From the NCBI RefSeq assembly GCF_900101745.1, contig NZ_FNAD01000002.1:372001-436000 (forward strand): a stretch of DNA of 64,000 nucleotides, written 5' to 3'. Source of the DNA: Glycomyces harbinensis. GTDB lineage: Bacteria > Actinomycetota > Actinomycetes > Mycobacteriales > Micromonosporaceae. Under the pieces are notes generated by a model, which saw nothing but the letters and a program-made list of their open reading frames with translations, was not told the DNA's origin and did not search any database. The translations under genes were made by a program, and so were the position numbers. Shown here in pieces: positions 1-64,000 of this stretch (its first letter is position 1; the number at the start of each line of letters is the position of its first letter).

Positions 1-1412
1 AGGTGCGGGCAGCGGCGCTGGAACTGCCAGCCCTGCACGGTGATGTCCTCGTCGTCGGGGCGCTGCTCGGCGTACCAGCCCTCGGCGTACTGGAGGCGCT
101 CCTCGGAGAGGCACTTGAAGAACGCGTACACGTACTCGTTGTACTGCCCGATGCGCGCGGCGGTGAACCGGCAGGACAGGAACAGCGAGTTGACCCAGTC
201 GACCTCGCGGATGTGGAGCAGGTGCTCGATGAGGCGCCGCTCGGTGCGGAAGCGGTAGCGGACCTTCCCGCCGTCGTCGGGGTAGATCGTGCGCTCCAGG
301 AAGTCGAACACGATGGACTCGACGACCTCCTCGGAGCCGGGCGCGGTGAGGTCGAAGCGGACGGGGCCGCCGATGCCGGTGGCGATGTGCTCGGCCGAGG
401 CCATGAGCGGCTCGATGCGCTCGCGCAGGGTGGCGAGGACGTCGATCTCGGGGTGGGACCAGGAGGCCTTCTCCGCGGCGATGCGCGGCTGCATGCGCTC
501 CTTGAACTCGTCGAGGTGCTGCTTCTTGTTCGCGAACCACTCGCGCAGGTCCTCGACGGGGTGCTCGACCGAGCCGGTGCCGTCGTGCTTGACCTCGGCG
601 ACCGAGCCGGGCAGCAGGATGATGTTCCGCTCGTGGCCCTGCTCCTCCAGCCAGTCCACGTAGGACATCTGGTCGGGGAAGATGTTGCCCTCGTCGCCGA
701 AGACGTCGTTGAACTGGTACAGGTCGTCGTCGAGGAAGCAGGGCGGGCCCGCGATCGGGAAGACCCAGTCGCCCTTGACGTCGTCGATGTAGCGCAGCGA
801 GCGGTCGAAGCCGCGCTCGCGCTTCTGCTTCCCGAAGGCGCGCTTGGCGCTGTCGGGCAGCTCGTAGACCATTGGGAACCAGATCGCGCCGGAGAACTGG
901 AGCAGGTGGGCGTGGATCTTGCCGTGCTGGAGGAAGACGCCCATGTCGGTGGGGCGGGCGTCGTTCTGGTTGAGCAGGCGCGTGCCGTCGGCGTCCTCGA
1001 CCCACAGTGAGGAGTCGCCGATGGGGCCGTCGGTGGGGCTGGTGAGCGCCTGGATCATGACCTTGACGCCGCCGGGGAGTTCGACGATCTCCTCGGAGAC
1101 GGTCTTGATGAACTTGTGGAAGCCCAGGGCCCGCAGCTCCGACTCCAGTTCCGCGGTGGGGTACTCCGGCAGCAGGACGGTGGTGTCCTTGCTGATGTGC
1201 TTCGTGAGGTTCTCCTCGTCGAAGTGGTCCCGGTGGAGGTGGGAGACGTAGAGGTAGTCGGCCTGCCCGAGGGTGTCCCAGTCGAGCCGGGAGTTGTCGG
1301 GGAAGGGGAACCAGGACGCGAAGTACGCGGGGTTCACCCAGGGGTCGCACAGGATCGATCCCGCGGCGGTCTCGATGAACATGCTGGCGTGGCCAGTACC
1401 GGTAATTCGCAC
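1..1412 (-). CDS. MBL-fold hydrolase with C-terminal Rieske domain (3' end outside window)
   Basis: The 470 visible residues start at a GTG preceded by GGAAGGG. The N-terminal half is a metallo-beta-lactamase fold related to UlaG: residues 58-63 read HLHRDH, the metal-binding HxHxDH motif, with DPW near residue 23. The last visible residues are WQFQRRCPHL, the first Cys-x-His pair of a Rieske [2Fe-2S] domain, so the iron-sulfur domain begins just as the window ends. Proteins with this order are known in actinobacteria, but their substrate is not established. The gene is divergent from the small membrane protein at 1544. The domain calls are firm; the reaction is unknown. Confidence 0.8.
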   Translation of the reverse strand, partial: MRITGTGHASMFIETAAGSILCDPWVNPAYFASWFPFPDNSRLDWDTLGQADYLYVSHLHRDHFDEENLTKHISKDTTVLLPEYPTAELESELRALGFHKFIKTVSEEIVELPGGVKVMIQALTSPTDGPIGDSSLWVEDADGTRLLNQNDARPTDMGVFLQHGKIHAHLLQFSGAIWFPMVYELPDSAKRAFGKQKRERGFDRSLRYIDDVKGDWVFPIAGPPCFLDDDLYQFNDVFGDEGNIFPDQMSYVDWLEEQGHERNIILLPGSVAEVKHDGTGSVEHPVEDLREWFANKKQHLDEFKERMQPRIAAEKASWSHPEIDVLATLRERIEPLMASAEHIATGIGGPVRFDLTAPGSEEVVESIVFDFLERTIYPDDGGKVRYRFRTERRLIEHLLHIREVDWVNSLFLSCRFTAARIGQYNEYVYAFFKCLSEERLQYAEGWYAEQRPDDEDITVQGWQFQRRCPH

Positions 1413-1543
1413 GGTTACCCTTCCGGAGGCACGAGGACGACGACGGCTCAACTCTACAAGTCACAGCTCGGGCGGGGCCGGGACGTTCACGCATGTGGCG
1501 TGCGAGACTGTCTGCGACCACCGGAGAGGTTGGAGGAGTTCAC

Positions 1544-1762
1544 ATGGCTGCCGAAGAGCAGATTCTCTCGCCCGATCAGCGCAAGCCCACCAGCCGCAAG
1601 GCGCTGTACACCGCGCTCGGCGTCGGGATCGTCATCAACCTGGCGTACCTGTTCGGCAACCACCAGGGCTGGGTCGAGGACGCGTTCCTCATCATCACCG
1701 CCGCGGTGCTGCTCAGCGTCATCGTCTCCGATGCGTGGATGCGCAAGACGGGCCTGCGTTAG
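1544..1762 (+). CDS. small two-helix membrane protein, unknown function
   Basis: This 72-residue protein starts at an ATG five bases after GGAGGAG (1532-1538), which is why I prefer it to the in-frame ATG at 1493. After a charged N-terminus of about 18 residues, two hydrophobic segments (about 20-35 and 44-62) look like membrane helices joined by a short loop containing NHQGW. The end is basic (MRKTGLR). No catalytic motif is visible and I do not recognise the family. A strong hairpin terminator follows, so it is probably a single-gene transcript. Confidence 0.75.
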   Translation: MAAEEQILSPDQRKPTSRKALYTALGVGIVINLAYLFGNHQGWVEDAFLIITAAVLLSVIVSDAWMRKTGLR

Positions 1763-1784
1763 GGTCCGACACCGACCCGAAGTG

Positions 1785-1809
1785 AACCGGCCGCATCGCG
1801 GCCGGTTTT
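1785..1809 (+). terminator. intrinsic terminator of the small membrane protein gene
   Basis: The eight-base stem CCGGCCGC/GCGGCCGG with loop ATC is followed by TTTT, 22 bases after the stop codon. Confidence 0.8.
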
Positions 1810-1835
1810 GTCGTCTCCTTGGGGCGCAGAGTGAA

Positions 1836-1868
1836 AGGGGGCGGGGCCGCGTTCGCGGCCCCGCCCCT
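1836..1868 (-). terminator. GC-rich terminator of the DivIVA-like gene
   Basis: A ten-base perfect stem (GCGGGGCCGC, extended by further G:C pairs) with a four-base loop lies just past the minus-strand stop at 1892. Only a short TTT follows on that strand. Confidence 0.65.
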
Positions 1869-1891
1869 CTCGCATCGTCTCGGCTTGCGGC

Positions 1892-3892
1892 TCAGTGCAT
1901 CATGCCGCGGCGGGCGAACATCTCGCGGACCTCGCGCAGTGCCGAGTCCACTTCCGCCTCGAAGTAGCCGCCCTGCACCAGCGAGAACTGGCTGGTGTCG
2001 AGCTCGCGGTCCGACAGGGGCATGGCGTTGCGGCCGGTCATGGCCGCGGAGACCGCGTCGAACATCTGGTCCACCTGGCCGGGGTCGTAGCCCGAGCCGA
2101 AGCGGCGCGGCTGGAAGGCCCGGCGCAGCTGCTCCAGTCGCTGCACGTCGTCGGGGGTGAACGGGGAGTCCGAGGCGCGCATCTCGGTGGTCATCTCCTC
2201 GCGGCCGTGGCGGCCGGGGGCCTCGAACGCGCCGCGGCCCTCATAGGGGTTGCGGCGGCCGAAGTCCGGCGGCGAGGCCGCGCCGCGGGGGGCGGAGCCG
2301 CCGAAGCCGGTGTCGGCCGGTCCCGGCGGGGGCGGCGCGAAGCCGTTGTCGGCGGGGCCGGGAGGCGGGCCCGCGGGCGCGCCGAAGCCGCCGGTGGGCT
2401 CGTGGGTCGCGCCCCGGTCGTAGCCGCCCTGCATGGGCGGGCTCGGTGCGGCCGCACGGCGGCCGTATCCGGTGTCCTCCTGCGGCGCTTGGTTGCCGAA
2501 GCCGCCGTACTCGCGCCCGCGCGGGGCGCCGTAGGGGTCGGACTGCTGCGGCTCGGGCCGGCCCATCGGGGCCTGGCCCATGCCCGGCACCATGCTCTGC
2601 GGGATCGCCTGGGTGGGCGCGGCCGGCGGGATCGGTTCGGGCTCGGGCTGGTTGTAGCGCCCGGCCTGCGGGATCGAGCCGGTCGGCGGGCCCTGGTGGC
2701 CCATGGGGCCCTGGGGCATCGGCGGCACGGCCGCGCGGCGGCTGCCGGTGTCGCTGAACTCGTCGTCGTAGGCCGCGCCGAACCCGGGTGCGGGATCGGG
2801 GCCCGGACGGCGTCCCGGGGCCTGGCCGTAGGCGCCGGGGGCGTCGTTGGGGCCGTAGCCGCCCGGGGCGTCGTTCGGCACGAAGCCGGCGCGCCGGGGG
2901 TCGGACTGGAGCGGCAGCTGCTCGGTGGCGCCGTGCGGGATCGGGCCGGCCTGCGGGCCGTCGTGGCCGGTGCGCGGGCCGGGCTGCGCGGGCGGCGCGA
3001 AGTCGCCGCGCACCGGTTCGGGGCCGCGGGGGCCGCCGTAGACGCCCGGCTCGGGTCCGCCGCGGGGGCCGAAGCCGTTGGCGCCGCCGCGCGGGGCGGC
3101 GAACTCGTCGCGGCCGAAGTCGCCCTGGCCGGGGCCGAACTCGTCGCGGGGGGCGCTGAATTCGCCTTGGGCGGGACCGAAGTCGTCGCGCGGGCCCGGG
3201 CCGAAGTCGCCCTGGCCGCGGCCGAAGTCCTGGCCGCCGCCGGCGCCTCGTCCGCCGAAGTCCTGGCCCGGTGCGCCGCGCTTGGCGAACGGGTCGTCGT
3301 AGTCGTCGCCGGGCGGGCCGGCGAGGAAGCCGAAGCCCTCGTCGTCATCGCCGCGCAGGTCGCCGAAGCCGTCGGGGTCCGGGGGTGCGGCCGCTGCCCG
3401 GGCGGCGCCGCGTCCGCGGCCGACCGGTTCGGGTGCGGGCGGCGGGGGCGCCATCTCGCGGGCGGCCATCATGTCGTGCGCGGGGATCGCCTGCGTCGCG
3501 GCGGGGATGACCTGGGTCGCCTGCGCCTCGGGGGCGCGGCGCGCGCCGGGGGCCGCCTGCATCGGGGGCTCGTCGTAATTGCGCGCGGGGGCGGTGGCGT
3601 CGGGCTTGCCGTAGTCGGGGGCGGGGGCGGTGCCGAGGACGCCGCGCTCCTCCAACTCGGCGAGCTGCCTTGCGACCCGGTCGAGGTAGACGTCCACCTG
3701 CCACTCGTCGTAGCCGCCGAAGCGGACCCGGAAGACGACGTCGTCGACCTCGTCGGCCGACACGGGGCTGCCGACCGGCTCGCCGGCCAGTGTCGCCTCC
3801 ACGCGGTCCAGGAACGCGTCGACTTCGTCGACCTTGTAGCCCCGGCTCAACGCCCGGCGCCGGAACCGGTCACCATGACTCGCCACTACCAA
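1892..3892 (-). CDS. DivIVA-domain protein with long disordered middle
   Basis: The product has about 666 residues. The N-terminus holds two DivIVA-type segments: one near residues 9-36 with SRGYKVDEVDAFLDRVE, and one near 48-80 with FGGYDEWQVDVYLDRVARQL. The last 75 residues hold two more of the same style (SGYDPGQVDQMFDAV, QGGYFEAEVDSALREV). Between them about 490 residues are Pro/Gly/Gln/Asp-rich and low in complexity. The start is uncertain: TTG at 3892 follows GAAGGG closely, and GTG at 3886 is also possible. It begins 15 bases after rlmN, so the two are probably cotranscribed. DivIVA-like proteins organise poles and septa in actinobacteria; that role is inferred here. Confidence 0.8.
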   Translation of the reverse strand: MVVASHGDRFRRRALSRGYKVDEVDAFLDRVEATLAGEPVGSPVSADEVDDVVFRVRFGGYDEWQVDVYLDRVARQLAELEERGVLGTAPAPDYGKPDATAPARNYDEPPMQAAPGARRAPEAQATQVIPAATQAIPAHDMMAAREMAPPPPAPEPVGRGRGAARAAAAPPDPDGFGDLRGDDDEGFGFLAGPPGDDYDDPFAKRGAPGQDFGGRGAGGGQDFGRGQGDFGPGPRDDFGPAQGEFSAPRDEFGPGQGDFGRDEFAAPRGGANGFGPRGGPEPGVYGGPRGPEPVRGDFAPPAQPGPRTGHDGPQAGPIPHGATEQLPLQSDPRRAGFVPNDAPGGYGPNDAPGAYGQAPGRRPGPDPAPGFGAAYDDEFSDTGSRRAAVPPMPQGPMGHQGPPTGSIPQAGRYNQPEPEPIPPAAPTQAIPQSMVPGMGQAPMGRPEPQQSDPYGAPRGREYGGFGNQAPQEDTGYGRRAAAPSPPMQGGYDRGATHEPTGGFGAPAGPPPGPADNGFAPPPPGPADTGFGGSAPRGAASPPDFGRRNPYEGRGAFEAPGRHGREEMTTEMRASDSPFTPDDVQRLEQLRRAFQPRRFGSGYDPGQVDQMFDAVSAAMTGRNAMPLSDRELDTSQFSLVQGGYFEAEVDSALREVREMFARRGMMH

Positions 3893-3907
3893 GCCACCCT
3901 TCTCCGC

Positions 3908-5056
3908 CTAATCCGCGGCGCCGGCGGCGCCGCCCGGCTTCGCACCGGCGCGACCGGGGGTACCGGCCTCCCGGACCGAAGCGGCCAGCTGCCCGCAGGC
4001 GCCGTCGATCTCTTGGCCGCGCGTATCGCGCACCGTCGTGGACACGCCCGCGGCTCGCAGCCGCCGAACGAACTCCGCCTCGACCGGTTTGGGACTCGCG
4101 TCCCACCGGCTCCCCGGCGTGGGGTTCAGAGGGATCAGGTTCACGTGGACGAGTTTGCCCGCGAGCAGCTTCCCAAGGAGGTCTGCGCGCCAGGGCTGGT
4201 CGTTCACGTCCCTGATCATCGCGTACTCGATCGAAACACGACGTTTCGTCACCCGAGCGTACTCCCAGGCCGCCTCCAGAACCTCGGCGACCTTCCAGCG
4301 CGTGTTGATCGGGACGAGCTCGTCGCGCAGCTCGTCGTCGGGAGCGTGGAGCGAGACCGCCAGCGTCACCGGCAGTCCCTCCTCGGAGAGCTTCTTGATC
4401 GTGGGCACCAGGCCGACCGTGGAGACGGTGATGTTGCGGGCCGACAGCCCGATCCCGTCGGGCACGGGCCCGGTGATGAGGTGCAGGGCGTTCTTGAGCC
4501 GGGCCCAGTTGGCCAGCGGCTCGCCCATGCCCATGAAGACGATGTTGGACAGGCGCCCCAGGCCGCGCTCGGCCGCGATGCGCGCGGCGGCGACCACCTG
4601 GTCGACGATCTCGGCGGTGGTGAGGTTGCGGTCGAGGCCGCCCTGGCCGGTGGCGCAGAACGGGCAGGCCATCCCGCAGCCGGCCTGGGAGGACACGCAC
4701 GCGGTCACCCGGTCGGGGTAGGCCATGATGACGCTCTCGACGAGCGCGCCGTCGTAGAGGCGCCAGACGGCCTTGACGGTCTTGCCGTCGTCGCAGGAGT
4801 CGACCTTGATCGGCTGGAGGAGCTGCGGGAGCAGCGCCTCGCCGATGGCGTCGCGCGAGGCGGCCGGGAGGTCGGTCATGAGTGCCGCGTCGCCGACGTG
4901 GCGGCCGAAGTACTGCTGGCGCAGTTGCTTGGCGCGGAAGGCGGGCTGTCCGATCTCGGAGAGAACGGACTGGCACCCGGCCAGATCGAGGTCGGCGAGG
5001 TGGCGGGGCGCAGCCTTGCGAGGGCGCGGTTCGGTCAACGTGAGTGCTACAGACAT
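3908..5056 (-). CDS. rlmN: dual-specificity 23S rRNA/tRNA adenine C2-methyltransferase RlmN
   Basis: This 382-residue radical-SAM enzyme methylates C2 of A2503 in 23S rRNA and of A37 in some tRNAs. The cluster-binding motif is C127-x3-C131-x2-C134 (CGMACPFC). The GMGEPLANW segment that helps bind SAM follows, and the C-terminal catalytic cysteine lies near residue 354 (DGACGQL). A short Ala/Gly-rich tail follows. The gene sits 100 bases after cdsA, in the usual actinobacterial order frr-cdsA-rlmN. Confidence 0.95.
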
Positions 5057-5156
5057 GTCACGACCTAGTCTCGCATGACAGGCACCGGACTCGCCAACCC
5101 CGGATCGCGGAATTCACCCCGGGCCCTCCTTCATCGGATACACCAATCAGGACACA

Positions 5157-6083
5157 TCACCCGAGTAGGTAACGGAACCACACATAGGCCACTGGTGCCA
5201 CCATGAGGATCGAGTCGAGACGGTCCATGACCCCGCCGTGGCCGGGGATGATATTGCTCATGTCCTTGATGCCGAGGTCCCGTTTCAGCAACGAGACGGA
5301 CAGGTCCCCCAACGTAGCGGCCAGGGCCACGCACACGCCGAACGCCACGCCCAGCGGGAACGAGACGCCGAAGAACGCCCAGAGGGTGATCGAGCCGCCG
5401 AGGGCGGCGAGGACGATGGAGCCGCCCAGGCCCTCCCAGGACTTCTTGGGGCTGATGCGCGGGGTCATCTGGTGGCGCCCGAACAGGACGCCGGCGATGT
5501 AGCCGCCGGTGTCGGAGCAGACGACGGCGAACAGGTAGATGAGGACCTGCGCGGCGGCGCCGTCGATGAGGCGGGCCGAGTCGTTCTCGGAGGTGGCCAG
5601 GAGCATGACGAACCCGGCCAGGAACGGGACCTGGATGAGCACGAGTGCGGCGGCGGGGATGTCGGTCCGGTAGCCGGTGGCGCCTTCGGAGAGCCGCCAC
5701 ACGAACAGGGCGGCGACGCCGACGGCGGTGCCGAGCAGGAGGCCCGTGGCCCCGCCGAACCAGGCGAGGACCACGATGAGCACGCCGGCGGCGGCCAGGG
5801 GGATCACCGGGACGTTCTTGCCGCCCTTGCGCATCGCGGTGCCGGTCTCCCAGCAGGCGACGGCGATGGCGACGACGGCCAGTCCGAGGAAGGCGACGGG
5901 CTGGATCAGGAGGGAGGCCAGGACCACCGCGGCCATGCCGAGTCCGGCGCCGATGGCGACGGGGAGGTTCCGGCCGGCCTTGGGTTTGCGGTCCTGGGGG
6001 TCGGTCTCGGCGGCGCCGGGCCCTCGCTCGTCCTGGGACGGCCGGGGGCGACGGCCGGGCGAACCGTCGGGAATAGCGCTCAT
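5157..6083 (-). CDS. cdsA: phosphatidate cytidylyltransferase
   Basis: This 308-residue integral membrane enzyme makes CDP-diacylglycerol from phosphatidate and CTP. Residues 1-40 are a polar Pro/Arg-rich leader; the rest is a run of hydrophobic helices. The family signature is at the C-terminus: SLLKRDLGIKD followed by GHGGVMDRLDS. Its ATG shares one base with the stop codon of frr (TGATG), so translational coupling is likely. Confidence 0.95.
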   Translation of the reverse strand: MSAIPDGSPGRRPRPSQDERGPGAAETDPQDRKPKAGRNLPVAIGAGLGMAAVVLASLLIQPVAFLGLAVVAIAVACWETGTAMRKGGKNVPVIPLAAAGVLIVVLAWFGGATGLLLGTAVGVAALFVWRLSEGATGYRTDIPAAALVLIQVPFLAGFVMLLATSENDSARLIDGAAAQVLIYLFAVVCSDTGGYIAGVLFGRHQMTPRISPKKSWEGLGGSIVLAALGGSITLWAFFGVSFPLGVAFGVCVALAATLGDLSVSLLKRDLGIKDMSNIIPGHGGVMDRLDSILMVAPVAYVWFRYLLG

Positions 6084-6640
6084 CAGATCTCGAGCAGCTC
6101 GGACTCTTTGGAGGCCACGAGCTCGTCGACGTGTCCGGTGAAGCGACCGGTGAGATCGTCGAGCTCCTTCTCGCCGGAGCGGCCCTCGTCCTCGGAGACC
6201 TCGCCGTCCTTGACGGCCTTGCCCATCTCGTCCTTGGCCTTGCGGCGGACGTTGCGGATGGCGATCTTGGCGTCCTCGCCCTTGGTGCGGGCCACCTTGA
6301 TCATCTCGCGGCGGCGCTCCTCGGTCATGGGGGGCAGGTTCAGGCGCAGCTGGGTGCCCTCGTTGGAGGGGTTGACGCCGAGGTTGGAGTTGCGAATCGC
6401 GTCCTCGATGTCCTTCATCTGGGAGGCGTCGAAGGGTTTGACGATCACCATGCGCGGTTCGGGGATGGCGATGGAGGCGACCTGCGGGATCGGGGTGGGG
6501 GCGCCGTAGTAGTCGACGGTGATCCGGTTGAACATGGCGGAGGAGGCGCGGCCGGTGCGAATGACCGCGAATTCCTCCTTGGCGTGCTCGATGGCCCGCT
6601 CCATCTTCTCCTCGGCTTCGAGGAGGGTGTCGTCGATCAC
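6083..6640 (-). CDS. frr: ribosome recycling factor
   Basis: This 185-residue protein splits post-termination ribosomes together with EF-G. Conserved family segments are visible: [19 protein letters not shown], then [14 protein letters not shown], and [12 protein letters not shown] in the second half. The length is normal. It starts at a GTG with only a weak GAGA upstream and shares one base with cdsA. The 120-base gap to pyrH shows no strong terminator. Confidence 0.96.
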
Positions 6641-6760
6641 GGTGTTCTCACAATCTCTCGCGGCTTGACAGCACTTCTGACCGTACCGTCCCGCTGTCGG
6701 TCCTCGGTGGCGTGGATGTCCTCAGCGCGGCCGAATCCGTGCCCGGCCCCAGTGCGCGCC

Positions 6761-7486
6761 TCAGTCGTCGGCGGCGTGGATGAGGGTGCCGAGCTGCTCG
6801 CCGACGATGGCGCGCCGCAGGTTCCCGTCGTCGTCGGCGCCGAAGACGAGCATCGGCAGGCCGTTGTCCTTGCAGAGGCTGAACGCGGCCTGGTCGACGA
6901 CCATGAGCTCGCGCTTGAGGGCCTCGTCGAAGGTGATGTCGTCGAGGCGCTGCGCGGCGGGGTCGGTCTTGGGGTCGGCGGTGTAGACCGCGTCGACGCC
7001 GTTCTTGCTGACGAGGACGACCTGCGCGCCGATCTCCAGGGCCCGCTGGGCCGCGACGGTGTCGGTGGAGAAGTACGGCATGCCGGCGCCGGCGCCGAAG
7101 ATGACGACGCGGCCCTTCTCGAGGTGCCGGATCGCGCGCAGCGGCAGGTAGGCCTCGGCGACCTGGGCCATGGCGATGGCGGTCTGGACGCGGGTGTCGA
7201 CGCCTTCCTTCTCCAGGAAGTCCTGGAGGGCGAGGCAGTTCATGACGGTGCCGAGCATGCCCATGTAGTCGGCGCGGGCGCGGTCCATGCCGCGGCGCTG
7301 GAGTTCGGCCCCGCGGAAGAAGTTGCCGCCGCCGACGACCACGGCGACCTGGACGCCCGCGGCCACGCCGGCGGCGATCTGGCGGGCGACGCCCTGGACG
7401 ACGTCGGGGTCGACGCCGACCTTGCCGCCGCCGAAGGCCTCGCCGGACAGCTTCAGCACGACTCGGCGATACGTGTCTTCACTCAT
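6761..7486 (-). CDS. pyrH: UMP kinase
   Basis: This 241-residue member of the amino-acid kinase family phosphorylates UMP to UDP. The N-terminus has [11 protein letters not shown], then [20 protein letters not shown], and [13 protein letters not shown] in the C-terminal half, all typical of bacterial PyrH. The ATG follows AGGGGAG with five-base spacing. A hairpin lies between tsf and pyrH, so pyrH may depend partly on readthrough or on its own promoter. Confidence 0.96.
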
Positions 7487-7591
7487 GGCACTCCCCTGCT
7501 CTGCGTGCGGCCCTGCGGCCGCGCTGCGGATGACCGTACTGCTCTGGACCGATCGCGCTGACTGATGCGGTGCTTCGCCCGGGCATGGAAC

Positions 7592-7617
7592 GGGGCGGCG
7601 GCCTGCGCCGCCGCCCC
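7592..7617 (-). terminator. hairpin between tsf and pyrH
   Basis: The ten-base stem GGGGCGGCGG/CCGCCGCCCC with a six-base loop lies 52 bases past the tsf stop. There is little U-tract on the minus strand, so it may act as an attenuator or RNA-processing site. Confidence 0.6.
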
Positions 7618-7668
7618 TTCCCGTGCTTACGGCTGGAGCCAGTGTAGTCCGCTCGCGCGGACCGCTCG

Positions 7669-8481
7669 CTACTCCTGGCCGACTTCGAAGCGGATGAAGC
7701 CGGTGACCTCGGTGCCGGCCTCGGCCAGCACCTGCTTCACGGACTTCTTGTTGTCGAGGACCGAGGTCTGCGAGAGCAGGACGAAGTCGCGGAAGTAGGC
7801 GTTGACCTTGCCTTCGACGATCTTGTCCCAGGCGCGCTCGGGCTTGCCCTCTTCCTTGGCCGTCTCCAGTGCGACGCGCTTCTCGCCCTCGATGATCTCC
7901 GAGGGGACCTCGGCGCTGTCGAGGTACTTCGGACGCATCGCGGCGGCCTGCATGCCGGCCTGGCGGGCGGCTTCGGCGTCACCGGTGTAGGAGACGATGA
8001 TGCCGACGGCCGGCGGGAGGTCGGCGGCCTTGCGGTGCATGTAGACCGCGACGTCGCCGTCGAGCGAGCCGACGCGGCCGACGACGAGCTTCTCGCCGAG
8101 CTTGACGGACTCGTCCTGGACGACCTCGGCGACGGTCTTGCCGCCCAGGTCGGCCTTGGCGAACGCCTCGCTGTCGGCGGGGCGGACCTCGTCGGCGAGC
8201 TCGACCAGGGTCTGGGCGAGTTCGATGAACGCGCCGTTCTTGGCGACGAAGTCGGTCTCGCACAGCAGCTCGAGCAGGGTGTTGCCGGACTGGGCGACCA
8301 GGCCCTGGGCCGTGGTGCGCTCGGCGCGCTTGCCGACGTCCTTGGCTCCCTTGATGCGCAGGGCCTCGAGGGCGGCGTCGTAGTCGCCGTCCGCGGCTTC
8401 GAGGGCCTTCTTGACGTCCATCATCCCGGAGCCGGTGGCTTCCCGGAGCTTCTTGACGTCAGCCATCGTGAAGTTGGCCAT
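7669..8481 (-). CDS. tsf: elongation factor Ts
   Basis: This 270-residue protein is the guanine-nucleotide exchange factor for EF-Tu. The N-terminal UBA-like domain reads [20 protein letters not shown], followed by the characteristic TDFVAKN segment. I start it at the ATG at 8481 because AAGGGGAG precedes it and homologues begin there. It lies 11 bases after rpsB, so the pair is an operon. Confidence 0.96.
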
Positions 8482-8492
8482 TGCTCCCCTTC

Positions 8493-9368
8493 TTACTTCT
8501 CGTCGGTGGTCTGCTCGCCGGCCTCGGCCTCGGCGGCCGGGGTCTCGACGGCAGGAGTCTCGGCCTCGGCCTCGGCGGCCGGGGCTTCGGCGGCCGGGGT
8601 CTCGGCGGGCTTCTCGTCCTCGACGAGGAGTTCCTTCTCCCACTCGGCGAGCGGCTCGCCGTCGGCCTTCTCGCCCTGGCCGCCGGAGCGGGCCAGGAGG
8701 CCCTCGGCGACACCGTCGGCGATGATCTTGGTCAGCAGCGCGACGGAGCGGATCGCGTCGTCGTTGCCGGGGATCGGGAAGTCGACCTCGTCGGGGTCGC
8801 AGTTGGTGTCGAGGATCGCGACGATCGGGATCCCGAGCTTGCGGGCCTCGTCGACGGCGATGTGCTCTTTCTTGGTGTCCACGATCCAGATCGCGGCCGG
8901 GGTCTTCTCCATGTCGCGGAGGCCGCCGAGCGTGCGCTCGAGCTTGTCCTTCTCGCGCATCAGCTGGAGCATTTCCTTCTTGGTGCGGTTGGCCGCGCCG
9001 TTGGTCTCGATGATCTCGAGTTCCTTGAGGCGCATGAGGCGCTTCTGGATCGTCTGGAAGTTGGTGAGCATGCCGCCCAGCCAGCGGTGGTTCACGAACG
9101 GCATCCCGACGCGCAGGGCCTGCTCGGAAACGGCCTCCTGGGCCTGCTTCTTGGTGCCCACGAACAGGACCTCGCCGCCGTCGGCGACGACGTTCTTGAC
9201 GAACGAGTGGGCCTTGACCGCGTAGTCGACGGACTGGCGCAGGTCGATGATGTAGATGCCGTTGCGGTCGGTGAGGATGAACCGCTTCATCTTCGGGTTC
9301 CAGCGGCGGGTCTGGTGGCCGAAGTGCACGCCGCTCTCGAGCAGCGCCCTCATGGTGACAACCGACAC
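8493..9368 (-). CDS. rpsB: 30S ribosomal protein S2
   Basis: The first 230 or so residues are canonical S2: [20 protein letters not shown] at the N-terminus, [12 protein letters not shown], and [14 protein letters not shown]. The last 60 residues are an Ala/Glu/Thr-rich tail. At 291 residues it is longer than the usual 240-260, all of it in the tail. It starts at a GTG with AAAGGA nine or more bases upstream. It heads the minus-strand operon. Confidence 0.96.
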
Positions 9369-9751
9369 GGTTGTAGTCCTTTCGTTCCCTGGTTCGTTCG
9401 CGGGAGGCGTCCGAAGTCCGGACGTCCCGCGCCTGGCGCCCGCCTCCGGCGATCTGCAACCGGGAAGTCCCGGACCTGGGAGATCGCTAGGGCCGGACCG
9501 GATCCACCGCAGTGCGCCCGTGAAGGGCGAACGATGGAGGTCGGGCCGCGGCGAGCGCGCGAAGTCGGTTCGGCGCGCGAGAGCGCCGATCCGCTCCCAT
9601 CAGTGTACTTGGGGCGATGGAACCGCCGAGAACGCGGTGGAGTGCAGTGACAGAGGCAATCCGAGGCCGGGGCCTCCGCCGCCCGGCGAGGAACGCAGAC
9701 CGCTCGATACCGCTCGAAGCGTTCAGGCAGGCAGGAAGGCCGCAGACGGAG

Positions 9752-9760
9752 TTATCCACA
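9752..9760 (+). promoter_or_regulatory. perfect DnaA-box 9-mer
   Basis: TTATCCACA matches the strict DnaA-box consensus. It lies about 17 bases upstream of the -35 proposed for the M23 gene. Only one copy was noticed here, so this is not an origin. Confidence 0.4.
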
Positions 9761-9776
9761 GGCTCAGAACTTTTTC

Positions 9777-9805
9777 TTGTCGATACCGGGCGGCCGCGCG
9801 AGTAT
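9777..9805 (+). promoter_or_regulatory. candidate promoter of the M23 gene (leaderless)
   Basis: TTGTCG, 17 bases, GAGTAT, then six bases to the ATG at 9812. No Shine-Dalgarno sequence is present, so transcription probably starts at the A of the start codon. Confidence 0.5.
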
Positions 9806-9811
9806 TGAGTC

Positions 9812-10495
9812 ATGCGACAACTACACAACGCGATGATCGTCAGTCTCATAACCGCGTCGCTCCTGGCGGCCCTGACGATCGCAGTCCCCGCCATCGCCGC
9901 GCCCGCACCGGCGCACCGCACCCCGACCGCCGAATCCGGCGCACCGGCCCTTCCCGCGAACCGCGGCCCCTGGCGGCCGCCGGTCGCCGGCCTCGACCTC
10001 CTCACCGGCTTCGATCCGCCGCCGCTGCCGTGGCTGCCGGGGCACCGCGGGGTCGACCTCGCCGCCGCCGGCGCACAGGCCGTCCTGGCCGCCGGGGCGG
10101 GAACCGTGGTCTTCGCCGGCGACCTCGCCGGGCGCGGCGTCGTGAGCATCGCCCACCCCGGCGGCCTGCGCACCACCTACGAACCGGTGGAACCGCTCGT
10201 GGCAACCGGCGAGGCGGTGAGCGCGGGCCAGACCATCGGCACCCTCCAACCGGGCCACGTCTCCTGTCCGAACGCGGCCTGTCTCCATCTGGGCCTCAAA
10301 CGGGGGCCGCTCTACCTCGACCCGCTGCTGCTCTTCGGCGCGGGAAAGGTCCGGCTCCTCCCCCGGCCGGGCCACACGGCACCGGCGGCCGAACATCAGC
10401 GGACGGCGAAGTCCCAGACCAGCGCAGCCGCAATGCCGCGGGCTCCTGAGATCTCGGCCGCCCGGCTCGCTCAACGCATCGGAACCACGCCATGA
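9812..10495 (+). CDS. secreted M23-family (LytM-like) peptidase
   Basis: This 227-residue protein has a signal peptide (hydrophobic residues 8-28, then AIAAPAPA). The LytM domain has H78-x3-D82 (GHRGVDL) and LHLGLK, the metal-ligand motifs of M23 endopeptidases; the second ligand motif is HLG rather than the usual HxH. A Cys-bearing HVSCPNAAC loop could form a disulfide outside the cell. The likely role is cleavage of peptidoglycan peptides, or a non-catalytic cell-wall role if the ligand set is incomplete. The stop codon overlaps the yraN start (ATGA). Confidence 0.8.
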   Translation: MRQLHNAMIVSLITASLLAALTIAVPAIAAPAPAHRTPTAESGAPALPANRGPWRPPVAGLDLLTGFDPPPLPWLPGHRGVDLAAAGAQAVLAAGAGTVVFAGDLAGRGVVSIAHPGGLRTTYEPVEPLVATGEAVSAGQTIGTLQPGHVSCPNAACLHLGLKRGPLYLDPLLLFGAGKVRLLPRPGHTAPAAEHQRTAKSQTSAAAMPRAPEISAARLAQRIGTTP

Positions 10496-11033
10496 ACACC
10501 GCATCGGCCGGCCGGTGCACACCGGCGAGCCCCCGGCCCGGTCCCGCGGCGAACGCATCGGCCGTCACCGCCGTGGACGGCCGGTCACTCCCAACGCTCA
10601 CCGGGACCGCACCGCGGCCGGGCACCGACCAGACGAACCTGCGCGACCTCAGCCCTCACGCGCTCGGCCGGCTCGGCGAACGGCTCGCGGCCGCGCATCT
10701 GCAGCGCCACCACATGCAGATCCTCGCCCGCAACTGGCGGCACCGCCTGGGCGAACTGGACCTCATCGCCCGGACCGCGGACACGGTCGTCTTCTGCGAG
10801 GTGAAGACCCGCCGCTCCAGCAGCCACGGCGGACCGCTCGGCGCCGTCGACGGCGAGAAGGTCCACCGGGTCGAGAAGCTCGCCCGCGCATGGCTCCGGG
10901 AGCACTGCCGGCCGGACCAGCCCTGGCGCGTCGACCGGCTCGCCCTCACGGTCACCGGCGCCCGCCGCGTCGCACTCGAACACCACCAGGGGGACCGCCG
11001 TGGGTTACGCGCGCACCAACACCGTCTGCATGA
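10492..11033 (+). CDS. YraN/UPF0102 family protein; reading frame lacks its expected stop
   Basis: The ATG overlaps the preceding stop. After a poorly conserved 55-residue leader comes the UPF0102 restriction-endonuclease-like domain: LGRLGERLAAAHL, ILARNWRHRLGELDLIA, and VVFCEVKTRRS, giving E, D and ExK. The domain ends near LEHHQG at about base 10990. Homologues stop about there, but this frame runs on to 12321 inside comM. One extra base in the GGGGG run at 10989-10993 would give a stop at 11033, the end listed here. Either a sequencing indel or a real loss of the stop explains it. The family often neighbours comM and dprA; its function is not settled. Confidence 0.65.
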
Positions 11034-12541
11034 TCGGCGCGACCGCCGTCGCGGTCACCGTGGAGGCCTCGGTCTTCAAGTCCTCCTCGAAGGGCGCCGA
11101 CACGGTCCGCATGTCCGGACTGCCCGACAACGTGGTCAACCAGGCGCAGACCCGGGTGCGGTCCGCGATGGCCAACTCGGCGCTCCGCTTCCCCGACCGG
11201 TCCGTGAGCGTCAACTTCGGGCCCGCGTCGGTGCCGACCACCGGCTCGGCCGCCGATCTCGCACTGGCGCTCACCATCATGTGCGCCGCCGACACACTGC
11301 CGGTCGAGAAGCTGGACGACACGGTGCTCCTGGCGGAGCTCGGCCTCGACGGCAGCCTCAGGGCGGTACCCGGAACACTGCCGGCGCTCATGGAGGCCCG
11401 CAGGATCGGGATGCGCAAGGCGATCGTCTCCCCCGAGAACGCCGCGGAGGCGGCACTGGTGGCCGACCTCGCGGTCGTGGCCCCGCGCGACCTCGCGACC
11501 CTGGTCGCCTGGATCTTCGGGCAGGCCGAACTCGAACCCGTGACACGCTCTGCCACCGCACCGCCGGCGCCGCTGGCGGACCTCGCCGACGTGCGGGGCC
11601 AGCCGACCGCGCGCCGGGCACTGGAGATCACGGCCGCCGGGGGCCACCACATGCTGATGGTGGGCCCCCCGGGCGCGGGCAAGACGATGCTGGCCGAGCG
11701 GCTGCCGTCGATCCTGCCGCCGCTGGCCGACGCCGAAGCGGTCGAGGTGACCTCCCTGCACTCGCTGCGGGGCAGGTTCACCGGCGGCGCGGCCGAACTG
11801 CTCCACTACGCGCCGTTCGAAGCGCCGCACCACTCGATGACCATGCAGGCCTTGGTGGGCGGCGGCCACGGCCACATCGGGCCCGGCTCGCTCGCCCTGG
11901 CGCACCGCGGCGTCCTGTTCATCGACGAGGCACCCGAGTGGAGCAGGCCGGTGCTCGACGCCCTGCGCCAGCCGCTGGAGTGCGGCGAGGTGCGCATCAG
12001 GCGGGCCAACACCTCGGTCAGCTACCCCGCCAAGGTGATCCTCGTGCTCGCGGCGAACCCGTGCCCGTGCGCGCCGAACAAGCCGCAGGACTGCGTCTGC
12101 AAGCCGACGGCGAGACGCGGCTACCTGCAGCGGATCTCCCGACCGCTGCTGGACCGGATCGACCTGCGGGTGAACCTGCCCGCGGTGCCGCCCTCGGCGA
12201 TCCTCGCCGAGGTGTCGGAGGCGGAGCCGTCCGAGTCGGTGGCGAAGCGCGTCGCGCGGGCCAGGGAGGCGGCGGCGACGCGCTGGGCCGAGGCCGGCGA
12301 GCGCTGGCAGCTCAACAGTGAAGTACCCGGCCCGGCGCTGCGCTCGGACCGGTGGCGGCTTCCCGTCCCGGTGCGGCGGACCGTGGATGAACTTCTGATG
12401 AAGGAACGCATCACCGCACGCGGGTACGACCGGGTGCTGAAGCTCGCCTGGACGATCGCCGACCTCCGCGAGCACGACCGGCCGACCGCCGAAGACATCA
12501 CGGCCGCAAGCGAACTGCGCCTGGGATACACGCTGAGCTGA
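11000..12541 (+). CDS. comM: YifB/ComM-type Mg-chelatase-like AAA ATPase
   Basis: This 513-residue protein has an N-terminal Lon-protease-like domain (about 20-170), then an AAA+ core with Walker A GPPGAGKT at 222-229 and Walker B VLFIDEAPE near 305-313. A Mg-chelatase C-terminal helical domain follows, with a cysteine-rich CPCAPNKPQDCVC segment. ComM homologues are helicases that promote branch migration in natural transformation. It starts at a GTG overlapping the end of yraN and is followed 68 bases later by dprA, a common bacterial pairing. Confidence 0.92.
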   Translation: MGYARTNTVCMIGATAVAVTVEASVFKSSSKGADTVRMSGLPDNVVNQAQTRVRSAMANSALRFPDRSVSVNFGPASVPTTGSAADLALALTIMCAADTLPVEKLDDTVLLAELGLDGSLRAVPGTLPALMEARRIGMRKAIVSPENAAEAALVADLAVVAPRDLATLVAWIFGQAELEPVTRSATAPPAPLADLADVRGQPTARRALEITAAGGHHMLMVGPPGAGKTMLAERLPSILPPLADAEAVEVTSLHSLRGRFTGGAAELLHYAPFEAPHHSMTMQALVGGGHGHIGPGSLALAHRGVLFIDEAPEWSRPVLDALRQPLECGEVRIRRANTSVSYPAKVILVLAANPCPCAPNKPQDCVCKPTARRGYLQRISRPLLDRIDLRVNLPAVPPSAILAEVSEAEPSESVAKRVARAREAAATRWAEAGERWQLNSEVPGPALRSDRWRLPVPVRRTVDELLMKERITARGYDRVLKLAWTIADLREHDRPTAEDITAASELRLGYTLS

Positions 12542-12609
12542 CCGATGGTCCACTTGAGATCCAGACCGACGTCACGACTGTCCGCCGTCACCGGCGCCGA
12601 GGAGGAACC

Positions 12610-13773
12610 ATGACCAATCTGCCGAACGATCCCCGCCTCGCTCTGATGCTGCTGTCCTCGATGGTCGAGCCCGGGGACGCCGACCTGGACGACCTGGTCG
12701 AGGAGACCGGGCCGATCGAGGCCGTGAAGCGCCTCTGGGAGGGCGACGTCGCCGAACGCCTGCGGCGCCTGACTTCCGCGATGGTCGCCTGCACGTTCGA
12801 CCCGGCCGACAGGGCGGCCCAGATCGCGGCGGCCACGGAGGCGTGCGGCGCCAGGGTGCTGGTCCCCGGCGACCCGGACTGGCCTGAGCAGCTCCGCGAC
12901 CTGCTCCTGGTCTGCGACGCGGACGAACCGCACGTGCGGCCGCCGCGGTGCCTGTGGGTGCGGGGCAGGCACGACCTGGCCGCGTTGTGCAGCAGGTCGG
13001 TGGCGATCGTGGGGTCGCGGGCGGCCACGGAGTACGGGCAGCATCTGGCCGACGATCTGGCGGCCGACCTGACGGAGGCGGGCTGGACCGTGGTCTCGGG
13101 CGGCGCCTTCGGGATCGACCGGGCGGCGCATCTGGGGGCGATGGCCAGGGGCGGCGCGACGGTGTCGGTGCTCGCCTCGGGTGTGGAGCTGCCGTACCCG
13201 AAGGCGAACGGCCCGATGTTCGATCTGATCGTGGAGCGGGGGCTCCTGGTGAGCGAGTGGCCGCCGGGTTCCTCGGCGATGAAGCACCGCTTCTTGACGC
13301 GGAACCGGGTCATCGCGGCGCTGTCGGCCGGAACGGTGGTCATCGAGGCCGCCAACAGGTCGGGGGCGCGCAACACGGCGCGGCATGCGGCGGAGCTGGG
13401 GCGGGTGCTGATGTTCACGCCGGGACCGGTGACGTCGTCGCTGTCGGCGGGGGCGCATCAGCTCGCGAGGGAGCCGTGGGAGGCGCGGCTGGTCACCAGG
13501 GCCGAAGAGGTGATCGAGGACTTGACGGGCATCGGGGGCCCGCTGGCGACCCCGCCGCCACCGCAGCGGCGGCCCTTCGACCGGCTGACGGAGATCGAGT
13601 CCCGCCTGGTCGAGGCGCTGCCGAGGGGTTACGTGGTCGAGGCCGCCCGCTTGGCGGCGGCGGCCGGGGTGCCGACGGAGACCGCCGCGGAGACGCTCGA
13701 ACACCTGCGAAGGTCCGGCTGGGTCGATCGGATAGACGACCGCTGGCGCCTCGCGAGAGGAGGCGCGGCCTGA
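12610..13773 (+). CDS. dprA: DNA-processing protein DprA
   Basis: This 387-residue protein has the Rossmann-like DprA core: VAIVGSRAATEYG, then VVSGGAFGIDRAAH, and LVSEWPPGS. About 80 residues after the core look like the winged-helix DprA C-terminal domain (PRGYVVEAARLAAAAGVPT, then WRLARGG). DprA loads RecA on incoming single strands. The start follows GGAGGAACC closely. The neighbours comM and yraN support the call. Whether this organism is transformable cannot be said from the sequence. Confidence 0.93.
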   Translation: MTNLPNDPRLALMLLSSMVEPGDADLDDLVEETGPIEAVKRLWEGDVAERLRRLTSAMVACTFDPADRAAQIAAATEACGARVLVPGDPDWPEQLRDLLLVCDADEPHVRPPRCLWVRGRHDLAALCSRSVAIVGSRAATEYGQHLADDLAADLTEAGWTVVSGGAFGIDRAAHLGAMARGGATVSVLASGVELPYPKANGPMFDLIVERGLLVSEWPPGSSAMKHRFLTRNRVIAALSAGTVVIEAANRSGARNTARHAAELGRVLMFTPGPVTSSLSAGAHQLAREPWEARLVTRAEEVIEDLTGIGGPLATPPPPQRRPFDRLTEIESRLVEALPRGYVVEAARLAAAAGVPTETAAETLEHLRRSGWVDRIDDRWRLARGGAA

Positions 13774-14119
13774 CCGGACCCGAATCCCGTCAACGCCGGC
13801 GAGCCCGATCAGCGAAAGGAGCAACGACCTGAACCAACCGAGGGCCCCTCCCGCGAGGAGAGGCATCGACCGATCCGATCCGACCCGGCAACGCCGACCA
13901 GTGAAAGGAGCACCCGTCTGAACCGACCAAGAGCACCGCCCGCGGGCGATAACCGGAGCGAAGGCCGAGTCATGACCGGCCAGACCCGAGCATCCCGCGT
14001 CGGCGCGACCGACAAATGACCGAACGCGGTGCACCGCGAACAAGATTCGAGGGGTGGGTGGGGTGGGGGCGGGGGGGGAGGGCCCCCGGGGGGGGGGAAG
14101 CGCAAAGAGGGCGGCGGAC
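13774..14119. other. gene-free gap after dprA with imperfect repeats and a G tract
   Basis: This 346-base gap lies between convergent genes. Two imperfect copies of an approximately 80-95 base unit are visible, beginning near 13779 and 13875; both contain CAACGCCG, GAAAGGAGCA and CTGAACC in the same order. A G-rich tract follows at 14051-14097. I see no gene with credible coding signals. Confidence 0.5.
14051..14097 (+). repeat. G-rich tract with G-quadruplex potential
   Basis: Within 47 bases there are G runs of 4, 3, 4, 5, 8, 3 and 10. The centre (GGGCCC and GGGCCCCC) can also form a hairpin. The ten-G run at 14088-14097 is prone to sequencing error. Confidence 0.7.
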
Positions 14120-15349
14120 TCAGCTCGCGGCGGGATTCTCGGCGGTCGGGTAGTTGATGGTGACCGTGTGCGGGTTCTCGAGCTCGCCCAAGGGGGCCCA
14201 GCATTCGTAGACGCCGCGCTCGACGCAGGTCGCGTCCGTCGACATGATCGCCTCGATGTCGGGCTGGCTCAGCCGCAGCCGCACCCAGTCCTCGTTGCGG
14301 CCGAGCGCGAGCACTTCCACGTCGCGCCAGCGCGCGCGCGTGTAGAACCGCTGCGGATGCGTGACCGGGCTGCGGCTCACGGCCCCGCGCGTATAGGCGT
14401 TGAATCCGTGGCCGGGGTCGGCGGTCACCGGGACCCGTTGGCCCTCATGGTCGCCCACGAGTCCGGCGTGGACCGAGGGGTCGACGCGGAACAGGGCCCG
14501 GCCGGTCTCCAGGCCGGGGATGCGGTTGACCAGGTCGCGGTGGCGGGCGCCGGCCATCCGGTTCCACACGTTCGTCTGCGGCTGGTACTGGAACAGCGCG
14601 ATCTCGGCGCCGTCGGCGGTGTAGGCGAGGATTTCGGCGCGCGCGGTCAGCGGCAGGTCGGCGAGGCCCGCGGTGGTGAATTCGGGGATGAGGTGGGTGC
14701 CGCTGGGCAGGAACCCGGTCCCCAGGATCATCGATCCGCGCCGTTCGCGCCCGGGGATGCCGACGAGTCCGGGGTAGTGGCTCGCCTCGGTGCTGGTGTA
14801 GTCGCACGCGGCGATGGCCTTCCAGCGCAAGGTGAACGACGTGTCGCGCACGTCGTCGGGGTCTCCGGAGAGGACGATGCGGTCCTCGGGGGCCCGCAGG
14901 TGGGCGACGTCGAACTCGCGGAAGCAGACGCCGCTGACCAGGGGTGCCGCGGTGAGCTGCTTGGCGACCTGGTGTCGGCTGAGCGGCTTGACCATGCGGG
15001 TGCCGGTGTTCACGAACGCGGTGGTGCGCACGGCCGAGACGAGGGCGCGCTCGGCGGGGCCGATGCGCGGGTTCTGGCTGTAGCGGTGGACGGTGGCGGC
15101 GTCGGCCCCGGGCATGACCGGGACCGACACGGGCGCGACTCCCGCAAGCAGGAGTTCGCCGCCGCTGCTCTCCACTTCGGACGCGTGGACGTAGCGGTGG
15201 AAGGTCTTCCCGCTGGGTTGGAAGCCGGGTTCGCGGGTGTCGGCGTACAGCTCGAATGCGGCGCCTCCGGCGATCGCACGCGCCCGATATCGCCTGTCGT
15301 GCCAGACGATCTCGGTGGTGCCGGTCGACGCGGCTGGTGGGGCCTGCAT
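14120..15349 (-). CDS. conserved-looking protein of unknown function
   Basis: The 409-residue product has no signal peptide or membrane helix. I do not recognise a family. It is rich in aromatic residues and contains a long even-density sequence without repeats, with many His/Asp/Arg residues (for example RYSQNPRIGPAERALV near 88, FREFDVAHLRAPEDRIVL near 163). The ATG has no Shine-Dalgarno sequence; TAAACT lies seven bases upstream, so it may be leaderless. It is convergent with dprA and runs the same way as the SIS gene, 81 bases downstream of it. Confidence 0.7.
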   Translation of the reverse strand: MQAPPAASTGTTEIVWHDRRYRARAIAGGAAFELYADTREPGFQPSGKTFHRYVHASEVESSGGELLLAGVAPVSVPVMPGADAATVHRYSQNPRIGPAERALVSAVRTTAFVNTGTRMVKPLSRHQVAKQLTAAPLVSGVCFREFDVAHLRAPEDRIVLSGDPDDVRDTSFTLRWKAIAACDYTSTEASHYPGLVGIPGRERRGSMILGTGFLPSGTHLIPEFTTAGLADLPLTARAEILAYTADGAEIALFQYQPQTNVWNRMAGARHRDLVNRIPGLETGRALFRVDPSVHAGLVGDHEGQRVPVTADPGHGFNAYTRGAVSRSPVTHPQRFYTRARWRDVEVLALGRNEDWVRLRLSQPDIEAIMSTDATCVERGVYECWAPLGELENPHTVTINYPTAENPAAS

Positions 15350-15430
15350 GACGCAGAGTTTACGGAGACGGGTGAACGAGGGAGTGAACCCGAGGTGAAC
15401 AACCGCGAATGCGACCCCGCGGAGCTGGGC

Positions 15431-16570
15431 TCATACCGTTTCGGTGACCTTCTTGAGACCCCTTGGGGCGTCGGGGTTCTCGCCGCGTTCGATGGCGAGA
15501 TGGAGCGCGAGCTGCTGGAGCGGGAGGATGTCCAGGAGTGCGGCGATGCGCTCGTCGACGGCCGGTGTGGCGAGTCGGGCGCTCTGGCCGGGCACGTCGG
15601 CGGCGCCGACGATGACGACGTCGGCGCGCTGCTTGCCGAGTTGTGACAGGACGTTCCACATGGCGTGGCCGCCGGGTCCCGAGCCGACGACGGCGAGGAC
15701 GGGGACGCCGGGGTCGGTCATGGCGAGCGGGCCGTGGAGGAGGTCGGCGCCGGAGAAGGCGAGCGAGGGCAGGTAGGAGGTCTCCATGAGTTTGAGGGCG
15801 GTCTCGCGGGCGGTGGGGTAGGCGTAGCCGCGGCCGGTGGTGACGAAGCGGGAGGCGAAGCGGTAGCGCCCGGCGAGTTCCTCCGCGCCGGCGTTGTCCA
15901 GGACGCCTTGGGCGAGTTCGGGGAGCTTGTCGAGTGCGGCGGCTTCGGCGGTCTCGAGTCGGCCGGTGCCGGTGCGGACGCCCTCGATGAGGAGCAGGAG
16001 GGTGAGCAGTTCGGCGGTGTAGGTCTTGGTGGCGGCGACGGCCCGCTCGTGTCCGGCGCGGACGTCGAGGTGGAGTTCGGCTTCGGCGGCGAGTCGCGAC
16101 GCGGGGTTGTTGGTCACGGCGAGGGTGAGGGCGCCGGAGGCGCGGGCGGCGGCGACGACCTGGGCGAGGTCGGGTGAGCCGCCGGACTGTGAGACGGCGA
16201 TGACGAGGCTGTCGGACCAGTCGGGGCGGGCGTCGTAGACGGTGACGACCGAGGGGCTGGCGAGGCTCGCGGGCAGGCCGAGGCGGATCTCGGTGAGGTA
16301 GGCGCCGTAGAGGGCGGCGTGGTCGGAGGTGCCGCGGGCGGTGAACACGATCGACCGGGGGCGCCGTTCGGCGATGATCTTCGCGATCCGGGCGATCTCG
16401 GTGGCGCCGTTGTCGAGCACGTCGGTGAACACGCCGGGCTGCTCGGCGATGTCGGCCGCCATGCCGGCGCCCGCGGGGGGCTGCTCGCGGGACGCGTGGC
16501 GGTCCCGTTCGGCGGTGTCGGTCTCGACGGCTCCGGCTTCGTCGGTGGCGCCGACCTGGGGCTGGTTCAC
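15431..16570 (-). CDS. SIS-domain sugar-phosphate isomerase/deaminase (GlmS-like without glutaminase)
   Basis: This 379-residue protein has two SIS domains. Domain 1 contains IVFTARGTSDHAALYG and AVSQSGGSPDL. Domain 2 contains FVTTGRGYAYPTARETALK and the C-terminal VDERIAALLDILPLQQL with KKVTETV at the end, as in GlmS isomerase domains. The N-terminal Cys-glutaminase is missing, so it resembles NagB-II-type glucosamine-6-phosphate deaminases or related amino-sugar isomerases. A 40-residue polar leader precedes the core. The GTG start follows AAGGAG. A palindrome lies about 45 bases upstream. The exact substrate is unknown. Confidence 0.8.
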   Translation of the reverse strand: MNQPQVGATDEAGAVETDTAERDRHASREQPPAGAGMAADIAEQPGVFTDVLDNGATEIARIAKIIAERRPRSIVFTARGTSDHAALYGAYLTEIRLGLPASLASPSVVTVYDARPDWSDSLVIAVSQSGGSPDLAQVVAAARASGALTLAVTNNPASRLAAEAELHLDVRAGHERAVAATKTYTAELLTLLLLIEGVRTGTGRLETAEAAALDKLPELAQGVLDNAGAEELAGRYRFASRFVTTGRGYAYPTARETALKLMETSYLPSLAFSGADLLHGPLAMTDPGVPVLAVVGSGPGGHAMWNVLSQLGKQRADVVIVGAADVPGQSARLATPAVDERIAALLDILPLQQLALHLAIERGENPDAPRGLKKVTETV

Positions 16571-16614
16571 GGGGCACTCCTTGTGGAACGGATACTGCTA
16601 AATATTAAATAAAC

Positions 16615-16627
16615 CTTCATAATGAAG
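16615..16627. promoter_or_regulatory. 13-base palindrome upstream of the SIS gene
   Basis: CTTCAT-A-ATGAAG is perfect and sits in an unusually AT-rich stretch (16590-16627). It is placed where a repressor operator would overlap the SIS promoter. Confidence 0.5.
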
Positions 16628-16810
16628 CGTAGTCGACCGCGTCCACGCCCGTCCACCATCCCACGCCGCGGGCGCGCGGCGCCCGTCATCGCGGCCGCCC
16701 GTCACTCCCAACACTCCCCTGAGTGCAACCACACGTCAACGCCCTCGGGACGGTCCCGCAGATGCCGGTAAGGTTGGTCTCTGCATTGTCCACCGAGCAG
16801 AGGAGGAGCC

Positions 16811-16885
16811 ATGGCGAAAGCATCACGCAAGCGCAAGGCCCGTAAGAAGAAGTCCGCTAACCACGGGAAGCGGCCGAACAGCTAG
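16811..16885 (+). CDS. 50S ribosomal protein bL37 (24 residues)
   Basis: The product is 24 residues, very basic, starting MAKASRKRKARKK and ending ANHGKRPNS. The ending NHGKRPN and the overall pattern match bL37, the tiny large-subunit protein first seen in mycobacterial ribosome structures and found across actinobacteria. AGGAGGAG lies immediately upstream with good spacing. A candidate -10, TAAGGT, is at 16769-16774. It is too short for most gene finders. A hairpin follows the stop. Confidence 0.9.
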   Translation: MAKASRKRKARKKKSANHGKRPNS

Positions 16886-16891
16886 CGCTTG

Positions 16892-16926
16892 GCGGGGCAG
16901 GCGGCCCGTGGCCGCTACTGCCCCGC
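16892..16926 (+). terminator. long hairpin after bL37
   Basis: Outer stem GCGGGGCAG/CTGCCCCGC and inner stem GCGGCC/GGCCGC around CGT. No U-tract follows, which is common for GC-rich actinobacterial terminators. Confidence 0.65.
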
Positions 16927-16968
16927 GACCGCACTAGTCGAGCACGGACAAGAACGAGACTTGCCCAC

Positions 16969-17565
16969 ATGACCGAATCGCAGCGCGACGCGCGCGAGCA
17001 GAGCCAGCCGAGCACCCGCGAGCGGATCCAGCAGACCGCGATCGCGCTCTTCAGCGAGCACGGCTACGAGCACACCTCTCTCAGGGAGATCGCCGAGCAC
17101 CTCGGCGTCACCAAGGCCGCCTTGTACTACCACTTCAAGACCAAGGAAGACATAGCGGCGAGCTTCTTCGAGTCCTACGCGGTGGACCTCGACCGCATCA
17201 GCGATTGGGGTGAGACGCAGCCGCGCGACCTCGCGACCCGCACCGAGCTGCTGCGCCGGTACGCGGAGGTCATCCGCGCGCACGTGCCGGTCCTCAAGTT
17301 CATGCAGTACAACCAGGCCGCACTGACGCGGCTGGACCGCATGTCGGTGTTCCGGATGCGCCAGCGCCGTCTCCACGCGCTGCTGGTCGAGGCCGACGCT
17401 CCGCTCATCCACCGCCTGCGGGCGTGGGACGCGCTGACGACGCTCTACAGCAACTGGATCACGTTCCCGCGGGGCGAGGACTCCGAGCAGGAGATCCGCG
17501 ACGCCTCGCTCCAGATCTCGATCGGGATGGTCGAGGCCAACGACGCCGACAGACCGGCGGGCTGA
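16969..17565 (+). CDS. TetR-family transcriptional regulator
   Basis: This 198-residue protein has a TetR helix-turn-helix near residues 20-66: RIQQTAIALFSEHGYEHTSL, then REIAEHLGVTKAALYYHFKTK. The C-terminal ligand domain is alpha-helical and gives no clue to the effector. It is convergent with rsrA, 16 bases away, so its target is not obvious from context. Confidence 0.9.
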   Translation: MTESQRDAREQSQPSTRERIQQTAIALFSEHGYEHTSLREIAEHLGVTKAALYYHFKTKEDIAASFFESYAVDLDRISDWGETQPRDLATRTELLRRYAEVIRAHVPVLKFMQYNQAALTRLDRMSVFRMRQRRLHALLVEADAPLIHRLRAWDALTTLYSNWITFPRGEDSEQEIRDASLQISIGMVEANDADRPAG

Positions 17566-17581
17566 AGGCGATCGGGCGCGG

Positions 17582-17884
17582 TCAGCGGTCGCGTTCGGCG
17601 ACTTCGCTGAAGATCTCGCTGACCTGCTCGATCGCACTGAGCTTCTGGCGCAGGCGGGCCTTGACCTCGTCGGGCGCCTTCTCGTTGCTGCAGCAGCGGT
17701 GCACGATGGTGCGCACCTCCTGCTCGATGCCGTATTCGGACAGGCAGGGCGAGCATTCGTCGAGGTGGTCGCGGATCACGCCGCGGCGGACGTCGGAGCA
17801 TTCGGCGTCGAGGTAGAGGTAGACCTCTTCGAGGACCTCGCGACAGTCGAGTTTGGGCTTCTCCGGCGGCTCTGCGCTGGTCAC
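17582..17884 (-). CDS. rsrA: zinc-binding anti-sigma factor RsrA
   Basis: This 100-residue protein carries the ZAS motif H40-x3-C44-x2-C47 (HLDECSPC) and an upstream C14, the set that binds zinc and forms a disulfide in RsrA under thiol oxidation, releasing SigR. Its GTG overlaps the sigR stop by four bases (GTGA), so the two are translationally coupled. There is a further CC pair near 67-68 (HRCCSN). Confidence 0.92.
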
Positions 17885-18669
17885 TGCTGTACCTCCCGTG
17901 CGGGCGACAGTCCACGGTCGGCGGCGTAGGAGCTGAGCAGCTGGCGCAGCTGCCGCCGGCCCCGGTGCAGGCGGGACATGACGGTGCCGATCGGCGTGCC
18001 CATGATGTCGGCGATCTCCTTGTAGGAGAAGCCTTCGACGTCGGCGAGGTAGACCGTCAGGCGGAAGTCCTCGCCGAGGCGCTGGAGGGCGTCCTTGACG
18101 TCCGAGTCCGGCAGGTGGTCGAGCGCTTCGGTCTCGGCCGAGCGCAGACCGGAGGCCGAGTGGGACTCGGCGTCGGCGAGCTGCCAGTCGGTGATCTCGT
18201 CGGTGGGCGAGGTCAGGGGCTGGCGCTTCTTCTTGCGGTAGGTGTTGATGTACGTGTTGGTGAGGATCCGGTACAGCCACGCCTTGAGGTTGGTGCCCTC
18301 GCGGAACTGGTGGAACTTGGAGTAGGCCTTGAGGTAGGTCTCCTGCACCAGGTCTTCGGCGTCGGCGGGGTTGCGCGTCATGCGCAGCGCAGCGCCGTAG
18401 AGCTGGTCGAGCAGGGGCATGGCGTCGCGTTCGAACCGACCGCGCCGCTCCTGGGTGCTCTCGTTGCCTGCCTCGGTCACCGTGTCCCTCTCGTCGGCTC
18501 CTTCCGAGCCTACGGCAGGGGTGCGGGCGAGGTCGCCGGAAATGCGGGCGGCCGTGACGCCGCCGACCATGTCGGGGGTGGTGTCGCCGCCGAGGGACGG
18601 TGACCATTCGGGGCCGCTCAGGAGCGCGGCGAGGCGCTCGTCTTCACGTCCGCGGACGGTGGTGGTCAT
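17881..18669 (-). CDS. sigR: ECF sigma factor SigR (long form from 18669; short form from 18480)
   Basis: Sigma region 2 is at [20 protein letters not shown] and [18 protein letters not shown]; region 4 is at [20 protein letters not shown]. Homologues usually begin just before [15 protein letters not shown], matching a GTG at 18480 with GAGAGGG upstream (199 residues). An in-frame ATG at 18669 has a strong AAGGAG with seven-base spacing and gives 262 residues, adding a 63-residue N-terminal extension. Streptomyces SigR has an equivalent long, unstable isoform made from an autoregulated promoter, and a matching promoter lies upstream here. SigR controls the thiol-oxidative stress response and is held by RsrA. 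Confidence 0.93.
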
Positions 18670-18767
18670 GCGATCGCTCCTTGCTGTACAGGTGCTCGGC
18701 TCTGCGGGTCCCCGTCGCCGTGGCGGGGCGTCAATCCGATGAGCCGGTTCGGAGACTCGCACCGATC

Positions 18768-18793
18768 AACATCGTCTGTGACGGGTTCATTCC
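18768..18793 (-). promoter_or_regulatory. SigR-dependent autoregulatory promoter
   Basis: On the minus strand GGAAT (18793-18789) and GTT (18770-18768) are separated by exactly 18 bases, the published SigR consensus GGAAT-N18-GTT. Transcription would start near 18761, giving a leader of about 90 bases before the ATG at 18669. Confidence 0.8.
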
Positions 18794-19040
18794 GCGCTCG
18801 GCGGAGCGGCGGCAGTCGCTTTCGACACAGCCGGGAGCATTGGGCACGTGATATCGGGTGAAGTATGCGAATTCCGTAGATTCACCCTAAATTATTACTT
18901 TGTGGAGGGAACCGATAACTTTCGGTGCAGGCGGTCGTTATCGTGGGTGGACCCGGAAGGGTCTCGATCGCGTCGGGCAACCGGCGCGTGAACTCCCAGT
19001 GCCTGCCCCGGGCCGGCGGACATGACACCGCCGCCGGTCC

Positions 19041-19061
19041 GGGGAGGCTTCGGCCCTCCCC
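19041..19061 (-). terminator. candidate terminator of whiB
   Basis: The stem GGGGAGG/CCTCCCC with loop CTTCGGC lies about 120 bases past the whiB stop. No U-tract is present. Confidence 0.45.
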
Positions 19062-19179
19062 GTCTGCAACGTCGCCGAACCGCGAATCCATGGCACGCGC
19101 CGCCCCGCAGGGGTCCGGACACCGAAAAGCCGCGATTCGCCGGGGCGGGCGGTCGCGGCCGTCGGTTCGGCGGGGGCGG

Positions 19180-19533
19180 TTACGCGCCCACCGCGAGGGG
19201 GTTGACTTCTTTCCAGACCTCGATCATGGCCCGGCGCTCGCGGGGCGCGGTGGCACCCCAGACGCCGTGGCGGTCGCGGGCCTCCAGCGCCCGGACCAGG
19301 CAGGGCGTGCGCACCGGGCAGGACGCGCACATGGCGAGCGCCTCCTCGATGGGCTCGCGGGGCTCGGGGTACATGACGTCGGGCTCGACTTCGGCGCAGT
19401 TGCCGCGACGGAGCCAGTCGTCGCCGCTCATCCGATAGTGGCCTCGGATGATCTCGTTGCGGTATTCGGCGGCATCGAGCAGCCGGGGGTCTCTCCGGGC
19501 TCGAGCCACCTCCTCGGGGCGGATTCGCCGCAT
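19180..19533 (-). CDS. WhiB-family iron-sulfur regulator
   Basis: This 117-residue protein has the four WhiB cysteines C46, C69, C72 and C78 (the last three in CASCPVRTPC) that bind a [4Fe-4S] cluster, and the turn GVWGATAPRERR. The usual motif is GVWGG, so Ala replaces the second Gly. I chose the ATG at 19533 because GGGAGG precedes it; the in-frame start 42 bases upstream lacks one. WhiB proteins bind the SigA C-terminal region and control development or redox responses. The subclass cannot be assigned with certainty. Confidence 0.9.
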   Translation of the reverse strand: MRRIRPEEVARARRDPRLLDAAEYRNEIIRGHYRMSGDDWLRRGNCAEVEPDVMYPEPREPIEEALAMCASCPVRTPCLVRALEARDRHGVWGATAPRERRAMIEVWKEVNPLAVGA

Positions 19534-19679
19534 TGCTGCCTCCCTTTTTCCCTCCGCCGCAGGCTCCTCCCTCACGGAATGACCCGTTTTGGGAAGCGAT
19601 TCCCTTCAGCCTGCGACGGCTTGTACACGAAAGACCGACGACTCGGGGTACAGATACCGTTGGGCTATAGTGATTGACT

Positions 19680-20420
19680 TCACATTCCTGGGAGTGTGGA
19701 GGGCCCTTCCTCGCCTCCGACCGGCTCGATCAATTCGGGTCCCTCGTTGCCGGCGCGTCCCACGGCGCGGCCGACCTTGCGGATCTCCAGTTCGTCGGGC
19801 AGCGAGGGGACGGGACCGGCGAGCAGCTCGCCCTCGTCGGCGTCCTCCTCCCCCAGCCAGGCCGAGAACCGTTCGGGCGGAAGCACATACGGCATCCGGT
19901 CGTGGATGGTCTCCATCGCCTCGCCCATGGCCGGGCAGGTGAGGATCGTGAAGGTGAGCAGGTTCAGGTCGCCCTGCCGCGCGGCCTGCGGGTCCCGCTC
20001 CTCGTCGATGCGCCACACGTCCCACAGCCCCGCGAAGACGACGCCGCCCGGACGGGTGAAGAAATAGGGCTGCTTGCCGCCGCCGGGGAGCTTGCGCCAC
20101 TCGTACCAGCCGTCGGCCGGGACCAGCGCCCGGCGGGAGGCGAAGGGCCGCTTGTAGGCGCGCGAGGAGGAGACGGTCTCGATGCGGGCGTTGAACATGC
20201 GGTTGCCGATGGCGGGGTCGGAGGCCCACGGCGGGACCAGTCCCCAGCGGGCCAGCTCGACTACGCGCTCGCCGCGCGACTTCGACCGGCGCACGAGCGG
20301 GGCCTGCATGGTGGGCGCGATGTTGTATTTGGGGACCCAGGCGCCGGCGATGAGGTCGTCCGCGTCGAAGAGGGCGGCCATGCTGGGGCTCGACTTGCTG
20401 TTGGCATACCTTCCGCACAT
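19680..20420 (-). CDS. SRAP-domain abasic-site crosslinking protein (YedK/HMCES family)
   Basis: This 246-residue protein begins MCGRY, exposing Cys2, which forms a thiazolidine crosslink to abasic sites in single-stranded DNA. Other family motifs are YNIAPT (N33), LVPPWA, NARIETV, ALVPADGWYEWR and TIHDRMPYVL with its catalytic His. The ATG at 20420 is chosen because Cys2 must be the second residue. It is transcribed toward whiB. Confidence 0.93.
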   Translation of the reverse strand: MCGRYANSKSSPSMAALFDADDLIAGAWVPKYNIAPTMQAPLVRRSKSRGERVVELARWGLVPPWASDPAIGNRMFNARIETVSSSRAYKRPFASRRALVPADGWYEWRKLPGGGKQPYFFTRPGGVVFAGLWDVWRIDEERDPQAARQGDLNLLTFTILTCPAMGEAMETIHDRMPYVLPPERFSAWLGEEDADEGELLAGPVPSLPDELEIRKVGRAVGRAGNEGPELIEPVGGEEGPSTLPGM

Positions 20421-20586
20421 GCCCTCACCGTAACCGCCGCCACCGACAATCCGGCTCATCAATTCCGGGCGCGGGACCTCAGTGGAGGAGACTCCCGCGC
20501 GAACGGCCTCCTCGGCGGCCCCCGGATGCGCCACCCCGTCGCGCCGAGGACCCGGCGCCGAGCCGGACACCCCCTAGAATGGCGGC

Positions 20587-21915
20587 GTGAACGCAACCGC
20601 CGCCCCCAAGAAGCGCCGCTGGGCGACCCCGTACGCCGAGGCCGAGCTCGACGCGGTCGTGCGCGTGCCCGGCTCGAAGTCGATGACGGCCCGGGCGCTC
20701 ATCCTCGCCGCGCTCGCCTCCGGCCCCTCGACGGTCCGGCGCCCCCTCATCGCGCGCGACACGCTCCTCATGGTCGAAGGGCTGCGCGCCATCGGCGTCG
20801 CCGTCGACACCGGCGACGACGACCTGTGGACCGTGGCACCCGGACCGTTCAAGGGCCCCGCCGAGGTCGACTGCGGCCTCGCCGGGACCGTCATGCGCTT
20901 CCTGCCGCCCGTCGCGGCCCTCGCCGACGGCCCCGTGGCCTTCGACGGCGACCCCCACGCCCGCGAGCGGCCCAACGACGGCGTCATCCTGGCCCTGCGC
21001 GACCTCGGCGCCGAGATCGCACTGGGCGCCGGCGACCGCCTGGCCCTCCCGTTCACCGTCAACGCGACCGGCGCCGTCAAGGGCGGCGCCCTCACCGTCG
21101 ACGCGTCCAAGACCTCGCAGCTGGTCAGCGCCCTGCTCATGGCCGCGCCCCGCTTCGAGCAGGGCCTGGACCTGCGCCACGTGGGCGACCGGCCCGTCCC
21201 CAGCCGCCCCTACCTCGACATGGTCGTGCAGATGCTCCGCCAGGCCGGGGCCGACGTCGACGACTCCGAGCCGGACCGCTGGCGGGTCGCCCCCGGCGAA
21301 CTCCAGGGCCGCGAATGGGTCATCGAACCCGACCTCCAGAACGCCGCCCCGTTCCTCTTCGCCGCCGTCGCCACCGGCGGCCGCGTCACCGTCGAGGGCT
21401 GGCCCACCGAGACCACGCAGGCCGGCGACCGGGTCCGCGACGTCATCTCGCGCCTGGGCTCCCGCGTCGAATGGAGCCGCGGCGGCCTCACCGTCGTCGG
21501 CTCCCCGAGCCTCATCCCGACCGAGCTCGACCTCGCCGACGCCGCCGAGCTCACCCCCTCCCTCGCGGCGCTCTTCGGCGTCAACCAGGGGTCCTTCGCG
21601 ATCCGCGGCGTCGCCCACATCAGAGGCCACGAGACCGACCGGATCTCGGCCCTGGTCACCGAACTGCGCAAGATCGGCGCCGACGTCGACGAGTTCGACG
21701 ACGGCCTGCGCGTCAACCGCGGCGGGCACACCGCCGGCACCTGGGCCACCTACGCCGACCACCGCATGGCCCACGCCGGAGCCGTCGCCGGACTCGTCAT
21801 CCCCGGTCTCGTGCTCGACGACGTCGCCTGCGTCTCCAAGACCTGGCCCGACTTCGCCGAGGCCTGGGAGGACGCCGTCCACGGCAGGACGCGATCGGAA
21901 GGGACCGAGGCCTAG
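20587..21915 (+). CDS. aroA: 3-phosphoshikimate 1-carboxyvinyltransferase (EPSP synthase)
   Basis: This 442-residue enzyme joins PEP to shikimate-3-phosphate. Visible motifs: GSKSMTARALILAAL near 22-36, DCGLAGTVMRFLPPVAAL near 98-115, HIRGHETDRISAL, and DHRMAHAGAVAGL near the end. TAGAAT lies exactly six bases before the GTG start and no Shine-Dalgarno sequence is seen, so it is probably leaderless. Its stop overlaps the rsgA start by one base. Confidence 0.95.
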   Translation: MNATAAPKKRRWATPYAEAELDAVVRVPGSKSMTARALILAALASGPSTVRRPLIARDTLLMVEGLRAIGVAVDTGDDDLWTVAPGPFKGPAEVDCGLAGTVMRFLPPVAALADGPVAFDGDPHARERPNDGVILALRDLGAEIALGAGDRLALPFTVNATGAVKGGALTVDASKTSQLVSALLMAAPRFEQGLDLRHVGDRPVPSRPYLDMVVQMLRQAGADVDDSEPDRWRVAPGELQGREWVIEPDLQNAAPFLFAAVATGGRVTVEGWPTETTQAGDRVRDVISRLGSRVEWSRGGLTVVGSPSLIPTELDLADAAELTPSLAALFGVNQGSFAIRGVAHIRGHETDRISALVTELRKIGADVDEFDDGLRVNRGGHTAGTWATYADHRMAHAGAVAGLVIPGLVLDDVACVSKTWPDFAEAWEDAVHGRTRSEGTEA

Positions 21916-22949
21916 TGCCGGGACCGGGCTGGAACGACGACGCCGACCTCGACGATCTCGACGACGAGGAGTGGGACGAGGACGACGTGCGCGTCCGCGC
22001 CAACCGCCGGTCCCGGCCGCGGACCAAGATCCGCCCCAAGCACGAGCACGCGGTCGAGGGCTTCGTCACCGCCGTCGACCGCGGCCGCTACACGTGCCTG
22101 GTCGAGGGCGTCGTCGTCACGGCCATGAAGGCCCGCGAGATGGGCAAGGCGTCCATCGTGGTCGGCGACCGGGCCATGCTCGTCGGCGACCTCACCGGCG
22201 GCCCCGGGACGCTCGCGCGCATCGTGCGCCTGGTCGAGCGGCACGGCGAACTGCGCCGCTCGGCCGACGACGAGACCTCCAACGAGCGCGTCGTCGTCGC
22301 CAACGTCGACCAGCTCGTGGTCGTCGCCAGCCTCGTCGACCCGCCGCTGCGCTACGGCTTCGTGGACCGGTGCCTCGTCGCCGCCTACGACGCGGCCGTC
22401 CACCCGGTGCTGTGCCTGACCAAGCACGACCTCGCGCCCGAACTGGTCGCCGAGGTCCGCGCCTACTACTCCCAGCTCGACCTGACGATCGTGACCACCG
22501 AGCCCGACGCGCCCCTCGACGAGCTCACGGCCCTGCTGCGCGACAAGGAGAACGTGTTCTTCGGCCACTCCGGCGTCGGCAAGTCCACCCTCGTCAACCG
22601 GCTCGTGCCCGGCGCCGGCCGCGCCGTCTCCGAGGTCCGCTCCATCGGCAAGGGCTCCCACACCTCCACCAGCACCGTCTCCTTCGCGCTGCCCGGCGGC
22701 GGCTGGGTCATCGACACGCCCGGCGTGCGCTCCTTCGGGCTCGCGCACGTCACCGCCGACTCGATCCTCAAGGCGTTCCCCGAACTCGAAGCGGTCGCGC
22801 AGGACTGCCCGCGCGGCTGCACGCACACGCCCGAGATCGGCGACTGCGCCCTCGACGCCGCCATCGGACCCGAGGACCCGCGCGCGGGACGCCTCGCCTC
22901 CTTCCGCCGCGTCCTCTCCTCCATCAACGAGGCCGACACCAAGAACTAG
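21915..22949 (+). CDS. rsgA: ribosome biogenesis GTPase RsgA
   Basis: This 344-residue protein starts at a GTG sharing one base with the aroA stop (TAGTG). An acidic leader (residues 6-20) is followed by an OB fold, then a circularly permuted GTPase: G4 CLTKHD, G1 GHSGVGKST, G3 DTPG. The C-terminal zinc region is DCPRGCTHTPEIGDC. RsgA assists late maturation of the 30S subunit. It belongs to the actinobacterial aroA-rsgA-hisN cluster. Confidence 0.94.
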   Translation: MPGPGWNDDADLDDLDDEEWDEDDVRVRANRRSRPRTKIRPKHEHAVEGFVTAVDRGRYTCLVEGVVVTAMKAREMGKASIVVGDRAMLVGDLTGGPGTLARIVRLVERHGELRRSADDETSNERVVVANVDQLVVVASLVDPPLRYGFVDRCLVAAYDAAVHPVLCLTKHDLAPELVAEVRAYYSQLDLTIVTTEPDAPLDELTALLRDKENVFFGHSGVGKSTLVNRLVPGAGRAVSEVRSIGKGSHTSTSTVSFALPGGGWVIDTPGVRSFGLAHVTADSILKAFPELEAVAQDCPRGCTHTPEIGDCALDAAIGPEDPRAGRLASFRRVLSSINEADTKN

Positions 22950-23049
22950 GGCGCGCCCCCAGCATCGGGAGGGCCGAAGTCCGAGTCGTTCACCTGGTGG
23001 CCGCCTCGCCGGGCACGGGCCCGGGGCGGCGCCTCAGTAGGATGAGCCC

Positions 23050-23850
23050 ATGCCCACCTCCAGCTACAACGACGATCTCGGCCTCGCGCACCTGCTCGCG
23101 GACAGCGCCGCCCAGGTCGGCAACAGCCGGTTCCGGTCCTCCGACCTGCAGGTCTCCTCGAAGCCGGACATGACCGAGGTCACCGACGCCGACACCACCA
23201 TCGAGGAGGTGCTGCGCTCGACCCTGAGCCGCGCCCGCCCCCGCGACGGGGTCTTCGGCGAGGAGTACGGCGACAACCCCGGCGCCTCGGGCCGCAAGTG
23301 GGTCGTCGACCCGATCGACGCCACCCGCAACTACGTTCGCGGCGTACCGATCTGGGCCACGCTCATCGCCCTGTTCGACCGGGGCGAGCCCGTCGTCGGC
23401 GTCGTCAGCGCCCCCGCGCTCGGACGCCGCTGGTGGGCGATGAAGGGCGCGGGCGCCTTCGCCGGGCGCGACCAGCGCGCCGGGAAGCGCATCCACGTCT
23501 CCAAGGTCGCGAAGCTCTCCGACGCCTCGGTGAGCATCTCCTCGATCACCGGCTGGACCAAGCTCGACCGGCAGGGCGCGATGCTCGGGTTGCTCCACGA
23601 GGCGTGGCGCGAACGCGGCTTCGGCGACTTCTACTCGTACTGCCTCCTCGCCGAGGGGGCCGTGGACATCGCGGCCGAACCCGAAGTGGCCCTGTGGGAC
23701 CTCGCTCCCCTGGCGCTCATCGTGGAGGAGGCCGGCGGGACGTTCACCGACCTGCGCGGGCGCCCGGGCCCCGACGGCGGGTCCGCGCTGGCGACGAACG
23801 GCGTCCTGCACGAGCAGGCCCTGGAGCGGTTGAAGATCCGGGAGCTGTAG
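23050..23850 (+). CDS. hisN: histidinol-phosphatase, inositol monophosphatase type
   Basis: This 266-residue protein has the metal-site motifs of the IMPase superfamily: GEEYG, VVDPIDATRNYVRG and ALWDLAPLALIVEEAGG. In actinobacteria the homologue next to aroA and rsgA is the histidinol-phosphatase HisN. TAGGAT six bases before the ATG, with no Shine-Dalgarno, suggests a separate leaderless promoter inside the cluster. Another IMPase substrate cannot be excluded. Confidence 0.88.
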   Translation: MPTSSYNDDLGLAHLLADSAAQVGNSRFRSSDLQVSSKPDMTEVTDADTTIEEVLRSTLSRARPRDGVFGEEYGDNPGASGRKWVVDPIDATRNYVRGVPIWATLIALFDRGEPVVGVVSAPALGRRWWAMKGAGAFAGRDQRAGKRIHVSKVAKLSDASVSISSITGWTKLDRQGAMLGLLHEAWRERGFGDFYSYCLLAEGAVDIAAEPEVALWDLAPLALIVEEAGGTFTDLRGRPGPDGGSALATNGVLHEQALERLKIREL

Positions 23851-23857
23851 ACGCAGC

Positions 23858-23891
23858 GAAGGGGGCGCGGCCTGCTGGCCGCGCCCCCTTC
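23858..23891. terminator. bidirectional terminator between hisN and the esterase gene
   Basis: A perfect 15-base stem, GAAGGGGGCGCGGCC on the left arm, with loop TGCT, lies between convergent stops. Confidence 0.85.
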
Positions 23892-23898
23892 TCGTCCG

Positions 23899-24867
23899 CT
23901 ACCGGAGTCCGGCGAGGAACTTCAGGTGTTCGCCCTTGACGTGGATGCCGCCGCCCTCGTGCTTGTTCCACGGCCACACGGTGATCCGCTTGTCGCCCTG
24001 CCAGAGGTTGTAGGCCGCGAACACCGTCGACGGCGGGCAGACGTCGTCCATCAGGCCCACCGAGTAGAGCGCCGGAGCCGTGCCCCGCGCCGCGAAGTGG
24101 ATGCCGTCGAAGTAGTTCAGGGTCCCGAAGACCACGTCCTCGCGCAGGCGCTGGCCCGAGAGGAACTCGACGATCTCCTGGTAGGGGAAGGCGTCGGTGA
24201 TGGTGACGGCGCGGCGGAAGTGGGTCAGGAACGGCACGTCGATGATCGCGCCGGCGAGGTCCCCGCGCAGGCCGCCGACGGCCTGGGTGATGCCGCCGCC
24301 CTGGCTGCCGCCCGCGACCACGATGCGGTCGGGGTCGATCCCCTCGATGCCCTTCACCGCGTCGACAGCGCGGTAGGCGTCGGTGAAGACGCGCCGGTAG
24401 TAGTAGTGCTCGGGCGACTCGAGGCCCTGGGTCATCCAGCCCTTGTTGGTGGGTCCGGTGGTCCCGTACGGGTCGCCGGTGTCGCCCGGCTGCCAGTTGC
24501 CGTAGCCCTGGCCGCGGGTGTCCATGACGAAGTGCGCCCAGCCGGCGGCGGGGACGAGGGTGTGCGCCCACGGGAGGGACCGGCCGCCGGAGTAGCCGAT
24601 GTACTCGACCACGCACGGGAGCGGGCCCTCGACGCCCTTGGGCTTGACGAGCCAGGCCTTGATGGGGTGGCCGCCGAACCCGGCGAAGACCACGTCGTGC
24701 ACCTCGACCTGGACCAGGCCGGTGTCGACCGGTGCGAGCCGGACGTCGAGGTCGTGGCCTGCGGCCTCGGTGAGCGTGGACTTCCAGAACTCGTCGAAGT
24801 CGGCCGGTGCGGACACGTCGGGCCGGTACTCGCGGAGCTGTTCCAGGGGGAGGTCGAAAAGAGCCAT
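23899..24867 (-). CDS. acetylxylan esterase / cephalosporin-C deacetylase-type hydrolase
   Basis: This 322-residue alpha/beta hydrolase has nucleophile motif GGSQGGG, an RGQGYGNW segment and KHEGGG near the C-terminus for the catalytic His. The family (CE7) removes acetyl groups from xylose-type oligosaccharides. No signal peptide is seen, so it acts in the cytoplasm. I start at the ATG at 24867, where TACAAA lies six bases upstream; a GTG 36 bases further up is possible. It sits divergently next to the pectate lyases, so deacetylation of pectin or xylan fragments is likely. Confidence 0.88.
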   Translation of the reverse strand: MALFDLPLEQLREYRPDVSAPADFDEFWKSTLTEAAGHDLDVRLAPVDTGLVQVEVHDVVFAGFGGHPIKAWLVKPKGVEGPLPCVVEYIGYSGGRSLPWAHTLVPAAGWAHFVMDTRGQGYGNWQPGDTGDPYGTTGPTNKGWMTQGLESPEHYYYRRVFTDAYRAVDAVKGIEGIDPDRIVVAGGSQGGGITQAVGGLRGDLAGAIIDVPFLTHFRRAVTITDAFPYQEIVEFLSGQRLREDVVFGTLNYFDGIHFAARGTAPALYSVGLMDDVCPPSTVFAAYNLWQGDKRITVWPWNKHEGGGIHVKGEHLKFLAGLR

Positions 24868-24873
24868 GAAGAG

Positions 24874-24902
24874 TTTGTAGCACGACCCAACAAATAAGTC
24901 CA
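24874..24902 (-). promoter_or_regulatory. candidate leaderless promoter of the esterase gene
   Basis: On the minus strand TGGACT, 17 bases, TACAAA, then six bases to the ATG. Spacing is ideal and no ribosome site is present. Confidence 0.55.
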
Positions 24903-24952
24903 CCTACCGGAAGGCGTTTACCAGACCTCGGGAACGAGCCTACCGGAAGACG
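24903..24952. repeat. direct repeat upstream of the esterase gene
   Basis: CCTACCGGAAGGCG at 24903-24916 and CCTACCGGAAGACG at 24939-24952 differ at one base and start 36 bases apart. They flank the GTTTACC box, so they may be regulator sites. Confidence 0.5.
24914..24930 (+). promoter_or_regulatory. GCGTTTACC box shared with the uronate operon
   Basis: GCGTTTACCAGACCTCG here matches the minus strand at 33995-33978 (GCGTTTACCAGAACCTCG) apart from one inserted A. It is a half-site like those of LacI-family regulators. Here it lies upstream of the esterase -35. Confidence 0.55.
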
Positions 24953-25065
24953 CTCGCGAACGCCAGATGACTACGCAGCGTTGAAATGTGGCTTTAGAGC
25001 GTTATGTGGCAGACACGGGGGCGACGGTCCCGTCGAGATTCGCCGGAAACCGCCACCGCAATCGC

Positions 25066-25102
25066 TTGCCTTCTCCGTCGAACCGGGGTAGCGTATCGAT
25101 AC
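25066..25102 (+). promoter_or_regulatory. pectate lyase promoter with overlapping operator
   Basis: TTGCCT (25066-25071), 17 bases, TAGCGT (25089-25094). The perfect palindrome GTATCGATAC (25093-25102) overlaps the -10 and the start site, where a repressor would block RNA polymerase. Confidence 0.6.
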
Positions 25103-25110
25103 ATTTCAAT

Positions 25111-25136
25111 GCATTCCCGGCTTAAGCCGGGAATGC
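25111..25136. repeat. 26-base perfect palindrome in the pectate lyase leader
   Basis: The arm is GCATTCCCGGCTT followed directly by its reverse complement, with no loop. It lies between the proposed start site and the ribosome site, so it could be a second operator or an RNA stem. Confidence 0.7.
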
Positions 25137-25167
25137 GACCAATCCGACAAACGAGAGGAACGCAATC

Positions 25168-26172
25168 GTGAGCACCAACCCGGCAGTGCCGCGCGTCAAG
25201 CGGCGCGTGCTCCTCGCTTCCAGTGCGGGCGCTGCGGCGGCCGCGAGCGGACTCGGCGTCTGGGCGGCCCAGAACGCCGGCGCCGAGAGCAATACGGCTG
25301 AAAGCGGCGCTACGGCAACCGATGTCGGCGCGCTGCAGAGCGTCGTCGGCTGGGCGAGCCAGAACGGGGGCGTCTCCGGCGGCTCCGAAGAGGTCGCCGT
25401 CTCCAGCGCCGACGAGTTCCTGGCCGCGATCGGCGAGGGCGGCCTCATCGTGCGCCTGAGCGGATCGATCAGCATCTCCGGCATGAACGACGTCGCGTCC
25501 GACACGACGATCGTCGGCGCCTCCGGCGCCCGGATCACCGGTGGCGGCCTGGACGTCTCGGGGCAGTCGAACGTCATCGTCACGAACCTGACCTTCGACG
25601 ACTGGGACGACGACGCGATCAACGTCCAGGAGTCCTCGACGAACATCTGGGTCCACCACAACACCTTCGGGGTGGGCTACGACGGCTGCGTGGACGTCAA
25701 GCGCGGCTCGGACTTCGTGACGGTGGCCTGGAACCGCTTCGACGGCCACGACAAGAACATGCTCCTGGGGCACTCGGACGACAACGGGGGCCAGGACGAG
25801 GGCCACCTGCGGGTGACGTACCACCACAACTTCTTCAACGGCACGGGCCAGCGGAACCCGCGCGTGCGCTTCGGCGAGCAGGTCCACGTGTTCAACAACT
25901 ACTACAAGGACATCGGCTCCTACGGCATCGCGACCACCCAGGACGCGGGCGTGATCGTGGAGGCGAACTACTTCGAGAACGTCGAGGAGCCCACGCACAT
26001 CGGCGAGGGCGATTCGAGCGACGGCCGCCTGGTCGCGTTCGACAACGTGCTCGACGACTCCGGTGAGATCCTCACCAACGGTTCGGTGAACACCGATCTG
26101 CCGTACAACTACTCGGCGGACCCGGCCGACCAGATCCCCGGGATCGTGGAGGGCGGCGCGGGGGCGGGCTAG
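25168..26172 (+). CDS. exported pectate lyase, polysaccharide lyase family 1 (Tat-type signal)
   Basis: The 334-residue protein starts at a GTG after GAGAGGA. Its N-terminus has KRRVLLASSAGAAAAASGLG, a twin-arginine signal, with cleavage near AQNAGA. The right-handed beta-helix has family-1 motifs: WDDDAINVQ, calcium-site YDGCVDVKRGSDF, NGGQDEGHLRVTYHHN, and catalytic-Arg region QRNPRVRFG. It cleaves pectate by beta-elimination with calcium. It is followed by a strong terminator and a paralogue. Confidence 0.93.
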   Translation: MSTNPAVPRVKRRVLLASSAGAAAAASGLGVWAAQNAGAESNTAESGATATDVGALQSVVGWASQNGGVSGGSEEVAVSSADEFLAAIGEGGLIVRLSGSISISGMNDVASDTTIVGASGARITGGGLDVSGQSNVIVTNLTFDDWDDDAINVQESSTNIWVHHNTFGVGYDGCVDVKRGSDFVTVAWNRFDGHDKNMLLGHSDDNGGQDEGHLRVTYHHNFFNGTGQRNPRVRFGEQVHVFNNYYKDIGSYGIATTQDAGVIVEANYFENVEEPTHIGEGDSSDGRLVAFDNVLDDSGEILTNGSVNTDLPYNYSADPADQIPGIVEGGAGAG

Positions 26173-26203
26173 TCCCGCCAGTATCAGCGCTTGCCAACCG
26201 CAC

Positions 26204-26246
26204 GACGGGGCCGACGAATCATCGCCGGCCCCGTCTCTTTCTATTT
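26204..26246 (+). terminator. terminator after the first pectate lyase
   Basis: Stem GACGGGGCCG/CGGCCCCGTC followed by the T-rich run TCTTTCTATTTT, one of the few classical U-tract terminators in the window. Confidence 0.88.
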
Positions 26247-26345
26247 TGGACCGAGGCCTTGCAACCGGTGTCCAAGGAGGTTTACCGTCGACATAGAGCT
26301 TCATCTATATGTTGGGGCTCCTCCTCCATCGAAAGGACCTCGTCA

Positions 26346-27296
26346 ATGTCGACGATCAGCATCCACGCCAGGCGGGCCCTCGGGCTCCTCGTGGTCGTGG
26401 CACTGGCCACCCTGTCGCTCAGCGTCTTCAACCCGGCACCGGCGCTGGCGCAGAGCGGCGTCACCGGATACGCCTCCATGAACGGCGGCACCACCGGCGG
26501 CGCCGGCGGCCCCAGCACCACCGTCTCCTCCGCGTCGGCGTTCACCTCCGCGGTCGCCGGGTCCAACGCCAAGATCGTCCGCGTCAGCGGCACCATCGCC
26601 CTGTCCGGCATGGTCAACGTCGGATCGAACACCTCGATCATCGGCAACTCGGGCGCCACCCTCACCGGCGGCGGGCTCAACTTCGACTCCGACCGCAACG
26701 TCATCGTCCAGAACCTCCGGTTCAACAACTGGAACGACGACGCCATCAACGTGCAGGACGAGTCGACGAACCTGTGGTTCGACAACAACACCTTCGGCAC
26801 CGGCTACGACGGCGCGCTCGACATCAAGCGCGGCTCGGACTACATCACGGTCTCCTGGAACCGGTTCAACGGCACCGACAAGACGATGCTGCTGGGCCAC
26901 TCGGACTCCAACGGCGGCCAGGACATCGGCCACCTGCGGGTCAGCTACCACCACAACTGGTTCAACGGCACCAACCAGCGCACCCCCCGCGTCCGGTTCG
27001 GCTCGACGGTCCACGTCTACAGCAACTACTACGTGAACATCGGCGCCTACTGCGTCGCCACCACCGAGAACGCCGGCGTCCTCTTCGAAGGGAACTACCT
27101 GGAGAACGCCAACGACGCCGTCCACATCGGCGAGGGCTCCTCCGACCCCGGCCGGATCCTCTCCCGCAACAACCACCTGGTGGGCACCTCGACACCGCAG
27201 TCGAGCGGCTCGGTCTCCGGCGTCCCGTACGGCTACTCGCTCGACACGCCGTCGAACGTGAAGTCCATCGTGACCGCCAGCGCGGGCGCCTCCTGA
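26346..27296 (+). CDS. secreted pectate lyase, family 1 (Sec signal), paralogue of the preceding gene
   Basis: This 316-residue protein has a Sec signal (hydrophobic residues 12-29, cleavage after ALA, before QSGV). It has no RRxxL motif of Tat type, unlike its neighbour. The beta-helix motifs are the same: WNDDAINVQ, YDGALDIKRGSDY, GHLRVSYHHNWF, QRTPRVRFG. The two proteins are clearly paralogues. The ATG follows GAAAGGA. A GTTTACC core lies at 26280-26286 upstream. Confidence 0.92.
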   Translation: MSTISIHARRALGLLVVVALATLSLSVFNPAPALAQSGVTGYASMNGGTTGGAGGPSTTVSSASAFTSAVAGSNAKIVRVSGTIALSGMVNVGSNTSIIGNSGATLTGGGLNFDSDRNVIVQNLRFNNWNDDAINVQDESTNLWFDNNTFGTGYDGALDIKRGSDYITVSWNRFNGTDKTMLLGHSDSNGGQDIGHLRVSYHHNWFNGTNQRTPRVRFGSTVHVYSNYYVNIGAYCVATTENAGVLFEGNYLENANDAVHIGEGSSDPGRILSRNNHLVGTSTPQSSGSVSGVPYGYSLDTPSNVKSIVTASAGAS

Positions 27297-27332
27297 TCAC
27301 CACCGGCCCCGCAGGTCTCGACCTGTAGGGCT

Positions 27333-27363
27333 CGGGCCTCCGGGAACGGTCCCCGGAGGCCCG
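27333..27363. terminator. hairpin between the second pectate lyase and the uronate operon
   Basis: Stem CGGGCCTCCGGG/CCCGGAGGCCCG with a short loop lies between convergent stops, so it can serve both strands. Confidence 0.8.
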
Positions 27364-27384
27364 TCTCGCGTGCGACCCGGCGCC

Positions 27385-28503
27385 TCAGGCCCAGGGCAGG
27401 GCGAGTTCGCTGAAGAGCCTGCCGCCCTTGGCCGCCGCTTCGACGGCCTTGTCGGCGCCCTTGAGGATCGTGACCGTGTCGTCCTCGACGCGTTCGAGGT
27501 GCGCGGCGTCGACCAGGCGCGGGACGGGCGAGTTCAGGACCGTCTCCAGGACGCCGGTGAAGGTCTTCGCGCGCCGCAGCCCCGAGATGAGGCCCACGCC
27601 CCGCTGGCGGTGCGCGAGGAGGTTGTCGAGGAGGTCGGTGCGCCCGTAGGGCTTCGGCTCGGACTCGCCGGGAAGTCGCAGCCGGTCGGTCGGGTATTCG
27701 AACCAGGCCTCGCCCTCGGTGCCGCGCACGTAGACGTCGCCTTCGACCTTCTCGTGCCCGCACAGGGTCACGGCCACGGTGATCTGCACGCCGTTGAGGT
27801 TGACGCCGCGCCACACCGCGGTGTCGTCCACCTCGATGTTCTCGCGGGTGCGCAGGCGCTCCAGGTCGATCGGGCCGGCCAGCGGCCAGTCCCCCGCGAG
27901 GGCGATGGCCTCCTGGGAGGCGTGCGCGAACGGGTTGGCGAGGGCGCCGTCGGCGACCAGGACGCCGTTGACCTCCCGCTTTCCGGCCCATGGGGACCGG
28001 CGGTAGTACGAGTCGGGTCGGCGCCAGGAGCCGGCGACGCCGACGGCCTGGACTTCGCCGAGCCTTCCGGCCTCGACGGCGTCGCGCAGGGCGTTGAAGC
28101 CGTGGGAGCCGAGGGCCTGGAAGCCGACCTGGACGTTGCGGCCGGTCTCGGTCATGACCTCGTAGAGCCGCTTGTACTCCTCGAGGTTCGCGACGGGGGG
28201 CTTCTCGAGGTAGACGTCGCTGCCGTGGCGCATGGCGGCGCTGGCGATCGGCAGGTGGGTCGGGGGCGGGGTCGCGATGACGACCACGTGCGGGTCGGTT
28301 TCGTCGAGCAGCTTCTGGTAGTCGTCGAAGACGGGGATGTCGCCGAGGGGGATGTGCTCGTCCTCGTGGATCTCGGCGGTGTCGCAGATGCCGACGAAGG
28401 CGATCTCGCCGCGGCGGCGGCGCGGTTCGAGGTTCTGCCGGTGGTGCAGGCCGTAGCCGTTGGCGCCCACGAGGGCGATGCGCGGCGTGCTCTTCTCGGT
28501 CAC
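27385..28503 (-). CDS. Gfo/Idh/MocA-family oxidoreductase (last gene of uronate operon)
   Basis: This 372-residue protein has the N-terminal NAD(P) fold starting RIALVGANGYGLHH and the EKP motif (YLEKPPV). Its GTG overlaps the upstream stop by four bases (GTGA), so I chose it over an earlier in-frame start. The family oxidises or isomerises sugars and their derivatives; substrate cannot be read from sequence, but the operon points to an acidic sugar. Confidence 0.85.
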   Translation of the reverse strand: MTEKSTPRIALVGANGYGLHHRQNLEPRRRRGEIAFVGICDTAEIHEDEHIPLGDIPVFDDYQKLLDETDPHVVVIATPPPTHLPIASAAMRHGSDVYLEKPPVANLEEYKRLYEVMTETGRNVQVGFQALGSHGFNALRDAVEAGRLGEVQAVGVAGSWRRPDSYYRRSPWAGKREVNGVLVADGALANPFAHASQEAIALAGDWPLAGPIDLERLRTRENIEVDDTAVWRGVNLNGVQITVAVTLCGHEKVEGDVYVRGTEGEAWFEYPTDRLRLPGESEPKPYGRTDLLDNLLAHRQRGVGLISGLRRAKTFTGVLETVLNSPVPRLVDAAHLERVEDDTVTILKGADKAVEAAAKGGRLFSELALPWA

Positions 28504-29858
28504 AGGTGCTCCAGGGTGGTGGCGACGCCGTGCCGGTCGAGTTCGCGCAGCCATTTGGCGGCGGCCCGGCGCAGCTGGTGGTCGTCGGCGACGGTGGCGG
28601 GGACGATCCGGTCGAGTCCGAGGATCGCGTCGATGCGCGCGGCCGGGTTGGTCCCGGCGGCGGACAGGCTCTGGCGGATGACGTCCTTGAGCGGGTCGTC
28701 AAGGGGCAGTTCGGCTCCCGAGTCGCTGCGGCCAGCGCAGAAGCGGGTCCAGGCGGCGAGCGGGAGCGCGATGAGGTCGCGGTCGACGCCGGCTTCGCCG
28801 AGGTCGGCGATGGTGGCGAAGAGGCGCTGCGGGAGCTTCTGGGAGCCGTCCATGGCGATCTGGACGCACCGGTGCCTGATGCCGGGGTTGGCGAACCGTT
28901 CGAGGACGCTCTCGCCGTAGGCGACCGTGTCCTGGCCGTCGGGCGGGGTGAGGCTCGGCGCGATCTGCTCGCCGATGAGCCAGCGTGCGAAGTCCTCGGT
29001 CCCGGGGAGGGCGAGGGTCTCGCTGATCGTCTCGACGTCGGCGAGGGCGCCGAGGTAGGCGAGGGTGGAGTGGACGCCGTTGAGGGTGCGCAGCTTCAGG
29101 CGCTCCCAGCCGGCGACGTCGTCGGTGAAGGTGGCGTCCCAGTCGGGCCGGGGTCCGGCGAAGTCGTCTTCGATGACCCACTGGGTGAACGGTTCGGCTT
29201 CGACGGCGGCGAGGTCGGTGACGCCGAGTTCGTGGAGGGCCCGCTCGTAGGTCGCCGGTGTGGATGCCGGGACGATCCGGTCGACCATGCTGGAGGGGAA
29301 GGTGACGTGCTGCTCGGCCCAGGTTCGCGTCGTCGGGTCGAGGAGCGGTTCGACGGCGGCGCGGGTGGTCCTGCCGTTGTCGGGGAGGTTGTCGCAGCAC
29401 AGGATCGTGAGCGGCGCGCCGTGGGCGCGGGCCCGGCGGGCGAGGCCTTCGGCGAGGAGTCCGGGGACGCCCGCGGGGTCGCGGTAGGCCTTCTCGGTGA
29501 CGGTGAGGGTGACGACGTGGGTCGTCTCGCTCGCGACGAGGTCGAGGGCGCGTTCGCGTTCGGTCGCGATGTGGAGGGTGTCCACGATGGAGCCGATGAC
29601 GCGCGTGCGGGCGCCGTCGGGGCCGAGGGTCGCGACGGTGAACAGCCCGTCCTGGTCGGCGAGGGCGTCGATGACGCCGCGCGAGTTCGGGGCGGCGACG
29701 GTGATGCCCCAGTCGGTGTCGTCGGTGTAGACGGCCTGGTGGGCGCGGTGGAACGCGCCGGCGCCGATGTGGAGGATGCCGGCGCTGCCGGGGCGGTCCC
29801 CGGGGACGCGCACGTCCCCGGGGAGCCGCTTGAGGTTCTCGTTGGCTAGGCGTTCCAC
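28500..29858 (-). CDS. mannitol-dehydrogenase-family oxidoreductase, probable fructuronate reductase (UxuB type)
   Basis: This 452-residue protein has the N-terminal nucleotide motif LHIGAGAFHRAHQ and the family's catalytic set in KLRTLNGVHS (K, N at +5, H at +8). The GTG at 29858 overlaps the previous gene by 13 bases. UxuB reduces fructuronate to mannonate with NADH. The neighbour UxaC supports this over mannitol or arabitol substrates, though those remain possible. Confidence 0.82.
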   Translation of the reverse strand: MERLANENLKRLPGDVRVPGDRPGSAGILHIGAGAFHRAHQAVYTDDTDWGITVAAPNSRGVIDALADQDGLFTVATLGPDGARTRVIGSIVDTLHIATERERALDLVASETTHVVTLTVTEKAYRDPAGVPGLLAEGLARRARAHGAPLTILCCDNLPDNGRTTRAAVEPLLDPTTRTWAEQHVTFPSSMVDRIVPASTPATYERALHELGVTDLAAVEAEPFTQWVIEDDFAGPRPDWDATFTDDVAGWERLKLRTLNGVHSTLAYLGALADVETISETLALPGTEDFARWLIGEQIAPSLTPPDGQDTVAYGESVLERFANPGIRHRCVQIAMDGSQKLPQRLFATIADLGEAGVDRDLIALPLAAWTRFCAGRSDSGAELPLDDPLKDVIRQSLSAAGTNPAARIDAILGLDRIVPATVADDHQLRRAAAKWLRELDRHGVATTLEHL

Positions 29859-31150
29859 GCGGGCCCGTTCGGGAAGGAGAACTCGGCGATGGACTCGTCC
29901 TTGAGGGTCACGGAGTATCCGGGCTGCGTGGGCAGCCGGTACCTGCCGTCGACCACGGTGACCGGGTCGGTGTAGTGCTCGTGCAGGTGGTCGACGTACT
30001 CGATCATGCGGCCCTCCAGCGTCTTGCCGATGCGAAGGTACTCGAACATACCCAGGTGCTGTACGTATTCGCACAGTCCCACGCCGCCGGAGTGGGGGCA
30101 GACCTCGACGCCGCGCTTGGCGGCCATGAGGAGGGTCGCGAGGACTTCGGGGATGCCGCCGACGCGGCAGGCGTCGATCTGGCAGACGCGGATGGCCTCG
30201 GCCTGGAGGAGCTGCTTGAAGATGACGCGGTTGGCGGCGACCTCGCCGGTGGCGACGCGGATCGGGTTGACGGCCTTGGCGATCCTGGCGTGGCCGAGGA
30301 TGTCGTCGGGGTGGGTGGGCTCCTCGATCCAGTACGGGTCGAAGGCCGCCAGGTGCTTCATGTTCTCGATGGCCTCGGGGACCGACCAGATCTGGTTGGC
30401 GTCCATCATGAGCAGGCGGTCGGGGCCGAGGACGTCGCGGATGATGCCGGCGCGGCGCACGTCGTCGGCGACGTCGGGCGAGCCCACCTTCATCTTGGCG
30501 GCGGTCCAGCCGTCGGCGACGGCCTGCTCGGTGAGGGCCCGGACCTTCTCGTCGGAGTAGCCGAGCCAGCCGACGGAGGTGGTGTAGGCGGGGAAGCCGT
30601 CGGCCTGGAGGACCTTGAGGCGGTCCTCGTAGCCGGTGCGGCCCTCGTCGAGGATCGCTTCGGCCTCGGCGGGGGTGAGTTCGTCCTCGATGTGCCGGTA
30701 GTCGATCTGGGCGGCGAGTTCGGCGGAGTCCATCTCGGCGAGGAGCCGCCACATGGGCTTGCCCTCGAGTTTGGCGCGCAGGTCCCAGACGGCGTTGACG
30801 ATCGCGCCGACGGCCATGTGGGTGGCGCCCTTCTCGGGGCCGAGCCAGCGGATCTGGGGCTCCTGGACGATCGAGCGGGAGAACTCGACCGGGTTCGCGA
30901 AGATCTCCTCGATGCTCTTGCCCTCCACCAGGTGCGCGAAGGCCTTGACGGCGGAGGCGACGATCTCGGTGCCGCGCCCTCCGGTGAAGGTGAAGCCGGT
31001 GCCGGTGGGGCCGCCGTCGGTGTGCAGCTCGACGTAGCAGGCCGAGTAGTCGGCGCGGTTGATCGAGTCCGAGCCGTCGCCGGCGGTCGCGGTCGGGAAC
31101 CGCACGTCGTGGACTTCGAGGCGTTCGATCCGGGTCCCTGAAAAGGTCAT
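29846..31150 (-). CDS. enolase-superfamily sugar-acid dehydratase, L-fuconate dehydratase-like
   Basis: This 434-residue protein resembles FucD along its length: VHDVRFPTATAGDGSDSIN, IRWLGPEKGATHMAVGAI, YTTSVGWLGYSDEK. The catalytic KxK is in AAKMKVG, metal ligands are in MMDANQ, WIEEPT and VATGE, and the His is in VCPHSGGVGLCE. FucD dehydrates L-fuconate to 2-keto-3-deoxy-L-fuconate, and some homologues act on other aldonates. Its placement between UxaC and UxuB-like genes suggests a uronate-derived acid. Confidence 0.85.
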   Translation of the reverse strand: MTFSGTRIERLEVHDVRFPTATAGDGSDSINRADYSACYVELHTDGGPTGTGFTFTGGRGTEIVASAVKAFAHLVEGKSIEEIFANPVEFSRSIVQEPQIRWLGPEKGATHMAVGAIVNAVWDLRAKLEGKPMWRLLAEMDSAELAAQIDYRHIEDELTPAEAEAILDEGRTGYEDRLKVLQADGFPAYTTSVGWLGYSDEKVRALTEQAVADGWTAAKMKVGSPDVADDVRRAGIIRDVLGPDRLLMMDANQIWSVPEAIENMKHLAAFDPYWIEEPTHPDDILGHARIAKAVNPIRVATGEVAANRVIFKQLLQAEAIRVCQIDACRVGGIPEVLATLLMAAKRGVEVCPHSGGVGLCEYVQHLGMFEYLRIGKTLEGRMIEYVDHLHEHYTDPVTVVDGRYRLPTQPGYSVTLKDESIAEFSFPNGPAWNA

Positions 31151-31154
31151 GTGT

Positions 31155-32642
31155 TTACTCCGGTTTGGGGAAGGACGAGCGAAGTGAGTCGGTTGGGCGG
31201 GGCGACGGGTGCGGGCCCAATCCGTAGATCTTGCGGGGGAGGTTGTAGGCGAGGTCGACGGCCACTTCGGCGGCCTCGCTCTCGGTCATGCGGTGCTCGG
31301 CGACCAACCGGGCGAGGTAGGCCGCATCGACCCTCCGGGCCACATCGTGCCGGGCCGGGATCGAGCAGAACGCGCGGGTGTCGTCCACGAACCCTGCCGT
31401 GTTGTAGAACCCGGCGGTCTCGTGCACGGCTTCCCTGAAGCGGCGCATGCCTTCCGGCGAGTCGAGGAACCACCAGGGGGCGCCGATGAAGACCGAGGAG
31501 TAGCCGCCCGCGAGGGGCGCGATCTCGCGGCTGAAGACCGTCTCGTCCAGGGTGTAGAGCACGATCTTGAAGCGCGGGTTGTTGCCGAAGGCGTCCAGGA
31601 GCGGTTTGAGGGCCCAGGTGTAGTTGGTGGCGTCGGGGATGTCGCCGCCGACGTCGCGGCCCCATCCCTCGTACAGCCACTGGTTGTGGTTTCGCTCCGA
31701 CCCTGGGTGCAGCTGCATGACCAGGCCGTCCTCGACGCTCATGCGGGCGAATTCGACCAGCATGTGAGCGGGCAGGAGGCGGTGCTCCCGGCCTTCCAGA
31801 TCTCCCTTGAGCGCCTTGTGGAAGATCTCGGCGGCCTTCGCCGGATCGTCGAAGGTGAGGGCGGTCCTGTTGCCGTGGTCGGTGGTGGTGGCTCCGGCGG
31901 CGATGAAGTCCTGGCGGCGCTTGCGCAGTGCCGCCAGGAAGCCGTCGAACGTGGAGGTGTCCTCGCCGGTGATCTCCCCCAGCTGCTCGACGCGCTCCTT
32001 CCAACCGGGCCAGTCGGGTTCGACCAGGTTGTCGGGCCGGAAGGTCGTGATGACCTTGCCGCCCCTGCCGCCCCAGCGGCGGCCGTTCGCGGTCGGGATC
32101 GCTTCGAGCGCCGCGTGGGGTTCGAGCGAGTCGATCGGGGACTCGGTGGTCGCGAGCACTTCGATGTTGAAGCGGTCGAACAGGGCCCGGGGCCGGTAGG
32201 CGGGCTCGGTGAGCCGCGCGGAGAGGTGGTCGTAGAACTCGTCGGCGGTGTCGGCGCCGAGCTGCTTGTAGATCCCGAAGACCTCCGCGAAGGTGTAGTC
32301 GAGCCACATCTTCGAGGGCGTGCCGCGGAACAGGTGGTAGTGCTCGGCGAAGCGGCGCCAGATCGTGCGTCCGTCCACTTCGGAGGGCTCGCCCTTCACC
32401 GAGGGGACGCCGAGCTCGTCCGGGGTCACGCCCTGGCTGTAGAGCATCCGAGTCAGGTAGTGGTCGGGGACGACGAACAGGCGCGCCGGGTCGGGGAACG
32501 GCCGGTTCTGCGACATCAGTCGCGGGTCGACGTGGCCGTGCGGGCTGACCAGCGGCAGGTCGGTGGTGCGCTGGTGGATCTCGCGGGCGATGGCCCGCGT
32601 GCGTTCGTCGGCCGGGAACAGCCGGTCGGGGTGGAGGCCCAT
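31155..32642 (-). CDS. uxaC: glucuronate/galacturonate isomerase
   Basis: This 495-residue protein has H35-x-H37 (SPHGHVDPRL) of the amidohydrolase-fold uronate isomerase, LPAHMLVEFARM and QLHPGSERNHNQWLYEGWGRD. The length fits the family (about 470). It converts D-glucuronate to D-fructuronate and D-galacturonate to D-tagaturonate. The ATG has AAGGG five bases upstream and lies eight bases after the first Gfo gene of the operon. Confidence 0.93.
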   Translation of the reverse strand: MGLHPDRLFPADERTRAIAREIHQRTTDLPLVSPHGHVDPRLMSQNRPFPDPARLFVVPDHYLTRMLYSQGVTPDELGVPSVKGEPSEVDGRTIWRRFAEHYHLFRGTPSKMWLDYTFAEVFGIYKQLGADTADEFYDHLSARLTEPAYRPRALFDRFNIEVLATTESPIDSLEPHAALEAIPTANGRRWGGRGGKVITTFRPDNLVEPDWPGWKERVEQLGEITGEDTSTFDGFLAALRKRRQDFIAAGATTTDHGNRTALTFDDPAKAAEIFHKALKGDLEGREHRLLPAHMLVEFARMSVEDGLVMQLHPGSERNHNQWLYEGWGRDVGGDIPDATNYTWALKPLLDAFGNNPRFKIVLYTLDETVFSREIAPLAGGYSSVFIGAPWWFLDSPEGMRRFREAVHETAGFYNTAGFVDDTRAFCSIPARHDVARRVDAAYLARLVAEHRMTESEAAEVAVDLAYNLPRKIYGLGPHPSPRPTDSLRSSFPKPE

Positions 32643-32650
32643 CGAAACCC

Positions 32651-33961
32651 TTACTGCTTGAAGAGGTCGGCGACCACAACCGGTTGCCCGGTCGCGATGG
32701 AGACGTTGGAGGCCAGGCCCGCCGCCAGGGCGTTCACGCCGTCCCGGGCGGTGGCCGAGCGCGCGTGGGGGTCGGTGTCGCCGTCGAAGAGGACGCCGAG
32801 CATCCGCGCGTCGCCGCCGCCGTGTCCGGCGCGGTTGTACTCGCCGAGGTCGATCTTGGTCGGCTTGGTCCAGAACGGGTGGACGGTGAGCTCGTACCAA
32901 CCCTCTTCGGCGGCGGCGTGGGTGCCGTGGATGCTGGCGCCGTTGGGGCCCTTGAGGGCGGGGTTGACGTGGTCGTTCTCGACCACGAGCAGTTCGAGCC
33001 GGCCCCGGGTGCCGTTGAAGTGGACCCGGTAGCCCTCCCAGGGCGAGTAGGCGGTGAGCCGGTAGGAGAGCGTGACGCCCGAGTCGTAGTCCACGAGGGC
33101 CATCATGTCGTCGTAGATGGTGATGCCGGGGGCGAACACGCTCTGGTCGCGTATGTATCCGTCCTGGTCCTCGGCGTCGAGGTACAGGGTCTTGAGGGTC
33201 TCGTTCTCGGCCATGTGGAGCGCGAAGGGGTCGTCGGCGGCCTGCGGGGAGCCGTGGACGCGCTCGTAGCCGCGGTCGTGGCCGTTGGTCTTGCCGTTCT
33301 CGCCGTAGAAGGCGAGCTTCCCCTTGGCGAAGGCGCTCACGGGGGCGGCGTCGAGCCACCAGTTGACGAGGTCGAAGTGGTGGCCGGACTTGTGGACGAG
33401 GAGTCCGCCGGAGTGCTCGGCCTCGCGGTGCCAGCGGCGGAAGTAGTCGGCGCCGTGGCGGGTGTCGAGGAGCCAGTCGAAGCCCACGGAGGTGATCTCG
33501 CCGATCGCGCCTTCGCGCAGGAGCTCGGCGACCTTCTCGTGGAGGGGGTTGTAGCGGTAGTTGAAGGTGACGGTGACCGTGCCCTTCGACGCCGCCTCGG
33601 CCTCGAGGATCTGCGCGGCGTGCTCGGCGGTCGTGGTCAGGGGCTTCTCGGAGATCACGTGGCAATCGGCTGCCAAGGCGGCGAGGACGTACTCGTGGTG
33701 CGTCGCGTCCACCGAGGTGACGATGACCGTCTGGGGCGCGGTCTCGGCCAGGAGCCGGTCGAAGTCGGCGGCGGCGTACGCGGCGGGGGCCGGGAGTCCT
33801 GCGTCCTCGACGGCCCTGACGTGGTGTGCGATCCGCTTGGGGTTGGTGTCCGCCAGCGCGACGAGGCTGGTCTTGTCACCCCGCTCGATGATGGCTCTGA
33901 CGTACATCGAGGCGCGCGATCCGGTCCCGACGATGGCATAGCGGTGCGACTGGCCTGACAT
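32651..33961 (-). CDS. Gfo/Idh/MocA-family oxidoreductase (first gene of uronate operon)
   Basis: This 436-residue protein has the NAD(P) motif YAIVGTGSRASMY and the EKP motif in ISEKPLTTT. It has a longer C-terminal domain than the other Gfo in the operon, including FNYRYNPLHEK, HKSGHHFDLVNWWL and LDAEDQDGYIRDQ. GAAGGAG precedes the ATG. It is the promoter-proximal gene. The substrate is unknown. Confidence 0.87.
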   Translation of the reverse strand: MSGQSHRYAIVGTGSRASMYVRAIIERGDKTSLVALADTNPKRIAHHVRAVEDAGLPAPAAYAAADFDRLLAETAPQTVIVTSVDATHHEYVLAALAADCHVISEKPLTTTAEHAAQILEAEAASKGTVTVTFNYRYNPLHEKVAELLREGAIGEITSVGFDWLLDTRHGADYFRRWHREAEHSGGLLVHKSGHHFDLVNWWLDAAPVSAFAKGKLAFYGENGKTNGHDRGYERVHGSPQAADDPFALHMAENETLKTLYLDAEDQDGYIRDQSVFAPGITIYDDMMALVDYDSGVTLSYRLTAYSPWEGYRVHFNGTRGRLELLVVENDHVNPALKGPNGASIHGTHAAAEEGWYELTVHPFWTKPTKIDLGEYNRAGHGGGDARMLGVLFDGDTDPHARSATARDGVNALAAGLASNVSIATGQPVVVADLFKQ

Positions 33962-33977
33962 GTGACTCCTTCGTCTG

Positions 33978-34020
33978 CGAGGTTCTGGTAAACGCTATCT
34001 GAGAACCTGGCGGCAGACAA
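33978..34020 (-). promoter_or_regulatory. uronate operon promoter with overlapping operator-like box
   Basis: On the minus strand TTGTCT (34020-34015), 17 bases, TAGCGT (33997-33992). The box GCGTTTACCAGAACCTCG (33995-33978) overlaps the -10 and the start site. The pectate lyase promoter has the same -10 hexamer, also overlapped by an operator-like sequence. Confidence 0.65.
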
Positions 34021-34132
34021 GGCCCGGGTCGATCACAACATGTCGATATCTAGTGCATGCGAAGGGACGCAATGCGACTCGTAGTGCACCGCTGCCCGTC
34101 TGGCGGGACCGCCCGCGCGTGCGGGACCGCCG

Positions 34133-35242
34133 CTAGTGCGGGTCGGCGGCGGTGAACGGCGGCTTCACGACGCGCACCGGCAACCGGCGGCCGCGCACGT
34201 CCAGCTCGAGCTCGGCCCCGGGCTTGTACGAGGCGTCCAGGAGCGCCAGCGCGATGCCCTTCTTCAAGGTCGGCGCGTGGCCGCCGGACGTCGTCTCGCC
34301 GACCTCGGCGTCGTCGGCGGCGGGGTCGAGCACGGTCATGTGGGCGCGCGGGACGCCCTTGCCGGTGGCCTCCAGGCCCCACAGCCGCCGCTTCGGGCCC
34401 TCGGCGCGCTCGGCCGCGAGCGCGTCGCGGCCCCAGAACGCCGGCTTGTCCCACCCGATCGCCCAGTTCAGGCGCGCCTGCACCGGCGTGATGTCCGGGC
34501 TCAGGTCCTGGCCGTGCAGCGGGTAGCCCATCTCCAGGCGCAGCGTGTCCCTCGCGCCGAGCCCGCACGGGACCGCGCCCGCGACGAGCATCGCGTCCCA
34601 CAGGTCCCCCGCGGCCTCGTTCGGGACCACCAGCTCGTAGCCGGTCTCGCCGGTGTAGCCCGAGCGGCAGACGATGACGTCGGCGTGGTCGACCAGGTGC
34701 TCGCGGAAGGTCATGTACCCGTGGTCGTGCGGCAGGCCCAGGTATTCGAGGAGGCCCGGCGAGTCCGGGCCCTGGACCGCGATCACCGCGAACGAGCGGT
34801 GCGCGTCGCGCACCTCGATCCCCTCGGGCGCGGCCTCGCTCAGGCGGCGCGCGACCTCGGCCGTGTTGGCGGCGTTGGGGATCAGGAAGACCTCGTCGTC
34901 GCCGAAGCGGTAGGCGATGAGGTCGTCGACCACGCCGCCGGACTCGTCGAGGCACAGCGTGTACTGGGCCCCGCCGTCGCCGATCCGGTCCAGGTCGTTC
35001 GCCAGGCAGCGGTTCGCGAACGCCGCCGCGCCCGGCCCGCGCACCCACACCTTGCCCAGGTGCGAGACGTCGAAGACGCCGACCCGGGTGCGCACCGCCT
35101 GGTGCTCGGCGAGCACTCCGCTCGGATACTGGAGCGGCATGTCCCAGCCGGCGAACTCGGCGAACTTGGCGCCGTGGGCCGCGTGGCGGGAGTGCAGGGG
35201 CGAGGTCAGCAGCGGTGTTGTGAGCTCAGGCGATTCGGACAT
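34133..35242 (-). CDS. gcvT: glycine cleavage system T protein (aminomethyltransferase)
   Basis: This 369-residue folate enzyme releases ammonia from the aminomethyl group carried on the H protein. Motifs: FAGWDMPLQYPSGVLAEH, VFDVSHLGKV, YTGETGYELVVP and GLGARDTLRLEMGYPLHGQD. The ATG at 35242 matches the usual start. It is divergent from pepA with an 79-base gap. gcvH and gcvP are not in the window. Confidence 0.95.
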   Translation of the reverse strand: MSESPELTTPLLTSPLHSRHAAHGAKFAEFAGWDMPLQYPSGVLAEHQAVRTRVGVFDVSHLGKVWVRGPGAAAFANRCLANDLDRIGDGGAQYTLCLDESGGVVDDLIAYRFGDDEVFLIPNAANTAEVARRLSEAAPEGIEVRDAHRSFAVIAVQGPDSPGLLEYLGLPHDHGYMTFREHLVDHADVIVCRSGYTGETGYELVVPNEAAGDLWDAMLVAGAVPCGLGARDTLRLEMGYPLHGQDLSPDITPVQARLNWAIGWDKPAFWGRDALAAERAEGPKRRLWGLEATGKGVPRAHMTVLDPAADDAEVGETTSGGHAPTLKKGIALALLDASYKPGAELELDVRGRRLPVRVVKPPFTAADPH

Positions 35243-35321
35243 GGGACAGAGCTTATCGCGCGTCCCAGTGGCTAGGATCGGAGCATTTGGTCCCCGAAAA
35301 TCGCACAACGAAGGATGGATC

Positions 35322-36779
35322 GTGACTGATCTGATCAGCGTCTCCGGCGACTTGGCCGCCGCCGAGGCGGCAGTGCTCGTCGTCGGCGTCTTCTCCGGCG
35401 AGGACGCCCCCGAGATCCCCGAGAGCGCCGCGGGCGTCGACGCCGCGTTCGGCGGGCGGCTGGCCCACCAGCTCGCGGCCCTCGGCAACACCGGCGGGGC
35501 CTCCTCGCTCACGCGCCTGCCCGCGCCCGAGGGCCTGGCCGCCGAGCTCGTGTACGCGGTCGGTCTGGGCGACGCCGAGGACCTGGACGACGAGACCCTG
35601 CGCCGCGCCGCCGGCACCGCCGTGCGGGCCGCTTTCGGCAAGGACTCGGTCGCCATCGCCTTCGAGGGCGACCCCGAGGCGACCGCCGTCGGCGCGGCCC
35701 TGGCCGCCTACAAGTTCGAGGGGTACAAGACCGAGGGCAACGGGGACGACGCGCCCGCGACCGTCCAGGTCTACGGCGCGGGCGAGGCGGCCCTGCGCAA
35801 GGCGGCCGTGCTCGCCGAGAGCGTCGCGCTCGTCAAGGACTGGGCCGACACGCCCGCGAACCTCCTGCGCCCGCCGACGTTCGCCGTCGAGATCGAGCGG
35901 GCCGCGACCGCGGCCGGACTGGACGTCGAGATCCTCGACGCCGAAGCGCTCTCCGCGGGCGGGTACGGCGGCATCCTCGCCGTCGGCGGCGGGTCCTCGG
36001 CCGACCCGCGCCTGGTCCGCCTGTCCTACCGGCCCGAGGGCGCGGCCAAGCACGTCGCGTTCGTCGGCAAGGGCATCACCTTCGACTCCGGCGGCATCAA
36101 CATCAAGCCGGGCGCGGGCATGTGGGACATGAAGGGCGACATGGCCGGGGCCGCGGCCGTCGTCGGCGCCACCATCGCCGCCGCGAAGCTCGGCCTGAAC
36201 GTGGCCGTGACCTGCACCGTCGCGCTGGCCGAGAACCTGCTCTCGGGCACCTCCTTCCGCCCGTCCGACGTGATCACCATCCGGGGCGGCAAGACCGTGG
36301 AGGTGCTGAACACCGACGCCGAGGGCCGCCTGGTGCTCGCCGACGGGATCTCGCGCGCCCTGGAGGACGAGCCCGACGCGCTCTACGACGTCGCGACCCT
36401 CACCGGCGGCCAGGTCGTCGCGCTGGGCAAGCGGACCATGGGCCTCATGGGCACCGACACCGAGACCGAGCGGGTGCGCCGCATCGGCGAGGAGACCGGC
36501 GAGCACGGCTGGGCGATGCCGTTCCCCGAGGACCTGGTCAAGCTCATGGAGTCCCCGATCGCGGACGTGTCGCAGTGCGCGACCGGCCTCAAGCGGGACG
36601 GGCACATGATCCAGGGCGGGATCTTCCTGTCGAAGTTCGTGCCCGAGGAGGTGCCGTGGGCGCACCTCGACATCGCCGGGCCCGCCGACTCGGACTCGGC
36701 CTACGGGTACATCAGCAAGGGCGCGACCGGCCGTCCGGTGCGCACGCTGGTGGCGCTGCTGGAGGAGTTCGCGGCCTGA
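35322..36779 (+). CDS. pepA: leucyl aminopeptidase (M17)
   Basis: This 485-residue protein has the M17 di-zinc site: VGKGITFDSGGINIKPG, MWDMKGDM, and NTDAEGRLVLAD. The N-terminal domain (1-160) is the typical poorly conserved hexamer-forming part. It starts at a GTG after AAGGATGG. A possible -10, TAGGAT, lies at about 35272. A GC-rich terminator follows. Confidence 0.95.
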   Translation: MTDLISVSGDLAAAEAAVLVVGVFSGEDAPEIPESAAGVDAAFGGRLAHQLAALGNTGGASSLTRLPAPEGLAAELVYAVGLGDAEDLDDETLRRAAGTAVRAAFGKDSVAIAFEGDPEATAVGAALAAYKFEGYKTEGNGDDAPATVQVYGAGEAALRKAAVLAESVALVKDWADTPANLLRPPTFAVEIERAATAAGLDVEILDAEALSAGGYGGILAVGGGSSADPRLVRLSYRPEGAAKHVAFVGKGITFDSGGINIKPGAGMWDMKGDMAGAAAVVGATIAAAKLGLNVAVTCTVALAENLLSGTSFRPSDVITIRGGKTVEVLNTDAEGRLVLADGISRALEDEPDALYDVATLTGGQVVALGKRTMGLMGTDTETERVRRIGEETGEHGWAMPFPEDLVKLMESPIADVSQCATGLKRDGHMIQGGIFLSKFVPEEVPWAHLDIAGPADSDSAYGYISKGATGRPVRTLVALLEEFAA

Positions 36780-36789
36780 GCAGGAGTGG

Positions 36790-36815
36790 ACGGGGCGCGG
36801 TTCGCCGCGCCCCGT
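36790..36815 (+). terminator. terminator of pepA
   Basis: Stem CGGGGCGCGG/CCGCGCCCCG with TTCG tetraloop, 11 bases after the stop. Confidence 0.8.
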
Positions 36816-37004
36816 TCGCGCACCCGCCCGAGGGCACCGCCGCCTTCAGCCCGGCTTCAGGTTCCCCGAGGCAGGGTTGTTGCCGGGGGCCCTCGCTACT
36901 ACACGCGAGGGTAACTTCGACCGGTTCGGCCTACTGGCGGCGCTGCTGCTCCAGCTTTCGGCGCGGCGCTCCGCGCTCCGCGGCACTTCGTGCCGGGCCG
37001 CGCG

Positions 37005-37334
37005 TCACAATGCTTTCCTCTCGACGCGCTTACGCGCGTCGAAGTCACGCTTGCGCTGCGGATACCCGGTCTTGGCGACCTCGTACACCGGGACGCTGTA
37101 CTTGCGTCCCATGGCGAACGCCCCCGCCGGGCCGTCGACCCGGCGCCGCGTCCACTCGCCGTCGTGGGCGACGAGCATGACCGTGGTCTCGGTGACCGTG
37201 GTCTTCGGCTCCAGATAGGCCTCGACGCCGGTCCGCGTCTTGATGAAGTCGATGAGGTGGCGCTGGTCCACGTTGTCGGAGGCCCTGTCCAGCGTCCCTT
37301 TGCCCTGTTTCTTCTTCCGTCCGAACATGCCCAC
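37005..37334 (-). CDS. small basic actinobacterial protein of unknown function
   Basis: This protein of about 109 residues starts MGMFGRKKKQGKG and is soluble and basic. I use the GTG at 37334 because GGAAGG lies seven bases upstream; the ATG at 37328 is too far from it. The middle HLIDFIKTRTGVEAYLEPKT and VAHDGEWTRRRV look like a small alpha/beta domain. I recall similar proteins next to pepA and lpd in other actinobacteria, but no function. It is divergent from lpd. Confidence 0.75.
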   Translation of the reverse strand: MGMFGRKKKQGKGTLDRASDNVDQRHLIDFIKTRTGVEAYLEPKTTVTETTVMLVAHDGEWTRRRVDGPAGAFAMGRKYSVPVYEVAKTGYPQRKRDFDARKRVERKAL

Positions 37335-37447
37335 AGTCGATCCTTCCGCACCCTGCGCCGCGTCGAGTTTCAAGCGTACACACGCGCGATCACGCCTGTG
37401 TCCAGCCGCACACGAACATGACTTTCCGAAGCCCCTGCCAAGCGGTT

Positions 37448-37470
37448 GAATGGTGTTGCACACTCCATTC
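37448..37470. promoter_or_regulatory. inverted repeat upstream of lpd
   Basis: GAATGG-N11-CCATTC lies in the divergent region about 80 bases before the lpd start. It could be a regulator site; no regulator is identified. Confidence 0.4.
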
Positions 37471-37551
37471 GATCGGGTCTAGTCGTCCACAGCGCCGCGC
37501 CCGGTGGAAGGATGGACCGCGAAACTGATGCATCGTTAAGCAGGGAGAGCT

Positions 37552-38940
37552 ATGAGCGACCCGAACGCAGGTTACGACGTAGTAGTCCTGGGCGGCGGCA
37601 GCGGCGGTTACGCGACCGCGTTCCGCGCGGCCGGGCTGGGCATGAAGGTGGCCCTGGTCGAGAAGGACAAGGTGGGCGGCACCTGCCTCCACCGCGGTTG
37701 CATCCCGACCAAGGCGCTGCTCCACGCCGGCGAGGTCGCAGACACCACCCGCGAAGCCGATCAGTTCGGCATCCTGGCCGAGTTCCAGGGCGTCGACGTC
37801 AAGGCCGTGAACAAGTACAAGGACGACGTCGTCGCCAAGATGTACAAGGGCCTCCAGGGCCTGTTCAAGGCCAACAAGATCGATGTGGTCCAGGGCACCG
37901 GCAAGCTCGTCGGCCCCAACGCGGTCCAGGTCGACAACGGCCAGACCCTCACCGGCGCGCACGTCGTCCTCGCCACCGGCTCCTACTCCAAGACGCTCCC
38001 CGGCCTGGAGATCGACGGCGAGAAGGTCATCACCTCCGAGCACGCGCTCAACCTCACCGAGCTCCCCCGCCGCGCCATCGTCATCGGCGGCGGCGTCATC
38101 GGCGTCGAGTTTGCCTCCGCCTGGAAGTCGCTGGGCGTCGAGGTCGAGATCGTCGAAGGCCTCCCCCGCCTCATCGCCGCCGAGGACGCGGACTCCTCCA
38201 AGGCCCTCGAGCGGGCCTTCCGCAAGCGCGGCATCAAGTTCCACACCGGCAAGTTCTTCGAGAAGGTCGTCAAGACCGACTCGGGCGTCGAGGTCCACAT
38301 CCAGGGCGGCGCGGTCGTCGAGGGCGACGTCGTGCTCGTGGCCGTCGGCCGCGGCCCGGTCACCGCGAACCTCGGCTACGAGGAGCAGGGCGTCGAGATC
38401 GACCGCGGCTTCGTCCTCGTCAACGAGAACCTCCAGACGAACGTCCCCGGCGTCTACGCCGTCGGCGACATCGTCCCCGGCGTCCAGCTCGCCCACCGCG
38501 GCTTCCTGCAGGGCATCCACGTCGCCGAGCACATCGCGGGCCTGAACCCGGCCCCGATCGACGAGGCGGGCATCCCCCGCGTCACCTTCACCGAGCCCGA
38601 AGTCGCCTCCATGGGCCTCAACGAGGACAAGGCGAAGGAGCAGTACGGCGCGGAGAAGATCAAGACGGTCAACTACAACCTGGCCGGAAACGGCAAGTCG
38701 AACATCCTCAAGACCCAGGGCTTCATCAAGCTCGTCGCGGTCGAGGACGGCCCGATCGTAGGCGTCCACATGGTCGGCGCCCGCATCTCCGAGCAGATCG
38801 GTGAAGCGGAGCTGATCTACAACTGGGAGGGCTACGCCTCTGACGTCGCGTCGCTCATCCACATGCACCCGACCCAGAACGAGGCGATCGGTGAAGCGGC
38901 CATGCTGCTGGCCGGCAAGCCGCTGCACGTCCACGACTAA
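37552..38940 (+). CDS. lpdA: dihydrolipoyl dehydrogenase
   Basis: This 462-residue flavoprotein reoxidises dihydrolipoamide in 2-oxoacid dehydrogenase complexes. Motifs: FAD-binding GGGSGGYATAFRAA, redox disulfide GGTCLHRGCIPTK, NAD-binding IGGGVIGVEFASAW, VGDIVPG and the C-terminal HMHPTQNEA. The E2 gene follows 27 bases later, so the two form an operon. Confidence 0.96.
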   Translation: MSDPNAGYDVVVLGGGSGGYATAFRAAGLGMKVALVEKDKVGGTCLHRGCIPTKALLHAGEVADTTREADQFGILAEFQGVDVKAVNKYKDDVVAKMYKGLQGLFKANKIDVVQGTGKLVGPNAVQVDNGQTLTGAHVVLATGSYSKTLPGLEIDGEKVITSEHALNLTELPRRAIVIGGGVIGVEFASAWKSLGVEVEIVEGLPRLIAAEDADSSKALERAFRKRGIKFHTGKFFEKVVKTDSGVEVHIQGGAVVEGDVVLVAVGRGPVTANLGYEEQGVEIDRGFVLVNENLQTNVPGVYAVGDIVPGVQLAHRGFLQGIHVAEHIAGLNPAPIDEAGIPRVTFTEPEVASMGLNEDKAKEQYGAEKIKTVNYNLAGNGKSNILKTQGFIKLVAVEDGPIVGVHMVGARISEQIGEAELIYNWEGYASDVASLIHMHPTQNEAIGEAAMLLAGKPLHVHD

Positions 38941-38967
38941 GCACGACTACAGGAGTTGAACGAAACG

Positions 38968-40692
38968 ATGTCGACATCGGTAACGATGCCCGCCCTCGGT
39001 GAGTCGGTCACCGAGGGGACTGTGACGCAGTGGCTCAAGAAGGAAGGCGACACGGTCGAGGTCGACGAGCCCTTGCTGGAGGTCTCGACCGACAAGGTGG
39101 ACACCGAGGTGCCCTCCCCTGTGGCCGGCGTGCTGCTGAAGATCGTGGCGCCCGAGGACTCCGAGGTGGAGATCGGCGGCGAGCTGGCGATCATCGGCGA
39201 CCCGTCCGAGGCGAACGGCGGCGCCCCCGAGGCGCCGGCGCCCTCCCAGGAGCCGCTCCCCGAGCCTGAGCCCGAAGCCGCTCCCGCCGCGGAGCAGGCC
39301 CCGGCACCCGCCGCCGAGGAGGCTCCCGCCGCTTCCGGCGGTGCCGCCGAAGGCACCGAGGTGCTGCTCCCCGAACTGGGCGAGTCGGTCACCGAGGGTA
39401 CCGTGACGCAGTGGCTCAAGGCCGTCGGCGACACCGTCGAGGTCGACGAGCCGCTGCTGGAGATCTCGACCGACAAGGTCGACACGGAGATCCCGTCCCC
39501 GGCCGCCGGCACGCTGCTGGAGATCCGCGTGAACGAGGACGAGACCGCCGAGGTCGGTTCCGTGCTCGCGATCATCGGCACCGGCTCCACCGCTCCGGCC
39601 GCCGCGCCGAAGTCCGAGCCGACGCCCGTGGTCAAGTCCGAGCCGGAGCCCGCTCCGGCCCAGGAGGCGGGGTCCCCGACGAAGCCGGCTCCGGCCGCGC
39701 CCGAGTCGGCTCCGGCTCCCGCCGCCGCGCCTGCCGCTCCCGCGGCGCCGTCCGCGTCGAAGCCCTCGGGCTCGTACGTGACGCCGCTGGTGCGCAAGCT
39801 CGCCTCGGAGAACGGCGTGGACCTCGGCGAGGTCTCCGGTTCCGGTGTGGGCGGGCGCATCCGCAAGGAGGACGTCCAGGCCGTCATCGACGCCAAGAAG
39901 GCGCCCGAGCCGGCCGCCGCCGCAGCCCCCGCGCCGAAGGCCGCTCCGGCCAAGGCCGAGGTCAGCCCGCTGCGCGGTCGCACCGAGAAGATGTCGCGCC
40001 TGCGCCAGTCCGCGGCCAAGGCCCTGCTCCAGTCGATGCAGACCATGGCCCAGCTGACGACGGTGCGCGAAGTGGACGTCACCAAGGTGGCGAAGCTCCG
40101 CGCGGCCAAGAAGGACGAGTTCCTCGCGCGTCACGGCGTGAAGCTCTCCTTCCTGCCGTTCTTCTCGATCGCCGCGATCGAGGCCCTGCAGCAGTACCCG
40201 ATCGTCAACGCCACCATGAACATGGAGGAGAAGACGATCACCTACCCCGAGGCCGAGAACGTCGGTTTCGCGGTGGACACGCCGAAGGGGCTCATCGTCC
40301 CGGTCGTCAAGAACGCCGGGGACCTCAACATCCCGGGCCTGGCGAAGCGGATCGCGGAGATCGCCAAGAAGGCCCGCGAGGGCGGCCTGGCACCCGACGA
40401 CCTGTTCGGCGGGACCTTCACCATCACCAACACCGGTTCGGTGGGCGCGCTGTTCGACACGCCGATCGTGCCCCTGGGCCAGTCGGCGATCCTCGGCACG
40501 GCCGCGATCGTCAAGCGGCCCCGCGTGATCAACGACCCGGACCTGGGCGAGGTCATCGCGGTGCGGTCGGTCATGCACCTGACGCTGAGCTACGACCACC
40601 GGCTCATCGACGGCGCGGACGCCGCCCGCTACCTCGAAGCGGTGACCAAGCGCATCGAGGAAGGCAACTTCGAGCACCAGCTGGGTCTGTAA
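38968..40692 (+). CDS. sucB: 2-oxoglutarate dehydrogenase E2 (dihydrolipoyllysine succinyltransferase), two lipoyl domains
   Basis: This 574-residue protein has two nearly identical lipoyl domains (about 1-75 and 130-205), each with the lipoyl lysine in STDKVDTE. Pro/Ala/Glu-rich linkers join them to an E3-binding domain ([16 protein letters not shown], then [11 protein letters not shown]) and a C-terminal catalytic domain ending in [22 protein letters not shown] is 12 bases before the ATG; a TTG at 38956 is possible. Succinyl rather than acetyl specificity is inferred from similarity to actinobacterial SucB. Confidence 0.92.
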
Positions 40693-40705
40693 GGCCCGAC
40701 GTCCG

Positions 40706-40742
40706 AAGGGGCGCGGCGGATCCGAGATCCGCCGCGCCCCTT
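40706..40742 (+). terminator. terminator of the lpdA-sucB operon
   Basis: Perfect 17-base stem (left arm AAGGGGCGCGGCGGATC) with loop CGA, 14 bases after the stop. Confidence 0.88.
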
Positions 40743-40910
40743 CGGCATTCCCGTCACTCGCCGCACCGGGCGCCACCTGCGATTCCGCAACGAAATCCGC
40801 ACAATGCGTGACATCCTCAATTGAGGACACCTACCCGTAACCGTTCTCTCGTGTCTTCGTTGTTCCTACAACCCACCTTTTGTGACCCCATGCGGAAGTA
40901 AGGAACTCGA

Positions 40911-41342
40911 ATGTCGATCGAGTACAACGAACTCCTCGCGATGCTGATGGAGACACGTCCCGAATTCGCCACGGAGCTGTACAACTGCTCCGAAGGGCCC
41001 GACCTCCCCGACTACGACTCCATCAGCGTCACCCGCCGGACCATCACCCTTCCCCGCCAGCCGAACCGGCTCCGCGTCTGCGTCGCGGCGGCGTACTCGA
41101 AGGACGGCGAGCGGCTGCTCGTGCTGCTCTTCGACGCGGTGCTGGAACCCGATGCGGCGCAAGCCGAGTCGTGGCTCCAGTTCATGACGGACGCGCAGCG
41201 GGCACTGAGCTGCATGGTCGCCTTCGTGGTCCTGTGCCGGGACGCGAAGACGGCGCACTGGGCCCTGGCGTACAGCGAGGTCGGGGACATCGGCTGCTAT
41301 GTGCTGCCGGTGGTGATTCCATCCTTGCTCGCGAACGCCTAG
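40911..41342 (+). CDS. hypothetical protein, perhaps a short relative of an actinobacterial Rpn-like family
   Basis: This 143-residue soluble protein starts after AAGGA. Its layout (RPEFATELY, LPDYDSISV, RVCVAAAYSKDGERLLVLLFDAV, RALSCMVAFVVLC, WALAYSEVGDIG) resembles a common actinobacterial family with a nuclease-like fold, in which proteins run near 290 residues. Here the VEVQ-type catalytic segment is absent and only about the first half is present. The relation is a weak impression. A hairpin terminator follows. Confidence 0.65.
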   Translation: MSIEYNELLAMLMETRPEFATELYNCSEGPDLPDYDSISVTRRTITLPRQPNRLRVCVAAAYSKDGERLLVLLFDAVLEPDAAQAESWLQFMTDAQRALSCMVAFVVLCRDAKTAHWALAYSEVGDIGCYVLPVVIPSLLANA

Positions 41343-41354
41343 AATAGAACCGGT

Positions 41355-41387
41355 CCCTCGCCGCCGTCCCCACCACGGCGGTGAGGG
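41355..41387 (+). terminator. terminator after the 143-residue gene
   Basis: Stem CCCTCGCCGCCGT/ACGGCGGTGAGGG (one G:T pair) with loop CCCCACC, 12 bases past the stop. Confidence 0.8.
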
Positions 41388-41560
41388 CCCCTCTCGTTCC
41401 AGGGTCCCCAGAGGCCCGCGGCCCGCTCGCATTCCGGGGTCGCCTCGGTCCCGCGGACCGCTCGTTCCAACGTTGTCGGACCCCCGGGGCACCATTGAAA
41501 CCGGGGCCCCGAAACACCGCCGCCAGGGGCGTCGCCCCTGCCCGCGAACCCGGAAACCAC

Positions 41561-41589
41561 TTGCCCCGCAACCGCCCGCCGCCGACAAT
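41561..41589 (+). promoter_or_regulatory. leaderless promoter of the phosphotransferase gene
   Basis: TTGCCC, 17 bases, GACAAT, then six bases to the ATG at 41596. There is no Shine-Dalgarno sequence. Confidence 0.6.
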
Positions 41590-41595
41590 CTCCCC

Positions 41596-42564
41596 ATGCC
41601 AGCTTTCGACCCGACGGTCCCTTACGACGCCACCGCGGTCCGCGCCACCTGGGAGACCCTCCCGGTGTTCGTGCGAGACCGCGTCATCGACGAGCTCGGC
41701 GGCGAGCCCGCCGAGATCCGCATGGCGGGCGGCGGTTTCAGCGGCGGCTTCGCCGCCCGCGTCCGCGCCGAGTCCGGCGCCGAGCTCTTCGTCAAGGCCG
41801 CCGGGCCCGACATGTCCTTCGCCCTCGCCGCCTGCCGCCAGGAGGCGCGCGTCAACCCCGCACTGCCCCAAGGCGTCCCCGCGCCGAGGCTCGAGTTCGC
41901 GGCCGACTTCGACGACTGGGCCGTCCTCGGGTTCGAGGCGGTCGACGGCCGCGCTCCGACGCTGCCGATGCTCCCGCGCGACCTCGACCTCATGCTCGAC
42001 GCGTGGGCCGACGCCGCCGCGGCCCTCACACCGGCGCCGCAGGCGCTCCTCGACCTCGGCGTGAGCGCCGACCCGATCGACGACAAGCTCAGGCGGTTCA
42101 CGTGCGTCGCCGCCGGGACGGCCGACCCGTTCCCGCTGCCGCCGGCCCTCGAAGGGCGCGTCGACCGGCTCGCCGAACTCGACGCGGGGATCGACGACGC
42201 CATGGCCGCCGACGCGGTCATGCACTTCGACCTGCGGCCCGACAACATGATCGTGGGCGCCGACCGCGCCTGGATCTGCGACTGGAACTGGGTCCAGGTC
42301 CACGCGCCGTGGTTCGACACGGCGTGCTTCCTGGTCGCCGCGCACGGCGACGGGCACGACGCGGACGGCCTCTTCTGGAGGCACCCGACGTCGCAGGGCG
42401 TCGCGCCCGAGCAGCTCGACACCGGGCTCGCCGCGATCACCGGCTACTACCTGTCCCAGGCGGTCGATCCGCCGATCCCGCAGGTCTCGCCGTACCTGCG
42501 CCGGCACCAGCGCTGGAGCGGCCTGGCGGCCGCCGACTGGCTGGCCCGACGCCAGGGCTGGTGA
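41596..42564 (+). CDS. aminoglycoside phosphotransferase-fold kinase
   Basis: This 322-residue protein has the kinase-like catalytic loop VMHFDLRPDNMIVG (HxDxxxxN) and the DFG-equivalent ICDWNWV. The N-lobe has GGGFSGGFAARV and LFVKAA, with the ATP-binding Lys. Many actinobacterial proteins of this fold phosphorylate small metabolites, not antibiotics, and no resistance role can be claimed. It has its own leaderless promoter. Confidence 0.85.
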   Translation: MPAFDPTVPYDATAVRATWETLPVFVRDRVIDELGGEPAEIRMAGGGFSGGFAARVRAESGAELFVKAAGPDMSFALAACRQEARVNPALPQGVPAPRLEFAADFDDWAVLGFEAVDGRAPTLPMLPRDLDLMLDAWADAAAALTPAPQALLDLGVSADPIDDKLRRFTCVAAGTADPFPLPPALEGRVDRLAELDAGIDDAMAADAVMHFDLRPDNMIVGADRAWICDWNWVQVHAPWFDTACFLVAAHGDGHDADGLFWRHPTSQGVAPEQLDTGLAAITGYYLSQAVDPPIPQVSPYLRRHQRWSGLAAADWLARRQGW

Positions 42565-42645
42565 ACGGGAGCCGAGCGGCTCATCGCCCTGGAAGCGGTC
42601 CGGCGTCTCGGTGACGAGCTCGTCGCCGCTCCGCCTTGGCGGTTC

Positions 42646-43140
42646 CTAGGCTTCCATCAGCTTCGTGATGACCTGGTCGATGATGCCGCCGACGATCCTC
42701 CGGGCGATCTGCTGGAAGATCGGGATCTGCGCGAGGGACGCGCCGAAGGTGAACGCGGCCTGGGCGATCGCCAGCGCGATCTGCACCGCGAGGATCGCGA
42801 GCTGCACGATGATCATGATCTTGAGGGTCAGCACGATGACCGAGGCGACCATGAGGCCGGACCCGCCGATCATCGCGCCGGTAGCGCCCTGGGTGAGGGT
42901 GTCGGCGGGGCCGTCCTCGCTCTCCCACCACGCCTTGAACGCTTCGATGTCCTGGCCGATCTGGTCGGCCCACGCCTGCGCGGCGTTGGTGGTGGCCTCG
43001 CTCTCGATGTCGGAGAGCTTGCCGCTGAGGTCCTGCCAGGCCTCGCCGGTCTGCATGAGCATGTCCTCGTTCGACGAGGGCCACTCGTAGCCGAGGATGC
43101 CGAGGAGGGTCGCCAGCTCGGACGGGATCATGAGCGCCAT
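42646..43140 (-). CDS. CpnT N-terminal-like / WXG100-associated membrane protein without toxin domain
   Basis: This 164-residue protein opens with IPSELATLLGILGYEWPSSNEDMLMQ and a helical stretch containing AWADQIGQDIEAFKAWW, like the N-terminal domain of type VII-linked polymorphic toxins such as CpnT. Two hydrophobic helices follow (about 92-110 and 113-140), then it simply ends at VITKLMEA with no toxin domain. The ATG shares one base with the upstream WXG100 gene. It is probably a stand-alone carrier or scaffold; its partner is not visible. Confidence 0.72.
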   Translation of the reverse strand: MALMIPSELATLLGILGYEWPSSNEDMLMQTGEAWQDLSGKLSDIESEATTNAAQAWADQIGQDIEAFKAWWESEDGPADTLTQGATGAMIGGSGLMVASVIVLTLKIMIIVQLAILAVQIALAIAQAAFTFGASLAQIPIFQQIARRIVGGIIDQVITKLMEA

Positions 43141-43472
43141 CAGCCCTTGCCCCCCATGTCGCTCTGGAAGGTCTTGAAGGCCTGGGCGATCTCCTCGTCG
43201 GCGGCCAGGTGCTGGATCGCGAAGTCCTGCACGTCGAATCCGGCGTCCTTCATCGACTGCGCCGCTTCCTGGAAGCACTCCATGGCGGCCTCGTAGATCG
43301 CCTGGTGCGCGTCGCCGATGAGGCCGCCGATCTCGTCGCCGCCGCAGGCGTCGCCGATGCCCTCGATCGTGGACCGGAACTCCTCGAGGACGGTGTTGAA
43401 GGTCTCGGAGGTGCCCTCGATGTTCTTGCCCGCCTTCTCGAGCTCGTCGGGGGTGATCTGGAGGCCGCTCAT
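43140..43472 (-). CDS. WXG100/ESX-like small helical protein
   Basis: This 110-residue protein starts MSGLQITPDELEKAGKNIEG and is predicted helical throughout, with no signal peptide. The WXG turn is not intact; the hairpin region instead reads GIGDACGGDEIGGL. This places it among distant WXG100/ESAT-6-like type VII substrates (LXG or TP-type). It overlaps the YbaB-like gene by four bases and the next gene by one. Confidence 0.7.
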   Translation of the reverse strand: MSGLQITPDELEKAGKNIEGTSETFNTVLEEFRSTIEGIGDACGGDEIGGLIGDAHQAIYEAAMECFQEAAQSMKDAGFDVQDFAIQHLAADEEIAQAFKTFQSDMGGKG

Positions 43473-43897
43473 GGGCGCTCACGCCCTTCGCTCGCCGCGC
43501 GCAGCACGCCGGCGTGGGTCTCGGTGAGGCTCGACATGAAGCTCTGGAGCTGCTTCGCGGACTGCTGCTGGATCTCCTCGAGCTTGGCGGAGAGTTCGCC
43601 GAGGTCGACGTCGGCGGGGGCGGCGGCCTGGTCGCGCGCAGCGTCGAGCGCTTCGTTGACGGCCCTGGTGATCTCGGCGGCCAGCTGCGCGGGTTCGAGC
43701 CGATAGGCCCGGACGTTGGTGATCTCGACGGTCACCTTGCCGTTGAGGGAGGCGGTCGCGATGACGCGGCCGTCGGCGGCTTCGGCCTGAGTGGTCTTGT
43801 CCGCGATGGCCTCTTGGGCCTGCTGGCCCGCTTTCACGGCGTCGAGCGCCTGCCCGAGCGCGTCGCCGATGTTCGATGGATTGGGGCCATTGGTCAT
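43469..43897 (-). CDS. YbaB/EbfC-family DNA-binding protein
   Basis: This 142-residue protein has the family core GRVIATASLNGKVTVEITNVR and AAEITRAVNEALDAARDQ. Small YbaB-like proteins often head clusters of WXG100 genes in actinobacteria. I use the ATG at 43897, where AAAGTGG lies close upstream; a GTG at 43906 is possible. Its ATGA overlap with the next gene supports an operon. Whether it binds DNA or secretion partners is not known. Confidence 0.75.
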   Translation of the reverse strand: MTNGPNPSNIGDALGQALDAVKAGQQAQEAIADKTTQAEAADGRVIATASLNGKVTVEITNVRAYRLEPAQLAAEITRAVNEALDAARDQAAAPADVDLGELSAKLEEIQQQSAKQLQSFMSSLTETHAGVLRAASEGRERP

Positions 43898-43917
43898 GAT
43901 ATCCACTTTCGTCGGTC

Positions 43918-43946
43918 ATGGGTCACCCATCGCCCATAGGGGCGAT
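43918..43946. promoter_or_regulatory. two overlapping palindromes upstream of the WXG100 operon
   Basis: ATGGGT-C-ACCCAT (43918-43930) and ATCGCCC-ATAG-GGGCGAT (43929-43946) overlap by two bases. A candidate minus-strand -10, TACACT, lies just upstream (43957-43952). They sit between promoter and start codon, as operators or RNA stems would. Confidence 0.55.
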
Positions 43947-44028
43947 ACGCGAGTGTATCCGTCGGGAGCGCACGTCAATGTGGCAAGGGTGTGAACTGCA
44001 AAGATCCTGGCCAGAAACATCTCTCAAA

Positions 44029-44050
44029 ATATGGAATCCTTCTCCCATAT
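44029..44050. promoter_or_regulatory. inverted repeat upstream of the methyltransferase gene
   Basis: ATATGG-N10-CCATAT lies 17 bases before the -10 hexamer of the methyltransferase gene, in an AT-rich pocket. Confidence 0.45.
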
Positions 44051-44078
44051 GATAGAACCCGATCGGTAAGGTCTCCCC

Positions 44079-44897
44079 ATGGCGAAAGAGCATGCGACCT
44101 ACATCCACGGCCACCACGAATCGGTCCTGCGGTCCCATACCTGGCGGACCGCGGAGAACTCGGCGGCCTACCTGCTGCCGCAGCTGCAGGCCCACCACCG
44201 AGTGCTCGATATCGGCTGCGGCCCCGGCACCATCACCGCCGATCTGGCCGAGATCGCCCGCGAGGGGCACGTGACCGGCGTCGACTTCGTGGCGGACATC
44301 CTGCCGAAGGCGGCGAAGGAGGCGGCGGACCGGGACCTGTCCAATGTCGCCTTCGAGCAGGCCGACGTCCACCGGCTCCGGTTCGACGACGACACCTTCG
44401 ACGTCGTCCACGCCCACCAGGTGCTCCAGCACGTCGGCGACCCGGTTCAGGCGCTGCGGGAGATGCGCCGGGTCGCGAAGCCCGGCGGCGTGGTCGCGGC
44501 GCGCGACAGCGACTACGCGGCGTTCACCTGGTTCCCCGAACTGCGGGGGCTGGACGACTGGCTCGCACTGTACGAGCGGGTCGCGCGGGCGGGCGGCGGC
44601 GAGCCGGACGCCGGCCGGCGGCTGAAGGCATGGGCGCTGCGGGCCGGCTTCGACGAACCGCAGGTCACCGCGACCTCCTCGACCTGGACCTTCGCGGACC
44701 AGAACGACCGGGAGTGGTGGGGAGGCCTGTGGGCCGAACGGTCGCTGCACTCCGACTTCGCCAAGCAGGCCGTCGCGGGCGGTTTCGCCACAGCGGAAGC
44801 GCTGCAGGCGATCTCGGGCACCTGGACCGAGTGGTCGGTCGATCCGGAGAGCTGGCTGATGATCCCCCACGGAGAAATCCTCTGCCGCGTCCGGTGA
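44079..44897 (+). CDS. class I SAM-dependent methyltransferase
   Basis: This 272-residue protein has motif I VLDIGCGPGTIT, the acidic GVDF loop, VHAHQVLQHVGDPVQAL and PGGVVAARDSD. It looks like a UbiE/MenG-type small-molecule methyltransferase; the substrate is unknown. TAAGGT lies exactly six bases before the ATG and no ribosome site is seen, so it is probably leaderless. Confidence 0.88.
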   Translation: MAKEHATYIHGHHESVLRSHTWRTAENSAAYLLPQLQAHHRVLDIGCGPGTITADLAEIAREGHVTGVDFVADILPKAAKEAADRDLSNVAFEQADVHRLRFDDDTFDVVHAHQVLQHVGDPVQALREMRRVAKPGGVVAARDSDYAAFTWFPELRGLDDWLALYERVARAGGGEPDAGRRLKAWALRAGFDEPQVTATSSTWTFADQNDREWWGGLWAERSLHSDFAKQAVAGGFATAEALQAISGTWTEWSVDPESWLMIPHGEILCRVR

Positions 44898-44979
44898 CGA
44901 GGACGGAACTGTCGGTGGTCGTCCCTACACTTGCGGCACCGAGGCCGGCGGCCTCGGCACAACTGCACGGGAGGACTCG

Positions 44980-45234
44980 ATGGAAGCGACCGAACGTCCC
45001 GAACTCGACCGTCTCGCCGAGGCCATCACGGCCGTGGCCGGCATCCGCGAACGCATCCCGCTCACCGACCTGCTCCGCGAGATGGCCCTGAACATCCTGA
45101 TCCTGGCCCGCATCGCATCGAGCCGGATCGCAGACGGCCGAGACCGAGAAGAAATAGAGTCGGCCACCGACCACCTGGTGAGCGGCCTGCGCCACGCCGC
45201 CTGGCAGCACCCGCACCCGCCGCCGAACCCTTGA
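44980..45234 (+). CDS. small hypothetical protein
   Basis: This 84-residue protein starts after GGGAGG with five-base spacing. It is largely helical (LAEAITAVAGIRERIPLTDLL, and a hydrophobic LNILILARIA near 37-46), with a Pro/His-rich end. No family is recognised. The start signal is good, so it is probably a real gene, perhaps expressed from its own promoter after the methyltransferase. Confidence 0.6.
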   Translation: MEATERPELDRLAEAITAVAGIRERIPLTDLLREMALNILILARIASSRIADGRDREEIESATDHLVSGLRHAAWQHPHPPPNP

Positions 45235-45350
45235 CGCTCCGGCGGGCCGGCGGCGTCGGCCCGCCGGCCGAACGCCGCGTCGTTCGGTGGCCAGCGGTTC
45301 GGGCCCGGGGCGGGTTGGGTTGAGGCCTTCCTTTCGGGTTGGAGGCCCTC

Positions 45351-45980
45351 GTGCATGTGAATCTGGATCTCAAGGTGCTGTACTTCGGAACGCCGGTGGT
45401 GCTGATCGGTACGCGCAACGCGGACGGGTCGGCGAACCTCGCTCCGATGTCCTCGGCCTGGTGGCTGAAGCAGTCGTGCATGATCGGGATGGGGAACCGG
45501 TCCAAGACCACCGAGAACCTGCTGCGGGAGCGGGAGTGCGTGCTCAATCTGGCCTCCGCCGACATGGCCGCAGCCGTCGACCGGTTGGCGCCGTTGACCG
45601 GCACGTTCCCGGTTCCGCAGGCCAAGGCCGCCAAGGGGTATCGGTACGAGGCCGACAAGTTCGGGGCGGCCGGGTTGACGCCGCAGGCCTCCGAGCTGGT
45701 CGGCGCTCCCCGGGTCGCCGAATGCCCGATCCAACTCGAGTGCGTCGTCGACGCGGTCCACACCTTCGCGGAGACGGCCAGCGCCGTCGAGGTGCGGGTG
45801 GTGCGGGCGCATGTCGAGGAGCGTCTCGTGATCCCCGGGACCGACCACGTCGACCCGGTCGGGTGGGACCCGCTGATCATGAAGTTCTGCGAGTTCTTCG
45901 GCCGCGGGGAGTACGTGCACCCCTCGCGGCTCGCCGAGGCCTGGCGGATGCCGCACCAGGGTTTGACACCGACCGGTTGA
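45351..45980 (+). CDS. flavin reductase-domain protein
   Basis: This 209-residue protein has the split-barrel flavin reductase pattern: PVVLIGTRNADGSANLAPMSS, SKTTENLLRERECVLNLAS and GYRYEADKF. I start at the GTG at 45351, five bases after GGAGG. The family supplies reduced flavin or binds FMN. Its neighbour is an FAD-dependent dehydrogenase 76 bases downstream on the same strand. Confidence 0.82.
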   Translation: MHVNLDLKVLYFGTPVVLIGTRNADGSANLAPMSSAWWLKQSCMIGMGNRSKTTENLLRERECVLNLASADMAAAVDRLAPLTGTFPVPQAKAAKGYRYEADKFGAAGLTPQASELVGAPRVAECPIQLECVVDAVHTFAETASAVEVRVVRAHVEERLVIPGTDHVDPVGWDPLIMKFCEFFGRGEYVHPSRLAEAWRMPHQGLTPTG

Positions 45981-46056
45981 CGCGGGGTCGCGGTCCTGAT
46001 ATACCTCCCCTACGCGTCAGTAGGCGCCGTATCTGCTGCTTGGGAAGGCGCGGGCG

Positions 46057-47697
46057 ATGGACAGCGACGTCATCGTGGTCGGAGCGGGATTGGCCGGGTT
46101 GACGGCCGCCGCCGAGCTGGTTCGGCTCGGGAAGACCGTCACACTGCTGGACCAGGAGGGCGAGCAGTCCCTCGGCGGCCAGGCGTTCTGGTCGTTCGGG
46201 GGGTTGTTCCTCGTGGACTCCCCCGAGCAGCGCCGCATGGGCGTCAAGGACTCGCACGATCTGGCCTGGCAGGACTGGCTCGGGACCGCCGGGTTCGACC
46301 GGCCCGAGGACGAGTGGCCCCGCAAGTGGGCCGAGGCCTATGTCGACTTCGCCTCCGGGGAGAAGCGGGCTTGGCTGCACGCCATGGGCGTTCGGTTCTT
46401 CCCGGTGGTCGGCTGGGCCGAGCGCGGGGGCTACACGGCCGAGGGCCACGGGAACTCCGTGCCGCGCTTCCACATCACTTGGGGCACCGGCCCGGGCGTC
46501 GTCGAGCCGTTCGCTCGGCGGGTCCGGCGGGCGGCCGAGGACGGGCGGCTCCAGTTGAAGTTCCGCCACCGGGTCGACGGTCTGACGGTGACCGACGGGG
46601 TCGTGACCGGGGTGTCGGGGACGCTCCTGTCCCCCGACGAGTCGGCGCGGGGCGTCTCGACGAACCGGGAGGCCCTGGGCGAGTTCTCGCTCGGCGCCGA
46701 GGCCGTGGTGGTCACCTCGGGCGGCATCGGGGGGAACTTCGACCTGGTGCGCGAGGCCTGGCCCGAGCGGCTCGGGAAGGCGCCGAAGCGCCTGATCTCG
46801 GGGGTGCCCGCGCATGTCGACGGGCGGATGCTCGGGATCGCCGAGAGTGCCGGGGCGAGCCTGATCAACCGGGACCGGATGTGGCACTACACCGAGGGCA
46901 TCGAGAACTGGGATCCGATCTGGCCGCATCACGGCATCCGGATCCTGCCGGGGCCGTCGTCGCTGTGGCTGGACGCGACGGGGAAGCGCCTGCCGGCGCC
47001 GCTGTTCCCGGGGTTCGACACCCTGGGGACGCTGGAGCACATCATGACCACGGGCCACGAGTACACGTGGTTCGTGCTGACGCAGAAGATCCTGGAGAAG
47101 GAGTTCGCGCTCTCGGGCTCGGAGCAGAACCCGGATCTGACGGGCAAGAACGTGAAGCTGCTGCTCAAGCGGGTGCTGCCGGGCGCTCCGGGCCCGGTGG
47201 AGGCGTTCAAGAAGCACGGTGCGGACTTCGCCGTGGCCGCGACACTGCCCGAGCTGGTGGCGAAGATGAACTCGATCACCGGGGAGAATCTGCTGGACTT
47301 CGCGACGGTGAAGACGGCGGTCGAGGCCCGCGACGCGGAGATGTCGAACAAGTTCACGAAGGACTTGCAGGTCACGGCGTTGCGCGGGGCGCGGAACTAC
47401 CGGGGCGACAAGCTGATCCGGGTGGCGACGCCGCACCGGCTGCTGGACCCCAAGGCCGGGCCGCTGATCGGGGTGCGCCTGAACCTGCTGACACGGAAGA
47501 CCTTGGGCGGCTTGCACACCGACTTGGACGGGCGGGTGCTGCGCCCGGACGGGGAGCCGCTGCCGGGCCTGTTCGCGGCCGGTGAGGCGGCCGGGTTCGG
47601 CGGCGGCGGGATGCACGGGTACCGGTCGCTGGAGGGCACGTTCCTGGGCGGGTGCCTGTTCTCGGGGCGCCAGGCCGCGCGGGGGGTCGCGAAGTAA
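46057..47697 (+). CDS. FAD-binding dehydrogenase (Rv0785 / ketosteroid-dehydrogenase-like)
   Basis: This 546-residue protein has the FAD motif DVIVVGAGLAGLTAAAELVRLG and the C-terminal GLFAAGEAAGFGGGGMHGYR segment typical of fumarate-reductase/KsdD-type flavoproteins. A GQAFWSFGGLF stretch follows the FAD site. Similar proteins in mycobacteria (Rv0785 group) lack an established substrate. GGGAAGG lies before the ATG. Confidence 0.86.
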   Translation: MDSDVIVVGAGLAGLTAAAELVRLGKTVTLLDQEGEQSLGGQAFWSFGGLFLVDSPEQRRMGVKDSHDLAWQDWLGTAGFDRPEDEWPRKWAEAYVDFASGEKRAWLHAMGVRFFPVVGWAERGGYTAEGHGNSVPRFHITWGTGPGVVEPFARRVRRAAEDGRLQLKFRHRVDGLTVTDGVVTGVSGTLLSPDESARGVSTNREALGEFSLGAEAVVVTSGGIGGNFDLVREAWPERLGKAPKRLISGVPAHVDGRMLGIAESAGASLINRDRMWHYTEGIENWDPIWPHHGIRILPGPSSLWLDATGKRLPAPLFPGFDTLGTLEHIMTTGHEYTWFVLTQKILEKEFALSGSEQNPDLTGKNVKLLLKRVLPGAPGPVEAFKKHGADFAVAATLPELVAKMNSITGENLLDFATVKTAVEARDAEMSNKFTKDLQVTALRGARNYRGDKLIRVATPHRLLDPKAGPLIGVRLNLLTRKTLGGLHTDLDGRVLRPDGEPLPGLFAAGEAAGFGGGGMHGYRSLEGTFLGGCLFSGRQAARGVAK

Positions 47698-47978
47698 CCG
47701 AATGCGCGTTCAAACGCATACCGTCCCAAAGCATCCGGGGGTGTCCGGTTCGTCCTCGACGTGCCTGATGGGCCTTGCGGCGGCAGTCTAAGGTGGGCGA
47801 TAAGCGGCCTTCCTCACCCGCGAAACCGAGCGCTCCTCGCTGACCGGGTGTGTTCCGCTAACATCCAAGATTCTGCGGGTGTCCGCCGAGCCCTACACCA
47901 CTCTCGGCGGTGCTCGCCGAAGCCGACTCGGGGCCGCGCACCGAGGACCGGCACCTCACAACTCGTGGATGGTTGAGC

Positions 47979-50837
47979 ATGAGCGACTATTACCGCCCCA
48001 ACCCGGACCCCTCGGCCAAGCCGCCGAACGCGTTCCAGGGCGGGAGCGCCGGTCCGACCGGACCCGCAGGCCGCGCCGTACCCGGCAGGCCCCCCGCCCC
48101 CATGGGCGCTTCACCGGGTCGGCCCATCGGGCCCGCCGGGCCCGGAGTGCCGGTCGGGCCCGGAGCGCCGGTGAGCCCCGGAGCCCCCGCGGGCGGCTAC
48201 GGCGACGCCTCCGGGAGCGCGCCTGTGCGCGGCAGCGTCGGCCGGGCCTCGGTGGTCGGGGCCGCACGCCCCAAGCCCGAGGCGGGCGCGACGGGCCCGG
48301 GCCGCAAGAAGAAGAAAAAGAAGATGTCGACGCGGCGGCGCCGCGTCTATGCGGCCCTCATCATGGTGTGCCTGATGATGCTGGGCGCGATCACCGTGGC
48401 CGGGTCCTGGTTCTTCGAGAGCGTGCCCCCGCCCGAGGACCTCGCGTTCGGCGAGTCCACGACGTTCACCTACAAGGACGGCTCGACGCAGGTCGCGGGC
48501 TACGGCGAGTACACCCGCAAGCTCGTCGACGATTTCGAGGAGCTGCCCGACCAGGTCATCTGGTCGCTGCTGGCGCTGGAGGACAAGGACTTCTTCGAGC
48601 ACGAGGGCGTGGACTACAAGGGCACCATGCGGGCCCTGGTCAACAACATCACCGGCGGCGACACGCAGGGCGCCTCGACCATCAGCCAGCAGTACGCGGG
48701 CATGGTCTCGGCGATCCGCGACGACATCTCCTACGGCCGCAAGGCCAAGGAGGCCGTCATGGCGATGAAGCTCGAGCAGCAGTACTCGAAGGAGGAGATC
48801 CTCCTCCACTACCTGAACCTGAACTTCTACGGCCGCGGCACCTACGGCATCGAGGCCGCCGCGCAGACCTGGTTCGGCGTGGGCCTCGAGGAGCTCACCT
48901 GGGGCCAGGGCATGATGCTGGTCATGCAGGTCAAGGCCGGTGACGGCTCGTTCGACCCGCGGATCGCCGCGGAGGGCAGCACGGCGCCGGTGGACCGCTG
49001 GACCCACGGCATGGAGACCTTGCTCACCCTGACCGACGACCTCAACGACGAACAGCTCGCCGCGGTCCAGGCGGAACTGGACGCCGGGATGCCCGAGACC
49101 CTCGACGCCCTGAAGAACCCGGGCTCGTGGGGCCACGACACCCCCACCGGCTTCATCACCAACCCCACCGACGGCTACGTCTGGGACGAGTTGGAGAGCC
49201 GCTACGGCCTGACGCAGAACGACTTCTACGGCAAGGACGAGAACACCGGCGGCTACACCGTCCAGCTCACCATCGACCAGGAGATCCAGAACGTCGCCTA
49301 CGAGACCGCCAGCCGAGGCGACCTCAAACGCCAGAAGGACGGCGACAACTACGTCGACGACAACGGCGAGGTCGTGACCGAGCGGGCCGAGGCCGCCGAG
49401 TACGTGAACGACGACGGCTTCTTCGAGTTCGAGAACGACAACGAGGAAGCCGCGCTCTACGAGTACAACCCGTCGATGGCCGACGCCGTGGTGGCCGTCG
49501 AACCGGGCACCGGTCGCGTCCTCGGCTACTACGGCGGGGACAACGGCCTCGGCATCGACAAGGCCGGCATGGAGAACCCGCACCCGCCCTCGTCGACGTT
49601 CAAGATGGTCACCGCGGCGACGGCGATCAAAGAGGGCGCCTCGATCGAGTCGTGGTGGAACTCCGACTCGCCGCGCGAGTTCGAGGGCCGGGAGACGCCC
49701 GTCTCCAACGCGGGCCGGACCGAGAACACCGACATGACGCTGACCGACGCGGTCCGCAACTCCCGGAACACGCCGATGTACGCGATCGCGGAGAAGTGGG
49801 GCGCGACGACGATCCTGGAGACGGCCATCGAGATGGGCCTGCGGTCGATGCAGAACACCGGCAACGGGGACATCTACCGGTTCTACATCGAGAGCGACGG
49901 CACCATCACCTACTCGGTGCACAACACCGTCGAGTTGGAGGACGGCTCCTTCGTCACCGACGTGAACGGCAACATCGACCCGCTGGCGTCGGTCAACGGC
50001 TACGACGACAACGAGAACCCGGTCCGCACCCCCCTGGACCTGGAGGACCCCCGCAGCCCGTTCGACTTCGAGATCGGCTTCGGCCAGTTCCCGACCTCGG
50101 TGCTGGACATGGCGAGCGTCTACGCGACCCTCGCCAACGACGGCACCTACAACGAGACGCACTTCGTCGAGGCCGTCTACGACCGCGACGGCAACAAGGT
50201 CGAACCGGTCCGCGGCCTGGAGGAGACTCCGGCGCTCGACGTGGACATCGCACGCGACCTCCAGTGGGTCGGTTCGGAGATCGACGGCGACGGCGGCGCG
50301 ATCGACCGGCCGTACACCGGCAAGACCGGCACCTGGGAGGCCACGGCCGAGGGCTACGACGACGCCAACGCCCACACCTGGTACATCGGCGCCATCCCGC
50401 AGCTGAGCATCGCCACGTGGGTCGGCAACGCCACGGCCGAGTCGGCGCCGCTGCTGAACAAGGAGGGCGGCACCGACAACCTCTTCGGCGGCACCCTGAG
50501 CTATCCGGTCTGGAAGCAGTTCATGGAGGGGGCCATCGAGGTCAAGGACTACGAGTCCGAGGGCTGGGAGCCGGTGACGATCCATCCGGGTTCGGCCATT
50601 GTGGACGACATCGTCAACGAGGACGGCACCATCGACGCCGACAGCCCCTACTGCGCCCTGAACGCGGGCGACTCCCGCTGCGGGAACCAGAACCACGGCG
50701 GCGGTGGCGGTGGCAACAACGGCGAAGAGTGCGACGCGATGTCCGAGTGGCTGGGCCTGTGCGAACCCGGGGGCGGCGGCGGTGGCGGCGGCAACGGGAA
50801 CGGCAACGGCAATGGCGGCGGTGACGACGACGACTGA
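47979..50837 (+). CDS. class A penicillin-binding protein (PonA type)
   Basis: This 952-residue bifunctional enzyme polymerises and crosslinks peptidoglycan. A disordered Pro/Gly-rich cytoplasmic tail (1-110) ends in a Lys-rich KKKKKKM and a membrane helix near 125-147. The GT51 domain has EDKDFFEHEG (Glu near 201). The transpeptidase has SSTFK near 538, SRN near 594 and KTGT near 782. The C-terminus is a Gly/Asn/Asp-rich tail. The start ATG has only a weak ribosome site. A Cys-containing EECDAMSEWLGLCE segment precedes the tail. Confidence 0.95.
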   Translation: MSDYYRPNPDPSAKPPNAFQGGSAGPTGPAGRAVPGRPPAPMGASPGRPIGPAGPGVPVGPGAPVSPGAPAGGYGDASGSAPVRGSVGRASVVGAARPKPEAGATGPGRKKKKKKMSTRRRRVYAALIMVCLMMLGAITVAGSWFFESVPPPEDLAFGESTTFTYKDGSTQVAGYGEYTRKLVDDFEELPDQVIWSLLALEDKDFFEHEGVDYKGTMRALVNNITGGDTQGASTISQQYAGMVSAIRDDISYGRKAKEAVMAMKLEQQYSKEEILLHYLNLNFYGRGTYGIEAAAQTWFGVGLEELTWGQGMMLVMQVKAGDGSFDPRIAAEGSTAPVDRWTHGMETLLTLTDDLNDEQLAAVQAELDAGMPETLDALKNPGSWGHDTPTGFITNPTDGYVWDELESRYGLTQNDFYGKDENTGGYTVQLTIDQEIQNVAYETASRGDLKRQKDGDNYVDDNGEVVTERAEAAEYVNDDGFFEFENDNEEAALYEYNPSMADAVVAVEPGTGRVLGYYGGDNGLGIDKAGMENPHPPSSTFKMVTAATAIKEGASIESWWNSDSPREFEGRETPVSNAGRTENTDMTLTDAVRNSRNTPMYAIAEKWGATTILETAIEMGLRSMQNTGNGDIYRFYIESDGTITYSVHNTVELEDGSFVTDVNGNIDPLASVNGYDDNENPVRTPLDLEDPRSPFDFEIGFGQFPTSVLDMASVYATLANDGTYNETHFVEAVYDRDGNKVEPVRGLEETPALDVDIARDLQWVGSEIDGDGGAIDRPYTGKTGTWEATAEGYDDANAHTWYIGAIPQLSIATWVGNATAESAPLLNKEGGTDNLFGGTLSYPVWKQFMEGAIEVKDYESEGWEPVTIHPGSAIVDDIVNEDGTIDADSPYCALNAGDSRCGNQNHGGGGGGNNGEECDAMSEWLGLCEPGGGGGGGGNGNGNGNGGGDDDD

Positions 50838-50870
50838 GCCGCGGCGCCGCGTCTGAGCGATGACGTGCGA

Positions 50871-50905
50871 GGGCCCGGCGGGACGGTGAGCGTCCCGCCG
50901 GGCCC
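50871..50905. terminator. terminator after the penicillin-binding protein gene
   Basis: Stem GGGCCCGGCGGGAC/GTCCCGCCGGGCCC with loop GGTGAGC, 33 bases after the stop and facing the convergent gene. Confidence 0.85.
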
Positions 50906-50974
50906 TTCCGTCGTCACCGGCACCGCGGTCAACGCGGCACCGCGGTCAAGACACCGGCGCGCTTCGCAAGGCGC

Positions 50975-52231
50975 TCAGGCGAAGGCGCGGCCCTCGCCGC
51001 GGTACGTCGGGACCTCGTCCACGACCTCGCCGCCCGAGACGAGGTGGATCGAGTTGACGCGCTCGGCCAGCTCGCCGGCCTTGGCGTGGCGCATCCACAC
51101 CCGGTCGCCGATCGCGAGTCCGTCGGCGGCCTTGCCGCGCAGGGGCGTCTGGACCTCACCGGCGCCCTCGGTCTTGGAGTAGCGCATCCCGGCGGGGAAC
51201 GTCGGCTTCGGGAGCCGGTCGGGACCGGGCACCCCGGAGGCGATCCAGCCGCCGCCGAGGGCGGTCACCATCCCCGGGCGCGGGCGCCTGACCACCGGGA
51301 GCGCGAAGAACGCGGCCGGGATCGGGCGGATCGACCGGTACCCGTCGAACAGCGCGGGCGAGTACAGGCCCGAGCCGGCCGCGATCTCGGTGACCGACGG
51401 GTCGACGGCGGTCGAGATGACCGAGCCGGTGCCGCCGCCGTTGACGAACTCGAGGTCGGCGACGCTGCGGACGGCGGCGACGGCCTCGCCGCGGCGCTCG
51501 GCCAGTTCGGCCTTGGAGATCCGCTGCATCAGCCGCACCAGCGGATAGCGCAGGGCCGTGGCGCTGAAGGCGTCCTGGATGCCCGCGATCTGCCCTTCGT
51601 AGCCCATGATGCCGACCAGGTCGACGCCCGGGCGCTTGTCGATCTCGTGCGCCATCTCGATGGCCTGCTCGGGCGTGTGCACCGGCGACCGGTGAGCGCC
51701 GAGGTGGACGCGCCCGCCGAGCAGTTCGAGGGAGACGTCCAGCTCCAGGCACAGCCGCAGCGGCCGGGACGGGTTCGGCGCCACGTGGCGCTGCAGGAAG
51801 TCGAGGTGCTCGACCGAGTCGACCATGAGGGTGATGCGCCGCGCCAACTCGTCGTCGCCCGCGAGCGCGCGCAGCGCGTCGGTGTCGGCGGTCGGATAGG
51901 CGACCACGATGTCCCCGAACCGCCCGTCCTCGTCGTCGCCGGCGAGCCACAGGGCCTCGGGGAGCGTGTAGCCGAGGACCCCTTTGAACCCCGGCTGCCC
52001 CAGGGCCCGGCGCATGAGCGCCCGGGACCGCAGCGATTTGCTCGCCAGGCGCAGCGGTTTGCCGATCGCGTTGCGGCGCAATATGGCCGCGTTCGTGTCG
52101 AAGGCGGCGAGATCGACCACGGCGAACGGCGGCTGGAGACCCCTGGTGGCGCGGCCCAACTCGGCGAAGCGGTGGTCGAGGCCGCCGAGACCGGGCGGGG
52201 CATCGGTCCTCGTAACTCCCTGATAGCCCAT
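50975..52231 (-). CDS. PLP-dependent amino acid deaminase/aldolase (D-threonine aldolase-like)
   Basis: This 418-residue protein has an alanine-racemase-type N-terminal barrel: PLP lysine in LRLASKSLRS, LCLELDVSLELLGGRVHLG, GIMGYEGQIAG and EFVNGGGTGSV. The C-terminal domain is the metal-binding beta part (GDRVWMRHAKAGELAERVN). It may act on D-serine or D-threonine type substrates. It is divergent from the sugar-lactone oxidase, an arrangement common in actinobacteria. Confidence 0.85.
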   Translation of the reverse strand: MGYQGVTRTDAPPGLGGLDHRFAELGRATRGLQPPFAVVDLAAFDTNAAILRRNAIGKPLRLASKSLRSRALMRRALGQPGFKGVLGYTLPEALWLAGDDEDGRFGDIVVAYPTADTDALRALAGDDELARRITLMVDSVEHLDFLQRHVAPNPSRPLRLCLELDVSLELLGGRVHLGAHRSPVHTPEQAIEMAHEIDKRPGVDLVGIMGYEGQIAGIQDAFSATALRYPLVRLMQRISKAELAERRGEAVAAVRSVADLEFVNGGGTGSVISTAVDPSVTEIAAGSGLYSPALFDGYRSIRPIPAAFFALPVVRRPRPGMVTALGGGWIASGVPGPDRLPKPTFPAGMRYSKTEGAGEVQTPLRGKAADGLAIGDRVWMRHAKAGELAERVNSIHLVSGGEVVDEVPTYRGEGRAFA

Positions 52232-52323
52232 CCGACTTCCCTTCCGCAGGTCATGTGGGGTTAGATGAAAGCTACCGTGAAGTACACCTCATCTTCAAGC
52301 GGAGTCGGTAAGGGAGCGCCGTT

Positions 52324-53646
52324 ATGGGAACTGCCGCGATGGGATCCTCGCCCTGGCAGAACTGGTCGGGCACCGAGAGCGCCGAACCGGCGCGCACCGT
52401 CAGACCCGGCAGTGCCGACGAACTCGCCGACGCGGTGACCGCCGCGGCCGAGGACGGCCTGCGCGTCAAGGCGGTCGGCGCCGGCCACTCCTTCAGCGGC
52501 ATCGCCGTCCCCGACGGGGTGCGCCTCGACCTGGGCGCGCTCGACCAGGTGGTGTCGGTCGAGCAGCGCACGGGCCTGGTGACCGTGGAGGCCGGGATGC
52601 CCCTGTGGCGGCTCAACGAGATCCTCGACGCGCACGGCCTGGCCCTGGAGAACATGGGCGACATCGACCGGCAGACGATCTCCGGCGCGATCTCGACCGG
52701 GACGCACGGAACGGGCGACCGGTACCGGGGTTTCGCCTGGCAGGTCAAGGGTTTGAAGCTGGTCCTCGCCGACGGCTCGATCGTACAATGTACGGAGTTC
52801 GAGCGGCCGGAGCTGTTCGCCGCCGCCCGCCTCGGGCTCGGCGCGATCGGCGTGATCACCGAGGTCACGCTCCAGTGCGTCCCGGCGTTCCGCCTCAAGG
52901 CCGTCGAGCGGCCCGAGCGGTTGGACGCGGTGCTGGAGGGCCTCGACGAGCTCGTGTCCGAGAACGACCACTTCGAGTTCTACTGGTTCCCGCACACCGA
53001 GCGGACCCTGACGAAGCGGAACAACCGCTACGCGATGTCGGAGCCGAACCGGTCGCCGAGCGCCCTGTCGTACTGGTGGAACGAGGGTTTCACCGAGAAC
53101 GCCCTGTTCGAGGCGAGCAACCGGGTCGGCGCGAGGTTCCCGGGGATGGTGCCGGGCCTCAACCGGCTGGCCGGGCGCGTCTGGAGCGCCCGCGAATACA
53201 CCGACGTGTCGCACCGGGTCTTCGCCTCGCCGCGGTCGGTGGTCTTCCGTGAGATGGAGTACGCGCTGCCGCGCGAGGCCCTGCCGGACGTGCTGCGCGA
53301 ACTCAAGCTGACGGTCGAGCGCGAGGACCACACGGTCTCGTTCCCGGTGGAGGTGCGCTTCGCGGCCGCCGACGAGATCTGGCTCTCGACGGCGCACGGG
53401 CGCCGGACCGCGTACGTGGCGGTGCACCAGTACCACCGGCACGACCACGAGCGGTTCTTCGCGGACTGCGCGGCGATCTTCGACGCGGCCGAGGGGCGCC
53501 CGCACTGGGGCAAGATGCACTCGCTGGACGCGCAGGCGCTGACCAAGCGCTACGAGCACTTCGAGGACTTCCTGCGGGTGCGCGGCGAGACCGACCCCGA
53601 CCGCCGCTTCGCGAACCCGTACCTGGACCGGGTCCTCGGCCCCTGA
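52324..53646 (+). CDS. VAO-family FAD oxidase, D-arabinono-1,4-lactone oxidase / alditol oxidase-like
   Basis: This 440-residue protein has the FAD domain motif KAVGAGHSFSGIAVP, where the His may link covalently to FAD, then GDIDRQTISGAISTGTHGTG and the C-terminal HWGKMHSLD motif of the ALO domain. Family members oxidise sugar lactones or polyols such as xylitol. A TAAGGG element lies nine bases before the start. It is divergent from the PLP enzyme. Confidence 0.88.
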   Translation: MGTAAMGSSPWQNWSGTESAEPARTVRPGSADELADAVTAAAEDGLRVKAVGAGHSFSGIAVPDGVRLDLGALDQVVSVEQRTGLVTVEAGMPLWRLNEILDAHGLALENMGDIDRQTISGAISTGTHGTGDRYRGFAWQVKGLKLVLADGSIVQCTEFERPELFAAARLGLGAIGVITEVTLQCVPAFRLKAVERPERLDAVLEGLDELVSENDHFEFYWFPHTERTLTKRNNRYAMSEPNRSPSALSYWWNEGFTENALFEASNRVGARFPGMVPGLNRLAGRVWSAREYTDVSHRVFASPRSVVFREMEYALPREALPDVLRELKLTVEREDHTVSFPVEVRFAAADEIWLSTAHGRRTAYVAVHQYHRHDHERFFADCAAIFDAAEGRPHWGKMHSLDAQALTKRYEHFEDFLRVRGETDPDRRFANPYLDRVLGP

Positions 53647-53704
53647 CCCGGCCGGGCCGCGTCGCCGGCGACGGGTTGTCGGTCCCGTGGGCTAGGTTGT
53701 GGCC

Positions 53705-54478
53705 GTGGCACAGGTGCGGTACCGAAAACTCGATGAACTGACCGACGACGAGGTCTACGCGGCGTACGAGCCGCCCGAGCCGGACTGGCTGCGGGTCAAC
53801 TTCGTCTCCAGCGCCGACGGCGCGGCGACCCTCGAAGGGCTCTCCGGCCCGCTCTCGGGTGCGGAGGACAAGCGGGTCTTCAAGGTCCTGCGGGCGCGCT
53901 GCGACGTGCTCCTGGCGGGTTCGGGGACCGTGCGCGCGGAAGGGTACGGGCCGCTGGTGCTCTCGCCCGATCGCTCGGCCTGGCGCCGGGCGCGGGGCCT
54001 GCCGGAGGTGCCCGTGATGGCGGTCGTCTCGCGCACGGCCGCGCTCGACCCGGCCGCGGGGATCTTCACCGAGGCGCCGCGGCGTCCGATCCTCATCGTC
54101 CCGGCGGACCTGCCGTCCGACCGCACGGCGCCGTTCCGGGAGGTCGCGGACGTGATCGCGCTCGGCACCGGCGCGGTCGACCTCGCCGCGGCCGTCGCGG
54201 CCCTGCGCGAGCGGGGCCTGCGCCAGATCCTGTGCGAGGGCGGGCCGCACGTGTTCGGGGACCTCATCGCGGCCGACCTGGCCGACGAGCTCGACCTGAC
54301 GCTCGCGCCGAAGCTGGTGGGGCCCGGGCCGATCCGCATCGCCGCGGGCCACGGCGACGCGGCGGGCGAGCGGCCCGCGGCCTCTGAGGCGATCCCGCTC
54401 GAGCTGCGACACGTCCTCGAAGCCGGAGGCAACCTCATCCTGCGCTACGTGCGTTCCTCCCGGGGCTCCGCTCTTTGA
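53705..54478 (+). CDS. RibD C-terminal-type pyrimidine reductase family protein
   Basis: This 257-residue protein has the DHFR-like RibD fold: WLRVNFVSSADGAATLEG, AEDKRVFKVLRARCDVLLAGSG (split here in two parts), and ILCEGGPHVFGDL. In riboflavin synthesis this domain reduces the pyrimidine ribosylamine; stand-alone copies in actinobacteria may do other reductions. TAGGTT lies six bases before the GTG, so it is probably leaderless. Its TGA stop abuts the left end of the TnpB element. Confidence 0.85.
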   Translation: MAQVRYRKLDELTDDEVYAAYEPPEPDWLRVNFVSSADGAATLEGLSGPLSGAEDKRVFKVLRARCDVLLAGSGTVRAEGYGPLVLSPDRSAWRRARGLPEVPVMAVVSRTAALDPAAGIFTEAPRRPILIVPADLPSDRTAPFREVADVIALGTGAVDLAAAVAALRERGLRQILCEGGPHVFGDLIAADLADELDLTLAPKLVGPGPIRIAAGHGDAAGERPAASEAIPLELRHVLEAGGNLILRYVRSSRGSAL

Positions 54479-54583
54479 GACGGGGTCGTACGACGCCGGT
54501 CGCCCGCCCGAACGCCTCATGAAGCGGGACTGGTCGAACCGCAGGTCTGTATGGCTGTCGTACCCGTCGCCTAGGGTTTCGGT

Positions 54584-55873
54584 GTGCTTCTCCGGTATCG
54601 ATTCCGCCTCTACCCGACGCGCCCACAGCGCATCGCCTTGTCGCGGGCGTTCGGGTGCGCGCGGGTGGTGTTTAACGACACAGTGGCCGCGAGAAGACTC
54701 GCCCACGCGGAGGGCCTTCCGTACCCGACCAGTGCAACGCTGTCGAAGCGTTTGATCACCGAAGCGAAGCGCACCCCGGAGCGGGCGTGGCTGGGCGAGG
54801 TATCAGCGGTGGCGCTTCAGCAGGCCCTGGCGGACGCTGATCAGGCTTTCAGGAACTTCTTCGCCTCGCTCAAAGGCCGACGGCAAGGCTCCCGGATGGG
54901 GCCGCCGCGGTTCAAGCGCCGCACTGGCACGCAGTCGATCCGGTTCACTCGCAACGCCCGGTTCGAAGTGTTGGCCAACGGAAGGCTTCACCTGCCGAAG
55001 GTCGGGGATCTCAAGGTCGCGTGGTCGCGGGACCTGCCCTCCAAGCCGTCCTCGGTCACCGTGCTCATGTCGCCGACCGGGAAGTACTACGCCAGTTTCG
55101 TCGTCACCGTCGAGGACGGGACCGACTTCCCGGGCCTGCTTGCCGACCCTGAAGCAGAGACCGGGATCGATCTCGGGCTCAAGGACTTCGCGGTCCTTCG
55201 CGGCGGCAAGGTCATCGAGAACCCGCGATTCTTCGCCCGCCTGGAGCAGAAACTGAAGAAGGCACAGCGGGCCTTGTCCCGCAAAGCCAAGGGATCACAG
55301 AACCAGGCGAAGGCCCGTCTGCAGGTCGCGAAGATCCACGAGAGGGTCAAACAGGCAAGGTCCGACTGGATCGACAAGCAGGTCAAGACGATAGTCGCCG
55401 AGAACCAAGGCATCTATGTCGAAGACCTGGGAGTCAAGAGCCTCTCGCGCGGTCGGCACTCGAAGTCAATTCAGGACGCGGCGTTCGGGATGTTCCTGAC
55501 CCGGCTCGAGTCCAAAGCGAATAGGGCCGGGCGAACCTTCGTGAGGGTCGACCGGTTCTTCCCCTCCACGCGCCTGTGCTCGGCGTGCGGTGCGCTCACC
55601 GGCCCGAGGGGGCTGGAGGGCCTGAAGGTCCGGGCCTGGGCGTGCGGGTGCGGGGCGTTCCACGACCGTGACGCCAACGCCGAGATCAACATCCGCCGCG
55701 AAGGCAAGCGTATGGTGGCCGAGGGACACTCGGACACTCGAAACGCCTCTGGACAGGACGTCAGACCAGGGACACTTGGCAGACCTGGAAACCCCCGAAA
55801 GGGGAAGAACGAGGAACCCGACCGTAGCCGGTCCGCGACTGCGGACCGCAAGCCGGGAATCCCCGCCCATTGA
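54584..55873 (+). CDS. tnpB: TnpB RNA-guided endonuclease
   Basis: This 429-residue protein starts LLRYRFRLYPT, as in IS605-type TnpB. The RuvC residues are intact: Asp near 196 (GIDLGLKDF), Glu near 280 (VEDLGVKSL) and Asp near 361-363 (FHDRDANAEINI). The zinc site is C-x2-C (LCSACG) and C-x-C (WACGCG). The C-terminal 45 residues are the usual basic, poorly conserved tail. TAGGGT lies six bases before the GTG, so leaderless transcription is likely. TnpB cuts target DNA guided by the right-end RNA. Confidence 0.93.
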   Translation: MLLRYRFRLYPTRPQRIALSRAFGCARVVFNDTVAARRLAHAEGLPYPTSATLSKRLITEAKRTPERAWLGEVSAVALQQALADADQAFRNFFASLKGRRQGSRMGPPRFKRRTGTQSIRFTRNARFEVLANGRLHLPKVGDLKVAWSRDLPSKPSSVTVLMSPTGKYYASFVVTVEDGTDFPGLLADPEAETGIDLGLKDFAVLRGGKVIENPRFFARLEQKLKKAQRALSRKAKGSQNQAKARLQVAKIHERVKQARSDWIDKQVKTIVAENQGIYVEDLGVKSLSRGRHSKSIQDAAFGMFLTRLESKANRAGRTFVRVDRFFPSTRLCSACGALTGPRGLEGLKVRAWACGCGAFHDRDANAEINIRREGKRMVAEGHSDTRNASGQDVRPGTLGRPGNPRKGKNEEPDRSRSATADRKPGIPAH

Positions 55874-55891
55874 GAGCGGGAAGGATGTCAA
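55830..55891 (+). ncRNA. 3' part of the TnpB guide RNA (omegaRNA) scaffold
   Basis: Two stem-loops, GGTCCGC-GACT-GCGGACC (55830-55847) and CCCGC-N9-GCGGG (55862-55880), overlap the end of tnpB; its stop lies in the second loop. The sequence then ends GGATGTCAA. In this family the guide is the 15-20 bases just after the right end, here starting GTGCGAGGATCAAGCG. The 5' end of the RNA cannot be set from sequence. Confidence 0.7.
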
Positions 55892-55907
55892 GTGCGAGGA
55901 TCAAGCG

Positions 55908-57632
55908 ATGAGTGAATCGGTGGGCCGCGTGCTCGGCACGGAGGACGCGACGCCCCTGTCGTTCTGGGTCGGCGTCGGCCCGGAGTCCTACGCCCAGCTC
56001 GACGACGTGCTCACCACCGAGCGCCAGGTCCCCGGGATCGGCACCGTCCGCATCTCGGGCGTGGTCACCGCGGTCCGCTCGCGCCACGAGGGCGCGCAGT
56101 TCGACTCCGACGTATTCGACATCGCCGGGGGCCTCCTCCCGGCCCAGGTGCAGGAGGCCGCCGAGGTCACGGTCACCCGGGTCGAGCCCGAGGTGTTCGT
56201 GCCCCCGCGCCCCGGCGCCGAGGTCCAGCGCGCCTCGGGAGAGGACCGCGACCGGGCCCTGTACTTCGACGGCATGAGCCGCCAAGTGCCCCTTGGGTTC
56301 TCGCGGGACGGCCAGCCGGTGTTCCTCAACCCCGACTTCCTCGACGGCACCCGCGGCGCGCACGTCTCGATCTCGGGCATCTCCGGCGTCGCCACGAAGA
56401 CCTCGTTCGCGACCTGGCTCCTGTACTCGCTGCTGCACTCGGGCGCCCTCGGCGCCGAGGCCGCGAACACCAAGGCGCTCATCTTCAACGTCAAGGGCGA
56501 GGACCTGCTGCTCCTCGACCACGACAACACGAAGATCGACGACTCGATCCGCGACACGTACCGGCGCCTCGGCATGGAGCCCGGCGCGTTCAAGTCCGTC
56601 GAGGTCCTCGCCCCGCCGCGCGAGGGCGACGCCAACGGCGTCCCCGACGTGGCCTGCCGCTCCACCGGCGTCGACGCGTTCTACTGGACGCTCTCGGAGT
56701 TCTGCCAGCTGAGCCTGCTGCCGTTCGTGTTCGCCGACGGCGACGACGACCGCCAGCAGTACACGATGGTCGTCCACCAGGTCGCCGCCCGGCTGCGCAA
56801 AGAGGCCCGCCCCAAGGACAACGGGGCGGTCGCGCTCGACGGGCGGCTGCTCACCTCCTACCGCGACCTCGTCGACCTCATCTGCGAGCGCCTCGCCGAC
56901 GACGAGACCCGCACCGAGTGGGCCGGGTCGGCGATCGGCCTGGGCACCGTCAACGCGTTCATCCGGCGCCTCATCGCCTCCGGGCGCGACATCGGCCGCC
57001 TCATCCGCGGCGACCTGCCGCCCCGCGGCCTCGCCCTCGCCTCCGACGCGCAGGTCACCGTGGTCGACCTGCACAACCTGCCCGACCGGGCCCAGCGCTT
57101 CGTCGTCGGCGTCGTGCTGCGCACCGAGTTCGAGCGCAAGGAGAAGGCCGGGTCGGCCCGGCCGCTCCAGTTCGTCGTCCTCGACGAGCTCAACAAGTAC
57201 GCGCCGCGGGAGGGCACCAGCCCGATCAAGGACATCCTGCTCGACATCGCCGAACGCGGCCGCTCGCTGGGGGTCATCCTCATCGGCGCCCAGCAGACCG
57301 CATCCGAAGTGGAGCGGCGGATCGCCTCGAACTCGGCGATCCGCGTCGTCGGCCGGCTCGACGCCGCCGAGGCCACGCGCCCCGAGTACGGCTTCCTCAC
57401 CCAGGCCCAGCGGATGCGCGTGCTCATGGCCAAGCCCGGCACCATGTTCGTGGCCCAGCCCGAACTCCCGGTGCCGCTCGTGGTGAACTTCCCGTTCCCC
57501 GCCTGGGCCACCCGCCCCGCCGAAGCCGGCTCCGCGCCCGCCACCGCGCGGCCGGGCCGCTCGATCTCAGCGACCGCCAGGGTCGACCCGTTCGACCTCG
57601 CCGGCGACGACGAAGACGACATACCGTTTTAG
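55908..57632 (+). CDS. HerA-like ATPase (HAS-barrel plus motor)
   Basis: This 574-residue protein has an N-terminal barrel (about 15-105), then a RecA-like motor. The Walker A region near 156-166 reads GISGVATKTS, with Thr in place of the usual Gly before Lys, as in the actinobacterial branch. Walker B is FVVLDELNKYAP near 423. Later motifs include ERGRSLGVILIGAQQT. HerA is a hexameric DNA translocase that works with NurA and Mre11-Rad50. It precedes sbcD by 12 bases. Confidence 0.85.
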   Translation: MSESVGRVLGTEDATPLSFWVGVGPESYAQLDDVLTTERQVPGIGTVRISGVVTAVRSRHEGAQFDSDVFDIAGGLLPAQVQEAAEVTVTRVEPEVFVPPRPGAEVQRASGEDRDRALYFDGMSRQVPLGFSRDGQPVFLNPDFLDGTRGAHVSISGISGVATKTSFATWLLYSLLHSGALGAEAANTKALIFNVKGEDLLLLDHDNTKIDDSIRDTYRRLGMEPGAFKSVEVLAPPREGDANGVPDVACRSTGVDAFYWTLSEFCQLSLLPFVFADGDDDRQQYTMVVHQVAARLRKEARPKDNGAVALDGRLLTSYRDLVDLICERLADDETRTEWAGSAIGLGTVNAFIRRLIASGRDIGRLIRGDLPPRGLALASDAQVTVVDLHNLPDRAQRFVVGVVLRTEFERKEKAGSARPLQFVVLDELNKYAPREGTSPIKDILLDIAERGRSLGVILIGAQQTASEVERRIASNSAIRVVGRLDAAEATRPEYGFLTQAQRMRVLMAKPGTMFVAQPELPVPLVVNFPFPAWATRPAEAGSAPATARPGRSISATARVDPFDLAGDDEDDIPF

Positions 57633-57643
57633 GAGCGCGAGCC

Positions 57644-58798
57644 TTGCGGATTCTGCACACTTCCGACTGGCACGTCGGCGTCACCATGAAGGGCCGATCG
57701 CGCCTGGACGAGCAGCGCGCCGTCTTCAAGCAGATCGTCGACGTCGCCAGAGACGAACAGGTCGACCTGGTCATCGTGGCCGGGGACCTGTTCGACACCG
57801 CCTCGCCCTCCAGCGAGGCCCAGAAGCTCCTGACCGCCGCGCTCTCGGCCCTGCACAAGACCGGGGCCGAAGTCGTCGTCATCGCCGGGAACCACGACAA
57901 CGGCAGGGCCCTCGACGCGCTGCGCGAGTGGGCCCACGCCGCCGGCATCCACCTGCGCGGCAGCCTCGGCAAGGCCGCCGACCACCTCGTCACCGGGGCC
58001 ACGCGGGACGGCGAGCGCTGGAAGATCGCGGCCCTGCCGTTCATCGCCCAGCGCCACGCCGTGCGGGCCGCCGAGCTGTTCGAACTCGGCGCGGCCGGCG
58101 CCGAGGCGAACTACGCCGACCACCTGCGCCGGCTCGTCGCCGCGCTCACGCAGGACTTCGGCGCCGACACCGTCAACCTGTTCACCGGTCACCTCACCGT
58201 CGTCGGCGGCAAAGTCGGCGGCGGCGAGCGCGAGGTCCACACCGTGGCCGACTACGCCGTGCCCGCCGCGATCTTCCCGCCCACGACCAGCTATGTCGCC
58301 CTGGGCCACCTGCACAAGGCGCAGGCCATCAACGGGCCCTGCCCGATCCGGTACTCCGGCGGGCCCCTCGCGGTCGACTTCGGCGAGGAGGACCACACGC
58401 CGAGCGTCACGATCGTCGACGCGTCCGCCGGGATCCCCGCGCGGGCGCGGACCGTCCCGCTCACGGCCGCCGTCCCGCTCCAGACCGTGCGCGGCACCCT
58501 CGCGGACCTCGCGAAGGCCAAGGTGGACGAGCGGGCGTGGCTGCGGGTGTTCGTGACCGAGCCGGCCCGCGCCGGACTGCGCGGCGAGGTCGCCGACCTG
58601 TTCCCGCGCGCCGTCCAGATCCACATCGACCCGGTGATGCGCATGGACGCCGCGACCCCGCGCCAGCGGCGGTCCGGGCGCAGCCCCGGCGAGCTGTTCA
58701 CCAGCTACCTCACCGAGAACGGCCACGACGACCCGGCCGTGGCCGGGCTGTTCGCGAAGCTCTACGAAGACACCCAGACCGTCGCCGAGGAGGCCTAA
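57644..58798 (+). CDS. sbcD: exonuclease SbcD (Mre11-type)
   Basis: This 384-residue protein has the Mre11 phosphodiesterase motifs: ILHTSDWHVG, VAGDLFDT, VIAGNHDNG, FTGHLTVVGG and ALGHLHKAQ. It begins at a TTG after AGGAG, just as the HerA gene ends. A capping domain follows. It cuts DNA ends and hairpins with SbcC. The sbcC GTG follows directly at the stop. Confidence 0.95.
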   Translation: MRILHTSDWHVGVTMKGRSRLDEQRAVFKQIVDVARDEQVDLVIVAGDLFDTASPSSEAQKLLTAALSALHKTGAEVVVIAGNHDNGRALDALREWAHAAGIHLRGSLGKAADHLVTGATRDGERWKIAALPFIAQRHAVRAAELFELGAAGAEANYADHLRRLVAALTQDFGADTVNLFTGHLTVVGGKVGGGEREVHTVADYAVPAAIFPPTTSYVALGHLHKAQAINGPCPIRYSGGPLAVDFGEEDHTPSVTIVDASAGIPARARTVPLTAAVPLQTVRGTLADLAKAKVDERAWLRVFVTEPARAGLRGEVADLFPRAVQIHIDPVMRMDAATPRQRRSGRSPGELFTSYLTENGHDDPAVAGLFAKLYEDTQTVAEEA

Positions 58799-61231
58799 GT
58801 GCGTCCTATCCGACTGGACCTCCAGGGATTCGGCTCCTACACCGGGTCCGAGACCTTCGACTTCACCGACACCGATTTCTTCGCGCTCACCGGGCCCACC
58901 GGCGCCGGGAAGTCCACCGTGCTCGACGCGATGTGCTTCGCCCTGTACGGGCGCACGCCGCGCTGGCGCGTGAACACGACGCAGAACGCCATCGCGCCCT
59001 CGGCCGTCGAGGGCCGGGTGCGGCTCGTGTTCGCCGCCGCCGGAACGAACTACGTGGCCACCAGGATCCTGCGGCGCGACCGCAACGGCAAGGTCAAGAC
59101 CACCACCGCGGCGCTGGAGCAGCTGCCCGGCGGCGTGAACCCGGCCGACGACGGCGAGCTGGTCGAAGGGCTCGGCAAGGCGCTCGCCGGAAGCCCGAGC
59201 GAGGTCAGCACCGCGGCCGAGCGCGTGATCGGGCTGCCGTTCGAGCAGTTCACCAAGTGCGTGCTCCTCCCCCAGGGCGAGTTCGCGGAGTTCCTGCACG
59301 CCTCGCCCGCCGACCGGCGCAAGATCCTCGAGAACCTCCTGGGCCACAGCGTCTACCGGCGCGTCCAGCAGCTCGCCGGGGCGAAGCGGGACGCCGCGAC
59401 CACGGCGATGAAGACCCTCGAAGCGCAGCTGGCGCGCGTCCCGGTGGTGTCCGACGCCGAGATCGCCGCGGCCGCCGAACGCGTCGAGCAGTTGGAGAAG
59501 CTCACCGAACCGGTGCGGGACAAGGCGACCGCGCTCGACGGGCTCGCCGCCGCGGTCGAGACCGCGCGCCGCCGCTTGAGCGAGGCCGAGTCGAACCTCG
59601 GATCGCTGACGTACATCAAGCAGCCCGAAGGGGTCGTCGACATCGCGGCCCAGATCGCGAGCGCGAACGGCGCCGTGACCGAGAAGGCCGCCGAGGTCGA
59701 GGCGACCGAGGCCGAGGACGACCGGCTCCGGACCGAACTGGACGGACTCGACCTGGCGCTCATCGAACGCCAGATCAAGGCCTGGGCCGAACTGGGCGAG
59801 ACCGAGTCGAAGCTCAAGACCGGCCAGGAGCTGACCGAGGAGCTGCGCGACCAGTTCGCCGAGGCCAAGGAGCTCGAGGAGGCCGCGTCCGAAGAGGTCG
59901 AGATCCAGCACGCCTCGCTGCACAAGATCCGCATGGCCGAACTGGCCGGGACCCTCAGGGCCGGCCTGGAGGTCGGCGACGAGTGCCCGGTCTGCGACCG
60001 CCCGGTGGAGACCGTGCCCGAGCACGACCTGTCGGAGTCGATGCAGCAGGCCGAGGAGGCCTCGCGCACCGCGACGAACGAGTTCCGGGACGCGCAGGCC
60101 GCCGTGGTCGCGCTCCAGACGAAGCTGGAGAACTACGAGGAGCGGCTCACCGAGCTGCAACTGGCCCAGCGGCGGCTGAAGAAGAAGCTCGAAGACGTCC
60201 CCGAACCCGCGGCGCTGCAGGCGAAGCGGGCCTCCTCGGAGGAGGCGCGGCAGCAGCTGGCCGGGACCGGGGCGGCGCTCAAGGCCGCGCGGCGGGCCCT
60301 GCGGGAGGCCGAGAAGCGCAAGGCGGCCGTGGACGAGCGGCGGCAGCGGGCCTGGAAGGAGTTCCAGCACGCGCGCGACCAGGTGGCCGTGCTCGGCCCG
60401 CCGGCCGCCGGCGACGACCTGGCCGCGAGCTGGGCGAACCTGACCGACTGGGCCGCGGCGTCGCTGGAGCGCGCGGAGGCCGAGCGCGAGGCCGCCCGCA
60501 CCGAGCTCGCGAGCCTGGACGGGCGGGCGGGGACGCTGCGGAAGGAGCTGCGGTTCGCCTTGGGCGAGTTCGACGTCGACGTGCCGCGTTCGGGCACCGG
60601 CGGGGACTACGTCGGCCGCCACGCGGCCGCGGTCGAGTCGGCGCGGGCCGCCTCGGCGCGGCTGGTGGAGACGCGGAACCAGCGCGTCGACCTCGACGCC
60701 GACACCCGCAAGTACCAGCACGAGGCGGAGATCGCGAAGGCGCTCGCGTCCCACCTGGAGGCGCGCCGGTTCATGGAGTGGCTGCTGAGCGAGGCGCTGG
60801 ACGAGCTCGTGGCGGGCGCGACGCTGATGCTCAACCGGATCACCGGCGGCCAGTACGACCTGATCTACCGCGACCAGGACTTCTGGGTGGTCGACCATCA
60901 CGACGCGGACATGGCGCGCCCGGCGCGGGGCCTGTCGGGCGGCGAGACGTTCGCGGCGTCGCTGTCGCTGGCGCTCGCGCTGAGCGACCAGCTCGCGAGC
61001 CTCGCGCGGCACGGGGCGTGCCTGGAGTCGATCATCCTGGACGAGGGCTTCGGGACGCTCGACCCCGAGACGCTCGACGCGGTGGCGACCACGCTGGAGG
61101 CGCTGACGCTCTCGGCCGGGCGGACCGTGGGCCTCATCACCCACGTGCCGGAGCTGGCCGAGCGGGTGCCGGTGCGGTTCCGGATCACCAAGGACGCGAA
61201 GGGCTCGCACGTGGAGAAGACCTGGAGTTAG
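58799..61231 (+). CDS. sbcC: SbcC/Rad50-type SMC ATPase
   Basis: This 810-residue protein has Walker A GPTGAGKST at 32-40, a zinc-hook CPVC near 396-399 in the coiled-coil middle, signature LSGGETFAASLSLALAL and Walker B IILDEGFGTLD. The coiled coils (about 180-395 and 410-640) are shorter than those of E. coli SbcC. It begins at a GTG right after the sbcD stop, so the two are translated together. Confidence 0.95.
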   Translation: MRPIRLDLQGFGSYTGSETFDFTDTDFFALTGPTGAGKSTVLDAMCFALYGRTPRWRVNTTQNAIAPSAVEGRVRLVFAAAGTNYVATRILRRDRNGKVKTTTAALEQLPGGVNPADDGELVEGLGKALAGSPSEVSTAAERVIGLPFEQFTKCVLLPQGEFAEFLHASPADRRKILENLLGHSVYRRVQQLAGAKRDAATTAMKTLEAQLARVPVVSDAEIAAAAERVEQLEKLTEPVRDKATALDGLAAAVETARRRLSEAESNLGSLTYIKQPEGVVDIAAQIASANGAVTEKAAEVEATEAEDDRLRTELDGLDLALIERQIKAWAELGETESKLKTGQELTEELRDQFAEAKELEEAASEEVEIQHASLHKIRMAELAGTLRAGLEVGDECPVCDRPVETVPEHDLSESMQQAEEASRTATNEFRDAQAAVVALQTKLENYEERLTELQLAQRRLKKKLEDVPEPAALQAKRASSEEARQQLAGTGAALKAARRALREAEKRKAAVDERRQRAWKEFQHARDQVAVLGPPAAGDDLAASWANLTDWAAASLERAEAEREAARTELASLDGRAGTLRKELRFALGEFDVDVPRSGTGGDYVGRHAAAVESARAASARLVETRNQRVDLDADTRKYQHEAEIAKALASHLEARRFMEWLLSEALDELVAGATLMLNRITGGQYDLIYRDQDFWVVDHHDADMARPARGLSGGETFAASLSLALALSDQLASLARHGACLESIILDEGFGTLDPETLDAVATTLEALTLSAGRTVGLITHVPELAERVPVRFRITKDAKGSHVEKTWS

Positions 61232-61408
61232 GCCGGGCCCGGACCTGGCGCGCGAGGGACGTCCTCGGTCGCGGCGCGGACCCCCGCCGCCGACGGTCGA
61301 AGCGCCATGCGCCCGCGCTGACGGCCGGTGAGGGACCCGACTGTGCCGCAATGTACTCGCGGCCGGTTCACCGTCCGTTCAACGCGGACGCGGGAGTACT
61401 ACAGGAGC

Positions 61409-62176
61409 ATGAGCACATTGCACCTTCGCGGCAGCCGCCGCAGACTCCTCACCGGCGCCGGCACCGTGGGCGCCGGCGCGATCGCCCTCCTCACCCTCGA
61501 CGCCTGCGGCGGGGGCGGCGGCGAGGGCGCCGCCGCCCAGACCGCTCCCGACGCACCCGACCTGACCGGCCTCGAATCGGCCGAGGACATCTGGCAGGCC
61601 CTCCTCGACGGCAACCGGCGCTGGGCCGACGGCGCGGCCGTCCACCCCCACACCGACGAGGACCTCCGCGAGGAGCTGGTCGAAGGCCAGGCGCCCCGCG
61701 CCGCGGTCTTCACCTGCGTCGACTCCCGCGTCGCGCCCGAACTCGTCTTCGACACCGGACTGGGCGACCTCATGGTCACCCGCACCGCCGGGAACGTCTT
61801 CGACCCCCTGGTCTCCGAGTCCGTCTCCTACGGCCCCGCCGCCCTGGAGGCCCCGCTGCTGGTCGTCCTCGGACACCAGAAATGCGGGGCCGTCACCGCC
61901 GCCCACGAGGCGCTCCTGGCCGAGGTGGAGGGCGCCGAGCCCGAGGACCACGGGTACGCGCTCCCCGAGACCGTCAACGCCCTGCGCCCGGCCTACGAGG
62001 CGGCCGCGGGCGGGCCAGGGGACCCGGTCGACGCCATGATCGAGGCGAACGTCCTGTTGACCGTGGAGGCGCTCAAGGCGCACCCGAACCTCGCCGAGCG
62101 GGTCGCCGACGGCGCGCTCACCGTGGTCGGCGCCGTCTACTCGCTCGAGACGGGCCTGGTCGCCGAGGTCTCCTGA
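61409..62176 (+). CDS. exported beta-carbonic anhydrase, probable Tat lipoprotein
   Basis: This 255-residue protein has a twin-arginine signal (SRRRLLTGAGTVGAGAIALL) ending in LDAC, an imperfect lipobox. Then comes a beta-carbonic anhydrase: CVDSRV (Cys-x-Asp-x-Arg) near 102-107 and GHQKCGAV with His-x2-Cys near 156-159. It converts CO2 to bicarbonate outside the membrane. It interrupts the herA-sbcD-sbcC-nurA set. The start is uncertain: the ATG at 61409 has AGGAG too close. Confidence 0.85.
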   Translation: MSTLHLRGSRRRLLTGAGTVGAGAIALLTLDACGGGGGEGAAAQTAPDAPDLTGLESAEDIWQALLDGNRRWADGAAVHPHTDEDLREELVEGQAPRAAVFTCVDSRVAPELVFDTGLGDLMVTRTAGNVFDPLVSESVSYGPAALEAPLLVVLGHQKCGAVTAAHEALLAEVEGAEPEDHGYALPETVNALRPAYEAAAGGPGDPVDAMIEANVLLTVEALKAHPNLAERVADGALTVVGAVYSLETGLVAEVS

Positions 62177-62246
62177 CCGCGGGGCGCGCGGGCGTCGACG
62201 CTGAGCAGTACGCTGGGCCGCAACCGTTCCGGAAAGTTGGTGCGCC

Positions 62247-63170
62247 TTGCAGATCACCGTCGACGCCTGGGACCCGTCCTTCGCCGACAATCCCGAGTCG
62301 CCCTCGAGCAAGAACCAGGCGATCGTGGAGCCCTCGGTCGAGCTCGATCCCGCCGACTGGCGGCCGATCGACGCGCCCGCGAACGGGCCGCGGCGGATCG
62401 TCGTGGTCGACGGCGTGCGCCGCGTCGATGCGAGGGTCGAACTCATCGACGACGGGGAGCGCTGGCCGGGCGTGTGCGTGTCCTGGGCCGCGGGAGCGGT
62501 CGCGTGCGATCTGGACGGCAGGAACTCGGCGGTCACCGAGGCGGCCGTGGAGCGCGGCCTGTTCGCCGCCGTCGACCCCGGCGCCGACTTCGGGCGCTAT
62601 CCGCACCGGGAGGTCGAGTCCGCCGACCCCGCCGAGCTCATCGGCGCCGCGCAGGCGGCGATGGCCGAGCTGGAGGCGAAGGTGGCCTCCATGGTCGCGA
62701 TGGACGCCGAGCTGTCGGTCCTCGACGGTCCGCTGCGCGGGCGCACCCGGCTGCCGAACTCGGTGGGCTACATCAAGAGCCATCAGCGCGCCTACCTGCC
62801 CAAGCAGCTCAACGTGGTCGTGGAGCGGCTCAAGCCGGGCCAGCGGACCCCGGTGTTCCACCTGACCTCGGGCTGGCCGCGCTACACCTGGTACCTGCGC
62901 CTGCCCGGCACGTCCTCGCGCGGCTGGGCCGGGGTCGCCCGGATCGAGGCCGCGACCGACCTCTCCGAGGAGGCCGCGATCGCCCTGGCGGACGCCACGG
63001 CGGCGTCGCTGCCGCCGCTCGGCTCGGCCGCGCACAAGGACGCGCGAGCCCCGCAGAACCTCACCCCGATCGCCGGGCTCGAACGCCGGCTCAAGCGGAT
63101 GCTCGGCGACCCGCGGCTGCTCCTGCGCTCGGTGCGCGCCGCGTCCCTGGAGACCGGCGGACCGTCCTAG
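62247..63170 (+). CDS. NurA-like nuclease
   Basis: This 307-residue protein has the NurA pattern: RRIVVVDGVRRVDARV with Asp near 55, and in the second half ELSVLDGPLRGRTRLPN (Asp near 159) followed by VGYIKSH and RYTWYLRLPGTSS. NurA is a 5'-3' nuclease that works with HerA to resect DNA ends. The herA-like gene lies 4.6 kb upstream on the same strand with sbcD and sbcC between, which supports the call. The start is a TTG with GGAAAG ten bases upstream; a possible -10, TACGCT, lies near 62208. Confidence 0.75.
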   Translation: MQITVDAWDPSFADNPESPSSKNQAIVEPSVELDPADWRPIDAPANGPRRIVVVDGVRRVDARVELIDDGERWPGVCVSWAAGAVACDLDGRNSAVTEAAVERGLFAAVDPGADFGRYPHREVESADPAELIGAAQAAMAELEAKVASMVAMDAELSVLDGPLRGRTRLPNSVGYIKSHQRAYLPKQLNVVVERLKPGQRTPVFHLTSGWPRYTWYLRLPGTSSRGWAGVARIEAATDLSEEAAIALADATAASLPPLGSAAHKDARAPQNLTPIAGLERRLKRMLGDPRLLLRSVRAASLETGGPS

Positions 63171-63195
63171 CGCCGCTCCCGCCGGAGAACGACGG

Positions 63196-63224
63196 GAGGC
63201 CCCGGCGCGATGCGCCAGGGCCTC
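63196..63224. terminator. bidirectional terminator between the NurA-like and transglycosylase genes
   Basis: Stem GAGGCCC/GGGCCTC plus GGCGC/GCGCC with one mismatch lies between convergent stops. Confidence 0.8.
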
Positions 63225-63264
63225 CTCGGGTCAGCGAACTCCGGGGTCCGCGTGAAATGCAGGT

Positions 63265-63975
63265 CTAGTACCAGCCGTTGGACTCGCTGTGCGCCCAGGC
63301 GCCGCACGGGCTGCCGTAGCGGCCCTCGATGTACTCCAGGCCCCAGGCGATCTGGGTGGCCGGGTTGGTCTCCCAGTCGTCGCCGTTGGCGGCCATCTTG
63401 TCGCCGGGGAGCGACTGCGGGATGCCGTAGGCGCCCGAACCGGAGTTGTAGGCGGACTCGTCCCAGCCGGACTCGCGGTCCCACAGGCTCACGAGGCAGC
63501 CCACTTCGTCCATGCCCCAGCCGGCGTCGAGGGTCATGGTGCAGCCGATGGCCTTGTTGCCCGAGTACTCGGAGCAGTCGCCGGAGACCTCGACGGAGGT
63601 CCCGGAGTCGTCGGAGGAGTCCTCGACGGGCGCTTCCTCTTCCTCCTCCTCGACGGGGACCTCGGCGGCCTCGGCCTTGGCGGCGGCGGCCGTGCCGCCC
63701 TCCTTGACCGGGAGGATGCTCTCCATGGGGTCGACCTGGTCCCACTGGCGGTCGGCGTCGCCGGCGTCGGCGACGATCTCGGCCGCGAGCAGATCCTGGG
63801 CGGTGGGGTCCTCGGTGTTGATGATCGCGGCGCTGGCGCTGCTGGCGGTGCCGAAGGCGACCAGGACGGCGACGCCGGACGCGAACACCCGGGTGCGCAC
63901 GACGTGCCGCAGGCCGCCGGGTCGGCGGTCGTCGGATCGGTGCCTCGCTCGGGAGGGCTTCATGCGGGTAAACAT
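63265..63975 (-). CDS. secreted lytic transglycosylase-like protein
   Basis: This 236-residue protein has a signal peptide (hydrophobic FASGVAVLVAFGTASSASA ending AxA). A Glu-rich low-complexity linker follows (VEEEEEEAPVEDSSDD). The C-terminal domain, from about 155, has LWDRESGWDESAYNSGSGAYG and AWGLEYIEGRYGSP, the SLT/aggregation-promoting-factor pattern, with the likely catalytic Glu in DRESGW. It acts on peptidoglycan. TAGGGT lies seven bases before the ATG, so it is probably leaderless; its -35 is near or beyond the window edge. Confidence 0.88.
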   Translation of the reverse strand: MFTRMKPSRARHRSDDRRPGGLRHVVRTRVFASGVAVLVAFGTASSASAAIINTEDPTAQDLLAAEIVADAGDADRQWDQVDPMESILPVKEGGTAAAAKAEAAEVPVEEEEEEAPVEDSSDDSGTSVEVSGDCSEYSGNKAIGCTMTLDAGWGMDEVGCLVSLWDRESGWDESAYNSGSGAYGIPQSLPGDKMAANGDDWETNPATQIAWGLEYIEGRYGSPCGAWAHSESNGWY

Positions 63976-64000
63976 CGGGGTAACCCTAGAGACCCGCGAT

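Follow-up and report, generated by a model that had tools for sequence, protein, structure and literature searches.

Gene content of the locus

The window (the whole 64,000-nucleotide stretch of Glycomyces harbinensis DNA that was analyzed) contains the genes herA (55908–57632), sbcD (57644–58798), sbcC (58799–61231) and nurA (62247–63170), all on the plus strand and located where the first-pass annotation had placed them. They start with ATG, TTG, GTG and TTG and encode proteins of 574, 384, 810 and 307 aa, namely an FtsK/HerA-type DNA translocase, probably hexameric, an Mre11-type nuclease of a HerA-linked subfamily, a Rad50-type ATPase and a putative RNase H-like nuclease, respectively. The claim that HerA, SbcD, a zinc-hook SbcC and NurA are encoded together on one strand was confirmed by gene calls and by profile and sequence matches.

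The TTG start of sbcD, inferred from relatives, is located 11 bases after the herA stop codon, with AGGAG at positions 57631–57635. SbcD matched TIGR00619 with 196 bits (cut-off 77.65). When residues are counted from position 57629, the columns D13, H15, D53, N88, H89, H188, H227 and H229, which we take to be the metallophosphoesterase active site, were kept in 122/122 cases. The GTG start of sbcC directly abuts the sbcD stop codon. SbcC matched the Pfam models AAA_23 (1.5e-24) and SbcC_Walker_B (2e-11), both above the cut-off, whereas its TIGR00618 score of 249 bits did not reach the cut-off (478.5). Both cysteines of the zinc hook CPVC (residues 396–399; positions 59984–59995, plus strand) were found in 106/106 aligned SbcC sequences. 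By these sequence features, SbcC is a split ABC ATPase with a zinc hook.

A beta-carbonic anhydrase gene (61409–62176, plus strand; Pfam Pro_CA, 7.1e-32), absent from the first-pass annotation, separates nurA from sbcC, and its product has a twin-arginine/lipoprotein-like N-terminus. A carbonic anhydrase gene was found between sbcC and nurA at 6 of 11 Glycomyces loci (L021, L022 and L024–L027) and was missing there at the others (L023 and L028–L031); we judged it to be an insertion and not a part of the resection system. A TnpB gene (54584–55873; NF040570, 293.9 bits, cut-off 100) that had also been overlooked ends 34 bases before herA. The TnpB element (54454–55891, plus strand) was absent at the corresponding site in the 11 Glycomyces relatives compared, in which homology ends at or just before position 54453 and restarts at 55892–55893. 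In the window, the element parts herA from its usual upstream neighbour, a RibD-like reductase gene (53699–54478, plus strand) that is not a core part of the set. A tblastn match to this reductase was found at 75 of the 128 HerA loci, in positions ranging from adjoining herA to about 7 kb upstream, and the end of the reductase gene overlaps the herA start in the five relatives inspected.

It could be supposed that the TnpB insertion and the carbonic anhydrase gene have broken expression of the module and left it crippled in this strain. This would be in line with the location of the TnpB element between two genes that overlap in relatives, with the interruption between sbcC and nurA, and with a scan of positions 55700–63300 for sigma-70-type promoters, which gave no match, but such a scan catches actinobacterial promoters poorly. 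However, the four reading frames are intact, plausible ribosome sites are present for sbcD and sbcC, and six of the 11 Glycomyces relatives tolerate a carbonic anhydrase gene at this site; a crippled module is therefore very improbable.

HerA, NurA and their putative interface

A Pfam search with HerA gave no match at E ≤ 1, and phmmer matched the protein to the Deinococcus HerA 7f6d_B with an E-value of 1.5e-137. The P-loop GISGVATKT (56376–56402, plus strand; K164 and T165) is a variant Walker A motif with one extra residue, and its pattern GxSG[VI]ATKT, a variant common to Deinococcus HerA, was found in 128/128 relatives. The residues K164, T165, D199, D426 and E427 (K175, T176, D220, D487 and E488 in Deinococcus) were also kept in 128/128 relatives, R434 (R495) in 125/128 and R491 (R552) in 124/128. 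These columns comprise Walker A/B, the catalytic Asp and the translocation Arg of Deinococcus HerA. They point to a bacterial HerA translocase, which is predicted to form a hexameric ring on duplex DNA.

NurA had initially been named from two DG motifs and from the gene context. Both motifs, D55-G56 and D160-G161, were invariant in a 47-row alignment, and D55 corresponds to Deinococcus D53. A sequence search matched the protein to Deinococcus NurA 7f6d_H (E 1.8e-19), and the family profile reached 3.6e-58 with 7f6d_H and 6e-21 with 1zup_A. Modeling using AlphaFold (pLDDT 91.7) followed by Foldseek gave 7f6d_G (5.9e-17), 1zup_B (1.2e-12) and 2ygk_A (1.3e-6), and the Z-scores of the model were 22.9 with the Thermotoga (1zup_A), 22.8 with the Deinococcus (7f6d_G) and 15.4 with the Sulfolobus protein (2ygk_A). 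Thus, the profile search and the structure prediction agreed in finding the NurA fold. The Pfam NurA model gave 16.8 bits and thus fell short of its cut-off (21), and at E ≤ 0.01 it matched 19 of the 47 family members; direct homology to NurA is clear at the sequence level, and the shortfall appears to reflect the model cut-off and not a biological trait.

It is known that DNA cutting by Deinococcus NurA requires D53, K201 and R309 (PMC9960219). All three are present in the window protein as D55 (62409–62411, plus strand), kept in 97/97 rows with a letter in this column (7 of 104 rows were gapped), K177 and R267, each kept in 104/104 relatives. The position of W8 is also identical in the two proteins. 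The product of 62247–63170 is a predicted nuclease of the NurA family.

In Deinococcus, the HerA–NurA interface is ionic, with an acidic HerA triad binding the basic motif 3 of NurA; the interface residues align poorly in other bacteria, and different charged residues are located nearby (PMC9960219). A hydrophobic interface has been reported for archaea and an ionic one for Deinococcus. The triad D78/E80/D81 corresponds to D68, F70 and D71 in the window and is only partly kept: the D78 column contains Asp in 128/128 relatives, the E80 column Phe in 115/128, and the D81 column Asp in only 13/128. K299 and K303, basic residues of Deinococcus NurA, are not preserved in the window protein, which has P257, A261, H263 and K264 in motif 3.

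Distribution, linkage and the HerA-linked SbcD subfamily

HerA was found in 61/61 genomes sampled from the host family, as expected for a housekeeping function, in 10/148 genomes of the class and in 77/396 of the phylum. The same 10 of 148 class genomes were marked by HerA (E ≤ 1e-30), by NurA (E ≤ 1e-38) and by a high-scoring SbcD (at least 335 bits). In a second sampled family of the host's order, 0 of the 14 listed genomes contained HerA and all 14 contained an AdnAB subunit; together with the low count in the class, this means that the module is dispensable in kin.

For 99 loci, many of them from close relatives, the flanks of HerA extended for 3 kb or more on the upstream side and 6 kb or more on the downstream side. 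In 94 of these, herA, sbcD, sbcC and nurA were located together on one strand, in two gene orders. This recurrence argues against chance linkage. Two of the five exceptions contained sbcD-sbcC-nurA about 10 and 14 kb downstream of HerA; in the others, sbcD was located at the extreme end of the examined stretch (L037 and L218) or the contig end was reached (L038).

Phylogenetic trees, from which the Oceanithermus SbcD was left out, separated a subfamily from ordinary SbcD and grouped the HerA-linked SbcD proteins of actinobacteria and cyanobacteria in it. Members of this subfamily also adjoin HerA on cyanobacterial plasmids. At position 250, counted from 57629, the window SbcD has Asp, whereas 21 ordinary actinobacterial SbcD proteins compared and that of E. 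coli have Ser. The subfamily mostly goes with HerA; three of its SbcCD pairs (L129/L224, L231 and L232) had no adjoining HerA.

One could explain the neighbourhood by history only, with HerA-NurA acting at stalled forks or in DNA transfer and SbcCD processing hairpins independently. On a Thermus plasmid, an SbcCD pair of the HerA-linked subfamily had no HerA within a 13.1 kb stretch. In addition, mutations in HepA, the HerA homologue of Thermus, affect DNA donation (PMC5448004), and no clear repair defects followed deletions in Deinococcus or Thermus (PMC9960219). However, without a common function it is difficult to account for the linkage at 94/99 loci in two gene orders and for an SbcD subfamily that accompanies HerA in both actinobacteria and cyanobacteria, and archaeal Mre11, Rad50 and HerA co-precipitate (PMC2288612). 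We consider a merely historical association unlikely.

HerA-nuclease defence systems and TdpAB are known, in which a HerA-driven nuclease destroys foreign DNA ends, and the cassette could mainly serve such anti-phage or anti-plasmid defence. PADLOC gave partial hits: HerA matched mad8 with 39 bits and HerA models with up to 23 bits, SbcC matched mad3 with 106 bits and LmuB with 99 bits, and the scores of SbcD with effector models reached 30 bits. No PADLOC model matched NurA at E ≤ 0.1, and ATPases of the SbcC kind are matched by several models that are unrelated to one another. The TdpAB nuclease chain 8wfd_G (PDB 8wfd) has a NurA-like fold and aligned with the NurA model at Z 13.2, which is much more distant than repair NurA (22.8–22.9). 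The cassette was found on cyanobacterial plasmids and on one Streptomyces plasmid, where it lies beside TIGR02678, TIGR02679, TIGR02680 and DUF2397 genes, presumably a Wadjet system, with a restriction endonuclease gene nearby. Nevertheless, HerA was found in 6 of 72,556 plasmid and 2 of 50,697 phage records, the latter at 27–28% identity, and its presence in all 61 sampled genomes of the host family, with a common upstream gene within about 7 kb at 75/128 loci, indicates a core and not a patchy gene there. A mainly defensive role is thus also improbable.

A putative end-resection module and its relation to known systems

The identity of the four genes, their conserved catalytic residues, the fold of NurA, the linkage across the phylum and an SbcD subfamily that mostly accompanies HerA are shown above. 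The genes probably encode a module that resects the ends of double-strand breaks and belongs to the bacterial HerA-NurA type, with a dedicated SbcCD pair. In this model, SbcC-SbcD (Rad50-Mre11) would bind a broken end and trim or unblock it, and a HerA hexamer would load onto the duplex and drive DNA into a NurA dimer by ATP hydrolysis. There the strands would be split and the 5' strand cut, so that RecA would receive a 3' single-stranded tail. The hexamer and dimer assembly, the polarity, a direct SbcD–HerA contact and use in cellular break repair are inferred parts of this model, as are co-expression and a physical four-part complex. Several observations speak against it: the ionic interface of Deinococcus is only partly kept, another gene lies between sbcC and nurA, the promoter scan gave no match, HerA is limited to 10/148 genomes of the class and is missing from the second family of the order, and three SbcCD pairs of the subfamily lack an adjoining HerA.

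The set had been likened to the archaeal resection machine. The presence of four genes together and their linkage bear this out, but the nearest characterized relative is the bacterial HerA-NurA of Deinococcus, whose complex structure is solved (PDB 7f6d) and whose mutants define the mechanism (PMC9960219). Both proteins of Deinococcus radiodurans are homologous to those of the window over most of their length, with an identical variant P-loop and kept catalytic and translocation residues; the acidic HerA triad differs, as do some residues of the basic patch in NurA. Deinococcus nurA and herA were deleted jointly "as an operon" (PMC9960219), whereas the window set also includes sbcD and sbcC. 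In archaea, the S. islandicus operon contains herA, mre11, rad50 and nurA (PMC2288612, PMC4351679), i.e., four matching functions in a single operon, but with archaeal Rad50/Mre11 instead of bacterial SbcC/SbcD.

A bacterial four-gene set of this kind has been described before. PMC5448004 reports a nurA-hepA-sbcD-sbcC cluster in Oceanithermus profundus, in which members of these four families adjoin one another; nurA is located upstream of herA there and downstream of sbcC in the window. Recruitment of SbcDC was suggested for O. profundus in that paper, whereas our trees revealed one actinobacterial–cyanobacterial HerA-linked SbcD subfamily.

AdnAB is an actinobacterial helicase-nuclease with UvrD-type helicases fused to a PD-(D/E)XK nuclease; like the window set, it is a motor-nuclease for break ends, but it is unrelated to HerA-NurA. 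An adjacent AdnA/AdnB-like pair was found in the host genome, so the earlier statement that the set exists beside other repair systems holds. The AdnAB subunit searched was also found in 46 of the 77 HerA-positive phylum genomes. The best explanation is that HerA-NurA-SbcCD works beside AdnAB and does not replace it.

A broader joint reading, to which we give slightly less than an even chance, combines an ancient SbcCD subfamily dedicated to HerA-NurA, a relocation of nurA, two resection machines and a non-Deinococcus interface. The SbcD marked by Asp250 would have accompanied herA and nurA through the actinobacteria, the cyanobacteria and, probably, the Deinococcota, and nurA would later have moved once, from the operon front to its end. 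AdnAB and HerA-NurA-SbcCD would be independent machines in Glycomyces-like actinomycetes, and the HerA–NurA interface would be unlike the ionic one of Deinococcus.

By itself, the window set is a well-supported annotation and not a surprise; being old and widely conserved in actinobacteria, it is a good yet not wholly new case of a known repair machine. The cellular use of bacterial HerA-NurA is unsettled, since nurA or herA deletions in Deinococcus and Thermus have mild or opposite effects, namely modest or even improved radiation and mitomycin resistance (PMC9960219), and the need for this type in break repair is therefore not established. The actinobacterial set offers a cleaner test case: the genes are located together, HerA is universal in the family sample (61/61) and the SbcD is distinct from the ordinary one, so that the whole module could be removed at once in relatives that can be cultured, such as Micromonospora or Salinispora, with or without AdnAB. 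The handover from Mre11-Rad50 to HerA-NurA, an archaeal question, thereby becomes testable in a mesophile.

Gene layout and the identity of NurA

The genes for HerA, SbcD, SbcC and NurA assigned in the first-pass annotation were all found on the plus strand of the window, namely herA (55908–57632), sbcD (57644–58798), sbcC (58799–61231) and nurA (62247–63170). A carbonic anhydrase gene between sbcC and nurA (61409–62176, plus strand; Pro_CA, 7.1e-32) was missing from that annotation. Little space separates the first three genes: the sbcD start lies 11 bases past the herA stop codon, with AGGAG ahead of it, and that of sbcC directly behind the sbcD stop codon. No promoter was matched in the scan of 55700–63300, and the terminator scan of this region gave 2 matches against 2.3 expected. 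The N-terminus of the carbonic anhydrase is twin-arginine/lipoprotein-like. Its gene lies between sbcC and nurA in 6 of 11 Glycomyces relatives (L021, L022 and L024–L027) and is not there in L023 and L028–L031. The host genome is 6.17 Mb in size (the window lies within contig C30), and its HerA shares 96% identity with the homologues from Glycomyces terrestris and other Glycomyces.

The herA gene of the five Glycomyces relatives displayed overlaps at its start with a RibD-like reductase gene; in the window, a TnpB-bearing element (54454–55891) intervenes between the two genes. Homology to 11 Glycomyces relatives ends at or just before 54453 and restarts at 55892–55893, the bounds of this element. 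Its right end adjoins the herA start region, and a TnpB guide extending beyond the element end would match the herA start sequence.

The NurA assignment, initially based on two DG motifs and gene context, was upheld by phmmer, profile and structural comparisons. Against the Pfam NurA family the protein scored 16.8 bits (cut-off 21), and the NCBIfam search gave no match at E ≤ 1. The Pfam NurA scan of the whole host genome also gave no match at E ≤ 1, while 7 of 14 control genomes did match, so that annotation by Pfam only would miss this gene. A phmmer search matched the protein to chain H of the Deinococcus radiodurans HerA–NurA structure 7f6d (E = 1.8e-19); a profile of 47 actinobacterial NurA proteins, including that of the window, matched the same chain at 3.6e-58 and Thermotoga TM1739 (1zup) at 6e-21. 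The AlphaFold2 model (pLDDT 91.7, pTM 0.88) has the NurA fold, with the best structural match to 1zup_A (Z 22.9, 263 residues, 3.1 A), followed by 7f6d_G (Z 22.8, 279 residues, 2.7 A) and Sulfolobus NurA 2ygk_A (Z 15.4). Lower scores were obtained for a TdpAB nuclease chain (Z 13.2), for Thermococcus HerA–NurA chains and Pyrococcus NurA 3tai, 3taz and 3tal (Z 10.0–12.9) and for endonuclease V (Z up to 10.7). The identity of NurA is clear by direct comparison; by family models alone the assignment fails. The gene, recognized by direct homology to Deinococcus NurA, begins with TTG; this start is supported by a tryptophan at residue 8, since W8 is described as important in Deinococcus NurA in the available part of PMC9960219.

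Distribution, gene order and mobility of the cassette

With the host included in each sample, HerA was found in 10 of 148 class genomes, 61 of 61 host-family genomes and 77 of 396 phylum genomes. The same 10 class genomes contained NurA at E ≤ 1e-38 and SbcD of at least 335 bits; the remaining SbcD matches did not exceed 158 bits, and two further genomes had weak NurA matches (4.8e-4 and 9.2e-4). For gene neighborhoods, 128 HerA loci were collected: 9 from the class, 39 from the phylum (chosen by us from the 77 HerA-positive genomes) and 80 from genome contigs, the last being the best-scoring of at least 540, mostly from Micromonospora and Glycomyces and not independent. All four genes were present in 9/9 class loci, 67/80 of these best-scoring contig loci and 33/39 phylum loci. 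The 29 loci with less than 3 kb of upstream or 6 kb of downstream flank around herA were omitted; of the 99 left, including loci from the best 80 of at least 540, 94 have all four genes on one strand, in the order herA-sbcD-sbcC-nurA in 77 and nurA-herA-sbcD-sbcC in 17. The other five of the 99 loci are L187, L185, L037, L218 and L038. In the genomes of the first two, sbcD, sbcC and nurA are located downstream of herA on the same strand, at about 10 kb (L187/L226, genome G216) and about 14 kb (L185/L244, genome G194). Both genomes belong to one sampled family (f47), and other sequence parts herA from sbcD-sbcC-nurA with order and strand kept. In L037 and L218 sbcD is at the extreme end of the stretch, and L038 runs into a contig end.

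Both gene orders occur among the actinobacterial loci L180–L218. On the SbcD tree with 55 cassette rows, the gene-order label required a single change, and the nurA-last order formed one clade (SH-aLRT 98). The cyanobacterial plasmids L230 (AP018315.1) and L235 (NZ_CP091916.1) carry the nurA-first order, nurA-herA-sbcD-sbcC. According to PMC5448004, a four-gene cluster has already been described for Oceanithermus; in Thermus, nurA lies ahead of hepA, and in Oceanithermus hepA has sbcD and sbcC behind it. The Oceanithermus cluster is thus nurA-first, whereas the window cassette is nurA-last. The occurrence of the nurA-first order on cyanobacterial plasmids and in Oceanithermus suggests that it is probably ancestral and that the order in the window is derived.

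Within the host family, the cassette's surroundings point to vertical inheritance, since the reductase gene was found at most about 7 kb upstream of herA in 75 of the 128 loci, among them the best 80 of at least 540. The cassette can also move, for example, on the Streptomyces plasmid L229 (NZ_CP134205.1, 408745–434481), where a complete copy adjoins TIGR02678, TIGR02679, TIGR02680 and DUF2397 genes, which we take to be a Wadjet defence system. A restriction endonuclease gene is located near this copy. HerA was detected in 6 of 72,556 plasmid records, including a chromosome-sized Nonomuraea record of 11.85 Mb, and in 2 of 50,697 phage records (27–28% identity). AP018315.1 is typed as conjugative and its nurA and herA are annotated as hypothetical proteins; in NZ_CP091916.1 the cassette spans the record start.

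Conserved residues of the cassette proteins

The Pfam search of the window HerA gave no family at E ≤ 1, and phmmer matched it to Deinococcus HerA at 1.5e-137. Its P-loop, GISGVATKT (56376–56402), has the same form as that of Deinococcus HerA; the classical P-loop motif is one residue shorter from its first Gly to the Lys. This variant may explain the lack of a Pfam match. The motif GxSG[VI]ATKT was found in 128/128 HerA relatives, which include the best 80 of at least 540, and the Walker residues, as well as those known from the Deinococcus work to serve catalysis and translocation, are also kept. The Deinococcus NurA-binding triad (D78, E80, D81) is partly kept: in this same set, D68 is present in 128/128, position 70 (Deinococcus E80) is Phe in 115/128, and position 71 (Deinococcus D81) is Asp in 13/128, the window protein being among these. 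As the HerA–NurA contact is described as hydrophobic in archaea and ionic in Deinococcus (PMC9960219), this partial conservation suggests that actinobacterial HerA and NurA may contact each other in another way than the Deinococcus proteins do.

The same source reports that Deinococcus NurA mutants D53, K201 and R309 lose nuclease activity. These residues correspond to D55, K177 and R267 of the window NurA, assuming a chain-numbering offset of 20 residues deduced from D53, K201, R309 and motif 3. They were kept in 97/97, 104/104 and 104/104 rows with a letter, respectively, in loci biased towards the best-scoring; from 110 sequences, three matches below 250 bits and three ORFs without a recognizable start motif had been dropped. 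The window SbcD is above the TIGR00619 cut-off. SbcC is short (810 aa), below the TIGR00618 cut-off and above those of AAA_23 and SbcC_Walker_B. With SbcD matches below about 300 aa and SbcC matches below about 600 aa omitted, the SbcD active-site columns were kept in 122/122 rows and the SbcC zinc-hook cysteines in 106/106. In these alignments, the residues required are present in each part of the cassette.

The HerA-linked SbcD subfamily and the presumed place of the cassette in repair

A tree of 79 SbcD proteins separated 57 HerA-linked sequences and L129 from 21 ordinary actinobacterial ones (branch support 100/100). Genomes G100, G111, G131 and G132 have two SbcD matches of unlike score; for G100 and G131, the second copy groups with the ordinary type. 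The widest tree, to which 11 SbcD from plasmid records were added, gave a subfamily of 33 rows (support 100/99): all 30 cassette rows used, with the two cyanobacterial plasmid proteins, and three HerA-less members. The latter are L129/L224 (genome G101, presumably a Streptomyces), a Euzebya plasmid (L231) and a Thermus plasmid (L232), with no HerA or NurA in the stretches read; the G101 genome gave no HerA at E ≤ 1e-30. PMC5448004 states that nurA-hepA was present in every Thermus genome available at the time. Eight of the 11 added proteins fell outside the subfamily, with the ordinary type. One of those added, from Acetoanaerobium, lies next to the base of the subfamily on a branch of low support (87/73), and the deep placement of the subfamily is unsure because of long branches.

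A clean split of SbcD by HerA linkage did not emerge: the cassette label needs two changes on the 79-protein tree and four on the widest tree, because the HerA-less pairs L129, L231 and L232 fall inside the subfamily. The association with HerA is strong, yet not exclusive. Seven positions (numbered from 57629) separate 55 cassette SbcD from the 21 ordinary actinobacterial proteins, L129 being omitted from the latter. As a cassette-specific signature they did not hold, since R25, A40, Y162, Y209, P217 and F375 were shared with at least one outsider once other bacteria were added; E. coli SbcD also has R25. The most consistent is position 250, which is Asp in the cassette rows displayed (L229, L230, L235 and L243) and in the HerA-less L129, L231 and L232, and Ser, Gly or Asn in the nine other displayed rows.

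The first-pass annotation had placed the cassette beside other repair systems of the host, and two adjacent host genes with UvrD helicase and PDDEXK_1 domains were indeed found, which we take to be an AdnA/AdnB-like pair. It was considered whether HerA–NurA stands in for a missing AdnAB. The phylum sample comprised 46 genomes with HerA and an AdnAB subunit, 31 with HerA only, 55 with AdnAB only and 264 with neither; an AdnAB subunit was thus present in 46/77 HerA-positive versus 55/319 HerA-negative genomes, a positive association for which phylogeny is a confounder and which hinges on the cut-off used (E ≤ 1e-50). Since 46 genomes have both, HerA–NurA is an additional machine beside AdnAB and not a substitute.

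The available parts of the Deinococcus (PMC9960219) and archaeal (PMC2288612, PMC4351679, PMC8708640) work make an order of events from SbcCD through HerA and NurA to RecA likely. SbcCD would bind and process the broken end; HerA would then load and pump the duplex into NurA, which would split it and cut the 5′ strand, and the 3′ tail would be used by RecA. The hand-over from SbcCD to HerA–NurA, a physical complex and a role in vivo are presumed here. The available part of PMC9960219 reports modest or improved resistance after deletion of nurA or herA in Deinococcus or Thermus, which counts against an important role in repair.

The Deinococcus HerA–NurA complex has already been solved (7f6d), and Iyer et al. 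(2004) reportedly listed bacterial HerA neighborhoods in their work on the FtsK–HerA superfamily. HerA–NurA in actinobacteria is mentioned in the available part of a review (PMC8708640). In partially covered literature, judged mostly by titles and the beginnings of abstracts, no description of the actinobacterial operon, the two gene orders or the HerA-linked SbcD subfamily was found; nor, in sources outside most subscription journals, was any report on HerA and NurA in Micromonospora or on cyanobacterial NurA and HerA with SbcD. The cassette as such is of an already known type, and the most interesting claim is that of a putative HerA-linked SbcCD subfamily.
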